Origin: Candidatus Zixiibacteriota bacterium
Lineage (GTDB): Bacteria; Zixibacteria; MSB-5A5; GN15; FEB-12
DNA length: 64,000 bases
Direction: 5' to 3'
Assembly (NCBI GenBank): GCA_040756055.1
Contig: JBFLZR010000001.1
Coordinates: forward strand, 313,849-377,848
Positions 1-64,000 of this stretch are shown one piece after another; within the stretch, counting starts at the first letter, position 1; each line of letters begins with the position of its first letter. The notes beneath the pieces are model-generated. The model searched no databases, had not been told where the DNA came from, and saw nothing but the letters and a program-made list of their open reading frames with translations. The position numbers and the translations under genes are program-made.

Positions 1-1148
1 GAACCGGGCGGATAATCGATATTCAGCACCATCGGATGCGAGAAGTCAGTCAGATCAATACATCCAAATTTGTCCACGTCCACACCATAAAGCGTGTAAG
101 GACAATCATCGATCCCATCCGGAACTCCGTCGCCGTCTGAATCCGTCGGACAACCGCTGCTATCGACGCGAGCTCCCACCTGATTGAAAGGACACTTGTC
201 GAGATAGTCAGGCATGCCGTCAAAATCCGAATCGATCGGACAGCCATAAATATCAACCATGCCGGCCGCCCGCGGGTCGGTACCGGCGCAGTCATCGAGG
301 CCATCGCTGATGCCATCGGCATCGCTGTCAATGGCACATCCGGTTTTGTTCACGATAGCGCCGAGAGGCGTGTCCAGACATCGGTCAAGTTCATCCGGCA
401 CACCATCACCATCGCCGTCAAGAGCCTGACGCGACGACTCACCGGCCGCCGCCACCGTCGCCTGCGACCAGGTACCACTCGATTTCCATCCCCCGCCTGA
501 ACCACCGCCAAACGCGTACTTAAGGGTCAAGAATGACCCTACCTGCCAGGTGTTACGAGCGTCCTTCACCGAAGTCTCGAACTCGGCGCCGGCTCCCGTC
601 AGCATGTCGGCTTGAACATCCCAGCACAGCGCCAGTTTTGACGACAAGGTCAAATCAAAACCCGTTCGCGCCGTAACAAAGATCTCGGTGGCGGCAAAGT
701 CTGTTCGCTCATTGTGCACCCCAAGAACATCAATTGCCGTATCACCGACCGGCTCCACGATTTTCCACACCATCAACCCCCCGCCGAATCCAACATGCAT
801 ATTCAGGCTGTTATCGGGATTGAACAGATATTTGTTCAGGGTGATTCCCAGCCGCGAAGCCTTCCATTTTTGCGTGGCGTTGGCATCATCGCCGCCAAAC
901 GACAAACTGGAAGATGCTGTGCTGTCGTTAAGATTGCGATGTATCGAGAAATCAAACTCAAGATGCCAGCGGTCCGAGAATCTGTAACCGGCGCTGCCGC
1001 CAAAGCTCTCGTTCAGGGGAAATTTGTAACCGTCACCTCCCGTGATTGTCGATACACCGCCCTTCAAACCGAAGTAATAGCGATAGTCCGATCCCTGACA
1101 CGGAATCGAAAGCATGAGTACAAGTATGAGAATCACAAATCGAAGCAT
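1..1148 (-). CDS. OmpA-type outer-membrane protein with thrombospondin type 3 repeats (3' end cut by window edge)
   Basis: The reading frame is open from an ATG at 1148 to the window edge, about 382 codons. GGAG lies a few bases upstream of the ATG. The N-terminus is a signal peptide (MLRFVILILVLMLSIPCQG). It is followed by a region of alternating aromatic and glycine-rich stretches typical of an outer-membrane barrel. From about codon 240 there are Asp-rich calcium-binding repeats of the type DSDGDGVPDGIDDCP, which is the thrombospondin type 3 signature. In known proteins such a linker usually joins an 8-stranded barrel to a C-terminal OmpA peptidoglycan-binding domain; that domain would lie beyond the edge and is inferred. 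The start is only 21 bp after the SpoIID-like gene, so it is probably the last gene of that operon. Confidence 0.8.
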   Translation of the reverse strand, partial: MLRFVILILVLMLSIPCQGSDYRYYFGLKGGVSTITGGDGYKFPLNESFGGSAGYRFSDRWHLEFDFSIHRNLNDSTASSSLSFGGDDANATQKWKASRLGITLNKYLFNPDNSLNMHVGFGGGLMVWKIVEPVGDTAIDVLGVHNERTDFAATEIFVTARTGFDLTLSSKLALCWDVQADMLTGAGAEFETSVKDARNTWQVGSFLTLKYAFGGGSGGGWKSSGTWSQATVAAAGESSRQALDGDGDGVPDELDRCLDTPLGAIVNKTGCAIDSDADGISDGLDDCAGTDPRAAGMVDIYGCPIDSDFDGMPDYLDKCPFNQVGARVDSSGCPTDSDGDGVPDGIDDCPYTLYGVDVDKFGCIDLTDFSHPMVLNIDYPPG

Positions 1149-1169
1149 CAACAATCTCCACGGCGAAGC

Positions 1170-2447
1170 TTAATAGAGCTTCCTTACCTCCGCCCCAACA
1201 TAGTAGTGAGTGAGAATTTTATCGTACGTCCATCCCTCCCGGGACAAACCGATTGCTCCACACTGGCACATCCCGACACCGTGACCGTAGCCGCTGCCGG
1301 CGAACGTGATCGACTCTATCTCCCCGCGTCCGTCACGCTCTATCTCAACCTTGAAACGGCCCGATGGCAGGATCAGATCCGGATTCGAAGTACGCCCGAC
1401 CACCCAACGAATACGGTCCTTGTAAAAACGGAAAACATCATTGTCGGTATGGACCAGCATGGTTGCCACCCTGCCGCCGGGCGTTAATTCCGAGATAGTG
1501 ATATCGCGGATTTTTCCGATTCGAAGGTCACGGCCGCGATCGCTTGAAAGGTACTGTTCTATTCGGCCCCTTAGCTGCTCCTCCGTGAAAGTCTCTTTCC
1601 AATTATAGTATTTGGACCAGGAACAGGCGCCGTTGTCCGCCACGGGCTGAAGATAAGGCAGCTCCTTGCGGTCCCAGACCGTGGCGATATCATCGGTATA
1701 CCCGCCGCACGTGGAATGATAGTAGGCGTTGATGTACTTATCCTCAAAGAAAAGAACCCGTCCGGCGGTGAGATCGATGGCCCGATTGACCAACTTTTCT
1801 TCGACATCGTGCCCCTGGTACACCTGGTCGATAATACTCGATTTCATATCATACTGCTTGTTGGCATACTGCTGAAGATGCGCCATGGCATAGGTCCGGG
1901 CAGCCACCGCCTGAGCCATAACCGCCTGAAGTTCATCATCGGTGCGCTTGCCTATCTCCGGAGGAACAACGCCGCGCAGATAATCTTCCATATAAATCAC
2001 ATTGATCAATTCCACCGACTGACCTTCCGGCAATATTTTGAGAATCCCGCGGTATCGCGCACCGTTTAGAACCACTCTATTATTGTTTCCTCGCGGAATA
2101 ATATTCACCTCATCAAGTCGGTCCTGAATTATGGCGCCTTTGTGATTCTCCACCCTAAGGAAATCTCTCGAAGTCTTTACTGTTACCGCCCGCGATGAAT
2201 AAAATACCGTTTGCTCACCCTGCTTGAGGCATTCAATGGCGAATGAACCGTCCGCGGACACCGTAGCTTCGCCGTGACTTTCGTCAAGAAGTACTCGCAC
2301 AAAGGGAATTCTGATATACGTGCTCGATGATTCCTCCTGAAGTCCCGGCACAGTGGCGCAACTCCACACGAGTATCATCAAACACAATACCGTTCCGATT
2401 CGACCGGCGTATTTGATAAGTTTGTTCAAAGTCTTTCCTATACTCAT
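1170..2447 (-). CDS. SpoIID/LytB-domain lipoprotein, probable peptidoglycan lytic enzyme or amidase activator
   Basis: The 425-aa protein starts with a hydrophobic segment ending in the lipobox-like ILVWSC, so it is probably a lipoprotein. The central part holds the SpoIID core: MEDYLRGVVPPE, the QAVAARTYA helix, and YYHSTCGGYT. It ends with the conserved GYGHGVGMCQCGA motif. SpoIID proteins cut denuded glycan strands; outside spore formers they are thought to remodel cell-wall glycan. Its ATG overlaps the anmK stop codon by 4 bp (ATGA), so translation is coupled to anhydro-muropeptide recycling genes. The assignment to the family is strong; the exact reaction is not shown. Confidence 0.9.
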   Translation of the reverse strand: MSIGKTLNKLIKYAGRIGTVLCLMILVWSCATVPGLQEESSSTYIRIPFVRVLLDESHGEATVSADGSFAIECLKQGEQTVFYSSRAVTVKTSRDFLRVENHKGAIIQDRLDEVNIIPRGNNNRVVLNGARYRGILKILPEGQSVELINVIYMEDYLRGVVPPEIGKRTDDELQAVMAQAVAARTYAMAHLQQYANKQYDMKSSIIDQVYQGHDVEEKLVNRAIDLTAGRVLFFEDKYINAYYHSTCGGYTDDIATVWDRKELPYLQPVADNGACSWSKYYNWKETFTEEQLRGRIEQYLSSDRGRDLRIGKIRDITISELTPGGRVATMLVHTDNDVFRFYKDRIRWVVGRTSNPDLILPSGRFKVEIERDGRGEIESITFAGSGYGHGVGMCQCGAIGLSREGWTYDKILTHYYVGAEVRKLY

Positions 2448-3649
2448 CGCTTCTTCATATATCCGGGCGGTTGAGTTATCTTCCCCGATACCGGTTGCCG
2501 ACTGTTATCGGCTGCCTTTCCAAATGAGGTCCGAAACGCCCGTGAGCGCAGACAGGCCTCGCCCATCACGGCATAAGCCACAGCCTCGACATAATCTCCG
2601 TCAATTCCCAGTTTATCGACAGGCACGATTTCAAGATCCGAAAGGTAGTGGCTAAGTCTATCAATCAGGAAAATGTTATGTTTTCCGCCACCGGTCAAAT
2701 ATAATTTTGACAACATCTTATCGCGTCTGACCAGCGGCTTCGCTCTATCGGCAATCGATACCGCCGTGAGTTCTATGGCCGTAGCCAGAAGATCATGGTC
2801 ACTCAACCCAAAGCCGCGCCCTCTGTCGACAATCCGGCTGGCCATTGACTGACCGAACGATTCGCGGCCGGTCGATGTCGTCTGACCCCTGTAAAACGGC
2901 GACTTCCTGAGCTGGGAAACGAGCCGAACCGAAGGCTCCCCCTGCCGCGCCCGTCGACCGAACCGATCATACTTCTGTCCAAACAGGCGCTGCGTCAAAA
3001 TGTCGCTGAGACTGTTGCCGGGACCACAGTCAGCCGCCCTGACATGGCGCCTCGAACGAAAGGCCGGAAAATAAAAATAGTTGGAGATTCCCCCAATGTT
3101 TACGATCAGGCGCGACTCATCTCTGTTTCGAAACAACTCTTCCATGGCCGCCACCGTAATAGGCGCGCCTTCGTTGCCCAGGGCAATATCGGCCTGACGA
3201 AAATCACTCACCACGATTTTACCGGTCGCAGCCGCGATGAAATCAGCCGAGCCCACCTGCAGGCTGCCCCGGACTTTATAGCCGGCATACCTGGCTTCAT
3301 CCGGCACGTGCCGTATGGTTTGTCCGTGCGATGCTATGGCGTCGATCGCCATACGCGCCGGGAGTTTCGCCATAAAATCCCTGGCCGCGCTGCCGTAAAA
3401 CCGACCAAGGATATTATCCAGATAGACAACCTCCTCCAACTTCATTGTCTCGCCGTCCACCGCGCCAAGAATCAGTCGCCGTAGGACGGCTGGATATGGT
3501 TTTGTGGATGTTCGCAGGAGTTTGAAACTACGGCCGCTCGGACCCTGTACCACCCGCACGGCAGCCATATCGAGACCGTCTGCCGAGGTGCCGGAATTGA
3601 GCCCGAGGATAGTCAGGTTCTTTTTTGTGAGGATTCGACTCAAAGACAT
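2444..3649 (-). CDS. anmK: Anhydro-N-acetylmuramic acid kinase
   Basis: AnmK opens the 1,6-anhydro ring of anhydro-N-acetylmuramic acid and phosphorylates it to MurNAc-6-phosphate in the cytoplasm. The 401-aa protein shows the family signatures: LGLNSGTSADGLD near the N-terminus (nucleotide loop), the catalytic-region motif NIGGISN, GPGNSLSD, and LTGGGKHN near the C-terminus. It is slightly longer than the Escherichia coli enzyme. It lies 12 bp downstream of nagZ, whose product releases the substrate, and overlaps the SpoIID-like gene by 4 bp. No clear Shine-Dalgarno precedes the ATG, which fits coupling to nagZ. Confidence 0.95.
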   Translation of the reverse strand: MSLSRILTKKNLTILGLNSGTSADGLDMAAVRVVQGPSGRSFKLLRTSTKPYPAVLRRLILGAVDGETMKLEEVVYLDNILGRFYGSAARDFMAKLPARMAIDAIASHGQTIRHVPDEARYAGYKVRGSLQVGSADFIAAATGKIVVSDFRQADIALGNEGAPITVAAMEELFRNRDESRLIVNIGGISNYFYFPAFRSRRHVRAADCGPGNSLSDILTQRLFGQKYDRFGRRARQGEPSVRLVSQLRKSPFYRGQTTSTGRESFGQSMASRIVDRGRGFGLSDHDLLATAIELTAVSIADRAKPLVRRDKMLSKLYLTGGGKHNIFLIDRLSHYLSDLEIVPVDKLGIDGDYVEAVAYAVMGEACLRSRAFRTSFGKAADNSRQPVSGKITQPPGYMKKR

Positions 3650-3661
3650 GGCCGAAAGGTA

Positions 3662-4660
3662 TCAATATAAAACGGATTTGCCCAGTTTGAATTTTATACC
3701 GGCAATCCGGTCGAGTGAGGCTTTCAGGCGCTCCACGGGAACCTCACCGCGCTGAACGGCATTCTTGAAATGCTCGTAGGCCTCCATGGCGGCATCAATA
3801 TCCTGCCCGAACAAGAGCAAATCATGCCCGGCGTTAAAGGCCGCTACCGCCCGGTTACCAACCGAGCCGAGTCTGGCGGCTCCCTTCATGGTCAAGTCGT
3901 CGGTTATTACGGGTCCGTCAAAAGCCAGACGTTCCCGCAGATACGTCGATATGATCTTATCAGACGCAGTCACGATCTGGTTGTCCAGAGCCGGCAATTC
4001 AACATGCGTCGTCATCACCATGTCGGCGCCCTTTTCGATACCGGCGGCGAAGGGAAGTCTCTCCCTTTGTTCCCACACCAGTTCGTCGTAGGGGGCAACG
4101 GCCGTCTTTTCGTGCGGGTCTATCTCGGCGGCGCCCAGACCGGGAAAATGTTTCAGGCAGGAAAGCAAACCGTATTTGTGACAGACATCAACAGCTCTTT
4201 CGACAAAAGGGACCACATCGTGCGCCGAACGCCCGAAGCAACGCCCTCCGAGACACTTGTTCTTCTCGTTGAGAAAAATATCACAGACCGGCGCCAGTAC
4301 GAGATTGATCCCCAGTTTTTCCAGGCACAACGCTGACCGGCTGAAATCCTCCTCGAAAGTATCGATCCCGAGCTTGCTGCCATAATCCTCAGCGGAATCG
4401 AATTCGGCCGGCGCGCCGTGAATGCGGGTGACACGCCCGCCTTCCTGATCCACCGCTATGAACGGCATACTCTCCCGGCAGTGATCGGAAATCAACCGGA
4501 TATTCTTTTCGACCATCTGGTGCGTCGGACAGTTCGACGCGAATAGAATCACGCCGCCGATGTTTTCTTCCTGGATGAAGTTCAAAAAAGCCGGTGATGG
4601 TTTACGCTCGGGAAAACCGATTATGAACAGCTGCCCAATCTTTTTGAATGCTTCCAACAT
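3662..4660 (-). CDS. nagZ: Beta-N-acetylhexosaminidase, glycoside hydrolase family 3
   Basis: NagZ cleaves GlcNAc from GlcNAc-anhydroMurNAc in peptidoglycan recycling. The protein (332 aa from the ATG at 4660) carries the GH3 substrate motif CLKHFPGLG, followed by the His-containing loop (IDPHEKT), and the nucleophile region VITDDLTMKGA. It has no signal peptide, consistent with the cytoplasmic recycling enzyme. The start at 4660 is preferred over an upstream in-frame TTG at 4678 because GAGGA sits 5 nt before it. It is the first of three consecutive wall-recycling genes and starts 46 bp after the diguanylate cyclase stop. Confidence 0.95.
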   Translation of the reverse strand: MLEAFKKIGQLFIIGFPERKPSPAFLNFIQEENIGGVILFASNCPTHQMVEKNIRLISDHCRESMPFIAVDQEGGRVTRIHGAPAEFDSAEDYGSKLGIDTFEEDFSRSALCLEKLGINLVLAPVCDIFLNEKNKCLGGRCFGRSAHDVVPFVERAVDVCHKYGLLSCLKHFPGLGAAEIDPHEKTAVAPYDELVWEQRERLPFAAGIEKGADMVMTTHVELPALDNQIVTASDKIISTYLRERLAFDGPVITDDLTMKGAARLGSVGNRAVAAFNAGHDLLLFGQDIDAAMEAYEHFKNAVQRGEVPVERLKASLDRIAGIKFKLGKSVLY

Positions 4661-4706
4661 TTTATCCTCTTCCCCCAAATGTCAGTATATCACACAGGCG
4701 CTCGGT

Positions 4707-6275
4707 CTAGATGACACATACTGCGTTCTTTCCTTCGTTCTTGGCCTGATACAACGCCTGGTCCGCAACCGACACCAACTCTTCCTGCGACTTGCCGTTT
4801 TCGGGGAATGAGCTGACACCCACCGAAACGGTCACCTTAAGCTTACCGTATTGACGCGCCTCGAACACTTCCCGTTCAACCTGCTCTCTGATACGTTCGC
4901 CGATAATGGTCGCTTCCTGCCGTTGGGTCTGCGGCAGAATAATCGCGAACTCCTCGCCGCCGTAACGCGCGAATATATCAACATCGCGGATACACCGCTG
5001 TATTATCCCGGAGAGCTTGCGAAGCACATAGTTACCAACTTCGTGACCATAAGTATCGTTCAGTTTCTTGAACCAGTCAATATCAACCATGATGAGCGAC
5101 AGCGGCAGCGAATACCTGCTCGCCCTTCGCTTTTCTTCCTGAAGCTTCTGTACAAAGTACCGATAGTTATACGTTTCCGTCAACTCGTCAATGATGGTTA
5201 ATTCCTCGGTTTTCTTGTGAAGTTCCGAGTTTTCCAGCGCCAGCGCCGCCGACCGAGCCACTACCGACAACATCTGAAGATCCCGGTCGGTGAAGTGCGC
5301 GACCTCGTCCGACTCGGCTGTCAAAAGACCGTTGGTGTGCGCGTGCGATGTCATCGGCACAATCATCATCGAGCGCGTGCTCTGGTCGAGCGACTTGACA
5401 TCCTGGCGGCTGGACACATCCTTCACAATGATCGGCTCGCCCATATCGGCCGCCTTGCGCACCAGTTCCATCCGCGAGATATCAATGGCCTTGAGGTGAA
5501 AATTGTTCTGGCCGCCCTGAAACCGCGCCCGGTAGTAAAAATTTCCCCACTTGTCCTTGAAAACCACGGAATAAGACTTGTACTGCAAAAGACCACCCAT
5601 AATCCTCATGACTTCTTTGACCACGCTGTCCGGCTCGAGAATCGACGCCAGAATACGTGTGTTCTCATAGATCATCTCAAGGTGCGCCTGTGAACGCTCC
5701 AGCTCCGACGTTCGCTGGTTAAGCGTGTTGAACAACTTTAAAAGACGTTTCTCCGAACGGCGCATGTAGTCTGAGGCGTAGAGAATCGCGAAGTAATAAA
5801 CCCAGATGAAACCTGCCCGGATGGAAATGTCAAAAAGGTTCTCCATCTCCAACTCACCGCCCGCAGACACAAGAAATGCTATGGTAACCAGACCGGTGCT
5901 CGCCAGCGAAAACCAGAATGTGAGTACATAAGCCGCCACCGAAACGGTGAGGAAGAACAGCAAGTAAAACGGCGACTGAATTCCGTTGGTCCCGCTCGTA
6001 TAAAGAACCAGAAGCGGTATCATCAAAATGTCATAAATGATTGCCGATAGATAGGCCAGCTTCAGGTCAAACTTGCCTTTCATCGCCGTGAAAAACATCA
6101 GCAGGTGCACGACGAACGTACCCATCAGAAAATAGAAAACCGTGTGGTCTTCTGCAGACAGGTCGCCAAAAAAGGCGTACCAACCCATGCAGCAGAGAAC
6201 CATCGACCGTGTCAGCAGATAGATTATATCTACTCGCGGCAGCAGCGTCTTGTGGCGGTCGAGAAATAACTTCAT
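4707..6275 (-). CDS. Membrane-bound GAF-GGDEF diguanylate cyclase
   Basis: This is a 522-aa signalling protein. Residues about 15-200 form roughly six membrane segments. A coiled region (RTSELERSQAHLEM) leads into a GAF-like domain (about 215-345), and the C-terminus is a GGDEF domain. The active-site motif is GGEEF (residues 439-443), which is catalytically competent in known cyclases. RDVD lies exactly five residues upstream and is a canonical RxxD inhibitory site, so product feedback by cyclic di-GMP is expected. The start at 6275 is chosen because the longer frame to 6443 would run into cstA and gives an Arg/Trp-rich non-protein-like N-terminus. No EAL domain is present. Confidence 0.92.
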   Translation of the reverse strand: MKLFLDRHKTLLPRVDIIYLLTRSMVLCCMGWYAFFGDLSAEDHTVFYFLMGTFVVHLLMFFTAMKGKFDLKLAYLSAIIYDILMIPLLVLYTSGTNGIQSPFYLLFFLTVSVAAYVLTFWFSLASTGLVTIAFLVSAGGELEMENLFDISIRAGFIWVYYFAILYASDYMRRSEKRLLKLFNTLNQRTSELERSQAHLEMIYENTRILASILEPDSVVKEVMRIMGGLLQYKSYSVVFKDKWGNFYYRARFQGGQNNFHLKAIDISRMELVRKAADMGEPIIVKDVSSRQDVKSLDQSTRSMMIVPMTSHAHTNGLLTAESDEVAHFTDRDLQMLSVVARSAALALENSELHKKTEELTIIDELTETYNYRYFVQKLQEEKRRASRYSLPLSLIMVDIDWFKKLNDTYGHEVGNYVLRKLSGIIQRCIRDVDIFARYGGEEFAIILPQTQRQEATIIGERIREQVEREVFEARQYGKLKVTVSVGVSSFPENGKSQEELVSVADQALYQAKNEGKNAVCVI

Positions 6276-6342
6276 GTCTGGCAGTATCCTACTCTGCCTA
6301 TATATCGGTAAAAACCGCCGTTTTTTGATTGAAAACCCGCAA

Positions 6343-8091
6343 TTAGGCTGAAATGGTAGAATCAGCCGTCGCTTTCGGCTCCACCAGCTTGCGGATAGAA
6401 AGCCGCGCCACACCCAGAGCCAGCACCAGCAAAACGACATCAATAGCAGCCAACAGATAATTGTGACCGGGGAGATAATCCCAGAAAAGCTTGTAACTCA
6501 ATGCCCACATTGTGGTTACAATCATCACTAGGGCCGGGATGATGGTAAACCAGGAAGGCCTTTTGGCCCGATTAAGCCAGACCGTTACAGCTATCAGCGT
6601 CAGGGCGGCCAATAGCTGATTGGTAGAACCGAACAGCGGCCAGATAAGTTGGTAACTGTTGGTCCAGGCAAGCAGCAACATCAAAATCACGGAAAGCCCC
6701 GAATTGAACCAGAACCTTTTCATATACGCGGGTGGATGCTCAAAGACCGACTCCCAGAGTTCCTCGAACAGATAGCGATTCAGTCTCACCGCGGAGTCGA
6801 GAGTCGTAATCAAAAAACCCTCGACAATCAAAATGCCAATCACCGTACCGAACGCCAGCGACAGACCAATCGAGCCGTTGAGAAGGTGCCCCAGCGACAG
6901 CGCGAAGGCCAGAATCGGGTTGCCGCCTCCAACATCCGGCCACGCGATGGCCATGTACTCGTCGTACTTCAGCGATGATCCAATGGCGATTAGAACGAGC
7001 ACGGCAAGAAGCCCTTCCAGCAACATTCCCCCATAGCCGACAACTTTCGCCTGGCTCTCCCGCGCCAGTTGTTTCGACGACGTTCCACCGGCGACCAGAG
7101 CATGAAAGCCGGAAATGGCGCCGCACGCAATCGTAATGAACAGAAACGGCCAGACCGGACCCATTTTCGCCGTTCCCGCCGCCAGATTCGTCATCGGGGC
7201 CGTCACACTCAAGCCCTGAAAACCGGAGATCACTATTCCAACCGTCATCGCGATCATACCGAAATAAAGGATCTGGACATTGACGAAGTCACGAGGCTGC
7301 AAAATGAACCACACCGGCGCTTCACACGCGAAGAACGTGTACACCGCGATTATGAGCATCCATACCGTCGGCGCCAAAGACAGGGGATAAGTGAACCCGA
7401 CATAGACCGAAAAAAAACAAATACCGAACGCGATTACGAAAGCCAGCCATGTTTTGATCTGACGCTTGCCGACCAGATAGCCCAGAAGCGGCGCCGCCAG
7501 CGTAATGATTATTACCGACGTAGATGCTATCCCGCCGACTATCCCCATCGTCTGGCCGCCGACAGTGGTCGTGCGGAGCATCGTCTGCCCCGCCTCGAGA
7601 CCAAGCTTGTCCAGCGGATAGAGCGAAGTGAGCGATATGGCGGTGAACGATAAGAACGCCGAGGTAACCAGCACCAGCAACACAATTGTAAAAGCAATAA
7701 ACATGACAAATCCGGACTCGCCAAGCGACTTGCGGGCTACCTCCGCAACAGAGTTTCCCCTTTCACGAATCGAGGCGAAAAGAGCGGCAAAGTCATGAAC
7801 GGACCCGAAGAAGATCGCGCCGATTACAACCCACAGCCACGCCGGACCGACACCATACAGGATACCCAAGGTTGGACCCACGATCGGGCCGGCCCCGGCA
7901 ATGGTGGAATAATGATGGGCAAACAGAACCGATGGTCTGGTGGGCACATAGTCCTTACCATCATTGATCTCTACGGCGGGGGTAGGGCGGTCCGCGCATT
8001 CGCCCAGAGCACGCGCCACAAACCGTCCATAAAAACGGTAGGCCAGTATATAACAGCCAACGGCAACAAGAAGGTAGGTCAGAACATTCAT
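6343..8091 (-). CDS. cstA: Carbon starvation protein A family transporter
   Basis: The 582-aa integral membrane protein contains the CstA hallmarks: the FAHHYSTIAGAGPIVGPTLG block near residue 60, VFGSVHD-like residues, ALVAGGTSSKQLA, and a long series of hydrophobic helices. CstA proteins import peptides or pyruvate during starvation. The length matches the shorter CstA class rather than the about 700-residue E. coli protein. It is the promoter-proximal gene of the minus-strand run that continues into the diguanylate cyclase 67 bp downstream. No two-component regulator of the BtsSR type is adjacent. Confidence 0.93.
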   Translation of the reverse strand: MNVLTYLLVAVGCYILAYRFYGRFVARALGECADRPTPAVEINDGKDYVPTRPSVLFAHHYSTIAGAGPIVGPTLGILYGVGPAWLWVVIGAIFFGSVHDFAALFASIRERGNSVAEVARKSLGESGFVMFIAFTIVLLVLVTSAFLSFTAISLTSLYPLDKLGLEAGQTMLRTTTVGGQTMGIVGGIASTSVIIITLAAPLLGYLVGKRQIKTWLAFVIAFGICFFSVYVGFTYPLSLAPTVWMLIIAVYTFFACEAPVWFILQPRDFVNVQILYFGMIAMTVGIVISGFQGLSVTAPMTNLAAGTAKMGPVWPFLFITIACGAISGFHALVAGGTSSKQLARESQAKVVGYGGMLLEGLLAVLVLIAIGSSLKYDEYMAIAWPDVGGGNPILAFALSLGHLLNGSIGLSLAFGTVIGILIVEGFLITTLDSAVRLNRYLFEELWESVFEHPPAYMKRFWFNSGLSVILMLLLAWTNSYQLIWPLFGSTNQLLAALTLIAVTVWLNRAKRPSWFTIIPALVMIVTTMWALSYKLFWDYLPGHNYLLAAIDVVLLVLALGVARLSIRKLVEPKATADSTISA

Positions 8092-8358
8092 GCTATCTCA
8101 TCACTTCAGAATATACACGGCTGTGCCCTCATCCAGAGAAAATAAAACACTACCCCTCAGGATTTCAAGTATAAACATGGCCGTTACGAAAGGCCCAAAA
8201 AGAGCCGGCCGCCGGCAGAAATTCCCCTGAGATCCCAACCCAAAAAAAAGACTTTCCTAAAACACGTTTAGCCCGTTACTTAACGGATATTATTGCAATT
8301 GAGGCAACTCAATTTCCTGGCGGACGTAGTTTATTGATGGAGCCTGAAAGGAAATGAG
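8092..8358. other. Divergent intergenic region between cstA and the bactofilin-like gene
   Basis: This 267-bp spacer must hold the promoters for both divergent genes. I see an imperfect inverted repeat, CCGTTA-CT-TAACGG, at 8273-8286, just before an AT-rich TATTAT. It could be an operator, but it is short. No small gene or RNA was recognised. Confidence 0.3.
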
Positions 8359-9642
8359 ATGAAATCGACTCATAGCCCATATCGCCTTTTCCTCTTCGCC
8401 GCAATTCTTATCCCCCTGATAACGGCCGGCAGCATCGGCGCCATTACTTTTGAAAAAGAAGATAATATTCACATATCCAATCTGCACCGCATTGATGACG
8501 ACCTGATCGCCTGGGGCTCGGTGATTACGGTCGACGGCCTCATAGAAGGTGATCTCATCGCCGGGGCGTACACTGTCAACACCAACGGACACATCAGAGG
8601 CTCACAGAACGTATTCGCCTATACTTTCACTCACGCCGGTAAAGTCGACGGCGCTCTCAGGGCATTCGTGAATCGGATCGACGTTAATGGCTATGTGGGG
8701 CGGTCGATGATGGTGAGCGGGCAGGAAATTCATGTCGGCGAGAAAACCGTCATCGAGAAAGACGCCGTACTGCTCGGCGGAAGCGTTTATTTCGATGGCA
8801 TGGCGCGCGAGGATGTCGAGATAACTGCCGGAGCGGTCTACATCAGCGGCGTCATTCACGGCAATGTCGTACTGAAAGCAGAGAACATCAACATTCTTCC
8901 ACCCGCTTTCATCGAAGGAAATCTTACCTATTACTCCGAGAACGAGGCCTTCATCGATGAAGCCTCCGGCGTCACCATCGTCGGCGAAACCGTCTGGGAA
9001 CCCAAAGAGGCAGACGCCGATAAAGATAAAGTCGGCCTGTTCACCCAGAGTGTCGTGGGAATATCCAAGTTACTGGCGGCATTTTTGTTCGGTGTCGTCC
9101 TTCTGTTGTTGTTCAAACGGTACGCGGCCGAATCAATCAAACAACTCAAAACAAACTTTGCCGTCTCTACCGCCACCGGCCTTCTGGCCATGATTATTTT
9201 CGCTATCAGCGTCATTATCCTGATGATCTCCGGCATCCTCGTCATCACCGGACTGGCGCTCGTTTACAGCTCCGACGGCTCGCCGGCGGGCGGTCTGGTG
9301 CTCGCTCTCTCTATCTTTATGGTCCCCATCACCAGCTTCATGACCGTCTCGGGGGGAGTGCTTTTCTACAGCGGCAAGATTGTCTTCGCCCTTTTGATCG
9401 GATATGCTCTCATGAAGATGATGAAACCGGGCGCGGTCTATTTGGGACGCTTTCAGATGTTGCTCGGCCTGGCGATACTCGCCGTACTCTGCGCGGTGCC
9501 GTATGTCGGCTTTATTGTCTACCTGGTAATAAGTATCATCGGAGCCGGCGCCATTATTCTGGGAGTCAAAAACTGTCGAAAAGATTCCGAAGCGCCGGCG
9601 ACGCTTTCCGCCCCCCCCGAACCACCGGGCGAAACCGGCTGA
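8359..9642 (+). CDS. Bactofilin-like (polymer-forming) beta-helix membrane protein
   Basis: The 427-aa protein has an N-terminal signal/anchor segment. It is followed by about 190 residues of short repeating beta-strand turns (for example GDLIAGAYTVNTNGHIRG, GAVYISGVIHGNV) like those of bactofilins and other right-handed beta-helices. The C-terminal half (from about residue 230) contains four to five hydrophobic segments, and the tail is Pro-rich. Unlike cytoplasmic bactofilin, this version is probably exported and membrane-anchored, so the beta-helix would sit in the periplasm (inference). AAGGAAATGAG precedes the ATG. It converges with the gamma-glutamyltranspeptidase gene, and the two stop codons abut without a spacer. 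Confidence 0.75.
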   Translation: MKSTHSPYRLFLFAAILIPLITAGSIGAITFEKEDNIHISNLHRIDDDLIAWGSVITVDGLIEGDLIAGAYTVNTNGHIRGSQNVFAYTFTHAGKVDGALRAFVNRIDVNGYVGRSMMVSGQEIHVGEKTVIEKDAVLLGGSVYFDGMAREDVEITAGAVYISGVIHGNVVLKAENINILPPAFIEGNLTYYSENEAFIDEASGVTIVGETVWEPKEADADKDKVGLFTQSVVGISKLLAAFLFGVVLLLLFKRYAAESIKQLKTNFAVSTATGLLAMIIFAISVIILMISGILVITGLALVYSSDGSPAGGLVLALSIFMVPITSFMTVSGGVLFYSGKIVFALLIGYALMKMMKPGAVYLGRFQMLLGLAILAVLCAVPYVGFIVYLVISIIGAGAIILGVKNCRKDSEAPATLSAPPEPPGETG

Positions 9643-11358
9643 TCATAAACCGGCGGCTGTCCCGCGCCGGCGCGGATCCGAGGCGCCCGTCATCGTACCG
9701 TCGGAATTTACGTATATTATCTGAATATCACTGTAGGGAGCGCGCTCTTCGACATGATGCCCCAGCGCGATCAAAGCCTGAACGACATTGATATCGAAGC
9801 CGCCTTCTTCCAGATAAAGCACGTCCGGAAGCCACTGGTGGTGTACTCTGGGAAGAGCCGCTGTCTCTGACGGACTGAGGTCAAATCTGGTAAGGTTCAA
9901 AATCGCCTGAGCCACCACTGTTATTATCTTCCCGCCGCCCGGAGCGCCAATAGCCAGGCAAGGATGATTGTTCTTCAAAATCAGCGTGGGGGACATCGAT
10001 GACAACATCCGCTTGTTCGGCTCTATTTTGTTGGCTTCCGCTCCCACCAGCCCGTAAACATTGGGTACGCCCGGCTTCACGGAAAAATCGTCCATCTCGT
10101 TGTTCAGCAAAAATCCGGCGCCGTCCACGACCAGCATACTGCCGTAAGAACCGTTGAGCGTGTAGGTAATCGCCACCATGTTACCGGCGCGGTCACACAC
10201 CGAGTAGTGAGTGGTCTGCTCTGATTCCACCCTGGGAATCACCCCCGGTCTGACTTCCTCAAACGGCATGGCATGCCCAAAAGTGATGTGGGAACGGCGT
10301 TCGGCTATGTAGTTCTCGTCGAGCAATCCCTGCGTTGGAACATCATAGAAACCCGGATCCCCCAGATGTTCACTGCGATCGGCAAACGCCAGGCGGCAGG
10401 CTTCGGCAAACAGATGGATAAACTCCGGTGAATTCGGTGATAGACGCGAAAAATCGAAAGGCTCGAGAATCTTGAGAATCTGACCCACCAGAATACCACC
10501 GGAACTCGGCGGCGGCATCGAATAAACATCGAGCGAGTCGAATTTCACATGAATCGGCTGGCGCCACACCGGCTCGTATCCGGCGAGATCATCAACCGTA
10601 ATCAAACCACCGTGCGCGCGCATGGTCGAGTCTATGAGCGCCGCAGTCTGCCCTTTATAGAATCCATCCCGCCCCTCGGCGGCAATCAGGTAAAGAGTCC
10701 TCGCCAAATCCGCCTGTACCAGCACCTCGCCTGCTCCGGGAGCGCGTCCTTTGGGAAGATATTGTTTTGATGTCGCCTCGAAAGCGCCCAGTTCCGAAGA
10801 ATACTCCTCGAAGGAACCGGCCAGATACTCATCCACCACGAAACCGGTATCAGCCAGCGCGGCAGCATATCCAACCAGTTCGTCCCACGGCAAACTGCCG
10901 TATGATTCCCACAATCGGTACAATCCGGCCACGGTGCCGGGCACACCGGCTGCCATGGCGCCGACCGTTGAGAGATTCTCTATTACTTCTCCGGAATCAT
11001 TGAGATACATCCGCTCGTGCGCCGCCGATGGAGCCGTCTCCCGGAAATCAAGCGCCCGGATAGCGCCGCTCTCGCCATCACGGATGAGCGCGAAGCCGCC
11101 TCCGCCGATATTGCCCGCTTCCGGGTGACAAACCTCCAGCGCGAATCCAACCGCCACGGCAACGTCGAAAGCATTGCCCCCGCGAGCGAATACCTGACGA
11201 CCTACCTCGGTGGCGATCGGCGCCGAGGTCGCTACCGCGCCGGTATCAAAATACTGGGTAACCTCCAGTCCGGCGCAACCGGCAACCGAGATCACCATGA
11301 AGACAGCCGCGACGGTTGGCCGCGCGGCTGTCAGGAGATCTGATATGAATTTAAGCAT
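9643..11358 (-). CDS. ggt: Gamma-glutamyltranspeptidase (glutathione hydrolase), lipoprotein form
   Basis: The 571-aa protein starts with a lipobox (SVAGC, Cys28), so it is probably anchored to a membrane. It has the family landmarks: NAFDVAVAVGFAL, the GGGGFA glycine loop, DFRETAP, then TTHYSV with the predicted autoprocessing Thr382, and MSSMSPTL near the C-terminus. The enzyme cleaves itself before that threonine into two subunits and hydrolyses or transfers the gamma-glutamyl group of glutathione. It starts 14 bp after the glycosidase stop and is probably co-transcribed with it. Confidence 0.95.
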   Translation of the reverse strand: MLKFISDLLTAARPTVAAVFMVISVAGCAGLEVTQYFDTGAVATSAPIATEVGRQVFARGGNAFDVAVAVGFALEVCHPEAGNIGGGGFALIRDGESGAIRALDFRETAPSAAHERMYLNDSGEVIENLSTVGAMAAGVPGTVAGLYRLWESYGSLPWDELVGYAAALADTGFVVDEYLAGSFEEYSSELGAFEATSKQYLPKGRAPGAGEVLVQADLARTLYLIAAEGRDGFYKGQTAALIDSTMRAHGGLITVDDLAGYEPVWRQPIHVKFDSLDVYSMPPPSSGGILVGQILKILEPFDFSRLSPNSPEFIHLFAEACRLAFADRSEHLGDPGFYDVPTQGLLDENYIAERRSHITFGHAMPFEEVRPGVIPRVESEQTTHYSVCDRAGNMVAITYTLNGSYGSMLVVDGAGFLLNNEMDDFSVKPGVPNVYGLVGAEANKIEPNKRMLSSMSPTLILKNNHPCLAIGAPGGGKIITVVAQAILNLTRFDLSPSETAALPRVHHQWLPDVLYLEEGGFDINVVQALIALGHHVEERAPYSDIQIIYVNSDGTMTGASDPRRRGTAAGL

Positions 11359-11372
11359 TAGATTGATTCTGC

Positions 11373-13553
11373 TCAGCGTTTATCTACCGCGAATATCAAC
11401 CCGTCGGGATACTGAATCGTCAGCGGAATTCCGTCCCTGAGCTCCTTGGCGGTCATTTTCACCGGCTTGTCTTCCTCGCCGGCGAAAACATTGGTCAAAC
11501 GGAGATTGGCCGACTTGAACCCCGCGGCCCTTAAATCCGCCTTGATAATGATTTCTTTCTCGCCGGCCTCAAACCCATCCGAGAGCTCTCCCGCCGGAGG
11601 AGCAACCACAAACAGCAGACCGCGCTTTTCACCATTCTGGAACGATACATCCACCGCCGGGTCGCTGCAGTAGAGATAGGACTCTATCTTCTCACCCGTG
11701 AGCAGCGACTCCACAAACGACAGCTTCTGATGGTTTCCGCCGGAACCGATGTCGAAACTGAGCAAATAGAGATTACCTTTGAAGCGCGACGAACACACGC
11801 CCACTACCTTCGTATCCGACTTCACCAGCTTCTTCACCTTGGAATCATCGGTGCTGCGAATCGAACCGTAGATATAACCCGGGAACGATCCGTTCTTGTG
11901 GGTGATATTACCGATCCGGTACTCGACCGTGGTCTTGATTCGAAAATGATTGGCGAGTATCTGGCAATCTTTGAAGTTCTCATCGTACTTGGGCATCAGG
12001 CCAATCAAGACAACCGTCACACCCGCCTTTGCCAGCTCGACAATCGCCTCCTGATCGCTTTCCGCCATAATCTCGGCGGAGGGAATAACCACCATCTTGT
12101 AATTCTTGAGCGTCTCAAAATTCTTGTTCTCGCGAATACCGAAGTTCAATTTCAAACGCATCAGATCGCGCAGGAACCCGACTGTCGAATCGTAAAGCAG
12201 CCTTTTCATATACACGAATGACTTCGGGCTGGAGGTCTGAGCCAGCCAGGAGTAAAGGCGATTACCCACAACAGCAATCTGGGCCTCGTTGTCCATCTGC
12301 TCCAGGCCAATCTGAGTAACCACCTGATTGAACCGTCTGGCGGTATTGTAGCCCTCTGATATGGTACCGTCGTTGTGAAGCGGGGCGCCATACCATCGGT
12401 CGCGATCAACAAACATATAATGGTTCATTCCCTTGAAACCGGCAGCCAGACCGGCCGCCAGGTAGAACCGCTGCCTGTTGCCCGTTATCGGAGCCACCTG
12501 CTCCTCTCTATTTGGCTCGGCTGCCGCCGCCCCCGAGGCGAACGACGAAGCGAACGCAAAACCATACTCCGCCTTCAAAAACCGCGCCTTAACCATCAGG
12601 TCAAAATAGTTGCCCTCAGGAAAAACATTGGAGCCCAGAAACGGCTGACGATCCGATGGCACGAGATCGAACGCCGAAAGCAGGTCTCCGCTGCGGAAAT
12701 AAAGCGACCTGAAAATAAGCGGCTCGACCGTATAAGCCTTAAATATGTCCTCAAGCTGTTCCAGATATGTGTTCAGCATCCACTGCCTGAACTTAAACCA
12801 GTCCGTAACTTTGGGATAATCCTTCATATCCAGGCCGCTGAACTGTCGCGGAGGTTCCACGGCGGCAAAATCGGCGTTCTTCTCCTTGTACTGAGCATTC
12901 AATTTCTTGATATCACCATAGATGCCCTCAAGATATGGAGGATAGTACTTGGCTATCACATCAGGATTATAATCGGCGCTGTCGGGATCCAGTTGACGGG
13001 CGAACGATGTCTCGTAATCGAGCTCAACCATGAAAATCGGACCGCGAGGATGTACATAATTCTTGGTCGTCTCTATAAACGCCTTGAAATAACTCTTCAA
13101 ATGATACTGGAAATTGGGATGAAGATAACTCGGTAAATAGCCCGTCTCAACACCATAATCGTCGGATAGCTTGCGCTCCTGCCCCTTCGCGTCACGAGCG
13201 AATATCTTGATGTCGTTAAACAGATATTTCGGCAAACCGCCGTAAGGAAGCTGCCCTGCTACCCACGGACCGGGACGCAAAATCACCTTGAACCCGAATT
13301 CACGGGCCAACTCCAGAAATACAATCAGATCATTGTTCGGATCATCATATCCACCGAAATCAAAGTGCTTACTGCTGTCCTGATGTATATTCCAAGGCAC
13401 AGCAGTAGAGATTATCCGGAAGCCCGCTCGCTTGATACGCTCAAAGCAGATTGACCAGTACCTTTTCTCTATCCGGAAATAATGCAACTCCGCCGAAAAC
13501 GGATGATATGTCTCCCGACCTATCGAGAATCTATTCCCTATTATTCCTAACAT
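11373..13553 (-). CDS. Glycoside hydrolase family 35-like beta-galactosidase (divergent)
   Basis: The 726-aa protein has the GH35 N-terminal barrel pattern: HYFRIEKRYW, IISTAVPWNIHQ, FDFGGYDDPNND, and ILRPGPWV. The acid/base region reads GPIFMVELDYE where typical members have VQxENEY; the last Glu is kept, but the preceding Asn is Tyr. I did not find a clear nucleophile motif. A beta-galactosidase trimerisation-like region and a beta-rich C-terminus follow. No signal peptide is present, unlike many secreted GH35 enzymes. AAAGGTG precedes the ATG, and a TTGACT-17-TATGTT promoter lies upstream. Galactosidase activity is an inference from the family. Confidence 0.75.
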   Translation of the reverse strand: MLGIIGNRFSIGRETYHPFSAELHYFRIEKRYWSICFERIKRAGFRIISTAVPWNIHQDSSKHFDFGGYDDPNNDLIVFLELAREFGFKVILRPGPWVAGQLPYGGLPKYLFNDIKIFARDAKGQERKLSDDYGVETGYLPSYLHPNFQYHLKSYFKAFIETTKNYVHPRGPIFMVELDYETSFARQLDPDSADYNPDVIAKYYPPYLEGIYGDIKKLNAQYKEKNADFAAVEPPRQFSGLDMKDYPKVTDWFKFRQWMLNTYLEQLEDIFKAYTVEPLIFRSLYFRSGDLLSAFDLVPSDRQPFLGSNVFPEGNYFDLMVKARFLKAEYGFAFASSFASGAAAAEPNREEQVAPITGNRQRFYLAAGLAAGFKGMNHYMFVDRDRWYGAPLHNDGTISEGYNTARRFNQVVTQIGLEQMDNEAQIAVVGNRLYSWLAQTSSPKSFVYMKRLLYDSTVGFLRDLMRLKLNFGIRENKNFETLKNYKMVVIPSAEIMAESDQEAIVELAKAGVTVVLIGLMPKYDENFKDCQILANHFRIKTTVEYRIGNITHKNGSFPGYIYGSIRSTDDSKVKKLVKSDTKVVGVCSSRFKGNLYLLSFDIGSGGNHQKLSFVESLLTGEKIESYLYCSDPAVDVSFQNGEKRGLLFVVAPPAGELSDGFEAGEKEIIIKADLRAAGFKSANLRLTNVFAGEEDKPVKMTAKELRDGIPLTIQYPDGLIFAVDKR

Positions 13554-13802
13554 AACACCTTTTATATCAATAACTTAAGGTTCTACAAATAAGTGGTCTA
13601 AACCACCAACATACCTAAACTACCCCATAAAGTCAATAATAAAGCTGTAATTCATTGATAAACAGCACCTTACGCGGACAAACCCGCCAATACGCCACCC
13701 TCAAAAATGGGCCGAAATATGCTAAAAAATCATTAACACCCTCAGATCAGCATTTGGGGGATCAAACCAGCCGTAAATAGACTTAAAAACAAGTCTCTCA
13801 AT
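13554..13802. other. AT-rich intergenic region
   Basis: Apart from the promoter for the glycosidase gene at 13608-13636, I see no gene, RNA or repeat here. The stretch between 13690 and 13802 is AT-rich and unremarkable. Confidence 0.4.
13608..13636 (-). promoter_or_regulatory. Sigma70-like promoter of the GH35-like gene
   Basis: On the minus strand TTGACT (13636-13631) and TATGTT (13613-13608) are separated by 17 bp. This places the transcription start about 50 nt before the start codon. Confidence 0.5.
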
Positions 13803-13841
13803 CCAAAAAAGTAACCCTCGCCGTCTCATTCACAGCGAGGG
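13803..13841 (-). terminator. Intrinsic terminator of the sorting-domain gene 13872-14753
   Basis: On the minus strand a 7-bp stem, CCCTCGC...GCGAGGG (13841-13835 and 13821-13815), with a 13-nt loop is followed by TTACTTTTTT. It lies 30 bp after the stop codon. Confidence 0.8.
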
Positions 13842-13871
13842 CTGACATTTTTGACAAAGGCTCAAGAAATG

Positions 13872-14753
13872 CTACTTCAGAAGAATCATCTTGCGGGTAG
13901 CCGTGAAACTGCCCGCGTCCATCTTGAAGAAATACATGCCCGACGAAACCGCCCTGCCGTTTTCATCGGTTCCGTTCCACGTGACACTCCAGGTTCCGGC
14001 GCCGCGCTCTTCATCAAGCAGCGCTCTCACCCGCTGGCCCAGAAGATTATATACCGACAACGTCACATGAGAACGCGTCGGCAAATCAAAACGGATCTCC
14101 GTGGCCGGGTTAAACGGATTGGGGTAATTCTGGCTCAGGGCAAACCGGTCAGGCAAACGACTGCCGTCGGGACCCACCACCAGCGGGTTGACCAGCGTGA
14201 AATTGTATGGTCCGCCCCAACTGAACGATCCTCCCGAGCCGGCCATCATCCAGTAACCATTCGGCGGATAAAAACAGGAATCCAAAATGAGTGTTTTGCC
14301 GTCGTGCGATGATGATATCGGACCAACGGTCAGCGAGTAAGCGACCTCGTCAAAACTCGCCGGAAGTCCACCATAGATAGCCAGGGCCCCCAGCCCCACA
14401 GTGTCGGCTCCGATACCGTCATTACCGTAGTAATTCACGAAAAATCCGCCGGGGGAATCCCACATCACATCCCAGCCGGTGCCAACCGCAAGAGTATCCG
14501 CGACCACACCACCCCACTGAGCGTCATCGGTTGAGTAAACCCTGAAGCCGGTGGTAAAGCCGCCCGAGACACCGCTCAATCCGACCAGTCGCAGTCTGAA
14601 CACTATCTGAGTACTTCCGTCGGCCACAAGCATCGAATCGTCAGACTGGCCATATAACCCTTCGACACTTTCCAGCGTGATCCCCTGACCATAAGACAAT
14701 CCGGCTGCCGCCAACAGAGTCGCCAATATCACCATTGCGCATCTAAATTTCAT
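13872..14753 (-). CDS. Secreted protein with C-terminal FlgD-like sorting domain (T9SS type A-like)
   Basis: The 293-aa protein has a signal peptide (MVILATLLAAAGLSYG), then about 190 residues with no recognised enzyme motif. The last 85 residues contain FALSQNYPNPFNPATEIRF, a LLGQRV segment, and the WNGTDENGRAVSSGMYF block. That module is the FlgD-like Ig/T9SS type A sorting domain that directs export and surface attachment in FCB bacteria. The N-terminal part is clearly related to the next gene (15017-15946): both begin with an ITLESVEGL / ITIDRVSGL strand and share DSCFYPPNGYW / DSSWYPPAGRW. Its function is unknown; a cohesin-like or Ig-like adhesion fold is possible. Confidence 0.8.
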   Translation of the reverse strand: MKFRCAMVILATLLAAAGLSYGQGITLESVEGLYGQSDDSMLVADGSTQIVFRLRLVGLSGVSGGFTTGFRVYSTDDAQWGGVVADTLAVGTGWDVMWDSPGGFFVNYYGNDGIGADTVGLGALAIYGGLPASFDEVAYSLTVGPISSSHDGKTLILDSCFYPPNGYWMMAGSGGSFSWGGPYNFTLVNPLVVGPDGSRLPDRFALSQNYPNPFNPATEIRFDLPTRSHVTLSVYNLLGQRVRALLDEERGAGTWSVTWNGTDENGRAVSSGMYFFKMDAGSFTATRKMILLK

Positions 14754-14893
14754 ACGGGTTATAGCCTCCTGAGATAATTTGCTAAGGGCACCTCAAACGA
14801 TATATACCGGAGACTGTCGATGAAACCGGTCCGTTCAGTTGCGTCCGGAGTTTCATCTCAATCTGCCAGACTGAACCGAATACTGATACTCCA

Positions 14894-14921
14894 AAAATAC
14901 CACAAATCCCGCTGTTGTCAA
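14894..14921 (-). promoter_or_regulatory. Sigma70-like promoter of the 13872-14753 gene
   Basis: On the minus strand TTGACA (14921-14916) and TATTTT (14899-14894) are separated by 16 bp, in the spacer directly upstream of the gene. Confidence 0.5.
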
Positions 14922-14960
14922 TACAAAACGGGCACGTCGGATGGCCGGTGAACCCACCGC

Positions 14961-14987
14961 AAAAAAAGCCCCCGCGAACGCGGGGGC
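14961..14987 (-). terminator. Intrinsic terminator of the sorting-domain gene 15017-15946
   Basis: A very GC-rich inverted repeat (arms GCCCCCGC at 14968 and GCGGGGGC ending at 14987) is followed on the minus strand by seven T residues. It is located 30 bp after the stop codon. Confidence 0.9.
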
Positions 14988-15016
14988 CTTAAATACCCTT
15001 GTATTCGAACAGCCGG

Positions 15017-15946
15017 TTACTTCAGCAGGGCCATCTTCTTGGTTTGGACAAAGCTATCGGCTTCCATCTTGTAGAAATAGATGCCCGATGAAACCTTGTT
15101 CCCGCCGTCACTGGTACCATCCCAGGTCACCCGGTATGTACCCGCGGCACGCTCCTCGTCAACCAGCGTGGTTACCATCTGGCCAAGAACGTTGTACACT
15201 TTAATCTGTACATGAGAACGGGTCGGCACATCGAAAAGAATCTCAGTAGTCGGGTTGAATGGGTTCGGATAGTTCTGCTTCATGTCGAACTTGGTCGGGA
15301 GAGCCGCACCGCCCATGCCCGCCACATCGGTCTTGAGTGTATCCAGCGTGTACGTGTAGGGACCACCCCACGGTACGGCCGCACCGAGGACATCCCATAC
15401 CCAACGGCCCGCCGGAGGATACCAGGAGGAATCGATAACTAACTGATCGCCCTGGTCGCCATGAATCGGACCGAGCGTGAACCAATAAGCCGAATCATTA
15501 AACAAAGCCGGCAACCCGGTGCCATAAATACCGGCGGAACCGCCGAATCCAATCGTATCGGATATCGAGCCGTGGATCGTTCCACCGGGCGAAACGTTGC
15601 CGTTATAAATAACGTTCACGAACATTCCCAGGTCAAAAAAGCACGGAAATCCAAAACTCAAATCCCACTTGTAGGTAGGATTCAGTTGGCCGGTAAGCGC
15701 GTCCCAGGTAAGGTTCGGGCTATCCATGCAGTATCCATTAGAGATCGTAAAGTGGGCCGAGTTTTCGTTGGCGATTCGCACAAAGAACCTCAGGGTGGCG
15801 CCATCGCTGAAGGTATTCTCTCCATATCCTTCTCCGGTATCGTTGAGCCCGGACACACGATCAATCGTGATCAACGGCTGCCCGAACGTCACCGCGCATG
15901 AAACCGTCACCAGCATTAACGTCAGAATTAAAACTTTGCTCTTCAT
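15017..15946 (-). CDS. Secreted protein with C-terminal FlgD-like sorting domain, paralogue of the neighbour
   Basis: This is a 309-aa protein with the signal peptide MKSKVLILTLMLVTVSCAVTFG. The start at 15946 is chosen because GGAGG lies 11 nt upstream and overlaps the alternative upstream ATG at 15964. The C-terminus has FDMKQNYPNPFNPTTEILF and the VLGQMVTTLVDEERAAG block of the sorting domain. The N-terminal 200 residues resemble the neighbouring 13872-14753 product, so the pair is a tandem duplication with its own promoter and terminator for each copy. No catalytic motif was found; a surface or extracellular role is inferred only from the sorting domain. Confidence 0.8.
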   Translation of the reverse strand: MKSKVLILTLMLVTVSCAVTFGQPLITIDRVSGLNDTGEGYGENTFSDGATLRFFVRIANENSAHFTISNGYCMDSPNLTWDALTGQLNPTYKWDLSFGFPCFFDLGMFVNVIYNGNVSPGGTIHGSISDTIGFGGSAGIYGTGLPALFNDSAYWFTLGPIHGDQGDQLVIDSSWYPPAGRWVWDVLGAAVPWGGPYTYTLDTLKTDVAGMGGAALPTKFDMKQNYPNPFNPTTEILFDVPTRSHVQIKVYNVLGQMVTTLVDEERAAGTYRVTWDGTSDGGNKVSSGIYFYKMEADSFVQTKKMALLK

Positions 15947-16108
15947 CTTTTCACGAGCCTCCATTTATCAGAAACATTACTCTATTATTACCTTGCTTGA
16001 CAAACAAAGATCATCTTTAGCGAATATTATAATCCACCTCCCGGGAATATATTTTGAATCCCTTCACGCTTCGTTGCGATAAAAACTCTTCAGCCTATAG
16101 TACGATTA

Positions 16109-16137
16109 ATTATAAAATTCCGCTGCACCTTAGTCAA
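16109..16137 (-). promoter_or_regulatory. Sigma70-like promoter of the 15017-15946 gene
   Basis: On the minus strand TTGACT (16137-16132) and a perfect TATAAT (16114-16109) are 17 bp apart. The leader would be about 155 nt. Confidence 0.65.
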
Positions 16138-16474
16138 TAGAAATAACCGAATTAACCCAATTATAATAATGGCTTATCCATACTGAAGTCCGGCTCTCAT
16201 TCCCGCCGGCTCATTCAAAACTTCGCAAGGTATTACAACAAATATCATGCCGTGCTGCTTTTAGCCTGCTCCGCCCGTCTATCAGCCACTTAGCCGCCAA
16301 ATCTCAAGACAACGTGGCAAAACGGTGCAGAATATGGTAAATCCTACCAATATGGTGACGTTTTCACCTACTGCCGTGTGTTAATCCTTTTGCCGAATTT
16401 TTTCGATCCGGATGCCACCGGCCCGGGACATTTCAGGGGCGCTTACCGGCGCTAAATGAAGCTTGACGAATCGA
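16138..16474. other. Intergenic region without recognised gene
   Basis: AT-rich spacer between the promoter of the preceding gene and the terminator of the dockerin-type gene. No coding sequence or repeat was identified. Confidence 0.4.
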
Positions 16475-16517
16475 TGACAAAACAAAACAGCCACTCCGAG
16501 CTAATCGGAGTGGCTGT
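16475..16517 (-). terminator. Intrinsic terminator of the dockerin-type gene
   Basis: A 13-bp perfect stem (16487-16499 with 16505-16517; arm ACAGCCACTCCGA) with a 5-nt loop is followed on the minus strand by TTTTGTTTTG. It lies about 50 bp after the stop codon. Confidence 0.9.
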
Positions 16518-16569
16518 ATTTATCACATCAGAATCCGAAAATTCTGAGTCGTGTCAACAAATGACCTGC

Positions 16570-19500
16570 TTAGTGGCAAGGCACCGGAGCGGCTCCACCC
16601 TTCCAGGTGTAGTTGACGAGGTAGGTGAGGTCAAGCGGGTCACCCGCAAGGTCACCGTTCACATCAACTTCGTCTTCGCAAGCCGGATCCGGACCACCCT
16701 TCCACAGCCAGTTCACGAAATACGTGATATCCAGCGGGTCGAGATAGCCGTCACCATTGAGGTCACCCATGATCTCGCAGCAGCCTTCGCAAACGTCGAT
16801 ACCGCCGGTACCGTTAACGTCGGCAAACATGGTCATTCCGCCATGAGCGGTGTACCAGGCCTTGGCGGCGTCGATATTGGCCTGCAGGTTGGCCACTGTA
16901 CCTTCATGAACCGTCGACAGAATGGTCACTACCTCGTAGTAGTCGGTAGCGCCGAGGTCGAGCGACGGGTGGAAGCACATGGCCGAGTGCAGATCCTCAA
17001 CCGAGTCGGTAGCCGTGAAGCCGGAGGCAATCATGTCCCGATAGAACGGGCCAGGATAGAAGCCCACCGAGCTCTGCGACCAGTCGTTTTCCTGTACAAA
17101 GCCGCTGTAAGGACCACCGGCAGCGAACGCGCCGTTGAAGTAAGACTCAACAAAAGCGCTGCCGCCGAAGCGGTCGTCGTTCTGCTGACAGTCAGCGCCT
17201 TCGTCACCGTCATCCCAGGTAGCTTCGTAACCCTGCTGATAAATCAGGTTTCTGGTCGGGTCAACGCCACCGTAGTTACAAGCGGTCCAGGTGTTACCGG
17301 TCGAGTCGTCATCTCTGAAGTCGGCCGGAATATCCCAGTCCATCGCCTCACCGATCATCAAACCGGTGTGGGCGGCGCCGTCAAACGAGTACACCTTGTG
17401 GTACTGCAGAACGAACGGGCAGGCATTAAGCGGGGCAACCGTGATCTTCTCCATCGCGATGGCGGAGTCTTGAGTCACGAATACACCGGAGTGGAAAACC
17501 TCAGCGTTGAGCGACGCACACTCTTTGGTCTCGAGCTCGCCGTACTGAGGACGGAAACCGGAACTGGTCAACCAGGTAGCATCCCAGATGGCCCAGTAGA
17601 AAGTAGTATCTTCGGCAGTGGCCCAGCCGATTACCGGCGAACCGTCAAACAGATACACATTGGCATTGTCGGGGTCGCAGTCGCCAGCATTGACATAGTC
17701 CATGTTGACGCCGGCCTTACCGCCGTTACCAAAGTTACCGGTGCTTCCGCAGGTCAGAGCCAGACAGCTGGTGTACACGGTATCCCATACGGGCTTCTGT
17801 ACCGTGTCAGCAACGATGAAGCTGACCGGGATGGTTCTCGGGAATGCCGGGTCGTTACCGTCGAATACAATCGAGCCTTCAAGCACGATATAGTTGGTCT
17901 CAACGCCACCATAGTTGAAATAGATACCAACGGTGGCAACGTTGCCCAGACCGGATGGAACGCTGCCGGAATAGGCACCCAGAGCCAACCAACCGGTGGC
18001 GCCGTTGTCCTCTACCGTAGTAGCGGTCCAGTTGAGGGTCAGGTTACCGGCGTTCTCGATACGGATAGTCGTATCAACCTGCTCGCCCGGATGACCCCAG
18101 CAAGGATCGCCGTAGCCGTTCGGCTGGAAGATAGCCAGCGGATTGGCAACCGGCTCCACGCACGGGATACGGAACCACTTAATCGGGCTGTTGGTCCAGC
18201 CACCTTCATCCTGAACGATACCACCGGCATCCAGGTCGTTTACGAACTGAATGTCGAGATAGTAATCGGTCAAGGAAGAACCGCCGGACGGGTCAACGAT
18301 CTCAGCCGCGGACCAGTCTTCACCGGTGATTACCGGACGGCCCCAACGGGACATGGAAGGCCAGTAATCGCTCTGGCAGACTTCGCCACCAACCGGATCG
18401 CAGTGCGGGGTGTAGCTGTTGGTCAGGTTACGCTGAGCATCCCAGGTCATACCGTTGTCGGAGGAGATAGACAGCCAGATGTCGGCGTTCGCAGCGCCCC
18501 AGTAAGCATCCGGATAACCCCAGGCGGCGCAGTCGTTCTCGATGCCGTTCGGGATATCATTGAACTGTGACCAGATAGCGTACAGCTTGCCATCGCACTC
18601 CGACAAGGTCATCTTCGATACCGTCAACGCCCAAGCGGGAGTACCGCAACTGTCACCGGAGTAATAGTTGTGGTCAGCAATTGTACGAAGGTACGGAACG
18701 TTCTCGGACCAGTGGAACAGACGAGCCTCGGTTCCCTGCCAGAACTCTTCGAATACACCGTCGAGTTCCGGATCGGCCGGCCACGGAGAAGCGTGCCAGA
18801 TCAGGTGGAGGTTACCCGCCTGATCGAACAAAATAGAAGCATCGCAGTAGGCCTTCCAGGCAGCATCGCCGTAAGGGCCAACTTTGGTGATGTTCTGTCT
18901 CGGATTCCAGTTAACGCCCTGATTGTCAGAGGTCTGGATATAAATATCGTTGTCCATCTGGGAGAGCAGAAGGCCGTCGTAGTTTTCGGTCGGAAGACCG
19001 GAGCAGGTATCGCACCACGGCTCTTGATACGGCGGGCAGGCAAACCACGACATACAGACGCGGTCACCCATTCTCTCACCGGTGATGTCCTGAGCGATAT
19101 CTTCAACGGTGTCAACGTAGTAACACGGATAATCCCAGGTACCCACGCCTTCGTAGCCAACACAGCGGAAGTACTTCAGATAAAGACGACCATCGTCTTC
19201 CATCGCCGCCACGTGCAAAACCGTGTCGGTACCGAACTGGAAGAAGAATTTCGGCCAGGTGTTCTCAGCATCGCCACCAACATCGTCGGGCAGACGCAAG
19301 AAGGCCGCGAAATCTTCGCAAGCCGAGCAGGCGTCAAAATGGAATTGGGGCTGATACGGAATCGGGCCCTTCTGGTCGCAGTGACCGCCAACGATACCGC
19401 GGTTATCGGGAGTAACGTCAACGTTGACATAACCGGAATACTCATCGTCCGGGTCGTGCAAAATCGCAACACCGGCATACGAGTGGGATGAACTGATGTA

Positions 19501-19896
19501 CGCGTTGTAAGCGTACGAACGGCTCGCCAGTACGGCGTCCGGCAGGTACATCCAGCCGAAGTGTACAGTGGCCGGCCCGGTGATTCCCGAATGCGGTCCG
19601 GTCTCAATCATACGACCCATGGAACAGTTGTGCTGATAATCATAGTACGTAGCACCAACCTGCTTACCCGGAGAGGCAGAGGCGGCGGAGTACGCTACTG
19701 TTCCAAGAGTGACCTGACCTGCTGAGCCGGTACCAAATCGACCAGTCTCATCAGCAAACGAATAGGCCTGGGCGTTCATCCTGGTCTTCTTAGGCACATC
19801 GCCCTTGCCCATCGTGTGAGCCGCAAACGCTGTCATCGCCAAAAAGGCAACTAACAGTAAGGAGACAACAAGAATTGTGGAAGTTCTCCTTATCAT
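16570..19896 (-). CDS. Very large secreted protein with BNR/Asp-box-like region and C-terminal dockerin-like repeats
   Basis: The 1108-aa protein begins with a signal peptide (LVVSLLLVAFLAMTAFAA). Residues about 150-560 contain Asp-box-like motifs (SDNQGVNWN, SSDNGMTWD), as in sialidase-type beta-propellers. Around 600-700 there is an Ig-like stretch (IRIENAGNLTLNWTATTVEDN). The C-terminus has two EF-hand/dockerin-like repeats: one canonical (GDLNGDGYLDPLDITYFVNW) and one degenerate (VDVNGDLAGDPLDLTYLVNY). There is no YPNPFNP domain, so its surface attachment differs from its neighbours. It is Cys-rich for a secreted protein. AAAGGAG lies 6 nt before the ATG. A scaffold or adhesin role is only inferred; no active-site residues could be assigned. 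Confidence 0.8.
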   Translation of the reverse strand: MIRRTSTILVVSLLLVAFLAMTAFAAHTMGKGDVPKKTRMNAQAYSFADETGRFGTGSAGQVTLGTVAYSAASASPGKQVGATYYDYQHNCSMGRMIETGPHSGITGPATVHFGWMYLPDAVLASRSYAYNAYISSSHSYAGVAILHDPDDEYSGYVNVDVTPDNRGIVGGHCDQKGPIPYQPQFHFDACSACEDFAAFLRLPDDVGGDAENTWPKFFFQFGTDTVLHVAAMEDDGRLYLKYFRCVGYEGVGTWDYPCYYVDTVEDIAQDITGERMGDRVCMSWFACPPYQEPWCDTCSGLPTENYDGLLLSQMDNDIYIQTSDNQGVNWNPRQNITKVGPYGDAAWKAYCDASILFDQAGNLHLIWHASPWPADPELDGVFEEFWQGTEARLFHWSENVPYLRTIADHNYYSGDSCGTPAWALTVSKMTLSECDGKLYAIWSQFNDIPNGIENDCAAWGYPDAYWGAANADIWLSISSDNGMTWDAQRNLTNSYTPHCDPVGGEVCQSDYWPSMSRWGRPVITGEDWSAAEIVDPSGGSSLTDYYLDIQFVNDLDAGGIVQDEGGWTNSPIKWFRIPCVEPVANPLAIFQPNGYGDPCWGHPGEQVDTTIRIENAGNLTLNWTATTVEDNGATGWLALGAYSGSVPSGLGNVATVGIYFNYGGVETNYIVLEGSIVFDGNDPAFPRTIPVSFIVADTVQKPVWDTVYTSCLALTCGSTGNFGNGGKAGVNMDYVNAGDCDPDNANVYLFDGSPVIGWATAEDTTFYWAIWDATWLTSSGFRPQYGELETKECASLNAEVFHSGVFVTQDSAIAMEKITVAPLNACPFVLQYHKVYSFDGAAHTGLMIGEAMDWDIPADFRDDDSTGNTWTACNYGGVDPTRNLIYQQGYEATWDDGDEGADCQQNDDRFGGSAFVESYFNGAFAAGGPYSGFVQENDWSQSSVGFYPGPFYRDMIASGFTATDSVEDLHSAMCFHPSLDLGATDYYEVVTILSTVHEGTVANLQANIDAAKAWYTAHGGMTMFADVNGTGGIDVCEGCCEIMGDLNGDGYLDPLDITYFVNWLWKGGPDPACEDEVDVNGDLAGDPLDLTYLVNYTWKGGAAPVPCH

Positions 19897-20677
19897 TCAT
19901 CGCTCCTTTCGAGAGTGAATTAGTTCCCAACTTAGTTCCTTGCGGAATTAAGTTCGCTTTTCAATCGTCCGGAAAGTGGCGAATATCTAAAAGCCTTTAT
20001 CTACTAAAGACCCTCGGAAACTCGCAAAGCTACCCTCAGTTGTGGATTAACCTCCCTTCGGATACCATACTATACAATGGTTCACCGTAAGGCGTACAAA
20101 AGGGCTCGGTAAGTAAGATCGGTACCTTGAAGTAAGTGCGGCAGAAAAACAATTCGCCAAAAGTTCTCCGCTCACTCATAAAACATCTTGGTCAATCTAA
20201 GCTACCAAATACCTCGACTTAAAGAATGAAGCTGATTCCCTAAGCGAGATTATTTATAATGCAAGAAAGTTGTCTCTTTGGTTTACCTTCATCCACGAAG
20301 ACAACCCCAAATTAAACGAATTGGCCACTTTTGTCAAGCGATTTTCATCCTTATTAATGGCCAATTTCTCCCTGTAAAAATTCCCTCACGGTAACAAACC
20401 AAAGCTCCCCGCCATCGGTCCCTGAAAATGATCATCAATTGCACATTGAACTCATCACTTTCGGACCCTCATAATAACCAGGGCTGCCCTTAACAACCTT
20501 TTCGGCGAATCCCCCAAAAAATCTTAGACTTACGGGCCGACATTTTCGCAAGCAAAGCATACCGATGCAGTGGTATTTGACGGCCCCTCGCTTCGAATGT
20601 AGTGACTTGCCCCCGAACAGGTGAAACGCGACAGCCTCTCGATTTTTACATAATCCCTTGCGCCATGCTTTTTTAGA
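19897..20677. other. Long leader and intergenic region upstream of the dockerin-type gene
   Basis: This stretch of about 780 bp has no credible gene. Its only clear signals are a minus-strand promoter at 20309-20337, which would give a leader of about 400 nt for the dockerin-type gene, and the plus-strand promoter at its right end. The segment 20519-20535 resembles 31246-31262 (both contain TTAGAYTTACG), but the match is short. Confidence 0.4.
20309..20337 (-). promoter_or_regulatory. Candidate promoter of the dockerin-type gene with a long leader
   Basis: On the minus strand TTGACA (20337-20332) and TAATTT (20314-20309) are separated by 17 bp. The predicted untranslated leader is about 400 nt, unusual for this window. 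Confidence 0.4.
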
Positions 20678-20705
20678 TTGACATGATGCGGGTAATTTCT
20701 ATTAT
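20678..20705 (+). promoter_or_regulatory. Sigma70-like promoter of the alpha/beta-hydrolase-like gene
   Basis: TTGACA (20678-20683) and TATTAT (20700-20705) are separated by 16 bp. The -35 box overlaps the first possible ATG of the frame (20683), which argues for the later start at 20746. Confidence 0.6.
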
Positions 20706-20745
20706 ATCCCCCTTAGCGGTAAAAACAACCGCGGCGGTGAAAAAT

Positions 20746-21669
20746 ATGATCAAGCTCTCGCGACAAACGAAAGAAATTGTCAAAACCATTCTGTTTTTCG
20801 GCGCGGTCGCGCTGCTTTTGCTGGTCTATGTCATCTATCCGCTGAGCCGGTCCAAGAAGCTTATGGCCCGCAGTGACATCGATCAGTACAATCAGGATTC
20901 GCTGGTTGCCAATGACGCCGGCGCCTACCTGCAGGCCGGCCTGCCGGTTGACACCTTCAGGTTCGAATCCGATGCCATGACAATCCTCGCCTGCCTGAAA
21001 GTGCCCGCGAAAGAAGACACCGGCAGCTATATCCGCGGCACCGCGATACTTCTTCACGACGACGGCGCTAACCGCGACAGCCTGATCAACCTCGCCCGCA
21101 TGTTCCACGACACCGGCTTCGCCGTTATAACCCTCGACCTTCGCGCGGCCGGTAAAACCACCGGCAAATATCGCGGCGAAGGCTACCTCGAGGCTACCGA
21201 TATCCAATCTCTGATCAGCCACCTCGAGATTCACGGACAAATTTCCCACCCGCTGCTTATCGTTGGATACGGGCGCGGGGCGGAGGCTGCCCGCCTTACG
21301 ACTTTCGAAGAACAGCGGGTCGATGCCGTCATCGCGGTCCGCCCATACCTGACAACCAAACGTATGCAGGATATCCTCAAGCAGAGATACGACACCTACT
21401 GGTTCCCCTTCTACCGCACCATCATGTGGTGGTGGTACAATATCCGCTCGGGATACGGCGCGCCCTACCGCGACACCGAGAATCTCCGGCCGGTGGAAAA
21501 ACCCACTGTCATATATCTGGAGCCGCAGGACCTCGATATCGAAGAAATCAACCGCCTTAAAGAGATTTCATCCGGTGAATTGCTCGAGGTTCTCCCCCTG
21601 CCGGCAGGCGATCAAGAGATCTTCGAAAAAGCGGTATCGCTGGCCGCCACGATTCGTTCCAATTCCTGA
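20746..21669 (+). CDS. Membrane-anchored alpha/beta-hydrolase-like protein lacking the nucleophile serine
   Basis: The 307-aa protein has an N-terminal membrane segment (residues about 13-31), so the body is probably periplasmic. The body shows an alpha/beta-hydrolase pattern: the oxyanion-type strand AILLHDDGANRDS, then VITLDLRAAG, and the nucleophile elbow region LLIVGYGRGAEAA. At the elbow the usual G-x-S-x-G reads G-Y-G-R-G, with Gly176 where the catalytic Ser should be. It may be non-catalytic, for instance a scaffold or binding protein. The start is set downstream of the promoter at 20678-20705. The next gene is a flavodiiron protein 103 bp away with its own promoter, so the two are not clearly an operon. 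Confidence 0.65.
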   Translation: MIKLSRQTKEIVKTILFFGAVALLLLVYVIYPLSRSKKLMARSDIDQYNQDSLVANDAGAYLQAGLPVDTFRFESDAMTILACLKVPAKEDTGSYIRGTAILLHDDGANRDSLINLARMFHDTGFAVITLDLRAAGKTTGKYRGEGYLEATDIQSLISHLEIHGQISHPLLIVGYGRGAEAARLTTFEEQRVDAVIAVRPYLTTKRMQDILKQRYDTYWFPFYRTIMWWWYNIRSGYGAPYRDTENLRPVEKPTVIYLEPQDLDIEEINRLKEISSGELLEVLPLPAGDQEIFEKAVSLAATIRSNS

Positions 21670-21715
21670 AATCAACATCGAACCGCCTTCAGCACGGGAA
21701 CTTTGCCCGGCAAGG

Positions 21716-21743
21716 TTGTTTTTAATCTTTTAGTGACTATATT
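21716..21743 (+). promoter_or_regulatory. Candidate promoter of the flavodiiron gene
   Basis: TTGTTT (21716-21721) and TATATT (21738-21743) are separated by 16 bp, about 30 bp before the start codon. Confidence 0.45.
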
Positions 21744-21772
21744 ATCCGCTAAATAAAGCAGGAGATTACCTT

Positions 21773-22960
21773 ATGAGCGCAACGAAACTTGCTGAAAATG
21801 TCTATCACGTCGGCGTCAAAGACCCCGACCTCAGAGTATTCGATATTATCATGAAGACCGAACACGGCACCACCTATAACGCCTACCTGGTCAGGGGCTC
21901 CGAAAAAACCGCCCTCATCGACAACGTCAAAAGACCCTTCGCCGATGATTTCTTTGCCAACATCGAAGAAATTGTCCCGATAGAAAAAATCGACTATCTC
22001 ATTGTCAATCACAACGAGCCCGACCACAGCGGATCAATCGAAATACTCCTCGACAAAAACCCGAACCTCAAAATCTACTGCTCGGCATCCGCCGTGCCTT
22101 TCCTTAAGAACATCATAAACCGCGATGCCGATATCACCGGCCTCAAAGACAAAGAAACCCTCAACCTCGGCGGCAAAACCCTGACTTTCCGCCTCATGCC
22201 CTATATGCACTGGCCCGACACGATGATGGAGTTTCTCGAAGAGGACGGAATTCTTTTTTCCAACGATGGTTTCGCGGCCCACATATCATCGGATTCGATA
22301 TTCGCCGATGAAGTCAAGGTCGATGTTGATTTCGAAGTCCACTACTATTTCGACTCGATAATGCGCCCGTTCACCGGTTACATGCGCCGCAACCTGCCGA
22401 AACTCGATGAGCACGACATCAAAATGGTAGCCCCCTCTCACGGACCTGTTTTCCGCAAGGACCCGCTCAAATACATTAGCAACTATAAGGAATGGGCGGT
22501 GGACAAATCCGAAAACGCCAACACCGTCTCAATCTTCTACGCCTCGGCATACGGGAACACGCAGAAACTGGCGCAGACCATCTCAGAGCATCTTGGTAAG
22601 GCCGGTTTTACGGTTAATCTCTCCGATGTTACCCAAACCATACCCGACCAGCTCCGCGAACAGATTGAGTCCAGCAAAGCGATCCTGATCGGCACGCCGA
22701 CCTTCAATGGCGATGCTGTCAAACCGATTTGGGATGCTGTCAGCTTGTTTTCGACCGTTTACAGCATCGGCAAGAAGGCCGCCGTTTTCGGCTCCTATGG
22801 TTGGGGCGGCGAAGCTTCCAAGCTCGTGGCTGACCGACTTACCGGATTGAAACTCAAGGTGTTCGAGGAAAACTACCGCGCCCGATTGATTCCATCGGAT
22901 GAAGAAATGGCCGGTGTGGCCGACTACTGCCAAAAGCTGACCGAATTCATCGGGAAATAA
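21773..22960 (+). CDS. Flavodiiron protein (FprA family A-type flavoprotein)
   Basis: Flavodiiron proteins reduce O2 to water or NO to N2O and protect anaerobes or facultative organisms. The 395-aa protein has the minimal two-domain layout. The N-terminal metallo-beta-lactamase-like domain carries the diiron ligands His80-x-Glu82-x-Asp84-His85, a His in MPYMHWPD, an Asp in LFSNDGF, and a His in APSHGP. The C-terminal flavodoxin domain has the FMN phosphate loop YASAYGNTQ. No rubredoxin or flavin-reductase domain is fused, so an external electron donor is needed. GGAG precedes the ATG. A strong terminator follows, so it is a single-gene transcript. Confidence 0.96.
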   Translation: MSATKLAENVYHVGVKDPDLRVFDIIMKTEHGTTYNAYLVRGSEKTALIDNVKRPFADDFFANIEEIVPIEKIDYLIVNHNEPDHSGSIEILLDKNPNLKIYCSASAVPFLKNIINRDADITGLKDKETLNLGGKTLTFRLMPYMHWPDTMMEFLEEDGILFSNDGFAAHISSDSIFADEVKVDVDFEVHYYFDSIMRPFTGYMRRNLPKLDEHDIKMVAPSHGPVFRKDPLKYISNYKEWAVDKSENANTVSIFYASAYGNTQKLAQTISEHLGKAGFTVNLSDVTQTIPDQLREQIESSKAILIGTPTFNGDAVKPIWDAVSLFSTVYSIGKKAAVFGSYGWGGEASKLVADRLTGLKLKVFEENYRARLIPSDEEMAGVADYCQKLTEFIGK

Positions 22961-22970
22961 AATTTTATTT

Positions 22971-23002
22971 GCGGGCCTTGACGCTGACAGGCCCGCTTTC
23001 TT
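22971..23002 (+). terminator. Intrinsic terminator of the flavodiiron gene
   Basis: A 7-bp stem, GCGGGCC...GGCCCGC (22971-22977 and 22990-22996), with a 12-nt loop is followed by TTTCTT, 10 bp after the stop codon. Confidence 0.9.
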
Positions 23003-23040
23003 ATAATTCGCTATTTCAACACAAGTGGGAGGAATACCCC

Positions 23041-24603
23041 GTGAGAATATTTACATGTGCTCTCTGCGCCGTCTTTCTCCTGTCCACAGCGGTCTGGGGA
23101 CATTCTGCATCTCTGACCGCGGCGGCCGAATTCACTGTTCCCGGATTCACCCGCCCGATCGAGAAAATAAAATTCAACGACATTAATTCCGACAGCAACC
23201 CTGAAATCCTGGCGGCCGATGGCGAAACAATGGTCCTCTATTCACCATCGGACTGGTCCACCCTGCTGAACATTCCGCTCACGGACAACTACACCGATTA
23301 CGCGATCCTTTTCGACGACATCAACCGCGACTCAATCCCCGATATCGTGCTGGCTTACTATTTCGAGTGCCGCACCATACTGCCGGACACCGCCTGCCGG
23401 ATTTATGTTTACGATGGCGCCTCGGGTTATACCCTGACCGACTCTGCTCACTACGATGCCGGCACGATGGTGACAACCGACCGGACTTCCCCGTTCAAGT
23501 GGGTGACCCTGGCGGCATTGGATGTCACAGGCGACGGTTACAACGAGCTTTTCTGCGGTTTCGACAAATACCGTTCGTTCAAACTGATGATCTCTGTCAT
23601 GTTCAACACCATCGGCCTGTCTTTTTTGACCGACGATATTGCTCAGCCGCCAATCTGGGAAAAGACAGTTCTCATGAGCAATCCCTGCCCTGTCTTTACA
23701 GCGGCAAGCGATAGATTCTTCGCGACCACCACCTATTCCGTATTTGCCAGTGTACCCGGTGATGTAACTGTCGACGGCAGCGTAGAGATTATAGATGCTT
23801 ATGGTGAGTCGCGACTGACAATCGACGAAACGACAAGTGTAACCTGCCCGCGCGATTCCGCCTATAGCTCCAACATCTGCAGCTTTGAGACTTCCGGTGA
23901 TATCAACCCGATCTTCAGCGGCACCGAAATCCTCGTCCGGCACTCCGTACAGCAAACCTGCTTCCTCGACGACATGATTGCCCTGGATTCTACCGAAATA
24001 TCACTAAGGCTTTATAATCTTATCGCCCCGGATTCGGTTGAGATTCTATGGAGTGTCTATGATGCTCCATCGTGCTCCGAGTATTTCTTCAGCCCCGATT
24101 ACCCCGGCAGGTTTTACGGTATCGACGGCGGCTGTCTTTATGAATTTAACGGCGAAAACGGCCAACCCTCGCGCGATCGCATCGATGTCACCACCGGCGA
24201 ACTATTCTGGACACGTTATGGGGCGGCCGACACCTACAAACTGGTCGCGGTGCGCAATCAGACCGTGACAATACATGAACTCGATCTGGTTACTGACGTT
24301 GCCGAACAAACGACAACGCTGCCATCGTCGTTCACCCTTGGCCCGGCCTACCCTAATCCTTTCAACCCATCCTGCGTTATCGAGTATTCGCTGCCCAAAA
24401 GCTGCCACACGAAAATCGGCGTGTATAACATACTGGGGCAAAAAGTAACGACCCTCGTCGACGAACTCAAGCCGGCCGGCAACCACTCGGTCGAATGGAA
24501 CGGCACCAACCAATCCGGCCAACCGGCAGCCTCAGGCATATATTTGTTCAGCGCCGAATTTGATGGATCCGCACGGACTGTCAAGGCAGTCATGCTTAAG
24601 TGA
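23041..24603 (+). CDS. Secreted FG-GAP/VCBS-like protein with C-terminal sorting domain
   Basis: The 520-aa protein starts with GTG at 23041. GGGAGG lies just upstream, and the frame then begins with a clean signal peptide (ending AVWGHSAS). The longer frame to a TTG at 22969 would start inside the preceding terminator and is rejected. The body has FG-GAP/VCBS-like strands with Asp-rich loops (FNDINSDSNPEI, FDDINRDSIPDI), which usually form calcium-binding beta-propellers. The C-terminus carries AYPNPFNPSCVIEYSLP and the VLGQ-type sorting module. That module is almost identical in DNA to the end of the next gene. The ligand is unknown; a surface role is inferred. Confidence 0.82.
   Translation: MRIFTCALCAVFLLSTAVWGHSASLTAAAEFTVPGFTRPIEKIKFNDINSDSNPEILAADGETMVLYSPSDWSTLLNIPLTDNYTDYAILFDDINRDSIPDIVLAYYFECRTILPDTACRIYVYDGASGYTLTDSAHYDAGTMVTTDRTSPFKWVTLAALDVTGDGYNELFCGFDKYRSFKLMISVMFNTIGLSFLTDDIAQPPIWEKTVLMSNPCPVFTAASDRFFATTTYSVFASVPGDVTVDGSVEIIDAYGESRLTIDETTSVTCPRDSAYSSNICSFETSGDINPIFSGTEILVRHSVQQTCFLDDMIALDSTEISLRLYNLIAPDSVEILWSVYDAPSCSEYFFSPDYPGRFYGIDGGCLYEFNGENGQPSRDRIDVTTGELFWTRYGAADTYKLVAVRNQTVTIHELDLVTDVAEQTTTLPSSFTLGPAYPNPFNPSCVIEYSLPKSCHTKIGVYNILGQKVTTLVDELKPAGNHSVEWNGTNQSGQPAASGIYLFSAEFDGSARTVKAVMLK
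24361..24545 (+). repeat. Near-identical sorting-domain cassette, copy 1
   Basis: By eye, this 185-bp segment differs from 27160-27344 at three positions. It encodes the core of the C-terminal sorting domain of the 23041-24603 product. The upstream parts of the two genes are unrelated. Confidence 0.9.
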
Positions 24604-24735
24604 TAGCCTGGACGTATTTTAAGGTAGATTCCCAGGTTACGGATAGGTTGTTGTAGTCAATGGATTCACTTTGTCGTGGCGTTTGAACGGAAAACTGGTA
24701 TCTCTCGTCTATAATACATTTGGAGGAGGGTTAGC

Positions 24736-27402
24736 ATGTCTTATCGACGTCTATTTATTTTCGTTTCTACTGCCGCGAGCCTGGTAGTCCTCGCCCCGGC
24801 AGTCAGTAGCGGCAACGGACTGGACATTACCTTATCTGCTCCCAGCATCCTGGATACTACGCGTCTTTTTTATCCAGTCGGCGACTTTGACTTGGTGTCT
24901 CCACCCTATTCAGAAGTCTATGGAGCGGCAAGCCGCGGCAGAAGCCACGTTCTAACCGTAATCTACGCGGTGATTTCTGGCGGTAGCGGGGCCGGGAATC
25001 ATTGGTCGCTAATAAGGTCGGACTACGATGGAAATCTGATAGACACACTGCCTAAACCGGGCAACTTCGCCGGTAACTGGTACAATTTCGAAACGGTGCT
25101 ATCATCGGATTCTCTATTCTACGTATTCTTCCGCGACAATACGCGGGCCACTTGTTATCGAATAAGGGAAGATCTCACATTTGTTGATGATTCCCCGATA
25201 ATCGTTGGAGAGTCCGACGATGCCGAGGTCAGTTATCACGTCGAAGGTCACACTTTATGGACAATTTCCACTTTTGACTACGATTCAGTCTGCGTTTCCG
25301 TGTTCGATTTCGACCTTTTGGCTCCCATAGTCGAGAATGTGAAGATTGGCCATCGACAGCTTTGGTCGAGCGTCGCCTCCGACAAACTCTATATGTGTAC
25401 GGCACCCTGGGACAGCGCCTATTTTGGCGCTTTTTACATCGATAAATCAGGGACCGTAACTCGACTTCAAAACATAAAAATGGATGGCTTTGTAAAAAAC
25501 AACATCTCCTGCTTCAGCGGCTTACCCTGTGGAGCCGACTCGGCATTGTTCTTCTTTTTTGATGAAGACTCTCTGGGGCGCGACCAGTTCAGGTATTTCT
25601 ATCTATCGGGTTCAAACCTGACCAATGAGACCGAGGTTTGCGAGATACCGCTCTCACTACCGCTTGCTGCAGGTGTTGGAGGACCCTATGCATATCAAAT
25701 GTCCGGTGACACATTGGTTCTCATTAGCACCAATCTATCGGTGAGCGAAGAATTTGTGGATTATTTGGTGTTTGCTCTTGAGAATGGCACGCTTCTCCAG
25801 AAAAATTGGGTCGACTATACAATTGTGCCGACGGCGTATCAGTTTCTCACGTATACCTTCTCCGAAGGCGTCGGCTCCTATTACCTGATCTACCAAAAAG
25901 GTGTTCATGTCATGCGCCTTCCTTTTGAAACACCCTTCGCAGAAACGTCGCATAAGCAGCTTTTTTTTAATTCTGGCCACCTTCGTCGCCCCAGCATCAC
26001 TCACAACGTTGATGAAGTATTGGTGGTTTCAGAATGGCAGGACACCTCCGCTGTTTGTCTCAAGGCTTCTTTATTGAAGGATCTGGATCGATTGACAGTG
26101 TATGCGGACCGCCGGCTTCTCACCGACGGCTGCAGACGCTTGAGGCCGCAGCTTCATAGAGCCGCCGGCAAGGAACTACTGGTCTGGCTTGAGGGGCCCT
26201 ATGCCCTAAGTACGCCTTCATCAAGCGCGTCATCGATCGCTGAGTATTACTACTATCACAAGGCAACTCTGTTCTCGGGGTATTTGCCAAAGACTACCGA
26301 CATGATTGATGAGGCAGTCAGCCTACCGCCAACACCCCTGCTGAACAGACATTCAGTCTGTCGGACCATAGGCGATACAGCATATGTAGGGGTAGCGAAA
26401 AACGATCTGTATAGAATTGGCAGAATCAATGTAAACACAGAGGCACTCATTGGCGGTTTGATCGACGGGAATGAGCGAGGGGAACTCGGGACACTTCTGG
26501 TCAACAATGACACCCTGCTTTGGCTGTCAGGGTTTGATTACTGCACGGAATGGGAGTGGTTCCAGTGTATCTATTATTTCTGGGGATATAACGGCATCGC
26601 CATACGCAACGGCCAAATAATTGACAAGGGCACTTACCACACTCCGCCGTACTCTGTAGAATATTACGAATTTCCCTGGTTGAGTGATTTACGGTCGTTT
26701 GTGATTATGGATGGGTATGGTGTGAGAGACCTCCCCTTTCTAACCGAATTCGGAGAGCTTAGGGAAATTGATTTCGAATCGAAGGAATTGGTTCTTTTTA
26801 AGGACTTATCGTGTCTGGGATGTGAGGCTGCGATTTATCCGACTGTCTATGGCAATGTCGTGGTTCGCTATTATGCTTCCTCCCGTAACATAGGGGTCAC
26901 AGTCTACGACTATTGGTGGAACAACGTGATTACGACTACCACACTTACTCTAGAGGATCAGCCAATAGAGTTCTCCGAATTCGTCTATCTCCCAGATGAC
27001 AGAAAAGTGGTTTTTGCTTATTCCGCTTACGTGCCCGAGCCCTATGCCGCTGTGCGCACCTTCGTCAGATCGATCGATTTTGACTACCCTACCACCGCAG
27101 AAGAAATACAAGCCGAGTTGCCCGCTCAGTTTCGTCTCTCCCAGAACTACCCCAACCCCTTCAACCCATCCTGCGTTATCGAGTATTCGCTGCCCAAAAG
27201 CTGCCACACGAAAATCGGCGTGTATAACATACTGGGGCAAAAAGTAACGACCCTCGTCGATGAACTCAAACCGGCCGGCAACCACTCGGTCGAATGGAAC
27301 GGCACCAACCAATCCGGCCAACCGGCAGCCTCAGGGATATATTTCTACAAAATGGAAGCCGGAGATTATGTGGGATCAAAAAAGATGTTGCTGCTGAAAT
27401 GA
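24736..27402 (+). CDS. Large secreted protein with C-terminal sorting domain
   Basis: The 888-aa protein has a signal peptide (LVVLAPAVSSG) after a strong GGAGGAGGG ribosome site. The first about 790 residues are beta-rich with repeated short segments, possibly a beta-propeller. I recognise no enzymatic motif. The last about 80 residues are LSQNYPNPFNPSCVIEYSLP plus the rest of the FlgD-like sorting domain, ending YKMEAGDYVGSKKMLLLK. The body uses more A/T-ending codons than its neighbours, whereas the C-terminal cassette is nearly identical to that of the preceding gene. This suggests a passenger gene that acquired the local sorting domain (inference). Confidence 0.8.
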   Translation: MSYRRLFIFVSTAASLVVLAPAVSSGNGLDITLSAPSILDTTRLFYPVGDFDLVSPPYSEVYGAASRGRSHVLTVIYAVISGGSGAGNHWSLIRSDYDGNLIDTLPKPGNFAGNWYNFETVLSSDSLFYVFFRDNTRATCYRIREDLTFVDDSPIIVGESDDAEVSYHVEGHTLWTISTFDYDSVCVSVFDFDLLAPIVENVKIGHRQLWSSVASDKLYMCTAPWDSAYFGAFYIDKSGTVTRLQNIKMDGFVKNNISCFSGLPCGADSALFFFFDEDSLGRDQFRYFYLSGSNLTNETEVCEIPLSLPLAAGVGGPYAYQMSGDTLVLISTNLSVSEEFVDYLVFALENGTLLQKNWVDYTIVPTAYQFLTYTFSEGVGSYYLIYQKGVHVMRLPFETPFAETSHKQLFFNSGHLRRPSITHNVDEVLVVSEWQDTSAVCLKASLLKDLDRLTVYADRRLLTDGCRRLRPQLHRAAGKELLVWLEGPYALSTPSSSASSIAEYYYYHKATLFSGYLPKTTDMIDEAVSLPPTPLLNRHSVCRTIGDTAYVGVAKNDLYRIGRINVNTEALIGGLIDGNERGELGTLLVNNDTLLWLSGFDYCTEWEWFQCIYYFWGYNGIAIRNGQIIDKGTYHTPPYSVEYYEFPWLSDLRSFVIMDGYGVRDLPFLTEFGELREIDFESKELVLFKDLSCLGCEAAIYPTVYGNVVVRYYASSRNIGVTVYDYWWNNVITTTTLTLEDQPIEFSEFVYLPDDRKVVFAYSAYVPEPYAAVRTFVRSIDFDYPTTAEEIQAELPAQFRLSQNYPNPFNPSCVIEYSLPKSCHTKIGVYNILGQKVTTLVDELKPAGNHSVEWNGTNQSGQPAASGIYFYKMEAGDYVGSKKMLLLK
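27160..27344 (+). repeat. Near-identical sorting-domain cassette, copy 2
   Basis: Second copy of the 185-bp segment at 24361-24545, 2799 bp away in the same orientation. Confidence 0.9.
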
Positions 27403-27406
27403 TGGG

Positions 27407-28306
27407 CTAATACAACCGCTCTCGTTTAGACAAAAATGCATAAAGCGCCTTGTCAAAAGGCATCGCCGTATCCACCGGGAAATAATCTATATTGCTCTGG
27501 CGACACGCCGTGGCTACCTCGTCCGAAAAAGCCTTCACCTGACGCGCAAAATCGCGCTTGATCTGATACGGCAGCGTCGTGACTTCCTCGCCGGTCTCCA
27601 TATCCTTGAAAATCGCCTCCTGCCCGAAAGCGAAATCCCGCTCCCGCGGATCAAGAATATGAAAAACAATCACCTCGTGCTTGTTGTATCGGAAATGCTT
27701 CAGCCCGCTGAGTATCCGGTCGGCCTCGTCGAGTAGATCCGACATGATAATCACCAATCCCCGCCGTTTTATCCGGTCCGCCATCTCGTGAAGGGTCGAT
27801 GATATATCGGTCGTGGCCGAAGGCGTCTGGTTGGCTATCTCGCTCAAAAGCACATGAAGATGCCCTGACTTCGAGCGCGGGGGAATATACCGGCGAATCT
27901 TCTGGTCAAAAGTCACCAGCCCCACCGCGTCGCGCTGACGAAGCATCATAAACGAAAGCGCCCCGCAAAGCATCCCGGCATAATCGAGCTTACTTACCCT
28001 GTCGCCACTGCGATACGCCATCGATGCCGAGCAATCCAGAAGCAAATAGCCTTTAAGATTTGTCTCTTCTTCGTACTGCTTGATATAAAACCGATCCGAC
28101 TTGCCATAAACTTTCCAGTCGATATCGCGGATATTGTCGCCCGGCATATACTGACGGTGCTCGGCGAACTCGACCGAAAAGCCGTGATAGGGCGACTTGT
28201 GAAGACCGGCGATAAACCCCTCGACCACCATCCGGGCACGCATCTCCATCCCCTTCAAATGCGAGACAACTTCGGGATCGAGGTATTTTCTATATTCGGC
28301 AGACAT
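27407..28306 (-). CDS. DUF58 / von Willebrand factor A-like protein
   Basis: The 299-aa protein has the DUF58 signature YMPGDNIRDIDWKVYG and a MIDAS-like metal site DCSAS in a vWA fold. Such proteins are usual partners of MoxR AAA+ ATPases, which are thought to act as chaperones for protein-complex or cell-envelope maturation. Here it is the last gene of the four-gene unit that starts with moxR, 9 bp after the isoaspartyl peptidase gene. It converges with the large secreted gene, with 4 bp between the stop codons. It lacks the membrane segments seen in many longer DUF58 proteins. Confidence 0.88.
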   Translation of the reverse strand: MSAEYRKYLDPEVVSHLKGMEMRARMVVEGFIAGLHKSPYHGFSVEFAEHRQYMPGDNIRDIDWKVYGKSDRFYIKQYEEETNLKGYLLLDCSASMAYRSGDRVSKLDYAGMLCGALSFMMLRQRDAVGLVTFDQKIRRYIPPRSKSGHLHVLLSEIANQTPSATTDISSTLHEMADRIKRRGLVIIMSDLLDEADRILSGLKHFRYNKHEVIVFHILDPRERDFAFGQEAIFKDMETGEEVTTLPYQIKRDFARQVKAFSDEVATACRQSNIDYFPVDTAMPFDKALYAFLSKRERLY

Positions 28307-28315
28307 TATCCAGCG

Positions 28316-29260
28316 TTAGTCCTTAAATATCTTCAAGACAGCCTCGCCGCCCTCAAGCAAATAACCGCGGTACATCCCTTCGGTATTAAACGGCATGGCT
28401 ATATTGCCATCCTTATCGATCGCGATAATCCCGCCGGTGCCGCCAAGCTCGGTCAGGTTCTTGTGAATAACCATATTGGCCGCCTCTTCGAGCGACATCC
28501 CCTTAAGCTCCATCAACACCGACACCGTGTACGATACCACCGCCGTGATAAAATACTCCCCATGACCCGTACCACTCACAGCACAGGTGCGATTATTGGC
28601 GTAAGTACCCGCGCCGACAATCGGCGAATCGCCCAATCGCCCGAACTTCTTGTTGGTCATGCCGCCCGATGAGGTCGCCGCGGCCAGGTCGCCACTCTTA
28701 TCGAGCGCCACCGCCCCGACTGTCCCGTGTTTGTCATCGGAGTGATCCAGTTGAGAATAATCCGATTGCGAGAGTTTCTCTTTGTATTTGGCGGCCTTTA
28801 GCTGCTGCCACCGATGTTCAGTATAGAAATAGTCGTCATCGGCGAATTCCACCCCGTGCAGTTTCGCGAACGCTTCGGCTCCATCCGCGCCCAGCAGAAT
28901 GTGCTCGGACTTATCCATTACGAGCCGCGCCAACTCAATGGGATTCTTTATGTGACGTACCCCGGCCACTGCCCCGGAGTTGAGTGTTCTGCCGTCCATT
29001 ATCGAGGCATCCTGCTCGTTTTTCCCTTCGTGGGTGAACACCGCTCCCTTTCCGGCGTTGAACAAAGGGGAATCTTCCATTACTTTCACCGCCGCCTGCG
29101 TGGCATCAACCGCCCGACCACCCCTTTCGAGAATGGTATATCCGGTTTTGAGACTCTCGCCAAGTCCCGCGAGATATTCAGCCTCCTTTTCCGGCGTCAT
29201 CTTTGCCTTAAGTATTGTCCCCGCCCCGCCGTGAATTACCAGACCGAATTTCGATGCCAT
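28316..29260 (-). CDS. Isoaspartyl peptidase / type III L-asparaginase (Ntn hydrolase)
   Basis: The 314-aa protein starts at 29260 with GAGGAG 5 nt upstream; the longer frame to 29311 overlaps the preceding gene. It has the N-terminal LVIHGGAGTI loop and the autocleavage site DDKHGTVGAV. The predicted nucleophile is Thr180, freed by cleavage after Gly179. The GGMTNKKFGRLGDSP block that lines the substrate pocket is present. The enzyme removes isoaspartyl (beta-aspartyl) units from damaged proteins or hydrolyses asparagine. There is no signal peptide, so it is cytoplasmic. Its position between a membrane protein and a DUF58 gene in a moxR operon is unusual. Confidence 0.93.
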   Translation of the reverse strand: MASKFGLVIHGGAGTILKAKMTPEKEAEYLAGLGESLKTGYTILERGGRAVDATQAAVKVMEDSPLFNAGKGAVFTHEGKNEQDASIMDGRTLNSGAVAGVRHIKNPIELARLVMDKSEHILLGADGAEAFAKLHGVEFADDDYFYTEHRWQQLKAAKYKEKLSQSDYSQLDHSDDKHGTVGAVALDKSGDLAAATSSGGMTNKKFGRLGDSPIVGAGTYANNRTCAVSGTGHGEYFITAVVSYTVSVLMELKGMSLEEAANMVIHKNLTELGGTGGIIAIDKDGNIAMPFNTEGMYRGYLLEGGEAVLKIFKD

Positions 29261-29261
29261 C

Positions 29262-29966
29262 TCACTCCTCGCTGTTTGCTTTTGCGGTCGCACCGCGCGC
29301 CAGATCAACATAAATCATGAGCGCCATATAGATTATTGAGACAAGTATGGCCACACCGCTGATTGCCAGGATATCATCAAAAAACCAGTGAAACCCCTCG
29401 CCCGTAAGACCAACCGCGTGCACCAGAACAGCCACGGCAAAAGTCAAAAGAACCGTCTTCTTCACCCGCGGTTTCACCGACGTGAAAATGAAAACCAGCC
29501 CCAAGGCGAAAAACAGAAGTGTCTGGCCATTGATATGGGTATGCGCCAGCCCCAGATTATGACCTATATGATCGACATCGTCCGGCCCGGGATATTCTTC
29601 GATTTCAAGAGCCTGATCATATGGCACCGCCTGAGCATCATATTTCTCGAAACTGTCGGCCAGCTCCGCTGAATCATACTCAACCTGCTCTTCCAGCAGA
29701 TTGCTGTCCCAGTCGGGCGCCAGTTCCGACGCCGAGTCGGCGAGTATTCCCTCGATATCCAGCGCCATATTGCCGTCAGCAGCCTCGGCCGGTAAGGTAT
29801 CGTACCCGCCGCTTGACAATTCATATTCGTCAACCGTGACAAGGCCCTTCTCGACATAAAAAATCGCCATCGCCCAAAGGCAGACAAAAAGCATCAGCGT
29901 GGTAAACAGCCCCACGAACAACTTGCCATATGGCGGCAGTTCCGAGAGTCTGATATTTTGTATCAT
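29262..29966 (-). CDS. Hypothetical multi-span membrane protein with acidic periplasmic linker
   Basis: The 234-aa protein (ATG at 29966; an in-frame GTG at 29975 is also possible) has one N-terminal membrane segment and then about 90 residues very rich in Asp, Glu and Ala. It ends with three to four further membrane segments. The motif GHNLGLAHTHINGQTLLFF at the second membrane segment, with three His residues, could bind a metal or haem, but this is a guess. I do not recognise the family. Its stop codon is 1 bp before the isoaspartyl peptidase start codon, and it follows moxR by 54 bp, so it belongs to the moxR unit. Confidence 0.7.
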   Translation of the reverse strand: MIQNIRLSELPPYGKLFVGLFTTLMLFVCLWAMAIFYVEKGLVTVDEYELSSGGYDTLPAEAADGNMALDIEGILADSASELAPDWDSNLLEEQVEYDSAELADSFEKYDAQAVPYDQALEIEEYPGPDDVDHIGHNLGLAHTHINGQTLLFFALGLVFIFTSVKPRVKKTVLLTFAVAVLVHAVGLTGEGFHWFFDDILAISGVAILVSIIYMALMIYVDLARGATAKANSEE

Positions 29967-30020
29967 AGAACTCACTCAATTAAAAAAGGCCGGTAGTCAG
30001 TGCGGCAAATGCCAGGAAAA

Positions 30021-31028
30021 TTAGGCCCGTTCCTTCACCGAATCGAGCACCCGCTTGATAATCTCGGTCGAATCCACACCATCGGCCTCGGCGTTAAACG
30101 ATGTTACAATGCGGTGGCGCAGAACCGGGTAAGCCGCAAAGCAGACATCCTCCGGGCCGGGGGTCGGCCTGCCCTCTAAAATTGCCTTGGTCTTGGCGGC
30201 GAGAATCAAATATTGCGAAGCACGCGGGCCGGCCCCCCAGTTGACCCAGCTTTTAACAAAATCGGGCGCGTTCGGCTCGGTCGGACGGGTAGTGCGAACC
30301 AGATCAACCGCGTATTCGATAAGATGATCCGAGACCGGCACCCGGCGAACCAGATTCTGAAATCCAATGATATCCTCAGGCGACAAAATCTTGTCCAACT
30401 CGTACGAAAGAACCGCTGTGGTCGATTTGACAATCTGATGTTCTTCGGAACTTGACGGATAATCCACGAGAACATTGAACATGAACCTATCAAGCTGAGC
30501 TTCCGGAAGAGGATAAGTGCCTTCCTGCTCTATCGGATTCTGCGTGGCCAGCACGAAAAACGGCTCGTCCAGAGCGTAAGTCTGTCCTGCCGCAGTAACT
30601 TCGTGCTCCTGCATGGCCTGCAAAAGAGCCGCTTGAGTCTTTGGAGGCGTGCGGTTGATCTCATCGGCCAAAATTATATTTGCGAAAACCGGGCCTTTCA
30701 CGAAGCGAAACTGACGCCGACCGGTCGAATGATCTTCTTCGATAATCTCCGTACCGGTAATGTCCGATGGCATCAAATCCGGAGTGAACTGGATGCGATT
30801 GAATTTCAGATTCAACACGCGGGCAAGAGTTGATATCAGCAGCGTCTTGGCAAGACCCGGCACACCCACCAGCAAACAGTGCCCGGAGGACAACAGGGAT
30901 ATCAGAAGCTGCTCGATAACCTGCTCCTGACCAATTATGACTTTTCCTATCTCGCTTTTGATGCTGGTATAAGCTGAATTCAGCGTTTCAACCGCCGCTA
31001 TATCAGATCCGGTCTGTTTGGACGACAT
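30021..31028 (-). CDS. MoxR family AAA+ ATPase
   Basis: The 335-aa protein starts with ATG at 31028, 5 nt after GGAGG; a TTG directly before it is less likely. It has Walker A GVPGLAKT, Walker B IILADEINR, the sensor stretch FVLATQNPIEQEGTYPLPEAQLDRF, and a C-terminal lid domain (GAGPRASQYLILAAK). MoxR ATPases act with vWA/DUF58 proteins in maturation of enzyme complexes and envelope integrity. It is the first gene of the unit moxR, membrane protein, isoaspartyl peptidase, DUF58, and it lies next to the candidate replication origin. Confidence 0.95.
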   Translation of the reverse strand: MSSKQTGSDIAAVETLNSAYTSIKSEIGKVIIGQEQVIEQLLISLLSSGHCLLVGVPGLAKTLLISTLARVLNLKFNRIQFTPDLMPSDITGTEIIEEDHSTGRRQFRFVKGPVFANIILADEINRTPPKTQAALLQAMQEHEVTAAGQTYALDEPFFVLATQNPIEQEGTYPLPEAQLDRFMFNVLVDYPSSSEEHQIVKSTTAVLSYELDKILSPEDIIGFQNLVRRVPVSDHLIEYAVDLVRTTRPTEPNAPDFVKSWVNWGAGPRASQYLILAAKTKAILEGRPTPGPEDVCFAAYPVLRHRIVTSFNAEADGVDSTEIIKRVLDSVKERA

Positions 31029-31422
31029 CAACTCCTCCGTAATTAGTTACCATCGTGCCAGTTTTTCGCACCAACGATTATTTATACAATACGTCCAGAG
31101 AAAAACATCGATTGCTCTTGAAAATATCCGGCAGACCCAAAGGCGCTTGTATGAAATAAAGCGATAATATTGGTCCGCTTTATGACAAGTCGGCAATTTG
31201 TGCCGGTAAATGGTCTTTTCAAAACAGGGGTTAAAATGGCCCCTGAGAAATGTTAGATTTACGCTAAACCTCGATAAAACTTTAACTTAAATCCAAATAA
31301 AATGTGGATAAACGAGTCGAAAAGTCCACTATCCGAAAAGGTTATCTTGTTTGTTAATAATAAGATAAGGGGTTATCCACAAAATGTACACCTTTTCCAC
31401 AAAAGTGCCGTATTGTCAACAA
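31029..31422. other. oriC: Candidate replication origin (oriC) with DnaA boxes
   Basis: This 394-bp AT-rich spacer contains two perfect DnaA boxes (TTATCCACA): one on the minus strand at 31303-31311 and one on the plus strand at 31373-31381. A one-mismatch box, TTTTCCACA, lies at 31393-31401. Between them is a very AT-rich segment (31341-31370) that could unwind. parA, parB and parS lie 2-6 kb away, as expected near an origin. Against it, dnaA is not adjacent, and the genes to the right are transcribed towards this site. A hairpin, AGGGG...CCCCT, lies at 31225-31243. Confidence 0.55.
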
Positions 31423-31851
31423 TCAGAAAATCTTCTTCTTATCCGCCGGCTCTACTTCCTTCTTTGGCTGCTCGGGGGGTAAAAATCCCAGGCTACCCTT
31501 GCTCTCCTTCATATTACAGGCGCCGCAGAAGACCGCCCCTTGCTCTATGACCAGTGATTTGGTTTTAAGATCACCTTCCATCTCGCATTTCGCCTGAAGT
31601 TCTATCTTCTCGCTTGTGACCACATTACCAACCATGCGGCCGGCGATAATAGCGGTGTTGGCCTCGATCTCGGCCTCAACGATCCCTGTCGAACCAACTG
31701 TCACACAGTCAGAGCAGATAATCTTTCCCTTTACCGTACCATCAACCCTCAGCGCTCCCTTAACATCGAGAGTCCCGTTGATGACAGTATCTTTGCCAAT
31801 AATGGTGTTCATTAATCCATCCACTTCGTTATTGTTAGTCTTTTTGATCAT
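31423..31851 (-). CDS. Bactofilin
   Basis: The 142-aa protein is a cytoplasmic polymer-forming bactofilin. It has a short N-terminal tail, a right-handed beta-helix core (TVINGTLDVKGALRVDGTVKG, then regular 16-18-residue turns), and a Pro/Lys-rich C-terminal tail. Bactofilins self-assemble without nucleotide and position wall hydrolases or chromosome-segregation proteins. The start codon lies inside the end of the M23 peptidase gene (17-bp overlap); an alternative ATG at 31812 is also possible. The neighbourhood of peptidase and ParAB matches known functional partners in other bacteria. Confidence 0.93.
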   Translation of the reverse strand: MIKKTNNNEVDGLMNTIIGKDTVINGTLDVKGALRVDGTVKGKIICSDCVTVGSTGIVEAEIEANTAIIAGRMVGNVVTSEKIELQAKCEMEGDLKTKSLVIEQGAVFCGACNMKESKGSLGFLPPEQPKKEVEPADKKKIF

Positions 31852-32620
31852 ACCAATTATCCAGCGGATCTATAGGGTTATCATTTATTCTTATCTCATA
31901 ATGAAGGTGCGGCGCTGTCGATAAACCGGTGTTACCCGACAGGGCAATCCGACTGCCCGCCGGCACCGTCTGTCCCACCTCAACCAGCAACTCCTTGTTA
32001 TGGCCATAAATGGTCGTTATCGAATCATTGTGTTTTAATACCACCATGTATCCGTATGCGGTCGAATCGTAGTCGGCAAAAATAGCTTCGCCGGCCGCTG
32101 TCGCCAGCACCGGCGTCCCCTCGGCGCAGGCAATGTCCACCCCCGGATGATAATGCGCGTCGTCTTCTATCTCGAAATCCTGGCTGATAAACCCCTGGAT
32201 GGGAAGTCCGGCGGGTAAAGATATATCTATGCCGGCCGCGCGAGACACCACCGCCATACCACGCTCGTCGAGCGACGCAAACAACGTGGAATCATCCGGC
32301 AATTCAGGAAACTCAATATCGATACCGGCCAGCTCTGTAAGTCGTGTCACTATGCCCCGGGCCTGTTGCAGATTAGCCTCAAGAAGCTGCACTTTATATT
32401 GATAGCGCAGCAACCTCTCATTCTCCTTAGCAAGTTTATCAGCCATCGCCGCCCGTGTCAACACCTTTCCATAGAATACGAAAAACAGAAGTATCCCTAC
32501 CACGATAACCACCAGGCCGATCGCGATAGCCTTGAACAGCCACTGACGTATACGGAAACCGCGGCGGCTCTCGGTGCCGTCGGGTATCAACATCAGCGTG
32601 ATATATTTCCTCTCGGCCAT
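31835..32620 (-). CDS. M23 family peptidoglycan metallopeptidase
   Basis: The 261-aa protein has an N-terminal membrane anchor (residues about 30-52) and a coiled-coil region (about 60-105). The C-terminal M23/LytM domain carries the zinc motifs HYHPGVDIA and HLHYE. All zinc and catalytic residues I can identify are present, so an active D,D-endopeptidase is expected. The ATG is 2 bp after the parB stop. Similar M23 proteins are membrane partners of bactofilins and control cell shape. Confidence 0.94.
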   Translation of the reverse strand: MAERKYITLMLIPDGTESRRGFRIRQWLFKAIAIGLVVIVVGILLFFVFYGKVLTRAAMADKLAKENERLLRYQYKVQLLEANLQQARGIVTRLTELAGIDIEFPELPDDSTLFASLDERGMAVVSRAAGIDISLPAGLPIQGFISQDFEIEDDAHYHPGVDIACAEGTPVLATAAGEAIFADYDSTAYGYMVVLKHNDSITTIYGHNKELLVEVGQTVPAGSRIALSGNTGLSTAPHLHYEIRINDNPIDPLDNWYDQKD

Positions 32621-32622
32621 TG

Positions 32623-33471
32623 TCAGCCCTCGATTTTATGAAACAGTTCGACAAGGCGATCCAGATCCTCATCGCCGTAATACTCGATCTCTATTTTGCC
32701 CCGCTTCAGACCGGGACTGATTTTCACCGATGTCCCCAGAAGACGTTTGAGATAATTCTCAACTTCGGTGATGGCGGGAATCTTTCTCTTCGGTACCAGC
32801 CGCCGTTTTTTCGTACGCCGCGTCTCGTCCTCCACCTGCCTGACCGACATAGAACCGGAGACTATCTGCTCGGCCATGCGAAGCATCGCCGGCTGATTAT
32901 CCAGCGACAAAATCGCCCGGGCGTGTCCCTCGGTAAGCTTTCCCTGACGAATCATCTGCTTGATCTCATCGGGAAGAGTGTTCAACCTCAACACGTTCGC
33001 CACCGAGGCGCGACTCTTACCGACCCGCTCGGCCAACTCGTTCTGCGTGAGATTGCACTCTTCGATCAACCGACGATACGCCTGCGCCATCTCCATCGGA
33101 TTGAGATCCTCGCGCTGAAGATTCTCCACCAGCGCCAACTCGAGCATGCGCGTGTCGGCAACGTCGCCCGCGACCATCACAGGCACCTCCGTCATACCCG
33201 CCATCCGCGCCGCCCGGTAACGCCTCTCGCCGGCGATGATCGTAAAACCGCCGCCGTTGACGCGCACCACCAGCGGCTGCATGATACCGTTGACCTTGAA
33301 CGAATCGGCCAGATCGCGAAGACCGGCTTCATCGAAATCGCGACGGGGCTGCATCGGATTGGGACCTATCTTATCGAGCGCCACCATGCGATACTTGTTC
33401 TCCTCCGACACCACCCTGCTGTCACCGGGAATCAACGCTCCCAGCCCTTTTCCAAGAACTATCTTACTCAT
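32623..33471 (-). CDS. parB: Chromosome partitioning protein ParB
   Basis: The 282-aa protein has the ParB order: a short N-terminal ParA-stimulating segment (KGLGALIP), the CTPase/ParB-N domain with GERRYRAA and ENLQREDLNPMEMAQAY, a helix-turn-helix (TQNELAERVGKSRASVANVLR), and a C-terminal dimer domain. ParB binds parS, hydrolyses CTP as a sliding clamp and loads condensin. The start overlaps the parA stop by 4 bp. A perfect parS target lies 1.3 kb upstream, in rsmG. Confidence 0.97.
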   Translation of the reverse strand: MSKIVLGKGLGALIPGDSRVVSEENKYRMVALDKIGPNPMQPRRDFDEAGLRDLADSFKVNGIMQPLVVRVNGGGFTIIAGERRYRAARMAGMTEVPVMVAGDVADTRMLELALVENLQREDLNPMEMAQAYRRLIEECNLTQNELAERVGKSRASVANVLRLNTLPDEIKQMIRQGKLTEGHARAILSLDNQPAMLRMAEQIVSGSMSVRQVEDETRRTKKRRLVPKRKIPAITEVENYLKRLLGTSVKISPGLKRGKIEIEYYGDEDLDRLVELFHKIEG

Positions 33472-34226
33472 CGCGTAAGCACCTCTTTTGTAAACGACAT
33501 ATAATTTTCCGCTCCGGTCGACATGATATCGTAAAGGATGATCGGCTTGCCGAACGACGGCGCCTCCGACAACCTCACGTTGCGCGATATCACCGTATTG
33601 TAAACCTTGCTGTCGAAATGCTTGCGCACCTCGTCGGACACCTGCCTCGACAGATTCAGACGACTGTCGAACATCGTAAGAAGAACACCTTCGATCTGAA
33701 GATTCGGGTTGAGATTATCCTGCACCAGCTTCACGGTGTTCATGAGCTGCCCCAACCCTTCCATCGCGTAATACTCGCACTGGATGGGAATGATGATCGA
33801 ATCAGCCGCCGTAAGCGTGTTAAGCGTCAAAAGACCCAGCGAGGGAGGGCAGTCGATAATGATATATTTGTAATCATCGAGAATGGGGGCCAACGCGCTC
33901 TTTAATCGCGTCTCGCGCGCCAGCATCGACACCAGCTCCACTTCGGCGCCGACCAGGGAGATCGATGACGGCACGATGTTGAGATACTGAAGTTCGGTCG
34001 GCTGCACCACTTCTTTCATGGTTTTATTGCCGATCAGAACATCGTAGATAGATGACTCTATTTTTTCTTTGTCGAGACCCACCCCGCTGGTGGAGTTGGC
34101 CTGCGGATCCATGTCAATCAGACAGGTCTTGTGCTCGGCGGCTGCCAGGCAGGAACTCAGATTAATCGCCGTGGTGGTCTTGCCCACACCGCCCTTTTGA
34201 TTCGTAATCGCGATAACTTTGCCCAA
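33468..34226 (-). CDS. parA: Chromosome partitioning ATPase ParA/Soj
   Basis: The 252-aa protein begins with the deviant Walker A KGGVGKTT (residues 11-18) and has the Walker B-type IIIDCPPSLGLLT. It lacks the N-terminal DNA-binding extension of plasmid ParA proteins, so it is of the chromosomal Soj type. It moves ParB-parS complexes to the poles. It is followed by parB with a 4-bp overlap and preceded by rsmG with a 75-bp gap. Confidence 0.97.
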   Translation of the reverse strand: MGKVIAITNQKGGVGKTTTAINLSSCLAAAEHKTCLIDMDPQANSTSGVGLDKEKIESSIYDVLIGNKTMKEVVQPTELQYLNIVPSSISLVGAEVELVSMLARETRLKSALAPILDDYKYIIIDCPPSLGLLTLNTLTAADSIIIPIQCEYYAMEGLGQLMNTVKLVQDNLNPNLQIEGVLLTMFDSRLNLSRQVSDEVRKHFDSKVYNTVISRNVRLSEAPSFGKPIILYDIMSTGAENYMSFTKEVLTR

Positions 34227-34301
34227 AGGACACTCCTTAATGAAATCAACCTCATGTAGAGCAGAAGTTTAATCCAATGGGAATTGTTAAGCAACAAAAA
34301 T

Positions 34302-34925
34302 CTAAACGATTTTGCGGCAGATAGTGAAGCTTTTGGTGGGAGCGTCTACTGACGTTTTATAACAATAAGTTACGCAGGACATCGATTTGGGCGTTTCCAA
34401 ATCACTAGCGGCAGCATAATAGATGAAAATACCACTGCTCGCGAGCACGGAATCGATCTTCTTGAGAACCCTTTTCGTCAACGCGACCAGCCTGAGAGTA
34501 ACGAGATCAAACTGCCCCTCAAACGAGAGCTCTTCGAAATTCCCCTCGACTATTTCCACGGAAGTACTATCCATGTAAAGCCCCCTGACAATTCGGCCAA
34601 GAGCCAGCGACTTCTTCGAAACGCGCTCTACAAGCGTGGCTTTCTCGATCGGCTTGGTGAGAAGTATAGGAAATGCCGGGAGGCCCCCGCCGCTGCCAAT
34701 ATCCAGGTAATTTCGAAAAGGCTGACGTTCGATCTGGTCAAAGGGGAGAAGCGATTCCGCCGCCAGAATCTCCAGCCCGGAATCAATTGTTTCACGTGAA
34801 ACAAGGTTGATTTTCTGATTCTCAGCCTTAAGAATTTCAAAATATCTGGTCAACCGCAAGTCCGGGTCGTGCCTTCTAAGAAGCTCAACGGGAGCGAGTT
34901 CGATGATATCGCCGTTTTTGGTCAT
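34302..34925 (-). CDS. rsmG: 16S rRNA (guanine-527-N7)-methyltransferase
   Basis: The 207-aa protein has the S-adenosylmethionine-binding motif YLDIGSGGGLPAFP and the KINLVSRE segment of RsmG. It methylates G527 of 16S rRNA; loss gives low-level streptomycin resistance in other bacteria. The codons for LVSRET contain a perfect parS site. The ATG overlaps the mnmG stop by 4 bp, a gene order conserved near many origins. Confidence 0.95.
   Translation of the reverse strand: MTKNGDIIELAPVELLRRHDPDLRLTRYFEILKAENQKINLVSRETIDSGLEILAAESLLPFDQIERQPFRNYLDIGSGGGLPAFPILLTKPIEKATLVERVSKKSLALGRIVRGLYMDSTSVEIVEGNFEELSFEGQFDLVTLRLVALTKRVLKKIDSVLASSGIFIYYAAASDLETPKSMSCVTYCYKTSVDAPTKSFTICRKIV
34788..34803. 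other. parS: parS site (perfect palindrome) inside rsmG
   Basis: The 16 bp TGTTTCACGTGAAACA match the bacterial parS consensus TGTTNCACGTGAAACA exactly. ParB is encoded 1.3 kb away in the same operon. Confidence 0.92.
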
Positions 34926-36790
34926 CGCGCCGAAGCCTTGTGTTTTTTCAGGTAAACCGACAACACCGCGATATCCCCCGGTGTCACCCCCTCGATCCGC
35001 CCCGCCTGGCCCAACGATGATGGCCGGAATTTGCGGAATTTCTCCAGCGCCTCCCGCTTGAGCCCTTTTATATCATCAAAAGAGAAACTCTCCGGAATCT
35101 TCTCGCTCTCCGTACGTTTGAATTTCTCGATCTCCCGAAGTTGCTTGTCGACGTATCCCCGGTATCTGATAGCTATAGCCGCCCTCTCCAGAACCTCCGG
35201 ATTGTCAGAGAACTCACCATCGAATTTCGCCAGATAGGGAAGAGCCTCCTTAATAGTCACCCCCGGCTGTTTCAGCAGCTCCTCAAGACTGATCGATTCC
35301 TTCTTCTGAAACCGCGCCCCCAGCGCGCCTATCTCGGACACCCGGAGACGCTTCTTGCGAAGTAACTGGATCTCCTCCTGAGTGGCTTTCTGAAGCTCCT
35401 CAAACGCCGTGAACTCACTATCATCAATAAGGTTATAACGCTTTGCGTACCTGTTAAGTCGGTCCCTGGCATTATCTTCCCGGAGCGCCAGACGATACTC
35501 CGCCCGCGAAGTAAACAGCCGATACGGCTCAGTAGTCGACCGGGTCGTGAGATCATCGATCATAACTCCGATATAAGCCTCCGACCTATCCAGCACCAGC
35601 GGCTCCTCACCCTCAATTCGCAAAACCGCGTTGATTCCAGCCATCAAGCCCTGACCGGCAGCTTCTTCGTACCCCGATGTACCATTAATCTGGCCGGCGA
35701 AAAACAACCCCGCCAAACGACGGGTCTCCAGTGATGGCTTTATCTGGTAGGCCGGGCAGTAGTCATATTCGATAGCATAGCCAGGCCGGGTAATTTTCAC
35801 CCTTTCAAGTCCAACCACTGTCCGAATGCTTTTGTATTGAATCTCCTCGGGGAGCGCGGTCGAAAACCCATTGGGATATATCTCGTTAGTGCCGTTTCCT
35901 TCAGGCTCGAGAAAAATCTGATGGCGCTCTTTGTCAGCAAACCGGAAAAATTTATCCTCTATTGATGGGCAATATCTTGGCCCTCTGGAGTTGATTTGGC
36001 CGGAAAATATCGGCGACAATTTGGAATTGGCTGAGACCAGCTCCTTCGTTGCCTCGGTCGTGTAAGTCAGGTGACACGGTGTCTGCTCGAATGATTCCCT
36101 GGTCGACCGATACGAAAACAAGGGGAGAGGCTCCTCGCCCGGCTGAATCTCGCATTTCGACCAGTCGATCGTGTCGCCGTCAAGGCGGGGAGGAGTACCG
36201 GTCTTGAGACGCCCTACCTCAAACCCCAAACTCGTTAGTGACTCGGAAAGCTTGTACGCCGCATTCTCACCCATTCGGCCCGCTTTGATCTTCTTTTCGC
36301 CGATATGAATAAGCCCGCCCAAAAAAGTCCCGGAGCAAATGATAACGGCCCGGGAGATAATCACCTGTCCCGACTCAGTTCTGACTCCGGTGACTGTGCC
36401 ATTGCTGTTAAGTATTTCCCCCGCAACACCTTCAACGACGTTTACATTCGCTGTCCAGCCGACAAAATTTACGATATACTCGTTGTATTTAATCCGATCG
36501 GCCTGTACCCGGGTCGACCAGACCGCCGGCCCTCGCGACAGGTTGAGACGCCGGAACTGAATCCCGGTAGTATCGGTCGCCATGCCCATCACGCCCCCGA
36601 GGGCATCGATCTCTTTCACCAGATGCGACTTGCCGATCCCGCCCACGGCCGGATTGCACGACATGAGGGCGAGCTTCGATGAATCCATCGTGACAATTGC
36701 CGCAGTCCTGCCCATGCGGGCCACCGCCAGGGCCGCCTCGACTCCGGCATGACCGCCGCCAACCACTATGACATCATAATCGTAAGTCAT
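34922..36790 (-). CDS. mnmG: tRNA uridine-5-carboxymethylaminomethyl modification enzyme MnmG (GidA)
   Basis: The 622-aa protein has the FAD-binding GGGHAGVEAA near the N-terminus, the PRYCPSIEDK motif, and the conserved C-terminal domain (YRGYVDKQ). With MnmE it installs the cmnm5 group on wobble uridine U34. The usual partner gene, mnmE, is about 2.3 kb upstream but separated by two plus-strand lipoprotein genes. Rather than starting after mnmE, this gene probably has its own promoter in the spacer that holds the second parS. Confidence 0.97.
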   Translation of the reverse strand: MTYDYDVIVVGGGHAGVEAALAVARMGRTAAIVTMDSSKLALMSCNPAVGGIGKSHLVKEIDALGGVMGMATDTTGIQFRRLNLSRGPAVWSTRVQADRIKYNEYIVNFVGWTANVNVVEGVAGEILNSNGTVTGVRTESGQVIISRAVIICSGTFLGGLIHIGEKKIKAGRMGENAAYKLSESLTSLGFEVGRLKTGTPPRLDGDTIDWSKCEIQPGEEPLPLFSYRSTRESFEQTPCHLTYTTEATKELVSANSKLSPIFSGQINSRGPRYCPSIEDKFFRFADKERHQIFLEPEGNGTNEIYPNGFSTALPEEIQYKSIRTVVGLERVKITRPGYAIEYDYCPAYQIKPSLETRRLAGLFFAGQINGTSGYEEAAGQGLMAGINAVLRIEGEEPLVLDRSEAYIGVMIDDLTTRSTTEPYRLFTSRAEYRLALREDNARDRLNRYAKRYNLIDDSEFTAFEELQKATQEEIQLLRKKRLRVSEIGALGARFQKKESISLEELLKQPGVTIKEALPYLAKFDGEFSDNPEVLERAAIAIRYRGYVDKQLREIEKFKRTESEKIPESFSFDDIKGLKREALEKFRKFRPSSLGQAGRIEGVTPGDIAVLSVYLKKHKASAR

Positions 36791-36876
36791 TGATCAATTC
36801 CCTAAACAACGGTCTGCAATAAACTGTTCAAGGCGCGAATTGGCAACACAAATCGGTCCCATGCGGGTTCTGGCCG

Positions 36877-36892
36877 TGTTTCACGTGTAACA
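36877..36892. other. parS: Second parS-like site upstream of mnmG
   Basis: TGTTTCACGTGTAACA differs from the perfect palindrome at one position (T for A at position 13). It lies in the divergent spacer between mnmG and the first lipoprotein gene, 2.1 kb from the first parS. Confidence 0.75.
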
Positions 36893-37036
36893 CAATTGAC
36901 GTGGTGCCTGTACCCTTTGCCTTTTAACGTGGACGTCCAGCCGAAAACCAACGAGTGGCTGCAAAAATTGTTGATAAATTTCACGCGGCGTTGAATCTTC
37001 CGATAGAACAGACCTGAAACCGAGGGGAGATTTCTT

Positions 37037-37909
37037 TTGAATTACCTAAGCCTGAAATGCGTATCGGCAATTGCGATGCTTTTTACCGTACAGTTGATGT
37101 TGGCATCGTGCTGGGCCGGCAATTCATCCGGAGATTCTGAAGAAACACCGTCGGTACCGGGGAGCGACTACTCTGCAATTGACATCTGGTGCGGCCCTCA
37201 CAGCGAGGCATTGATTGTTGATCCATGGGGCCGTCGAATCGGCCTGGATCTTGTAACGGGTACTTCGTATCAGGAAGTACCGGACGCTTCGTACTATCCG
37301 CGCTACATTGAAAGCTCAGAAAGCTTGAGCGGGCCGGAGGTAAAGGAACTGCATATTCTTGGACCTGCAGATGGGGATTACAGATTGACCGTTACTGCAA
37401 CGCGCGACAGCGTTGGCAGTCCTTACAAATCAAGTAGTGCATCCATCGAGTGTTATTACTCCGACGATGATGCGCGCGACGTCACCGGTAGGGACTTCAG
37501 AAGTATCGAAATGGCAATTGGTGAGGTACACAGCTTCATCATACATTTCGACAAAACCCCGAGTGGGAAATCCTTTGTCACTGGCGGCCTTGTTGGTGGC
37601 GACGAGTCGGCAGAAATCGACCAGCTTCTATCGTATGTGAACATAACCAAAGCGAAGACCGAGTTGCCGTCCGGCACTGACAGCACCGATCTGTTTATAA
37701 TTTACGGCGACGCCATTCTTGCCGAATCATTTAAGGCCGTGTTGAATGAACTGGATATATCAAATCTGTTCACTCCGGTAGCTGGCGGGCACGAGGTGGT
37801 GCGACTCCCTGTCGCGGCCGGAAAAAACGTGCTGACCTTGTCTGTCCTGGGAAATGTGGCTGAAGAAGAAATAACCGATACCGACTTTCTGGAATTTATT
37901 GTTAAATAG
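37037..37909 (+). CDS. Lipoprotein of unknown function, tandem paralogue 1
   Basis: The 290-aa product starts with TTG at 37037; GGGGAG lies 7-8 nt upstream. A signal peptide ends in the lipobox LMLASC. The rest is a mainly beta protein with no recognised motif. A segment around LIVDPWGRRIGLDLVTG is shared in altered form with the next gene (LITDAQGRRVGFDSQTG). The last about 110 residues (VTGGLVGG to the end) are very close to those of the next gene. It is placed between mnmE and mnmG on the opposite strand. Confidence 0.75.
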   Translation: MNYLSLKCVSAIAMLFTVQLMLASCWAGNSSGDSEETPSVPGSDYSAIDIWCGPHSEALIVDPWGRRIGLDLVTGTSYQEVPDASYYPRYIESSESLSGPEVKELHILGPADGDYRLTVTATRDSVGSPYKSSSASIECYYSDDDARDVTGRDFRSIEMAIGEVHSFIIHFDKTPSGKSFVTGGLVGGDESAEIDQLLSYVNITKAKTELPSGTDSTDLFIIYGDAILAESFKAVLNELDISNLFTPVAGGHEVVRLPVAAGKNVLTLSVLGNVAEEEITDTDFLEFIVK

Positions 37910-38018
37910 TCCTCAAGCTTGGGGTTTGTAGTATTACACTGCCTTTTAATTGCTGAAGTGGCAGTTGACGAAGCAGCAAAAATGCCCGGCATCAGCTAAA
38001 AAACCCGGGCCCGAGGTG

Positions 38019-38088
38019 CCTCACCTTTTGTGAGGAAGCAAAGATTCTTCTTCGACGAATTGTGAGGTCCCTCCCACCCAAAGGTGGG
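38019..38088 (+). other. Two hairpins between the lipoprotein paralogues
   Basis: CCTCAC...GTGAGG (38019-38035) and CCCACC...GGTGGG (38073-38088) lie in the 212-bp spacer. The second is just upstream of the next gene. They may be a terminator or a processing structure, but no clear T-run follows either. Confidence 0.4.
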
Positions 38089-38121
38089 TCCATGCGTTTG
38101 AAACAATGGGAGAGTGATGTT

Positions 38122-39057
38122 TTGAAAATCAAAGCTTTTTTTCTCGCGAAGTTCTTAATTTGGCTGGTAATCCTATCGTTGAGTCTGGGTTGCCAGGGGA
38201 CTGCCGAAGACCAAACCGATACGCAACAGTCGACCCGAAATACAGCGGATACCGCACGGGTGCCAACAGGTCAGCTTCCTGATGCCCACTTGGCTGAGAC
38301 CGCAAACAGGAAGTCTGTAACGCCCGGCGCCAATGACGTTTCCTCGATCTTTATCGGGTTCGAACTGCCCGGCGAACTGCTCATCACTGATGCGCAGGGC
38401 AGGCGGGTTGGTTTCGATTCGCAGACAGGGGAATCATTCGAGGAAATTCCCAAAGCTTCATATTACAGAGAATATATCGAAGATCCCGACGGCAACGGTG
38501 ACATGGAATCCAAGCACGTGGAGATTATGACGCCCTCAAGTGGCGATTATAAAATAGTCGTGTCGCGTGTCATAGATAGCGCCTATAACATCGGAATTTT
38601 CTGTTACGACTCAAACAAAGGGAGCGCACCCTCCAGGTTCGACTTCAGTGAAATATCTATTCTACCTGCCGCGACTCACGCATACACTCTCGGTTTTGAC
38701 AAGACATCCTCGGCGCAATGCTTTGTCACTGGCGGCCTCGTTGGTGGTGGCGAGTCAATTGAAATTGACAGACTTCTGTCATACGTAAATATCGCCGAAG
38801 CGAAGACTGAGTTGCCACCCGGCACCGACAGCACTGATCTGTTCATAATTTATAGCGATGCCATTCTTGCCGAATCGTTTATGGCTGTGTTGAATGAACA
38901 GGACATATCAAATCTGTTTACTCCGGTGGCTGGCGGACACGAGATAGTGCGACTCCCTGTCGCGGCCGGAAAAAACGTGCTGACCCTCTCTGTCCGGGGG
39001 AAGGTGACAGATGAAGAGTCAACCGATATTGATGAACTGGAATTCAGAGCAGAATGA
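38122..39057 (+). CDS. Lipoprotein of unknown function, tandem paralogue 2
   Basis: The 311-aa product is best started at TTG 38122. GGGAG is 9 nt upstream, and the frame then reads as a normal lipoprotein signal (KIKAFFLAKF ... SLSLGC). Upstream ATG codons in the frame (38062, 38092) would add residues encoded by a hairpin. The C-terminal about 110 residues (VTGGLVGGGES, LLSYVNI, GTDSTDLFIIY, TPVAGGHE) are very similar to paralogue 1, while the N-terminal half is much more diverged. No function can be assigned. Confidence 0.72.
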   Translation: MKIKAFFLAKFLIWLVILSLSLGCQGTAEDQTDTQQSTRNTADTARVPTGQLPDAHLAETANRKSVTPGANDVSSIFIGFELPGELLITDAQGRRVGFDSQTGESFEEIPKASYYREYIEDPDGNGDMESKHVEIMTPSSGDYKIVVSRVIDSAYNIGIFCYDSNKGSAPSRFDFSEISILPAATHAYTLGFDKTSSAQCFVTGGLVGGGESIEIDRLLSYVNIAEAKTELPPGTDSTDLFIIYSDAILAESFMAVLNEQDISNLFTPVAGGHEIVRLPVAAGKNVLTLSVRGKVTDEESTDIDELEFRAE

Positions 39058-39079
39058 GCCGTCATGGCTCAGCACCAAC

Positions 39080-40479
39080 CTACTTGCCAATGCAGAACTT
39101 GGAGAAGATACGGCCGAGGATATCCTCGTTATAGACTTTACCGGTGATTTCATCAATGGCATTGACCGCCTCACGCAAATCAAACGCGGTCAACTCCGGT
39201 GATTCACCCGCCATGATCTTCTTGCGAGCCGACCTCAGCGACTTCACCGCCGATGATAACTTCTGTTTGTGACGGGCCGATGTTACCACCACTCCCGAGG
39301 TAAGATCAGGCAGGTTTTTCTCGATACGCTCGAGTATTGTCTCTCGAAGCTGTTTTATCCCCGCGTTGGTCTTGCACGAAATGGCGATCATGTCCGCCGG
39401 CAATGCCTTTGCGGTGTCCTTGGCGCTCTCGCGCATAACATCTAATTTATTGCCTATCAACAATATCAGGCGATCACCGAGTGCCTCGAGATCGGGGCCA
39501 ACCTGCCGATTCCACCCAGGTTTGGATATATCCACCATCCAGATTACCAGATGCGCCCCAGCGATAATAGCCTTCGATGACTTCTGCCCGGCCCTCTCTA
39601 CAGCCCCGCCGGTCGCACGAAGTCCGGCAGTGTCGATTATATTGACTTTGTAACCACCGAGATCAATCCACTCGGACAGGTAATCGCGCGTCGTCCCCGG
39701 AGTTGGAGTCACAAGAGCTCGCTCCTGACGCAGCAGCAAATTAAACAGCGAAGACTTGCCCGCGTTAGGCCTGCCGGCGATGGCCATCTTAAATCCCTCG
39801 CTGATGATCTGACCACCCTGATAAGTCGCGGCTAACTCACTGATATCAGCCATTATAACATTAATTGCTTCTTCCAGTCTTTGCTTATCGGCCGCTTCAA
39901 CATCTTCTTCGGGATAGTCAACTGAAGCTTCAACATCCGCCAGAATATCTATAAGCTTTTCGCGCAGAGTCGCGACGTGCTGTTGATATTTACCAAGCAG
40001 ATGGTCGCGCGCGGCGTCAAACGATGTTTTCGTATTGGCTGCTATAACTTCGGCTACCGCCTCGGCTTTGGTCAGGTCTATTCTTCCGGCCAGAAACGCC
40101 AGTTTCGTAAACTCGCCCGGTTCGGCCATGCGAGCGCCATCACCGACAATCTCACTCTGGATGAGCTGCACCACCTGGCGACCGCCGTGACAGTATATCT
40201 CAACCTGGTGCTGCCCGGTGTATGATTTGCCCTTCGGCATGTACACCACCAGCACTTCATCGATAACAGCGCCATTGCGATCGACAAAATGCCCGTACCG
40301 CATCAGAAACGGCGAGAACTCGCTGTGGTCGGATGCGATTGGGTTGAAATGACGTTTGAGAATCGACAGGCTGCGGCTGCCGGCGACGCGAAGAGCGGCA
40401 ACGCCGCCCTCGCCGGGAGGAGTTATGACGGCAACGATTGTATCATCGCTGCCGTCGGCATTTTTTTTTTAGCGACCAT
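39080..40479 (-). CDS. mnmE: tRNA modification GTPase MnmE with an apparent frameshift at an A10 tract
   Basis: MnmE binds GTP and works with MnmG on U34 of tRNA. The frame from 40303 encodes 407 aa with Walker A GRPNAGKSS, DTAGLR, NKLD, and the C-terminal CIGK. The family's N-terminal tetrahydrofolate domain continues upstream in the same frame (DDTIVAVITPPGEGG). However, no start codon exists before a stop immediately upstream. ATG at 40479, 4 bp after yidC, is one base out of frame; the tract of ten A residues at 40461-40470 lies between. Adding one base would give a normal 466-aa protein. It is therefore either an assembly or sequencing indel, a real mutation, or slippage during transcription. 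Confidence 0.9.
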
Positions 40480-40483
40480 TGCC

Positions 40484-42205
40484 CTAAGCCGTCTTCACCT
40501 GCGCGTTTTTATTGCTACGTTTGAAAGCGAAATAATCGATCAGCGAAAAGATGGAGAAACACGCCCAGTAGAGCACCAATCCCGCCGCGAATCGATAGAA
40601 AATAAAGCCCATAAACAGCGGCATGATATACATGAACATTTTGTTCTGCTGCGACGACGCCATGGTCAACTTCTGCGAAATATACTGCGCCCCGATCATG
40701 ATAATCACCAGCACGATATACGGGTCGGTGAAACTCGACGCCCCTCTCGAGAGATCGTCGATAAACCACACGAAGGGTGCGTCGCGAAGCAAAATCGTCG
40801 AACGGAAAACCGAAAACAGCGCGAAGAACAGCGGCATCTGCGGAAGCATCGGCAAACATCCCGACATCGGGTTCACCCCGTGCGTCTTGTAAAGCTTCAT
40901 CATCTCCTGATTGAGCGCCTGGGGATTGTTCTTGTGCTTCTTCTTGAGCTCTTCCATTTTCGGCTGAAGTTCTTTCATCGCGTTCATCGACTTGAACGAC
41001 TTCATCGAAAGCGGCATCGTGATCAGCTTGACCGCCAGCGCGAACAGAATAATCACCAGACCGTAATTGGGAATCGCCGAGTACATGCGCGGCAACAACC
41101 AGATTATCGCGATCGCGAACGGCTTGATAATCCATCCCACGTACGGCGTCGTGCCGATACCCAGCATATCCTCAAGGCCAACATCGTAACTCGACAGCAG
41201 CGAGTAACTCATCGGCCCGACAAAAACTTTGAAACTGTCGGCGAACGATGGGTTGATGTTGGAGAACGGTAACTCCATGCCGACCGTGATTTCCCGCATC
41301 TCGATATTGCCTTCGCGCGTCGCGATTTTTTCCTTGATGCCCGAGGCCGACACGCTCTCGGCCACCCGGTTGGTGGGGATCATCACCGCCGCGAAATATT
41401 TCGAACGCACACCCGCCCAGGTCGCACTGCCGGTCATTGACTGCTGAAGACGCCCGTCCTCGAAATCATCGAGTGTCACTCTCGACCCGCCCTGCATGGC
41501 CACCGCTTCCATAGCCTCATAGTCCGTATCGAGCTGCGGCTCCGTTGGATCAAGGGGAGTGTTCCACTTCAGATGATACATCCGATCAAACCCCAGCTGG
41601 TCAAGACCGTTGACCTCCAGGTACAGATCGTAGTGGTATGTGTCGGGATAAAACCGGTAGTGGCGCTTGATCTCACCACCCGATGCGTTCTGATAAGTGT
41701 AGACAATGTCGAGCGGCTCGCGCGAGACAGCGTACTCCCTCGGCGCAAGGTCGCACGAGAAATTGATATTCGAAGTCGAGAACTGACCGCCCGCGAAAGT
41801 GGCTTCGGGGGTAACCCGTCCGGCATCCGGAAGCATCTCTATCAAAGTGTCATTGCGGTAATCATACTCACGCAACCGCAGCGACACCGGCCCACCGCCA
41901 AAGGTACTGAGGGTGATTATATACTTGTCGGTGGTTACGATGACCGTATCGACCTGCGCCGGTTCCACCACTACAGCTTCGACTTTCGCCGCGGTATCGA
42001 CTGCCGCGCGGGTTGTGGTATCGACTGACGACGGAGCAGGCGGTGGCTGTTGAACGACCTGGGTCGTTGTGTCAACGGCCGTTGTGTCCTGAACTGCGGG
42101 CTGTGGCGGGGCAGGTTTATACAGCCCAAGGAACTCCATTATCTGGAAATAAAACAGCAGTACGATCACCAGTGCTGCCACAAGCGCAATTGTCTTCTTA
42201 TCCAA
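40484..42205 (-). CDS. yidC: Membrane protein insertase YidC
   Basis: The 573-aa protein has an N-terminal membrane segment, a Pro/Thr-rich linker, the large periplasmic beta-domain, and the conserved insertase core from about residue 350. That core includes MKSFKSMNAMKELQPKMEEL and NPMSGCLPMLPQMPLFFALF. It inserts membrane proteins alone or with SecYEG. The start is TTG at 42205 with GAGAGG about 10 nt upstream. The product sits between yidD and mnmE in the classic rpmH-rnpA-yidD-yidC-mnmE order; a jag gene is missing. Confidence 0.97.
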   Translation of the reverse strand: MDKKTIALVAALVIVLLFYFQIMEFLGLYKPAPPQPAVQDTTAVDTTTQVVQQPPPAPSSVDTTTRAAVDTAAKVEAVVVEPAQVDTVIVTTDKYIITLSTFGGGPVSLRLREYDYRNDTLIEMLPDAGRVTPEATFAGGQFSTSNINFSCDLAPREYAVSREPLDIVYTYQNASGGEIKRHYRFYPDTYHYDLYLEVNGLDQLGFDRMYHLKWNTPLDPTEPQLDTDYEAMEAVAMQGGSRVTLDDFEDGRLQQSMTGSATWAGVRSKYFAAVMIPTNRVAESVSASGIKEKIATREGNIEMREITVGMELPFSNINPSFADSFKVFVGPMSYSLLSSYDVGLEDMLGIGTTPYVGWIIKPFAIAIIWLLPRMYSAIPNYGLVIILFALAVKLITMPLSMKSFKSMNAMKELQPKMEELKKKHKNNPQALNQEMMKLYKTHGVNPMSGCLPMLPQMPLFFALFSVFRSTILLRDAPFVWFIDDLSRGASSFTDPYIVLVIIMIGAQYISQKLTMASSQQNKMFMYIMPLFMGFIFYRFAAGLVLYWACFSIFSLIDYFAFKRSNKNAQVKTA

Positions 42206-42263
42206 ATCTGTTTACCTCTCAATCCTGCGAATTCAATAACTTGTATACCCGCCGTCGGGCCTC

Positions 42264-42533
42264 TTATTCAACCGGGTCATAGCCGCCCTCGTGCCACGGA
42301 TGGCATCGCAGAAGGCGTCTGGCGCTCATCATCACTCCTTTGAAAGGACCATACTTGCGCAAAGCATCCTCGGCATAATGCGAACAGGTGGGATAAAAAC
42401 GGCAACTGTTGCCTATAACAGGCGACAGGGTGTACCGGTAGATATAGATGGCGAAAATCAGAGGGTAGTTGAGGATGTCTAAGCTTTTACGCCCGATTGC
42501 TGATAGTTTCGAATATTTGACTGATCTCAGCAT
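42264..42533 (-). CDS. yidD: Membrane protein insertion efficiency factor YidD
   Basis: The 89-aa protein has the full family signature: YRYTLSPVIGNSCRFYPTCSHYAEDAL and the CHPWHEGGYDPV end. The start overlaps the end of rnpA by 47 bp; no other in-frame start is available before the conserved region. It assists YidC-dependent insertion at the inner face of the membrane. Confidence 0.93.
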   Translation of the reverse strand: MLRSVKYSKLSAIGRKSLDILNYPLIFAIYIYRYTLSPVIGNSCRFYPTCSHYAEDALRKYGPFKGVMMSARRLLRCHPWHEGGYDPVE

Positions 42534-42834
42534 TGATAATTTCGAAATCGGCCTGGCCGACTTTCTGTTTCGGAAGAATCGCTATGCTCACCGGCTGTTT
42601 GAGCGCGCGTCGGTTGAGTCTAACAGCTTCCCTGACAAGGCGTTTCAGTCTGTTTCTGTCGGCGGCTGAGCCAAACTTGCGGGAAACAAAAACGCCGTAC
42701 CGGAACTCCTCGCTTTTCTCCCACGAAAGAGAAAAATAATCCCCAGAGATTCTCTTTCCTTGTTTCAGAAGGCGGTCGATATCAGCCCGGGATTTCAGGC
42801 TGAGTCTCCGGGGTAATTTATTTCTTCCGAGCAA
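42487..42834 (-). CDS. rnpA: Ribonuclease P protein component
   Basis: The 115-aa protein has the RnpA motif [19 protein letters not shown], which contacts P RNA and the pre-tRNA leader, plus the preceding [10 protein letters not shown] strand. The only suitable start is TTG at 42834, which lies inside the last codons of rpmH (17-bp overlap). The overlap points to translational coupling of ribosomal protein L34 and RNase P protein. Confidence 0.93.
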
Positions 42835-42970
42835 CTTTGACAGTCAGTCTTTTTCTGCCCTTCGCACGGCGTCTGGCCAGCACTTTGCGGCCGCCTTTCG
42901 TGGCCATCCGGGCCCGAAAACCGTGGTCATTGAGCATCTTCTCGTTTGAAGGCTGATATGTCCGTTTCAT
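42818..42970 (-). CDS. rpmH: Ribosomal protein bL34
   Basis: The 50-aa protein begins [20 protein letters not shown] and has the [17 protein letters not shown] core of L34, with a slightly longer basic C-terminus than the E. coli protein. GAGGTGAC precedes the ATG, and a sigma70-like promoter lies 32 bp upstream. It is the first gene of the rpmH-rnpA-yidD-yidC-mnmE operon. dnaA, which often lies divergently upstream, is absent here. Confidence 0.97.
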
Positions 42971-43001
42971 ATTATTGTCACCTCAAAATTCTAAGTTTGC
43001 C

Positions 43002-43029
43002 AATATAACACAATTACAAACATCGTCAA
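43002..43029 (-). promoter_or_regulatory. Sigma70-like promoter of the rpmH operon
   Basis: On the minus strand TTGACG (43029-43024) and TATATT (43007-43002) are separated by 16 bp. Confidence 0.65.
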
Positions 43030-43133
43030 GCAGATTAATCCACCATCAAAACCGGCCTTTTTGATGATTTTCTCGTAAGAAAGTCATATATAATGTAGCA
43101 CGCAGAGCCAATACCGGCAAAAGGAGAATATTT

Positions 43134-43655
43134 ATGGTCAAACGGACCCTGTGGCTTGACCGAAAGTTCAATTTCAATTTCCCGGTCAGCGATTTCCCCT
43201 TCATTATAGAACGTCTCCGCGGCACCCCCGACCGCGCCGAAGCTCTCGTAAAACGCCTCCCGGCCGGGATTTTGACCAAGAAGCCCGAGCGCGGATGGTC
43301 AATTCAGGAGCAAATCGGCCATTTGATTAAAGTCGAGGCGCTACATATTGGCCGTCTGGATGACTACGATGCCGGCCTGGAAAGCCTTCGGGCCGCCGAT
43401 GTCAAAAATGTCCGCACCACCAACGCCGATTTCAATGCCGAGAGTATCGAATGGATCCTGACCGAATTTCGCAAAGTTCGCGAGGCCTTCATCGACCGGC
43501 TGGAGGCTATGGACGAAGCCCGGGCCGCTCGCTCGGCTCATCATCCGCGCCTCGATGTTCCCATGCGGGTGTGCGACATGGCCTTGTTCGCGGCCGAACA
43601 CGATGACTACCATTTCGCCATGATCACGGAATTGGAGCGAAAGTTCGAAGGTTGA
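43134..43655 (+). CDS. DinB-like metal-binding protein
   Basis: The 173-aa protein is a four-helix bundle of the DinB/YfiT type. It starts after AAGGAG. The family metal ligands are visible as His in IGHLIKVEALHI and His in AEHDDYHFAMI. Members include thiol transferases for bacillithiol or mycothiol, but many have no known substrate. It stands alone between the rpmH operon and the repeat region. Confidence 0.8.
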   Translation: MVKRTLWLDRKFNFNFPVSDFPFIIERLRGTPDRAEALVKRLPAGILTKKPERGWSIQEQIGHLIKVEALHIGRLDDYDAGLESLRAADVKNVRTTNADFNAESIEWILTEFRKVREAFIDRLEAMDEARAARSAHHPRLDVPMRVCDMALFAAEHDDYHFAMITELERKFEG

Positions 43656-43670
43656 ATCCGGGTGTTTCGT

Positions 43671-43808
43671 CGTAACGAATAGTCGTATTGCTCGTTGCGG
43701 CAATTTGGCTTCGTTTCTTAATTCTTGCTGTAACCCCTCACCCCGGCCCTCTCCCGGAGGGCGAGGGAGAAAGAGGCGTGATGTCGCGTTTGATAAATCA
43801 AACGCCTA
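43671..43808. repeat. Dispersed 138-bp repeat, copy 1
   Basis: This copy and 44091-44228 differ at two positions by eye and lie exactly 420 bp apart in the same orientation. Each contains a hairpin with CCCTCTCCCGGAGGGCGAGGG and the palindrome GCGTTTGATAAATCAAACGC (or its T variant). A related inverted copy lies at 62659-62765. Confidence 0.9.
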
Positions 43809-44090
43809 CCATCAACGCCTATGGCGCTCGATTAATCCAGTGCCTGGTGCCCGGTGATTCTTCAGATGTTGTGCCCGGTGAATCTTCAGATTCACCGGGT
43901 TCCAAATTTGGCTTCGTTTCGCCTTTTTTGTGTAGTGACGAGGCGAAAAACCGTAGCCGAGTCATTCCGTTGAAAACTTCCGAGTCCCGCAAGGCGGGGA
44001 CGGAATCCAGCAAGTATCGTAGGGGTTCAAAATTTTGAACCCCTACGAAAGGTGTGTCAGGGCCAAAGCAAGTTTGACCCTGCCACCCGC
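43809..44090. repeat. Palindromic repeats between the two 138-bp copies
   Basis: The segment has no gene. It contains a palindrome at 43874-43899 (CCCGGTGAATC...GATTCACCGGG), which recurs at 62464-62489. A perfect 30-bp palindrome at 44018-44047 recurs near 62378-62409. A sequence at 44056-44089 (GGGCCAAAGCAAGTTTGACC) recurs in inverted form at about 62600-62634. Confidence 0.8.
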
Positions 44091-44228
44091 CGTAACGAAT
44101 AGTCGTATTGCTCGTTACGGCAATTTGGCTTCGTTTCTTAATTCTTGCTGTAACCCCTCACCCCGGCCCTCTCCCGGAGGGCGAGGGAGAAAGAGGCGTG
44201 ATGTCGCGTTTGATAAATCAAATGCCTA
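44091..44228. repeat. Dispersed 138-bp repeat, copy 2
   Basis: See copy 1 at 43671-43808. Between this copy and the next gene (44229-44455) I see no gene; open frames here are made by the repeat. Confidence 0.9.
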
Positions 44229-44455
44229 CCGATGCATGCGTATGTTTCCATACGAGCATAGCGAAGGACTATTTGCCGCGGATTTGTTGCGAAATTGTCG
44301 AGGTATGCCTGCCGAAATCTGCCCTGGAAACGGAAGACTTGACCTGCGTTTGCTTATGTGCCGAGTACGGTCCGCAGAATACGCTCGGTCGCGGGGGGAT
44401 CCCTGCGTTTTGGCTGCTACCACAATTCATAAGTCTTTGTTCGACCTACTCCTAC

Positions 44456-44484
44456 TTGCTTAGTTCGTGCAAAACTCGTATATT
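44456..44484 (+). promoter_or_regulatory. Promoter of the R-x4-H cassette, suggesting a leaderless transcript
   Basis: TTGCTT (44456-44461) and TATATT (44479-44484) are separated by 17 bp. The predicted transcription start is within about 2 nt of the GTG at 44493, and no Shine-Dalgarno is present. Confidence 0.5.
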
Positions 44485-44492
44485 TTCGTTCG

Positions 44493-45320
44493 GTGAACGA
44501 CTCGGCCAATCTGACAAATGAGATTTTCGCCCTATTCGGTCAGGCGTATTGCGAGAGTGACGGATTGAAGCAATTGCTCAGTGTTGTATATGCATTAGCA
44601 ACATTTGACAAACCTCGGGATATGACCGGTCCGCGGGTTCAAGAAAAACTTGCCCTTGCATTCTCGTTGACACTGGGACAAGTTATTGAGAGGCTGAAGG
44701 GTGTGGTTTCCGAAGACATCCAGCAACAGCTTGAGCAAGCTCTTGCTACACGGAACTACCTTGCCCATGGTTTTTGGCACGAGCGCAATCACTTAATGCA
44801 CGACGAAGAGGGCCGGAGGGCGATCATTCAGGAATTGTCCGAGATTCTCGTCATTTTTCAGCGTTTGGACGATGAGATACAGAAATTTTTCGCACCAATA
44901 CGGCGGTCATTTGGGGTATCAGATGAGTTGGTTCAACAATTGTATGTCAGAATGTTGGCTGGCGAAAAAGATCAGCCATTGATGTCACAGAGAATGAACA
45001 AGAAAAGGGAAAGGCTAGTAAGAGTATGGAATGCGCGGCATCCAGACAAGCGCCGAACTCTGATTTTTGAAACTGAAGACCGCTGCCTTTGGCAACTCTG
45101 TGACATCGGACTAGGATGGACCCAGTTGGACAAACCGGATGAGAATTGGGTAGTAAACAAAGAGATTCAAGAATATCTACCGGCAACCATCAATCCACGA
45201 CCTTCCAATGTTCCTTGGACATATGAGTTCAATTTGGCTCGTGGTGCAACTCTATGGATACGCCCCGGCAAGCGAGAGAAAACTTTTGCATACGGAATAA
45301 GGGTAGATTTGAATTCGTAG
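44493..45320 (+). CDS. Unrecognised protein with HEPN-like R-x4-H motif, cassette gene 1
   Basis: The 275-aa product (GTG start) has a mainly helical N-terminal half with the segment ATRNYLAHGFWHERNH. The motif R-N-Y-L-A-H has the spacing of the R-x4-6-H catalytic motif of HEPN ribonucleases, and its helical surroundings fit that fold. The C-terminal 100 residues are beta-rich and unrelated to anything I know. It is followed after 28 bp by a second gene with a similar motif. The cassette lies beside dense repeats and may be a mobile or defence-type module (inference). A non-catalytic sensor is possible. Confidence 0.65.
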   Translation: MNDSANLTNEIFALFGQAYCESDGLKQLLSVVYALATFDKPRDMTGPRVQEKLALAFSLTLGQVIERLKGVVSEDIQQQLEQALATRNYLAHGFWHERNHLMHDEEGRRAIIQELSEILVIFQRLDDEIQKFFAPIRRSFGVSDELVQQLYVRMLAGEKDQPLMSQRMNKKRERLVRVWNARHPDKRRTLIFETEDRCLWQLCDIGLGWTQLDKPDENWVVNKEIQEYLPATINPRPSNVPWTYEFNLARGATLWIRPGKREKTFAYGIRVDLNS

Positions 45321-45348
45321 TTACACAGACTGAGGTGGAGAGTCAGAC

Positions 45349-46656
45349 ATGAGCTCAAGGAGACGAAAACACAAGAGAGAAATGGCGGCGGTCGAAAGGC
45401 TATTTCCTCATGTTGTTGCACACCACTATCTGGATTCTGGCGACTTCAACGGTCTACCGATAAGCGATTTGGAGGCAGTTTTTGAGATTACACACGAGCA
45501 GGCTATTGATATCACGCGAAAATCAATCGTCGATGAGCTAGTTTGTATAACTCATCCGGGTAATAGCAGTAACGCTCACATTAAGGCATCAGTGGTCGGA
45601 CCTATCAAAGACCAGCTTGCCGCCTTGGAGAAATATGGTAATTCGACCATTTGCCTCTATCCCACGGAATCGATCTTGAAGGAACTAGTAAACGAATCAG
45701 ATTTCACGGATAGACCCTTCACTCTCATGCTGTGCCTGGGCCAACCGCAGTTGCGGCTATTGTGTTTTGACCTGAGCGTACTTGAGTTCTATCGAAACGA
45801 TCCACGATTCTACTACGTCAACACGGATTTAGATGGGCGGATCGGTGTTACTGACGAGTATTGGGACAATGAAAAGATGAAGGACCATGACAAAGTCATG
45901 CTGAAAACGTTTGGCTTTGCAATTGACAAAGAACTTAATCGGGCTGTAACAGTCTTCATATGCTATTTATCGAGGCTAACCCCGGAGCATCAGAAACATT
46001 GGCAAAAGTATATCCTGCGCGAAGACTACATACCACACCCCGACTATGTAAGAACTCACTTGGAGGGGAAATTCCCAGAACGACTCCCTATTTTCGTGGC
46101 GTTCCTCGAAGAAATGAAGGTAATTAATAACATGTGTGTGGCTATTGATCGCAAACCTCTATTCAGGTGTGTGTTCGACGTACACACGAAACCGAGAGAG
46201 TTTACTTTTCTGATAAGACCGACCCAAAAAGAGTATCGAGGCTTTCTTCAGACATTGGATAAGATGGTGTCAGACAATATTGACATCAGCTTCTTCCTCA
46301 ACGAAGTGGAATTGGAGGTAGATGAGTTGCGCAACGACGGCAGGGTGAAAGTCACTCAGAAGGGGTCCCTCCAAGTGTTGTCAGATTGGTTAGACGCTCA
46401 TTTTGTCACTGAAGAAAAACAGCCAATATCGGAAATGGTATCTACATTCAGGGAAATTCGTAAACTTCGCCAGAAACCTGCACACACCATAGAGTCTGAT
46501 CAATTTGAGCCGAGCTTGCTGGGGGAGCAGAGGGAGTTGATGATACGTGCTTACCGCGGGATGAAGACTCTGCGGCTTATCCTTGCCAATTTCCCGGGCG
46601 CAGATAGTGTCAAGGTGCCCAAGCCACTTCGCGAGAGTTTGATTTGGACCTACTGA
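45349..46656 (+). CDS. Unrecognised protein with R-x4-H motif, cassette gene 2
   Basis: The 435-aa product starts with a basic segment (SSRRRKHKREM) after GGTGGAG. It has no membrane segment or signal. Near the C-terminus the helix FREIRKLRQKPAHTIES contains R-Q-K-P-A-H, again R-x4-H, so a second HEPN-like site is possible. The first about 300 residues are mixed alpha/beta with no motif I can name. It is co-directional with and 28 bp from gene 1 and converges with the arsenic operon. It has no assigned function. Confidence 0.65.
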   Translation: MSSRRRKHKREMAAVERLFPHVVAHHYLDSGDFNGLPISDLEAVFEITHEQAIDITRKSIVDELVCITHPGNSSNAHIKASVVGPIKDQLAALEKYGNSTICLYPTESILKELVNESDFTDRPFTLMLCLGQPQLRLLCFDLSVLEFYRNDPRFYYVNTDLDGRIGVTDEYWDNEKMKDHDKVMLKTFGFAIDKELNRAVTVFICYLSRLTPEHQKHWQKYILREDYIPHPDYVRTHLEGKFPERLPIFVAFLEEMKVINNMCVAIDRKPLFRCVFDVHTKPREFTFLIRPTQKEYRGFLQTLDKMVSDNIDISFFLNEVELEVDELRNDGRVKVTQKGSLQVLSDWLDAHFVTEEKQPISEMVSTFREIRKLRQKPAHTIESDQFEPSLLGEQRELMIRAYRGMKTLRLILANFPGADSVKVPKPLRESLIWTY

Positions 46657-46723
46657 ACTTCGTGGCAAGTTATAGATGATGGCTGTAGAGGCGCGTGCTT
46701 TGGCGTAGTACCGTCTGACCCCC

Positions 46724-47416
46724 TCACATCTCCACACCAAAAATATAAATCAGCGTGTAGTAGATGCCGACGAGGATGAAAACAACTCCGGTGATACGTC
46801 GGGCGTAGAGTTCGAACCGTGTCAGGGCATTGAAAAATGTCGCCACAAACCGCGTGCCCATCGCCACCAACAAAGCGACCGCGATAACCGGAAGACCGGT
46901 CCCCAATCCATACAGCAGCGGCAAAACAAATTTGGAATTGTGCGTCACAGAAAGCGGCACCAGACTTCCAAAGAACAACGCCGCCGATACCGGACAAAAC
47001 GAAAGCGCGAAAATTATCCCGAACAAAAACGCCCCCCAGATACCATACCCTTCCAAACGTTTCTGCGTCCGGTCGCTCATCCCGAATCCGGGGAGGTTGA
47101 ATTTGATAATACCAAACAGAAGTACCCCCACGACTATAAGCACCGGGCCGAGGAAAGTGTTGATGTGTTTCTGAAGGACAAACGATAGATCCGGAATCGA
47201 CAGGAGACTGGCCACCATGATAATCCCCAGCGCCAGATAGGCCAGCATCCGCCCGGCCACATAAAGCAATCCCGACCAGAAGACCATCGATGGACGCGTC
47301 ATCCGGTTGGAAATATACGACACCGCCGCCACGTTGGTCGCCAGCGGGCAGGGGCTAATCGATGTCAGGATGCCCAGCCAGATGGCCGACCAGGCGCCGA
47401 TCAAAAACGAATCCAT
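46724..47416 (-). CDS. CcdA-like transporter, ArsG-type organoarsenical efflux permease
   Basis: The 230-aa protein has six membrane segments. Two Cys-Pro motifs (SISPCPLATN and LSFCPVSAALFFGS) are characteristic of the CcdA-related family that includes ArsG. In Shewanella ArsEFG exports trivalent aromatic arsenicals. The ATG overlaps the stop codon of the ArsF-like gene (TGATG), so the two are coupled. A role in thiol-electron transfer across the membrane is the alternative. Confidence 0.82.
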   Translation of the reverse strand: MDSFLIGAWSAIWLGILTSISPCPLATNVAAVSYISNRMTRPSMVFWSGLLYVAGRMLAYLALGIIMVASLLSIPDLSFVLQKHINTFLGPVLIVVGVLLFGIIKFNLPGFGMSDRTQKRLEGYGIWGAFLFGIIFALSFCPVSAALFFGSLVPLSVTHNSKFVLPLLYGLGTGLPVIAVALLVAMGTRFVATFFNALTRFELYARRITGVVFILVGIYYTLIYIFGVEM

Positions 47417-47892
47417 CAACCTTCCCCGAGAAATGCCTTCACTTCATCCTGAATATATTTGATATACGCCTCTTTATCACCGCGCACCAACTCCCAGATC
47501 TTATCGAGATTCTTCCAGCGAAGTTCTTTCCCGTCCTGAACCTCGGAGAGAATGACCGACTTGGTGTAGAGCTGGTAGTCCTGAATGAAGTGGCTATTGC
47601 CCTCTTCATCGGTGTTCACTGTCTGCCACTCGATAGTTCCGGCTTCAAGTTCTTTGACAAAACCGCTCTCGATTGCCTCCTGAGTGTATGCTTCGAGCTT
47701 TTTGCAGGTGGCACACCGGCGCGTGCCATGAACATAGTACACAATCAATTTTGCGGCCGCGTCGGGATTGGTGACTTGTGTCGAATCGTTTGTGGCGGGG
47801 GTCTCGGTTTTGTCTTGTGATAAGACGGAGCCACAGATCAAAGCTGCGGCAAGCAACGAGGTGATGATGATTAACAGTCTGGTTTTGGTCAT
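47416..47892 (-). CDS. ArsF-like exported thioredoxin-fold protein
   Basis: The 158-aa protein starts at 47892 with GAGGA 7 nt upstream; the longer frame to 48090 runs through repeats. A signal peptide (IITSLLAAALICGSVLS) precedes a thioredoxin-like domain with the redox motif RCATC (KLIVYYVHGTRRCATCKKLE). The family is annotated as the ArsF subunit of the nitrophenyl/arsenical reductase system. It pairs with the ArsG-like permease encoded directly downstream. Confidence 0.82.
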   Translation of the reverse strand: MTKTRLLIIITSLLAAALICGSVLSQDKTETPATNDSTQVTNPDAAAKLIVYYVHGTRRCATCKKLEAYTQEAIESGFVKELEAGTIEWQTVNTDEEGNSHFIQDYQLYTKSVILSEVQDGKELRWKNLDKIWELVRGDKEAYIKYIQDEVKAFLGEG

Positions 47893-48368
47893 ATAGATAT
47901 CCTCTATTTTGTGCGCGGCAGATGTCCTCATCTGCCCGTAGTGTTTGACTTGTCGATGCATTTGATAAATCAAATGTCTACGATCCGTTGTTTTCGTCAT
48001 CGCATAGTGCCCTACAGTTTTCATCTTTTGTAGGTCGAAACCCCTGAGCATCGTGCCCGCATGCAGCGGGGACGAGCGTGGTTTCGACATCGTTCTCTTG
48101 ATTTCTTCCTAATTTTTCCATTGTCGAAACCTCTCCCGTGAAACGGGAGACTCTGACGAGCAGGGGTTTCGACCTACGCTTATACCTCTGTCTGAGCCCA
48201 CAGTCCCGCCGAGGGCCGGATGGGGCACCCGTAAATCAAATGCCTACGATTCACCATTTCGTCACTGCAATGTGCCGTCATGTGTCCCCACGTGACGGCT
48301 TTTCCGATCCGAAGCGACACTGTCAGGCGAGGACGCCTGACAGCACTTGTACCCGTCATCGCGCCCTC
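47893..48368. repeat. Repeat-bearing spacer inside the arsenic gene cluster
   Basis: No gene is seen in these 476 bp. The spacer holds one copy of the REP-like palindrome GGCAGATGTCCTCATCTGCC (47917-47936). It also holds a large inverted pair built on GTAGGTCGAAACCCCTG (48030) and its complement (ending 48177). A version of the TTTGATAAATCAAATG element lies near 47962. It separates arsFG from the regulated first half of the cluster. Confidence 0.8.
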
Positions 48369-48605
48369 TCACTCCTGCAGCATCTTTTTGATTTCGTCGA
48401 CCGATGGCACCTTGCCGGACGTTTTCACGACACCATCGATAACCAGCGCTGGTGTCATCATCACCCCGTACGCCATGATCTTCTGGATATCGCTGACTTT
48501 TTCTAAATCGTACTTGATACCCAGATCCATAGCAGCCCGGACAGCTTCTTCGGCCAGCTTGTTGCACTTGGCGCAGCCGGTTCCGAGTACTTGAATCTTC
48601 TTCAC
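48369..48605 (-). CDS. Small thioredoxin-like protein (redox-active disulfide protein)
   Basis: The 78-aa protein has a CAKC active site (GTGCAKCNKL) and MTPALVIDG, the cis-Pro loop. It matches the short thioredoxin family found with arsenic permeases and ArsR regulators. It is 14 bp after the permease gene. It probably supplies electrons to the cytoplasmic side of the permease or an arsenate/arsenical reduction step. Confidence 0.9.
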   Translation of the reverse strand: MKKIQVLGTGCAKCNKLAEEAVRAAMDLGIKYDLEKVSDIQKIMAYGVMMTPALVIDGVVKTSGKVPSVDEIKKMLQE

Positions 48606-48619
48606 AATATAGTCCTTAA

Positions 48620-49918
48620 TTAATAGAACGTTCCAAAAATCAATCCGCTTATTGTCGCCATCACAATCACCAGCGACACGAAAACCACCGTCTTTCTGAT
48701 CCCCATGATACTCCGGATGACGAGCATGTTCGGCAGCGAAAGAGCCGGTCCGGCCAGAAGCAGCGCGAGAGCGGGGCCTTTACCCATACCCGCCCCCAAT
48801 AATCCTTCAAGAATGGGGACTTCGGTCAGAGTCGCGAAATACATAGACGCACCCGCTACCGATGCGAACAAATTTGCGCCGAGCGAATTGCCGCCGACCG
48901 AGTTGCTGATCCAGTGCGAAGGGATAATTCCTTCGTGCCCGGGCCGTCCGAGCAACAGTCCGGCAACAAGCACACCATAAAACAGAAGCGGCATGATCTG
49001 TTTGGCAAAACTCCAGGTCTCGCTGAGCCAGTCGCGAGTCTCCCCCGTGCTTGTGCCGGTAATCACAGCCAGACCGACCACCGCCAGTCCAAACGGGATA
49101 AGCGGTTCGTGCGGAATGAGCACGGCCAGAATAGCCGTCAGCACCGCCACCGTAGCGACTTTCCACCAATCTATCTTGAACCACTTGACCAGCAATAGGC
49201 CGAAGACAACCGACACTGCCGATGTGATAATCCATTTATACGAATAGACCGTGAACCACAATCCGGTTGTTTCTTCCGGTCTGCCCCAATTGGCGAAAAC
49301 CAGAATGGCGATCATGGCGCCGAAATAGACTACATTCTGCCACAGCGGGCGATCAACATCCTGTTCGGGTAGAGCGTGCTGGGCAGCGATCTTTTCGTTT
49401 TCTTCGCTACGGAACATCAGATGCATCATCAGACCGACCAATATACTGAACAGCACCGCTCCCACAGCACGGGCAACACCTAGCTCAACTCCCAACACTC
49501 GCGCCGTGAGGATGATAGCCAGAACATTTACCGCCGGTCCGGCATAAAGAAAAGCCGTAGCGGGCCCCAATCCCGCCCCCATGTGGTAGATACCGGCGAA
49601 CAGCGGAAGCACCGTGCAGGAGCAAACGGCGAGTATCGACCCGGATACCGAGGCGACACCATACGACAGCACCTTGTTGGCTTTCGCGCCGAGATATTTC
49701 ATTACCGATGCCTGGCTGATGAACACCGCGATTGCTCCGGCGATAAAGAACGCCGGAAGCAGACAGAGAATGACATGCTCGCGGGCGTACCACTGCGTTA
49801 ACGCAATAGCCTCCATCACGGCATTGTCAAACCGTGACGAACCCACCGGCAGGTAGAAGAATATCAGGAAAACGCCCGCTATCATGAGCAGCGGTCTTAT
49901 TTCTTTTCTCAATTCCAT
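48620..49918 (-). CDS. arsP: Permease of the ArsP/DUF318 family
   Basis: The 432-aa membrane protein has about ten segments and the family motif AVCSCTVLPLFAGIYHMGAG, then FLYAGPAVN. A second related half has EVPILEGLLGAGMGKGPAL. ArsP-type permeases expel trivalent organoarsenicals; other DUF318 permeases have unknown substrates. It lies between arsR and the thioredoxin gene in an apparent operon with 9-14-bp gaps. Confidence 0.85.
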   Translation of the reverse strand: MELRKEIRPLLMIAGVFLIFFYLPVGSSRFDNAVMEAIALTQWYAREHVILCLLPAFFIAGAIAVFISQASVMKYLGAKANKVLSYGVASVSGSILAVCSCTVLPLFAGIYHMGAGLGPATAFLYAGPAVNVLAIILTARVLGVELGVARAVGAVLFSILVGLMMHLMFRSEENEKIAAQHALPEQDVDRPLWQNVVYFGAMIAILVFANWGRPEETTGLWFTVYSYKWIITSAVSVVFGLLLVKWFKIDWWKVATVAVLTAILAVLIPHEPLIPFGLAVVGLAVITGTSTGETRDWLSETWSFAKQIMPLLFYGVLVAGLLLGRPGHEGIIPSHWISNSVGGNSLGANLFASVAGASMYFATLTEVPILEGLLGAGMGKGPALALLLAGPALSLPNMLVIRSIMGIRKTVVFVSLVIVMATISGLIFGTFY

Positions 49919-49927
49919 TGCTCGATA

Positions 49928-50254
49928 CTACTCCAATTCAACGAGAGCCATGCTCTCTCTCGCTGTTGATTTCAGAACATTCTCGATACATCCGAAGAAG
50001 TTCAACACGCAGGGCGTCTTGAGATAATAGAAAACCTGTGTGCCTTTCTTCTCATCTTTGATCAACCCGGCCCCTTTCAGAATTGAAAGATGCTTGGAGA
50101 TGGTCGATGTATCGGCGCCGACCATTTCGGTCAGTTCGCAGACACAGCGTTCGCCACGCGAGAGCTCATCGACAATGAAAAGTCGCGTCGGGTGAGCCAT
50201 CGCCTTGATTATCCTGGCACGGGCTTCGAATAGATTTTTCTGCTTTTGATCCAT
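49928..50254 (-). CDS. arsR: ArsR/SmtB family metal-responsive repressor
   Basis: The 108-aa winged-helix protein has the motif GERCVCELTEM in the DNA-recognition region, with a CxC that matches the arsenic(III)-binding type. Two further Cys residues (TPCVLNFFGC) lie near the end. The HTH is DTSTISKHLSIL. It is the first gene of the cluster; a palindrome overlapping its own -10 box is a likely operator, so it would repress itself and the permease genes. Confidence 0.93.
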   Translation of the reverse strand: MDQKQKNLFEARARIIKAMAHPTRLFIVDELSRGERCVCELTEMVGADTSTISKHLSILKGAGLIKDEKKGTQVFYYLKTPCVLNFFGCIENVLKSTARESMALVELE

Positions 50255-50283
50255 ATAAAACTCTCAATCCAAATATCGGTTAC

Positions 50284-50316
50284 TTGGCAATATAACCAAA
50301 TAGCCAAAAATAGCAA
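50284..50316 (-). promoter_or_regulatory. Promoter and putative ArsR operator
   Basis: On the minus strand TTGCTA (50316-50311) and TATATT (50294-50289) are 16 bp apart. An imperfect inverted repeat with arms TTGGC and GCCAA (50284-50307) spans the -10 and spacer, 30 bp before arsR. Confidence 0.55.
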
Positions 50317-50373
50317 GTTATTTCGACTTTACCGGTGAATATCGTAATGTCTTGCGAGGGTGACGCTTAAGAC

Positions 50374-50406
50374 AGAGGGGGCGGCTTTGGTGCCGGCCGC
50401 CCCTCT
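50374..50406 (-). terminator. Hairpin after the 50421-51677 gene
   Basis: Arms AGAGGGGGCGGC (50374-50385) and GCCGCCCCTCT (50396-50406) form a strong stem. The following minus-strand sequence (GTCTTAAG) has only a weak T-run, so it could also be a processing or convergent barrier. Confidence 0.5.
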
Positions 50407-50420
50407 GGTTGAAAGTCCGC

Positions 50421-51677
50421 TTATTGGACTGGAGCCACGAACCCAAAGTAACCGATATTGTTATCCTCCAGCAGGACAACCCTGCTCTCGTAGAGGATGC
50501 TGCCGTTGCCTGATTTATCTATGGCAAATGATGGTGTCGCCGCCAGATTGTCCACCACAACTTCCTGAACCCATTTCCCTTGTGACCGGTAGGCGTGAAT
50601 CAAGCGCCCGGTAGAGCGGGGTCCGAGCAACTCTTCGAATACCAGATGCGGTTCGTTGTCGGGAGTGAAGGCTATTCTCGGTCGCGCGCCGGCATAGTCG
50701 CCGTCAACCTCCTGTTTGCCGCCAAAGTGTCCATCGCCTCTTCGGCAGGCGTAGTAGGTGTGATACTCGGCGCCGAGCTCGATATTGGTATGGAAGCCCA
50801 AATGAAGGTTACCTTCGGCGTCTCTTTCCAGCGATTCCGGATAAACGATAACTCCCGGAACATCGACATGTTCCGCGGTCCACTCCTTGCCGCCGAGCGC
50901 GTTATTTTCTTCGACCCGGATAAGCAATTGCCCGGCAGCATCATGATGATAAGCGATGACGACACTGCCATCCTCGCGGGCCACGATATCCGGAGAAGAG
51001 AACAGGCCGTAATGCGGGACGATAGAATTCTCGAGCACCTGGAAATGGAAATCCGAAGAGCCATCGAAATACCCGTAAGCAATCTGCCACATGACATATC
51101 CGCTCTCGGTGTCCCAGTCGATCATCATAGCGACATGAACGATCCCGGCGGCATCGACTGCCAGGGCCGGTTTCCCGACACCGTATTCATCGGGTGTATC
51201 GAGTGTGTGCATCTCCCAGGCTCCGCCGCGGCGGATTCCGAGCTGCAGATCACTTACATTGTAGAAAGCCACATAGGCTTCACCGGTCTCTTCGCAAACT
51301 TCGAGCCAGCCGGTGCCCGGGTACGTTCCGGGCGCGCCCACGATCTCGGGTTGACTCCACTGGCCGCCCTGCGGCTTGCACACATAGTACAATCCCTGCT
51401 CGGCGCCGATACCGCGCTGATATATAGCGTGGACCGTCCCCATATCATCGATACCCATCGCCCTTCGGCTGAGCATATCCAGGTCCGGGCTGGTCGTAAC
51501 CATCTCTGTCTGGGCGAACTGCCACACATCATAATCGACCGGCGCGAGACTGGCGCCAACGCTCGGGTCATTCACTGCCGGGCTGACCGCTTTGTCGCTC
51601 GAGCAACCAGTCATGAATAACATTCCTGCAAGCGTGAGCAGAATCGCGCTGCCGGTAATCATAGAAAGCTTTTTCAC
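50421..51677 (-). CDS. Lipoprotein with beta-propeller-like repeats
   Basis: The 418-aa product starts with GTG at 51677, 6 nt after GGAGG. A lipobox (MLFMTGC) is present. The body contains regularly spaced strands of the type GTVHAIYQRG, EAYVAFYNV, IVHVAMM, and NLHLGFHTN, as in sialidase-like beta-propellers. No catalytic residues could be identified. The upstream frame to 51752 lacks a signal-like start. Substrate and role are unknown. Confidence 0.75.
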   Translation of the reverse strand: MKKLSMITGSAILLTLAGMLFMTGCSSDKAVSPAVNDPSVGASLAPVDYDVWQFAQTEMVTTSPDLDMLSRRAMGIDDMGTVHAIYQRGIGAEQGLYYVCKPQGGQWSQPEIVGAPGTYPGTGWLEVCEETGEAYVAFYNVSDLQLGIRRGGAWEMHTLDTPDEYGVGKPALAVDAAGIVHVAMMIDWDTESGYVMWQIAYGYFDGSSDFHFQVLENSIVPHYGLFSSPDIVAREDGSVVIAYHHDAAGQLLIRVEENNALGGKEWTAEHVDVPGVIVYPESLERDAEGNLHLGFHTNIELGAEYHTYYACRRGDGHFGGKQEVDGDYAGARPRIAFTPDNEPHLVFEELLGPRSTGRLIHAYRSQGKWVQEVVVDNLAATPSFAIDKSGNGSILYESRVVLLEDNNIGYFGFVAPVQ

Positions 51678-51994
51678 AGTGTCCTCCGGATACAAGTTAT
51701 TGTTCACGCGGTGACAGACCAAGGTGCCGTTAGCTGTATGCCAGGGTTGCACGAAGTAACTGAACCACTATTCTGTCATCTGAATCTGCGCCGAGGCAGG
51801 TTCCCTTGTGAATGTACGTTAACACGGGGTTGCGGCAAACATACCGCGGTCACCCGTAGTGAACAGACGCGGCGGCTTTGGGGGCGTGTAATAAAATACT
51901 GCTGTACCGGGTTCTATCATCCGGCGGGCAATTATTGCGCCCGGACAATAAAGACCGTCTGACAAGGCGGGGGCGTTTCCGCCTTTATTAGCGT
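51678..51994. other. Intergenic region with a hairpin after the next gene
   Basis: In 317 bp there is no gene. A stem, AAGGCGG...CCGCCTT (51965-51986), lies directly after the stop of the gene at 51995-52756 and could act as its terminator, though the T-run is weak. Confidence 0.4.
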
Positions 51995-52756
51995 CTACTC
52001 CACGTAAGAGATGCTTACGTTGTCAACTCCAAGTTCCCACTGCTGGAACATGAAAAAGTACTCCGGATCACCGTAGAAGAACGTCACCTGCGACACATTC
52101 TCCATCACCGTGTTCCAATCCGCATCATCATCGCCGGTGTTATAACCGTACATGACTTTCCATCCGTCGGGAAGGACCGTGCTTTCGGACGGAACCTTGA
52201 ACCTGAACGATCGGAAGTTGTTGTTCGGCCCCGGAATATTGACATTGCCCACGTAGAATACCTGAACGTCATCCGTCCAGTCGTACGGCGTGCCGCCGTC
52301 ATAGCGAATCATCAGGCTGAGCGGCCGTCCGAGCCAGGTCACGATTTCCGGACCAAAAGTGGCCAGATCGACGCCGAGCTGTGCCACGCCTTTGGCGCGG
52401 TAGTTGCCGGTGAATATGGAAGTGTCTTCGATCTGGGTGCGAAGCTGCGGGGCGTACGTATCGAGGCAGGCCATTCCATCACAGGTAGCATGAAGGAAGC
52501 CCCCCGGATTGCCGCCATCTTTCTCGACAACTTCGACACGATTACGCGGATTACCGAAATAGCTCCAGTTACCTTCGATATTCGGATTATCGAATGTCTC
52601 GACAAATGTTGTCAAAGCAGTATAGCCGGACCCGATGCCGTCGGCGGAACTGCCGGTCGGCTCCACAACACTGTCGCGTGAGCAGCCCAGGCTGATCAAT
52701 AGAGCGACCGTTGTGATCAAAACGGTGAAAAGTGTAATACGTAAGGTTTGATGCAT
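51995..52756 (-). CDS. Lipoprotein paralogue A of a tandem three-gene family
   Basis: The 253-aa product (ATG at 52756, GGAGG 6 nt upstream) has a lipobox ISLGC. The mature part follows a pattern shared with the next two genes: FVETFDN...GNW, GNPGGFLH, IFTGNYR, LSLMIRYDGGTPYD, VLPDGW, VTFFYGDPE, and LGVDNVSI at the end. The pattern resembles laminin-B or carbohydrate-binding beta-sandwich domains, but this is only a fold guess. It is the most diverged member. Confidence 0.75.
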   Translation of the reverse strand: MHQTLRITLFTVLITTVALLISLGCSRDSVVEPTGSSADGIGSGYTALTTFVETFDNPNIEGNWSYFGNPRNRVEVVEKDGGNPGGFLHATCDGMACLDTYAPQLRTQIEDTSIFTGNYRAKGVAQLGVDLATFGPEIVTWLGRPLSLMIRYDGGTPYDWTDDVQVFYVGNVNIPGPNNNFRSFRFKVPSESTVLPDGWKVMYGYNTGDDDADWNTVMENVSQVTFFYGDPEYFFMFQQWELGVDNVSISYVE

Positions 52757-52815
52757 CAAATACCTCCTGATACAAAGATGCGTTTTACAAGGTATGAATA
52801 CCTTATTTCAAAATA

Positions 52816-53601
52816 CTATTCTTCCCAGGTGATCCGTGGATTGTCGAGGCCCAGATCGAAACTCTGAAGGATGTAATACAGTTCGGGATCGCCATAAAAG
52901 AAGCGAACGTAAGACACGTTGTCCATCAGTTGTTTCCAGGAACCTCCGGGCGTGACCGCCGCACCGCTTCCGTTGCGGAAGTACACCCAGCCATCGGGCA
53001 GCGAGCCCGACTGCGACTGTATCTCGAAATCGTAATTCACCCATCCCGGCTCGTTGGTTGTGGTGCTGGACAACCAGGCCACGTACTTTGACGGAAGTTT
53101 GGTAGAGCCTATGATGTAGGCGCCCCAGTCATCCATCTCGTCGAGCGGTGTTCCGTTATCGTTCATCAGCATCAGAGCGAGATAGCGATTGGTGATGTCG
53201 TATTCGTAGTCGAGACATCTCAGGTCGATGCCCAGCGATGTTACTTTTCTCTCGCGGTAGTTGCCGGTGAATATCGACTCTATCCCCGGGGCGGTTGACG
53301 GGCTCGGCGCGAAGGTAATCACGCTCTCATCGTGCAGATAGCCGCCGGGGTTGCCGCCTTCTTCCTCGATAACCGGTTTGTGGGTGGTGTGGAAACTCCA
53401 GCCCCCCTCATTATGGCGGCTGTCGTAGGTTTCGACGAAAATGCCCGGGTCGGTGGCTTCGAGCGGATCCACAACGAACGACTGGGTGACCGGCGAGGCC
53501 GATGTTGGCTCCAGCGAATTGTCGTGCGAACAGCCCGCTACCAGCATAACAACGGCCGATAAAATCATCAGGGGGGTGAATATGCTTGCGGTTGATTTCA
53601 T
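52816..53601 (-). CDS. Lipoprotein paralogue B of a tandem three-gene family
   Basis: The 261-aa product has a lipobox (VMLVAGC). The shared motifs are FVETYDS, GNPGGYLHDESV, SIFTGNYRERKVTSLGIDL, LMLMNDNGTPLDEMDDWGAY, VRFFYGDPELYY, and LGLDNPRITWEE. It is more similar to paralogue C than to A. The three genes lie in the same orientation with 59-148 bp between them. Confidence 0.75.
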   Translation of the reverse strand: MKSTASIFTPLMILSAVVMLVAGCSHDNSLEPTSASPVTQSFVVDPLEATDPGIFVETYDSRHNEGGWSFHTTHKPVIEEEGGNPGGYLHDESVITFAPSPSTAPGIESIFTGNYRERKVTSLGIDLRCLDYEYDITNRYLALMLMNDNGTPLDEMDDWGAYIIGSTKLPSKYVAWLSSTTTNEPGWVNYDFEIQSQSGSLPDGWVYFRNGSGAAVTPGGSWKQLMDNVSYVRFFYGDPELYYILQSFDLGLDNPRITWEE

Positions 53602-53749
53602 TAGAATCTCCTAACTCCGGTTTTTCGTTCGTGTAAGTTGCTACAGGCTACATGACGTATTCACTCATTCACCCGTGCGCCGCAATAAGCGACATCGCAT
53701 ATTATCCACCGGGCGATCGCTCGACCGCCCGGAATTTCTATTCAAATCA

Positions 53750-54562
53750 CTATTCCCAGCTTATGCGCGGATTATCCAACCCCAGGTCCCAGGTATATAA
53801 CAGATAGTACGTGGTCGGGTCGCCGAAGAAAAACCTGACATAGGAAACGTCTGCCATCAGGTCTTTCCAGGTTCCGGTCACAGGCTTCGAACCACCCTGC
53901 ATCGAGTTGGTCCACTTGTTCCAGCCTTCCGGGAGACTCCTTGATTGCGCGTCAATCGCGAAATCATAAGATACCCATCCCGGAACGTTCGTCGTCATCA
54001 CACTAACAGACGCCTTCATCGGGACATATTTCGACGGTATCGCTATATTGCTCATGTAATATGCGCCCCAGTCGTCGGAAACATCCAATGGCGTGCCGTT
54101 GTCATTCATCAGAAAAAGAGTCAGATAACGCCCCGTAACCACACCGTCGTAATCGAAAGCTCTCAAATCGATTCCAACCGATGTAACATTGCGTTCTTTG
54201 TAATTGCCGGTGAAGATTGATTCCACACCGAGAGAGGTTTCCGGATGCGGGGCGAATGACACGACAAGGTTGTCATGAAGGTACCAATCGGTGTTGCCGC
54301 CTGTGGTCTCTATAACATAATCGTGATCGGTCGCGAAACTCCAGCCGCCCTCATTGCTGTAATTGTCGAAAGTCTCGACAAACGTGCCGGGCTCCAATGT
54401 CGTCAGCGGAGCATCGGGGGATTCCCGGTTGATATCGGTCAGTGATTCCGTGCTTGAGGTAACCGGGTCGACCGAAGACTCATGCGAACAACCCAGACCG
54501 AATGCGATTAGAGCAACCGCGATCAATAGCACGAGTGCGGCAGTGCGTGATGTTTGCATCAT
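53750..54562 (-). CDS. Lipoprotein paralogue C of a tandem three-gene family
   Basis: The 270-aa product starts at 54562 with GGAG upstream; the frame extends to 54658 but only through the promoter region. A lipobox (IAFGLGC) is present. Shared motifs include FVETFDNYSNEGGWSF, SIFTGNYKERNVTSVGIDL, LFLMNDNGTPLD, VRFFFGDPTTYY, and LGLDNPRISWE. It is the promoter-proximal copy of the family, so one transcript could give all three proteins. Confidence 0.75.
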   Translation of the reverse strand: MMQTSRTAALVLLIAVALIAFGLGCSHESSVDPVTSSTESLTDINRESPDAPLTTLEPGTFVETFDNYSNEGGWSFATDHDYVIETTGGNTDWYLHDNLVVSFAPHPETSLGVESIFTGNYKERNVTSVGIDLRAFDYDGVVTGRYLTLFLMNDNGTPLDVSDDWGAYYMSNIAIPSKYVPMKASVSVMTTNVPGWVSYDFAIDAQSRSLPEGWNKWTNSMQGGSKPVTGTWKDLMADVSYVRFFFGDPTTYYLLYTWDLGLDNPRISWE

Positions 54563-54753
54563 AGAGGATCTCCTGATACTATTATGGTTAGACGCTGATC
54601 CACCGGAATGCGGACACGACGCACCGAAAGTCGCCGTCCGGCCAGACCGGTGATTCAAAAAAGCTTTCTTTCTCTGTCAGCTTTCAACGCCTGGGCGTGT
54701 AAAAAATGAAGGCGTGGAAGTAATGCTGTAACTTGCTGCTAAGTAACCAGATA

Positions 54754-54781
54754 TATATACAAAATTATCCACAATTGTCAA
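54754..54781 (-). promoter_or_regulatory. Promoter of the lipoprotein family with a DnaA box in its spacer
   Basis: On the minus strand TTGACA (54781-54776) and TATATA (54759-54754) are 16 bp apart. A perfect TTATCCACA (54765-54773, plus orientation) falls between them. Whether DnaA acts here is unknown. Confidence 0.5.
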
Positions 54782-54838
54782 GAAGTTTGCATCGCCCACG
54801 CAGATATATTTGAGACGGCGCCAGAGTCAGGGAAATCC

Positions 54839-55405
54839 TTATAACCGAAGCAGTGACTTCACTTTATCGTGCAGGGCCGCCCGATAATGCAGCCCCCCTA
54901 TCGGCATCTGGCGCATTATTTTGGAGAAATGCTCGAACTCGCTCAGCTCGGCCAGACGGACCTCGCGAATCTCGTGGGTGTCCGTGAATTGGAAATCGCC
55001 GCTAAGATACTGAGCCTGAAACACATAAGATGTCCACTCTATCGTCCGGCCATCGCGCGGAACCAGCTCAAATATCACGTTACTGACAAGTAAAAACCGC
55101 TTAAGCTCTACCCGGCAACCGGTCTCCTCCAGCGCCTCCCGCTTCGCGCCATCTTCGAAATCCTCCCCCGGATGAATCCCTCCCGATGGCGCCCGGTACA
55201 TCCCCGGCGGATAAAAATGCTTCGCGATCACCACAATCTTACCATCCTTGACAATATAAACCGTAACGTCGTGGCTGCGCTCACGCTTCTGCGAGGCCTT
55301 GATCCGCTCGAACTCCTTCAAATCCACCGGAATCAGAAACGATGCCTCCTGCGGCATGCCATATTTCTGCTTAAGCCTTTCGATTGCTCCGGATTCTAAA
55401 AACAT
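54839..55405 (-). CDS. Nudix hydrolase
   Basis: The 188-aa protein has a complete Nudix box, G-x5-E-x7-REALEETG (GGIHPGEDFEDGAKREALEETG), at about residues 88-109. It starts at an ATG at 55405 with no Shine-Dalgarno; the longer frame reaches 55480 through a repeat. Nudix enzymes hydrolyse nucleoside diphosphates linked to another group; the substrate cannot be told from the sequence. The gene lies 84 bp from an M24 peptidase gene. Confidence 0.85.
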   Translation of the reverse strand: MFLESGAIERLKQKYGMPQEASFLIPVDLKEFERIKASQKRERSHDVTVYIVKDGKIVVIAKHFYPPGMYRAPSGGIHPGEDFEDGAKREALEETGCRVELKRFLLVSNVIFELVPRDGRTIEWTSYVFQAQYLSGDFQFTDTHEIREVRLAELSEFEHFSKIMRQMPIGGLHYRAALHDKVKSLLRL

Positions 55406-55429
55406 AATTACAATCAGCACATACTTGTT

Positions 55430-55472
55430 GTGTCGGGTCTTGTCGCGACGGAGTCGTGAGATGACCTGACAC
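55430..55472. repeat. Palindromic repeat TGTCRGGTC type, copy 1
   Basis: The outer arms TGTCGGGTC / GACCTGACA enclose an inner hairpin (GCGACGGAGTCGT). Related copies lie at 56866-56912 and 57011-57054. Confidence 0.75.
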
Positions 55473-55489
55473 GCGCACAAATGCGGCCC

Positions 55490-56662
55490 CTAAAACAACG
55501 GCGTGATCTCCATCTGAAGCGGAAGCGTTGTGACCTCGGCTCCGTTGTGACCTATCAGTACATTTATCTCGGTGCGGAAACCACAATCCAATTTGTATAT
55601 CCCCGGTTCGATTGAAAACAGATGCCCAACCTGCAGACGCCGGCTGTCCTCCGCTTCGAGATTGTCAATATTCGGCCCCGGCCCGTGACCTTCGATATGT
55701 ATCGAATGACCGGTTCGATGCGTAAAATACTCCCCGTACCCCGCGTCGGCGATAACTTTCCGGCAAACATCATCAACCTCCGCCCCGAACACCGGGCGAT
55801 TATCGATATGTTCACGGATAAACTCGACAGCAGTATCGCGCGCCTCAACCAGCACCGCGAACATCTTTTTGTGATCATCGGGAATCTCTTCCGATGACCC
55901 CGCGTACGCCATCCAGGTGATATCGGCAAAGATACCATCCGCGTGCTTCATTTTCGCCCACAGATCTATCAAAATCAGATCGCCTTTCTTGATGGTCTGC
56001 GATTTTGCCGCGGTCGGTTCATAATGCGGATCTCCGGCGTTGCCGTTGACGCCGCAGATAGGAGTGTCGTGCGTCTCCATGTCGAATTTATCGACCTCGC
56101 TCAGAATGTGACGGGCGACATCGTGTTCCGTTACTTTCTCACCGGCGGACAGTCTGGTCTTGATGAAGTTGAAGGCGGAGTTTTTGATTTCGATCATATT
56201 GTTGGCGGCGATCCGGTGGGTCGCGATCTGTTCCGGCGTGAGCCGCGCCTGAAAATTCGCCACGAGATCCGCCGAAGGTACCACCTCGGCGCCGAACCCG
56301 CGCACCATCTCAACCGTCCCGGCATCCACCAGCCCGATATACGGCAGCCGCCCCATCGGCGAATACTCCATCGCGAGCCGTTTGTGTCCTTCAATAGTTG
56401 CCTTCAGTCTCCGCTCAAGGTCCTTGTATCCGAAATATGGAATTATTTTACCCGGGAGGTGCTGGAACTTGCTCTTTTCGATAATGTTGACCAGCCCCAC
56501 CGGTTCACCATCGGCCGGGATAAAATAAAACGACCGTCGGCTGACAATGCCCGATATTCTCAGCATATCCATGGCGATATTATTTCTCGCGTGAAAGTCC
56601 GCCAGCAACCATCCATCGAGCTCATGCTCTTTGAGATACTCTTGTATTTCTGGTATATCCAT
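55490..56662 (-). CDS. M24 family metallopeptidase (Xaa-Pro peptidase type)
   Basis: The 390-aa protein has an N-terminal creatinase-type domain and a C-terminal pita-bread domain. The metal ligands are visible: two Asp in LIDLWAKMKHADGIFADITW, His in TGHSIHIEGHGPG, Glu in FSIEPGIY, and Glu in FRTEINV. It probably cleaves amino-terminal residues before proline in the cytoplasm. There is no signal peptide. Confidence 0.93.
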   Translation of the reverse strand: MDIPEIQEYLKEHELDGWLLADFHARNNIAMDMLRISGIVSRRSFYFIPADGEPVGLVNIIEKSKFQHLPGKIIPYFGYKDLERRLKATIEGHKRLAMEYSPMGRLPYIGLVDAGTVEMVRGFGAEVVPSADLVANFQARLTPEQIATHRIAANNMIEIKNSAFNFIKTRLSAGEKVTEHDVARHILSEVDKFDMETHDTPICGVNGNAGDPHYEPTAAKSQTIKKGDLILIDLWAKMKHADGIFADITWMAYAGSSEEIPDDHKKMFAVLVEARDTAVEFIREHIDNRPVFGAEVDDVCRKVIADAGYGEYFTHRTGHSIHIEGHGPGPNIDNLEAEDSRRLQVGHLFSIEPGIYKLDCGFRTEINVLIGHNGAEVTTLPLQMEITPLF

Positions 56663-57204
56663 CTGCCTTCCTGCCTTCCTTTACTGATTCTCACGGCGGA
56701 TTCGAAGCCACCATCGGTGGACTTTGACGGACCCACCCTGCGAATTTAAGGTACAGCTTTGAGACGTGAATGTCACCTGGAAATTATTCACGACAATATC
56801 GCCGTATCTGTCTGGCTGCGCTGCGCCCCACCCTTTGCGGCATGTTGAATAACCTTGCCGCCGTTGTGTCAGGTCTTGATTTCGACGAAGTCGGAATTAT
56901 GACCTGAGGCACAAGCAGAGACCGTCAGATGACATCCCCGACACCATCGGCGACAGCATCTGACGAAACGAGACATGGACCCGCTCGGTAGAAAAGAAAC
57001 TCAATCCCGTTGTGTCAGGTCTTGGCCCGACGAAGTCGGGGTGTGACCTGACACATGAGTCCGAGCGCAGCACAAGCGCCGGGTGGGTCTCCGCGAAATG
57101 GTGGCTTGATTTTGACCCGGTCCATGGATATCTTAAGTTGTCGTGATTATCCGTGACCATCTCGCGTCCGCTATGCGGCTCTATCTGAGAGGGAGAAAAT
57201 CGGG
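56663..57204. repeat. Repeat-bearing spacer upstream of the TPR membrane protein gene
   Basis: No gene is seen. Two copies of the GTGTCAGGTC...GACCTGACAC palindrome occur at 56866-56912 and 57011-57054, each with an inner CGACGAAGTCGG hairpin. The rest is unremarkable. Confidence 0.75.
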
Positions 57205-59271
57205 ATGAAACACAAGCGCGCCCAGAAAAACACATTCTCCGGCAAAGACAGGACTTCCTACTTGCTCCTCGGCGGATACCTGTCTGTCCTTACGCTCTTT
57301 TTTGTCGGCTCTCAGTGGCCCGGTTGGCGCGTATGGGGATTCAACTGGTGGGCCTATCTGGGTGACCTGTACACCTACAGCCTGCTTGCCGCCGGCATTA
57401 TCATCGGCGCCGCCGTATTCTTTCTCACACAACGAATCACCGCCGATACGACCGGCCCGGATAACAACGCGCTCTATATCACGCTGATGTCGATCACGGC
57501 CGCCGCGATGATGGCTGCCTATGTTGCCTTTGGTTCCACGACGCATTTCCTCGGCGATGGTTACCAGCTTCTATCACGACTGGCGAATCATCAGCACGAT
57601 GTCAAAACATGGGACAAAGGCGCGGCAATAATTCAATCGGCGATATACGCCATCACAACCGGAACACCTCAGGCAAGAGCCCTGTCAACATTCCGGATAT
57701 GGTCAGTCGCTTCCGGCGCCTTTTTCCTGATTGGCGTGATCGCTGTCTCCCGCTTCTTGTTCGACTCCAACCGGCATCGGTTTTTGTTCTTTCTCGGTCT
57801 CGCTCTCGGAGGCTACAGCCTCATGTTTTTCGGTTATGTGGAGAACTACGCCACTTTGATCGCGGCCATGATGATATACATTCTGCTTGGCCTGAAAGCC
57901 GCGCGGGGAGAAATCAATCCGATGTGGCTTCTTCCTACGCTCGCCGCCGCTGTCTTTATCCACCTGTTCGGACTGCTGCTGGTTCCATCGTTTCTCTACC
58001 TCGTCCTGCGAAAAACATCTCTCGCTCAGCGACTCAAACAACTGAGCACGCTGAACAAATGGCTCATATTCCTGGCCCTCTCTGTGCTGGCGGCGGTTGT
58101 TTATGTGATGTTGTACAATCGAAATTACTTTTTCAAGTTCATGTTGATGCCGCCTATACGCGACCGGTTTACGGTCGAAGACGACATGTTGTTTTCAGTG
58201 AAGCACGTCATCGATATTGTCAACTTGCTCTTATTAATGATGCCCGGCGTGGTGCTGTATGTGCTCATGATGCTTACGAGCCGCAAGCTGCGCTCGTCGC
58301 TCAAAAAGCCCCAATATGTATTCACGCTGATCACGCTCGCCGCTACTTTTGTGACGGTGTATGTGGTGAATCCGGGGATCGGCATGCCGCGCAACTGGGA
58401 CCTCTTCTCGATAGTCGGTGTGCCGCTGGTGGTGTTGTGCTTCTACTCGGTGCTTCGGCTCGACAAGGTCGGCGGAGTGAAATATCTCGCCGTGTGGCTG
58501 ATGATTGCCCTGGGGGGGCTGTCGCTCGCCCCGCGCGTAGCAGTTAATGTGTCCGATAACCTCGCCATTGCTCATTTCAGAGATTATCTTCAACTCGATC
58601 GCGCCCGCAATCGCAATGCCCGCGGTATCCTGGTGGACTACTACAAAAACCTCGGAGACACCGCCCGGGCCGAGATAGAATACACAGCGCTGGTGCGGGA
58701 ATTGCCCGAGGTAGGCTTCAACAATCAGGCCGAGTGGCTCGTTGATCACGGCGAGTTTGCCAGAGCCGTCCCTTTTGCCCAGCGGGCAATACAAATCAAT
58801 CCTTTGTTCTGGGATGCTTATGCCAACCTCGGTCTGTGTTATCGTTCTGCGGGCCTGCTCGACAGCGCCCAAGTGATGCTTGAGATTGCCGATGGTCTCA
58901 ACCCGTACAATGCCCGTGTCACCGGCGAGCTTGGTTCGGTTGCTCTGCTCAGAAACGATCTCGACAAAGCCGAACGTCTTTTCCTGAACGCTCTCGCGCT
59001 CGACAGCGCTCTTGGCGATCCCATGTTCGGCCTCGTAACGATTTACCTGAGAACCAACCGGGTCGAAGAGTCATTTCGCTTTGTCCAGACGCAACACCGG
59101 CATGGTCTTCGTGATTCGACATATTTTCGTTTTGCCGGTGACACTTATCTCAAGCGCGGGCTGTTTGATCTGGCCGCGAAATCTTATTCGTTCGCTCTCG
59201 ATAGGGGTCTCGATAGCTCCTACGTAGCATCGCAGCGCCAGCGCTTCCCGCAATTGTCGGAGCAAAAGTAG
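57205..59271 (+). CDS. Multi-span membrane protein with C-terminal TPR domain
   Basis: The 688-aa protein has about 11 membrane segments (residues about 20-450) and then tetratricopeptide repeats (about 500-685; for example YANLGLCYRSAGLLDSAQVM and LDKAERLFLNALALDSALGD). This layout resembles GT-C type glycosyltransferase-like or O-antigen-ligase-like membrane proteins, but I see no certain catalytic Asp pair. GGGAG lies upstream of the ATG. It has no operon partners; a REP array follows directly. Confidence 0.72.
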   Translation: MKHKRAQKNTFSGKDRTSYLLLGGYLSVLTLFFVGSQWPGWRVWGFNWWAYLGDLYTYSLLAAGIIIGAAVFFLTQRITADTTGPDNNALYITLMSITAAAMMAAYVAFGSTTHFLGDGYQLLSRLANHQHDVKTWDKGAAIIQSAIYAITTGTPQARALSTFRIWSVASGAFFLIGVIAVSRFLFDSNRHRFLFFLGLALGGYSLMFFGYVENYATLIAAMMIYILLGLKAARGEINPMWLLPTLAAAVFIHLFGLLLVPSFLYLVLRKTSLAQRLKQLSTLNKWLIFLALSVLAAVVYVMLYNRNYFFKFMLMPPIRDRFTVEDDMLFSVKHVIDIVNLLLLMMPGVVLYVLMMLTSRKLRSSLKKPQYVFTLITLAATFVTVYVVNPGIGMPRNWDLFSIVGVPLVVLCFYSVLRLDKVGGVKYLAVWLMIALGGLSLAPRVAVNVSDNLAIAHFRDYLQLDRARNRNARGILVDYYKNLGDTARAEIEYTALVRELPEVGFNNQAEWLVDHGEFARAVPFAQRAIQINPLFWDAYANLGLCYRSAGLLDSAQVMLEIADGLNPYNARVTGELGSVALLRNDLDKAERLFLNALALDSALGDPMFGLVTIYLRTNRVEESFRFVQTQHRHGLRDSTYFRFAGDTYLKRGLFDLAAKSYSFALDRGLDSSYVASQRQRFPQLSEQK

Positions 59272-59293
59272 GTCGAAACTCCTGCCCGTGAGC

Positions 59294-59411
59294 GGCAGAA
59301 GTCCCCATCTGCCCTAACCGAGCCGACTCCCCATACCGTGAGCGGCAGATGTCCTCATCTGCCCTAACCGAGCCGACCCCCAACCGTGAGCGGCAGATGT
59401 CCCCATCTGCC
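59294..59411. repeat. Tandem array of three REP-like palindromes
   Basis: The palindrome GGCAGATGTCCYCATCTGCC (or near variants) occurs at 59294, 59344 and 59392, 48-50 bp apart. Conserved text (CTAACCGAGCCGAC) lies between copies. It lies immediately upstream of the transposase gene. Confidence 0.9.
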
Positions 59412-59419
59412 CTGCAGAC

Positions 59420-59448
59420 TTGACAACCAGTCCCATGCCGTATTATCT
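59420..59448 (+). promoter_or_regulatory. Promoter of the REP-associated transposase
   Basis: TTGACA (59420-59425) and TTATCT (59443-59448) are 17 bp apart. The start codon follows 10 bp after the -10 box, so the transcript is nearly leaderless. Confidence 0.5.
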
Positions 59449-59457
59449 TTGCTCATC

Positions 59458-59994
59458 ATGGTCGTCCGTAAGAGACTTGCTATCACCGGACGAGCCCTTG
59501 CATTCCTAACCACTACTGCTTACCAATGGACACCGATTTTCGGGGAGGGCATCGTCGCAAAAGTTGTCGTTAATAAACTGCGTGAAGCAACCGAGCACTT
59601 TAGGGTCTCCGTGGTGGGATATGTTCTTATGCCGAGCCACCTTCATATGTTGTTGGGGTTTCCCAAAATTGCCGGATTGTCGAGATTCATGCAAAGTTTT
59701 AAGATATTGAGTTCAAAGGCAGTTAAGATTGACGTCCCGCAGGATCATCTGGCCCCTTTCATGACCACGTCAGGGTTCCGACTTTGGAAACCGCGTTTCG
59801 ACGACCTGATCGTGACTTCCGATAGACAATTCAGGATAAAGCTCGAATACATTCATAACAATCCGGTGAGAGCGGGCTTAGTGACGCGGGCAGAGGAGTG
59901 GCGATTCTCAAGTGCATCGGACTGGCTGCTGGGCAAGACCGGTCCGCTGCCTGTGGACAAACGGTGCGAATGGTTGATACGCGGGGGCAGATGA
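59458..59994 (+). CDS. REP-associated tyrosine transposase (Y1 HUH type)
   Basis: The 178-aa protein has the HUH motif PSHLHMLLG and the downstream active-site Tyr in LEYIHNNPVRAGLV, plus the C-terminal WRFSSASDWL. These RAYT enzymes process single-stranded palindromic REP sequences. Its gene lies between a three-copy REP array (59294-59411) and an inverted copy (59986-60005) that overlaps the stop codon. It is probably intact. The start at ATG 59458 fits the promoter at 59420-59448. Confidence 0.92.
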   Translation: MVVRKRLAITGRALAFLTTTAYQWTPIFGEGIVAKVVVNKLREATEHFRVSVVGYVLMPSHLHMLLGFPKIAGLSRFMQSFKILSSKAVKIDVPQDHLAPFMTTSGFRLWKPRFDDLIVTSDRQFRIKLEYIHNNPVRAGLVTRAEEWRFSSASDWLLGKTGPLPVDKRCEWLIRGGR

Positions 59995-60005
59995 AGACAT
60001 CTGCC
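59986..60005. repeat. Inverted REP-like palindrome at the 3' end of the transposase gene
   Basis: GGCAGATGAAGACATCTGCC is a stem of 8 bp with a 4-nt loop. In orientation it is the reverse of the upstream array. The stop codon (TGA) of the transposase lies inside it. Confidence 0.85.
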
Positions 60006-60109
60006 GCCCACGAAACACGCCTTATACATTTACCGGCAAGGAGCAGGATGACGATGGTGATTTCGAGTTCCACTATTTCGGCGCACGGTACTATGATGCC
60101 CGGATCGGG

Positions 60110-61054
60110 ATGTTCTCCAGTATTGACAAAGCCAGCCAGTTCGCCGGAGGGTATTTGTATGGCGGGAACAATCCGATACTTCTGGTCGACCCGGATGGGA
60201 ACGACGCCTATAGTTTGATCTACCAATGGATGCCCACGTTCATGGAATGGATGAACGTGTTTCCCCCACAAAATAACGCAAATATCTACGCTCAGGGCAA
60301 TGGCTGCTTTTTGGCGAATGAAGAGTTCTTTAACAATGGTGTGGGTGTGGGCGGTTACTCAAAGTGGCCTGTTCCTCTTGATGTATCTATAGTTGTTAAT
60401 GGAGGAGCGCGGTATAACGGGCCGATCATGGCTTATAGCTCGGCCGATTTTTCAATGTATAACGGTGCGATCTATGTCAGAGGGCATCTTTGGAATGACC
60501 TCCGCTTTGGACCCAGAAATGGTCAGATCGATGAAACAATGCTTGACCCGGTGCTTGTGGGCGGAGCAACTTATGGCATAGCTAAGATGGGAAGTCTTTT
60601 TCTCAGGCGTATGGCGACCAGAGGCGCACAGAGTCTGGCGGATGATGCAATTACTGGCGCCGCGAGATATGAAGCGTCAGAAGGATCGACTGTGTTGCTG
60701 CCCCGGTATCAGGCACCGGGAGCAGCAACGTTGACCAACACGGAGATTCGCGCATACTACAATTCGCATATTTCGGGAATTGAGAGAGCGGTAGCCAGGT
60801 GGGAAGCAAGGGGATTATCACGGATGGAGATAGCCAAAAGAGCTTCGCAATTAAGGAATACTCTCAGGCTGAGATCTAGGGCTCTAATGGGCAACCAAGC
60901 AGAGGCTGCAGGCCTTCCACCCCTACAAGATTTCGATTTTTATGTAGCAAAGTACTCATCGCAGGGTTATTCAGGGGATGCACTATATGATAGGATAATT
61001 GAGGGAGCACTGACAACAAATTCGATTGTTAACCACAAATTTGGGATTTATTGA
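60110..61054 (+). CDS. RHS-core remnant with unknown C-terminal toxin-like tip
   Basis: Homology begins before the ATG at 60110: in the same frame from about 60014 the translation reads YTFTGKEQDDDGDFEFHYFG, then RYYDARIGMFSSIDKASQFAG and YGGNNPILLVDPDGN. This is the RHS repeat-associated core domain that precedes variable toxin tips. The large N-terminal RHS shell is absent; the transposase lies where it should be. The 280-residue tip is not recognised. Near its end it has a basic helical segment (RMEIAKRASQLRNTLRLRSR). Without the shell it could be an orphan toxin module. The next gene starts 1 bp later. Confidence 0.75.
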   Translation: MFSSIDKASQFAGGYLYGGNNPILLVDPDGNDAYSLIYQWMPTFMEWMNVFPPQNNANIYAQGNGCFLANEEFFNNGVGVGGYSKWPVPLDVSIVVNGGARYNGPIMAYSSADFSMYNGAIYVRGHLWNDLRFGPRNGQIDETMLDPVLVGGATYGIAKMGSLFLRRMATRGAQSLADDAITGAARYEASEGSTVLLPRYQAPGAATLTNTEIRAYYNSHISGIERAVARWEARGLSRMEIAKRASQLRNTLRLRSRALMGNQAEAAGLPPLQDFDFYVAKYSSQGYSGDALYDRIIEGALTTNSIVNHKFGIY

Positions 61055-61055
61055 G

Positions 61056-61274
61056 ATGAGGTACATAGGCAAAATGCTGCGGGCTACTATCGAATGGCAG
61101 AGGTCCCCAGAGAGTAAGTATGAATTCACAGCAAAGTATGAAGGTCGGCATTACAGACTCAGGCTAAATGACTTTCCTGTGGAGCCGATATGTACCTTGA
61201 TTTGGGACGACGGGGAACAGGACCTAGAGGAATTCGGTCCGAATTGGAGTATTCCTTTCCACAAGCCGAAATGA
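61056..61274 (+). CDS. Small protein coupled to the RHS tip, candidate immunity protein
   Basis: The 72-aa protein starts at an ATG 1 bp after the stop of the RHS remnant. Sequence features are a basic N-terminus and an acidic C-terminus (WDDGEQDLEEFGPN). Position and size fit an immunity protein for the RHS tip, but no family is recognised. Confidence 0.55.
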   Translation: MRYIGKMLRATIEWQRSPESKYEFTAKYEGRHYRLRLNDFPVEPICTLIWDDGEQDLEEFGPNWSIPFHKPK

Positions 61275-61585
61275 GCCCGATCTAAGCAGATACCGCCGGG
61301 TGGCCCGCCCTTTGGGTGGGTTTCTGGCTACAAATTGTGGCAACAGCTATTTCGTGGAGATCCCACCGCAAGCAGTGGGGTACCCAGAATCGGAGTGTCG
61401 AGATCAAAGAGAGAGTCCCATAGCAAGCTATGGGTTACCGGGATAACGAAATCAGAGGTTTCTGGGATGATGTGGGAGATTTCATTTACAATGTTTTTCA
61501 CTGATGCGCAAAAAAGCAAAGGAAACGGACGGGAGAAGCCTTTCCTCTGCCAAGAACAGTCAGGTTGTGAGGTGTATTGAATCCT
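61275..61585. repeat. Spacer with two related hairpins
   Basis: No gene was found. Two similar hairpins occur: CCCACCGCAAGCAGTGGGG near 61361-61382 and CCCATAGCAAGCTATGGG near 61418-61436. They look like members of a dispersed family. Confidence 0.55.
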
Positions 61586-61939
61586 ATGCGGCAATATCGT
61601 TTTGACAAAGGGAGAATATTCGTAATTTTCGCCGTTCTGGCGTTGGTTTCGGTAATCGCCTGTTTACAAACATCATGTTCATCCGAAGAGGTGGCCACCT
61701 ATGGACCGAAGGATGGAATAGTGCCTGATTCCTTAACGGCGGTGAGAATTGCGGAGGCGATCTGGTCTGCTCGCTACGGAAGAGTGATTCTCGATCGAAG
61801 ACCTTTTAAGGCGCAGCTTAAACAGGATGACGTTTGGTTTGTGCAAGGTACTCTTCGAGAGGGCTACTTGGGAGGTGTCCCTGTGGCAGAGATTCGAAAA
61901 GAGGACGGATGTGTGCTTCGGATCGGTCACGGGCTGTGA
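61586..61939 (+). CDS. NTF2-fold immunity-like lipoprotein
   Basis: The 117-aa protein has an N-terminal signal with a lipobox-like LQTSC. It continues with VRIAEAIWSARYGRVILDRRPFKAQL, WFVQGTLREGYLGGVPVAEIRKEDGCVL, the pattern of the NTF2-fold immunity family found next to polymorphic toxins. The start at ATG 61586 is chosen, but an in-frame TTG at 61577 is closer to GAGGTG. It lies 530 bp after the RHS remnant and may protect against that or a lost toxin. Confidence 0.75.
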   Translation: MRQYRFDKGRIFVIFAVLALVSVIACLQTSCSSEEVATYGPKDGIVPDSLTAVRIAEAIWSARYGRVILDRRPFKAQLKQDDVWFVQGTLREGYLGGVPVAEIRKEDGCVLRIGHGL

Positions 61940-62658
61940 AGTAGAAGTAGATACCGTCTTTTAGGTCAAGGGTTGATATTCTGGATTGAACCTTTCTCTT
62001 GTTATGAGCATAGCTCTGATTATGTTCAGCAAGAGCAGGTCGAAACTACTGCCCGTCAGTCCAAGTAGGTCGGCGTTCCGCCGGGCACGCCGCGAGTAAC
62101 GCGAGCGGACGTGAACCAAGCAACCCGACATCTTAAACAATCCGATATTAGGTGTCGGGTTTCTCACAATTGTAGTTTTTATGGAATCCCGCGAAACGCA
62201 GGACAGGTCGGAACCCGACCTGCTTTGATTTAGGTAACAGGCTCGTGACAGGGAGAGGCTGAAACCAGCGCAAAGAACAATTTCCCAACAAAATCGCAGC
62301 AAATCCCCCTACTGGATTCTTTAGTAGAAATGATGGACGGGTGGCAGGCTCAAACTTGCTTTGGCCCGGACACACACTTCGTAGGGGTTCAAAATTTTGA
62401 ACCCCTACGGGATAATTAACGATTGACGATCAAAAAACAACGAAACGAAGCCAACTCTGGATACCCGGTGAATCTGAAGATTCACCGGGCACAATGGATG
62501 ATAGCGGATTGCGCGGAAAAATACGGATACACCATCATGGCAGAATCCTTGTCGGTTCTTGCTCTCTGGATTCCGTTTTTCAACGGAATGACCGCGTCCG
62601 GGTGGCAGGGTCAAACTTGCTTTGGCCCTGACATCAAAAAATACACCTGGCGCATCCG

Positions 62659-62765
62659 TAGGCGTTTGATTCATCAAACGCGACATCACGCCTCTCTCCC
62701 CCTCGCCCTTCGGGAGAGGGTCGGGGTGAGGGGTTACAGCAAAAATAATGAAACGAAGCCAAATG
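62659..62765 (-). repeat. Inverted copy of the 138-bp dispersed repeat
   Basis: It contains GTAGGCGTTTGATTCATCAAACGC and the CTCGCCCTTCGGGAGAGGGTCGG hairpin, in reverse orientation to 43671-43808 and 44091-44228. Confidence 0.85.
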
Positions 62766-63100
62766 GGCGAAACGATATGGCTGATAAGAAAATACAGGGG
62801 ACAATAAAAGGCAGAAAAGCGCCTTTTGATCGGATTCACGCGACCCGAGCTGTCGCGTGTGACTGGACCCCTGCTTTCGCAGGGGTGACTCGAATGAGGC
62901 GTTCAAAGCAAAAAATGACGAAACGAAGCCAAATGGACGAAACGATATGGCTGGCAAGAAAATACAAGGAACAATCAAAGACTGGAACACGCCTTTTGGT
63001 CGGATTCACGCGACCCGATCTGTCGCGTGTGACTGGACCCCTGCTTTCGCAGGCGTGACTCGATTGAGGCGTTCAGAGCAAGAATTAGCGAAACGAAGCC
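62761..63100. repeat. Tandem duplication of a 170-bp unit
   Basis: Units 62761-62930 and 62931-63100 have an exact 170-bp period with scattered differences. Each contains CGCGACCCG...CGCGTGTGACTGGACCC and the hairpin CCCCTGCTTTCGCAGG(G/C)G. Long open frames here are products of the repeat. Confidence 0.9.
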
Positions 63101-63364
63101 AAATGTCGGTACCAGAAAGATGTCAAAACCTTCATCTGACGATGAACCCTGTCGGGCAGGGGATTTTGACCTACAAAAGAAGCGGCGTGAATGGTAGGGG
63201 TTTGATTTATTAAATGCACCCATGCGCGTCAAAAACACAAAAATAACGAAACGAAGCCAATTCTCTGTAACTGAAAAAACAACAACCGACTACAAGGATT
63301 TTTCGAGCCGATTTTCAGCGGAAATCTTGATTCCGCTAAACCCGTTCACTAACTTAAATAACGT

Positions 63365-63907
63365 ATGCCCATCAAAATCGTCATAACCGGCGCGCCGGCA
63401 TCAGGAAAATCAAAATTCATCGAGCGCCTCAAAATCGACCCCCGTTTCGCGGACTTCGTCTTCCTGAAAGAGCTGGCCCGGCAACTTCTACAGGAAGACC
63501 CCACCTACCGTCAACGATGGAGCGAGTTCCACCGCGAAATCTACCGTCGCCAGGTGGCGCGCGAAGACCAGTTGGCCGGCAATTCGTTCATCACCGACCG
63601 GGGCACCGCCGATGCCTTCGCCTTCCACCCGGAAACCGACGCCGACATGGGCACGACAATCGAAAATGAATACAATCGCTACAACGGGGTAATACAACTC
63701 GAAAGCACCGCATCGCTGGGTGAGCCGTACTTTCAGCACGACGATATCAGAAACGAATCAATCGAGGATGTCCTGTTCATTGAAAAGGCAACCACAAATG
63801 TCTGGAATAGGCATCCAAATTATCACCTGATAAGGGCCGATATCGACATGGAAATGAAGTATCGAATTTTCGTCCAAACATTGGTTGACCTGATTCGTCG
63901 GCTATAA
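63365..63907 (+). CDS. P-loop ATPase / kinase-like protein (AAA_28 type)
   Basis: The 180-aa protein has Walker A GAPASGKS at residues 9-16 and a hydrophobic strand FITDRGTADAFAFHP that probably contributes the Walker B-type Asp. It resembles small NadR-like or AAA_28 kinases; the substrate is unknown. The start ATG at 63365 has no strong Shine-Dalgarno. Confidence 0.8.
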   Translation: MPIKIVITGAPASGKSKFIERLKIDPRFADFVFLKELARQLLQEDPTYRQRWSEFHREIYRRQVAREDQLAGNSFITDRGTADAFAFHPETDADMGTTIENEYNRYNGVIQLESTASLGEPYFQHDDIRNESIEDVLFIEKATTNVWNRHPNYHLIRADIDMEMKYRIFVQTLVDLIRRL

Positions 63908-63911
63908 ATAA

Positions 63912-63941
63912 TTGACAAATATAGCGACTATCCGTCTATAA
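63912..63941 (+). promoter_or_regulatory. Promoter of the gene at the right edge
   Basis: TTGACA (63912-63917) and CTATAA (63936-63941) are 18 bp apart, 25 bp before the start codon at 63967. Confidence 0.5.
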
Positions 63942-63966
63942 GACATAAAACTACATGGAGGCATGC

Positions 63967-64000
63967 GTGAGAATGTTCAAATTCGTGCTAACACTGTTAA
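63967..64000 (+). CDS. Start of a secreted or membrane protein gene, cut by window edge
   Basis: GTG at 63967 follows GGAGG by a few bases. The first residues (RMFKFVLTLL) look like a signal peptide. ATG at 63973 is an alternative start. Nothing more can be said. Confidence 0.5.
   Translation, partial: MRMFKFVLTLL

Follow-up and report, generated by a model that had tools for sequence, protein, structure and literature searches.

A phylum-wide DnaA-box element beside parAB in Zixibacteria: candidate chromosomal origin or initiation-control site

The DNA analyzed here, a 64-kb window (C1:313849–377848), comes from a genome of the phylum Zixibacteria (G000) that comprises 3.3 Mb in 12 contigs; those relatives that bear names belong to Candidatus Zixiibacteriota. 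The spacer between a moxR-type ATPase gene and the bactofilin gene bacA holds three DnaA boxes, a dyad and an AT-rich flank (Table 1). To the right of bacA follow genes for an M23 peptidase, parB, parA, rsmG, mnmG, mnmE, yidC, rnpA and rpmH, all on the minus strand. The original prediction had placed parA, parB and two parS-like sites to the right of the boxes, and these positions are accurate; the exact parS is the sole one in 738 kb of the 747-kb contig C1. It had also noted that the genes to the right are transcribed towards the boxes, as is indeed the case for the entire bacA–rpmH block, which would be head-on to a fork departing from an origin at this site. Of the further claim, that the usual place upstream of rpmH with dnaA contains no DnaA box, the part concerning rpmH holds; dnaA, however, is not located at rpmH but outside the window.

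Table 1. Features of the moxR–bacA spacer and its surroundings (window positions unless contig C1 is named)
Feature	Position	Strand	Remarks
moxR-type AAA ATPase gene	30021–31031	−	Pfam AAA_3; start (31031) faces the element
moxR–bacA spacer	31032–31422		391 bp; holds the element
AT-rich flank outside box 1	31243–31302		73% AT in the window copy; short TA-rich motifs
DnaA box 1, TTATCCACA, perfect	31303–31311	−	orientation opposite to that of boxes 2 and 3; near-invariant across an alignment of 30 relatives
Dyad YAW-N4-TTR-N5-YAA-N4-WTR	31343–31367		25 bp; centre 18 bp left of box 2
DnaA box 2, TTATCCACA, perfect	31373–31381	+	70 bp start-to-start from box 1; aligned with relatives
DnaA box 3, TTTTCCACA	31393–31401	+	20 bp start-to-start from box 2; aligned with relatives
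bacA (bactofilin)	31423–31851	−	Pfam Bactofilin; stop at 31423; transcription towards the element
parB	32623–33471	−	Pfam ParB_N, HTH_ParB
parA	33468–34226	−	Pfam AAA_31
parS, exact TGTTTCACGTGAAACA	34788–34803		within the rsmG coding sequence
parS-like, TGTTTCACGTGTAACA	36877–36892		one mismatch; upstream of mnmG
rpmH	42818–42970	−	far end of the classic block
dnaA	C1:402477–403841	−	beyond the window, 58 kb to the right of the boxes

Two perfect boxes and a third box lie, as had been claimed, inside 99 bp of the moxR–bacA spacer. The accompanying expectation that such a cluster is improbable by chance was borne out in two ways: two perfect boxes at most 110 bp apart never occurred when the 64-kb window was simulated 300 times with a first-order Markov model, and the triplet recurs throughout the phylum. 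Apart from this pair, no two perfect boxes in 738 kb of the 747-kb contig are closer together than 11 kb. Although matches to 9-mers of this kind are more frequent in AT-rich intergenic DNA, we regard the probability that box-like sequences merely clustered by chance in an AT-rich spacer as practically negligible, given the simulations and an identical geometry throughout the phylum; the conservation already refutes it. The element furthermore has at least three boxes with a mean spacing below 100 bp, an oriC criterion quoted in PMC7561715.

In relatives, the spacer shows the arrangement box(−), 69–70 bp, box(+), 20 bp, box(+), which is maintained in at least 30 genera and at parB identities as low as 58%. 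A pattern requiring this exact geometry was found once per genome in 25 of 61 relatives and not at all in reversed controls. A sequence-only profile built from 30 copies of the element matched 105 of 133 genomes of the phylum, in 69 of 85 genera; of the high-quality relatives, 36 of 37 were matched. Nearly always there was a single strong match per genome. G057, a joined assembly, has two strong copies, each with its own parB copy alongside. Among the 102 genomes with tabulated positions, parB is no more than 2 kb away and oriented at the element in 87 (median distance 1.2 kb). The element thus displays three further properties listed for origins, i.e., conservation in relatives, one copy per chromosome and nearby indicator genes, and it is the sole conserved DnaA-box array common to the relatives examined.

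In G003 the element seemed to be missing, which was explained by an assembly joint, a run of 100 Ns. Five assemblies labelled as a single contig or chromosome (G001, G002, G003, G031 and G057) consist of contigs joined by such runs; the joints were observed directly in G002 (CP070756), G003 (CP070777; coordinates match for both) and G031, as well as in the named loci of the CP0707xx series. Neither whole-chromosome skew nor the order of genes across a joint can be used in joined assemblies, and we rejected the whole-chromosome skew of G002, G003 and G031 because these are pseudo-chromosomes.

The element is not bound to any one neighboring gene. It retains moxR while parB is not adjacent in G131, and likewise in G132, where parB was not found; conversely, it retains parB and not moxR in G096 and G103. 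In family f3 it stays with moxR, 3–5 kb from parB; in f7 (G068, G069) it lies 1.4 kb upstream of dnaA with no moxR beside it; and in f18 (G124, G125) its contig is without parB, dnaA and moxR, the element still being conserved between two genera. The dnaA gene occurs on either side of the element, mostly 2–60 kb away. The two sides are balanced, but the count is restricted by the extent of the contigs, and we therefore did not use it as proof.

Column conservation revealed that the box columns are near-invariant and that, with the exception of the dyad, the remaining spacer is mostly random. In the window copy the dyad forms an inverted repeat whose halves, when read outward, are both similar to the IHF-type core CAANNNNTTR, the core of the consensus WATCAANNNNTTR quoted in PMC4585315. 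At the exact dyad offset, at least one half carried an IHF core in 28 (relaxed) or 19 (strict) of 37 sequences, compared with 0.2–0.6% on average at other offsets. Judging from these motifs, the dyad is likely the site of a DNA-bending protein of the HU/IHF type; its symmetry would suit a homodimer, and the phylum encodes a protein of the HU/IHF family (locus L157). When we looked for the dyad at dnaA promoters, none was found. A conserved hairpin between boxes 1 and 2 had also been considered; base-pair covariation supported no consistent stem, and the sequence dyad was adopted instead.

Outside box 1, three motifs recur in relatives (CTTGA near −56, YTAAC near −41 and STTAR near −19), and the flank is a candidate unwinding region. 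Its AT content averages only about 0.6 in relatives, as against 73% in the window copy, and no strongly AT-rich conserved element was seen among the relatives' flanks. A basal unwinding signature (BUS) consists of a DnaA box plus DnaA-trios, 3'-[G/A]A[T/A]-5', at most 16 bp from the box (PMC8287927). A strict signature of this type is not conserved: inspection by eye showed a trio-like TAATAATAAGATAAG-GGG run ahead of box 2 in the window copy, a run that the relatives in the alignment do not share.

A GC-skew minimum at the boxes, proposed originally as a check, is at least partly contradicted: the cumulative minimum of C1 lies at 373.4 kb (window position 59534), 28 kb to their right. In a gene-by-gene model of third codon positions, the combined range of all fits placed the change-point of G000 27–38 kb to the right of the element (C1 372–383 kb), and the same model placed that of G010 at 339–354 kb, 13–28 kb to the right of an element at 326 kb. 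Setting the switch at the element made the fit poorer by 17–46 log units in G000 and 12–19 in G010; setting it at dnaA did so by 27–29 and 18–31 log units, respectively. Coincidence with the skew switch, a further oriC criterion, is therefore not seen, the switch being 13–38 kb off in the two genomes. In G010 it is 19 kb from the element versus 36 kb from dnaA, which lies on the element's far side, and the only two perfect boxes within 400 kb around the switch are those of the element. In G039, provided that its scaffold order is correct, dnaA is again farther from the switch than the element is; since this is a gapped scaffold, only its local stretch was used with confidence. In G000, G010 and G039, which belong to three genera, the third-position skew of genes in the bacA–rpmH block is of the left-replichore type, and forks therefore seem to have long crossed the block leftwards. 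The bacA–parB end of this block is attached to the element throughout the order.

An origin at the skew switch itself was rejected, as no box cluster is present there in G000 or G010; local genes include those for an IscU/NifU-type scaffold and birA. Neither a symmetric-inversion centre from G000–G010 synteny, in which gene order is too scrambled, nor skewed octamers as a proxy in other genomes, where the signal is too weak, proved useful. Near the skew minimum, at window positions 59386–59994, lies a gene that by eye resembles a REP-associated (RAYT-type) transposase; beside it is a 50-bp tandem repeat of 2.6 copies (59286–59413), and a 170-bp tandem repeat follows at 62727–63105. Recent insertions may blur the skew there. 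The spacer at a gene-strand switch (56780–57110) contains a repeated motif, TTGTGTCAGGTCTTG..CGACGAAGTCGG..TGACCTGA, that resembles a REP or palindromic repeat.

The competing location is dnaA. Seven boxes with at most one mismatch flank the G000 gene (C1:402281–404035), five upstream and two in the AT-rich dnaA–dnaN spacer; four of them are TTATCAACA and one only is a perfect match. This bipartite box layout, known from the dnaA regions of Bacillus subtilis and Clostridioides difficile (PMC7561715), is shared by the G000 dnaA flanks. In relatives, the flanking boxes occupy semi-regular positions (about −200, −120 and −30; +21, +59 and +101), and the 250 bp downstream of dnaA average 67% AT. 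Many relatives have a bipartite, oriC-like set of boxes at dnaA: three or more strong boxes are present in 18 of 30 relatives and fewer than three in the other 12; none flank the gene in G011, G026 and G027, all three of which retain the element. A stronger cluster beside dnaA, named in the original prediction as evidence against it, thus exists by number of boxes; in quality it has a single perfect match, and it is weak or absent in some relatives. An origin at dnaA, off the skew switch in G000 and G010 and devoid of boxes in those three relatives, was rejected as less probable. Weak partial matches to the profile occur directly upstream of dnaA in G091, G092, G093, G097, G098, G106, G107 and G109, which belong to other families; most consist of the inverted box 1–box 2 part, hinting that the dnaA promoter may share a paired-box layout with the element.

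On balance, we lean, at slightly better than even probability, towards the boxes being the DnaA-binding core of a compact chromosomal origin, usually located between moxR and bacA–parAB and not beside dnaA. DnaA would bind the outward-facing box 1 and the direct pair formed by boxes 2 and 3; an HU/IHF-type protein would bend the DNA at the dyad, bringing box 1 to boxes 2 and 3; and the resulting ATP-DnaA oligomer could then open the AT-rich flank outside box 1, so that replication would start at the element. The origin that had been predicted at the boxes accordingly fares unevenly: a phylum-wide, usually single-copy element fixed beside parABS with an oriC-like layout speaks for it, while the skew switch lies elsewhere and more boxes lie at dnaA. 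The head-on transcription of the bacA–rpmH block, the small number of boxes, the moderate AT content of the relatives' flanks and the f18 contig lacking parB, dnaA and moxR count against an origin here, as do the oriC-like dnaA flanks of many relatives, and no candidate site shows every property listed for origins.

The chief alternative, which we consider possible though somewhat less probable than an origin, is an origin-proximal control site of the datA, DARS or DnaA-titration kind, at which looped DnaA would alter its nucleotide state or free amount and thereby set the timing of initiation at a separate origin no more than about 60 kb away, in the dnaA flanks or at an unrecognized site near the skew switch. 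datA stimulates the hydrolysis of DnaA-bound ATP, while DARS has a conserved three-box core that promotes the release of ADP from DnaA. A control site would be consistent with the lack of a skew switch at the element and the left-replichore skew of the neighboring block, with a parts list that is the same as that of minimal Escherichia coli datA, with the three boxes that also make up the DARS core (PMC4585315), with the precedent of B. subtilis, where a strong DnaA site distinct from the origin lies upstream of trmE (PMC4447404), with dnaA flanks that are oriC-like in many relatives, and with the location of the f18 element away from parB and dnaA. However, we found no alternative origin common to all relatives, the three without boxes at dnaA included; dnaA is off the switch, where G000 and G010 have no box cluster; it would be unusual for a control site to be under stricter conservation than the origin throughout a phylum; and the TA-rich motifs outside box 1 would be given no role. 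Control of transcription, with DnaA and a dimeric regulator acting at the promoter of moxR, at a distance of 270 bp, or limiting bacA read-through, appears very improbable. In most genomes moxR has the element upstream of it, and the two remain together in G131, G132 and f3, but the distance between the two ranges from about 90 to 1300 bp, moxR is not beside the element in G096, G103, f7 and f18, and a fixed 70/20-bp three-box geometry is unexpected for a promoter site. Our preference for the origin has three grounds: no other conserved DnaA array is common to the relatives, the parts follow an oriC-like order, and the element is linked to parABS; the skew offset, the few boxes and the datA-like parts list are the reasons that a control site remains a close contender.

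Origins not located at dnaA are already known; new are the strict, phylum-wide element with an IHF-type dyad and its conflict with skew. We tentatively suggest, at less than even confidence, that this single compact element of DnaA boxes and an HU/IHF-type site is, of the replication-control DNA found here in an entire uncultured phylum, the most strictly conserved and yet that strand asymmetry switches 13–38 kb away from it, so that either the skew switch has a systematic offset from the actual origin or conservation is stricter for a datA-like site than for the origin that it serves. Zixibacteria, examined here through metagenome assemblies only, thereby gain a precise, testable origin or initiation-control element, with what would be an HU/IHF-type bend site within a DnaA array far from Proteobacteria, and the conservation of the DnaA boxes stands in clear conflict with GC skew.

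Among known systems, minimal E. coli datA has three essential boxes and one IHF site at critical spacing near oriC (PMC10380432). The element resembles it in having three boxes and, from its sequence, one IHF-type site at strict spacing, and in being origin-proximal, intergenic and single-copy; it differs in being phylum-wide and fixed beside parABS, in its TA-rich motifs outside box 1, and in being known from sequence alone. With the E. coli loci DARS1 and DARS2 (PMC4585315, PMC4245941) it shares a three-box core, which in DARS2 is accompanied by helper-protein sites; the agreement is in box number only, as no homologous core was seen, the HU/IHF-type site is within the box array and the location is beside parAB. 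In B. subtilis, the bipartite oriC is at dnaA, and the trmE–jag site, upstream of trmE (mnmE), is a strong secondary DnaA site distinct from the origin (PMC4447404). Like the element, it is close to the rpmH–mnmE–parAB block; it differs in being upstream of trmE, whereas the element lies downstream of parB, and in the presence of the origin at dnaA. In the Ori-Finder survey, oriC was at dnaA near the skew switch in only 342 of 568 chromosomes (PMC2275245), and the element is similar to those oriCs that are not adjacent to dnaA; unlike the element, however, such predictions normally coincide with the skew switch. The left half of E. coli oriC has the order DUE, R1, IHF site, R5M (PMC10380432). 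There, left-half boxes share one orientation whereas box 1 is inverted here, and the element has three boxes only, no recognizable 13-mer repeats and a skew switch 13–38 kb away; yet it presents an AT-rich flank, a DnaA box, an IHF-type site and further boxes in the same order and, as in E. coli, the region adjoins mnmG-type genes away from dnaA.
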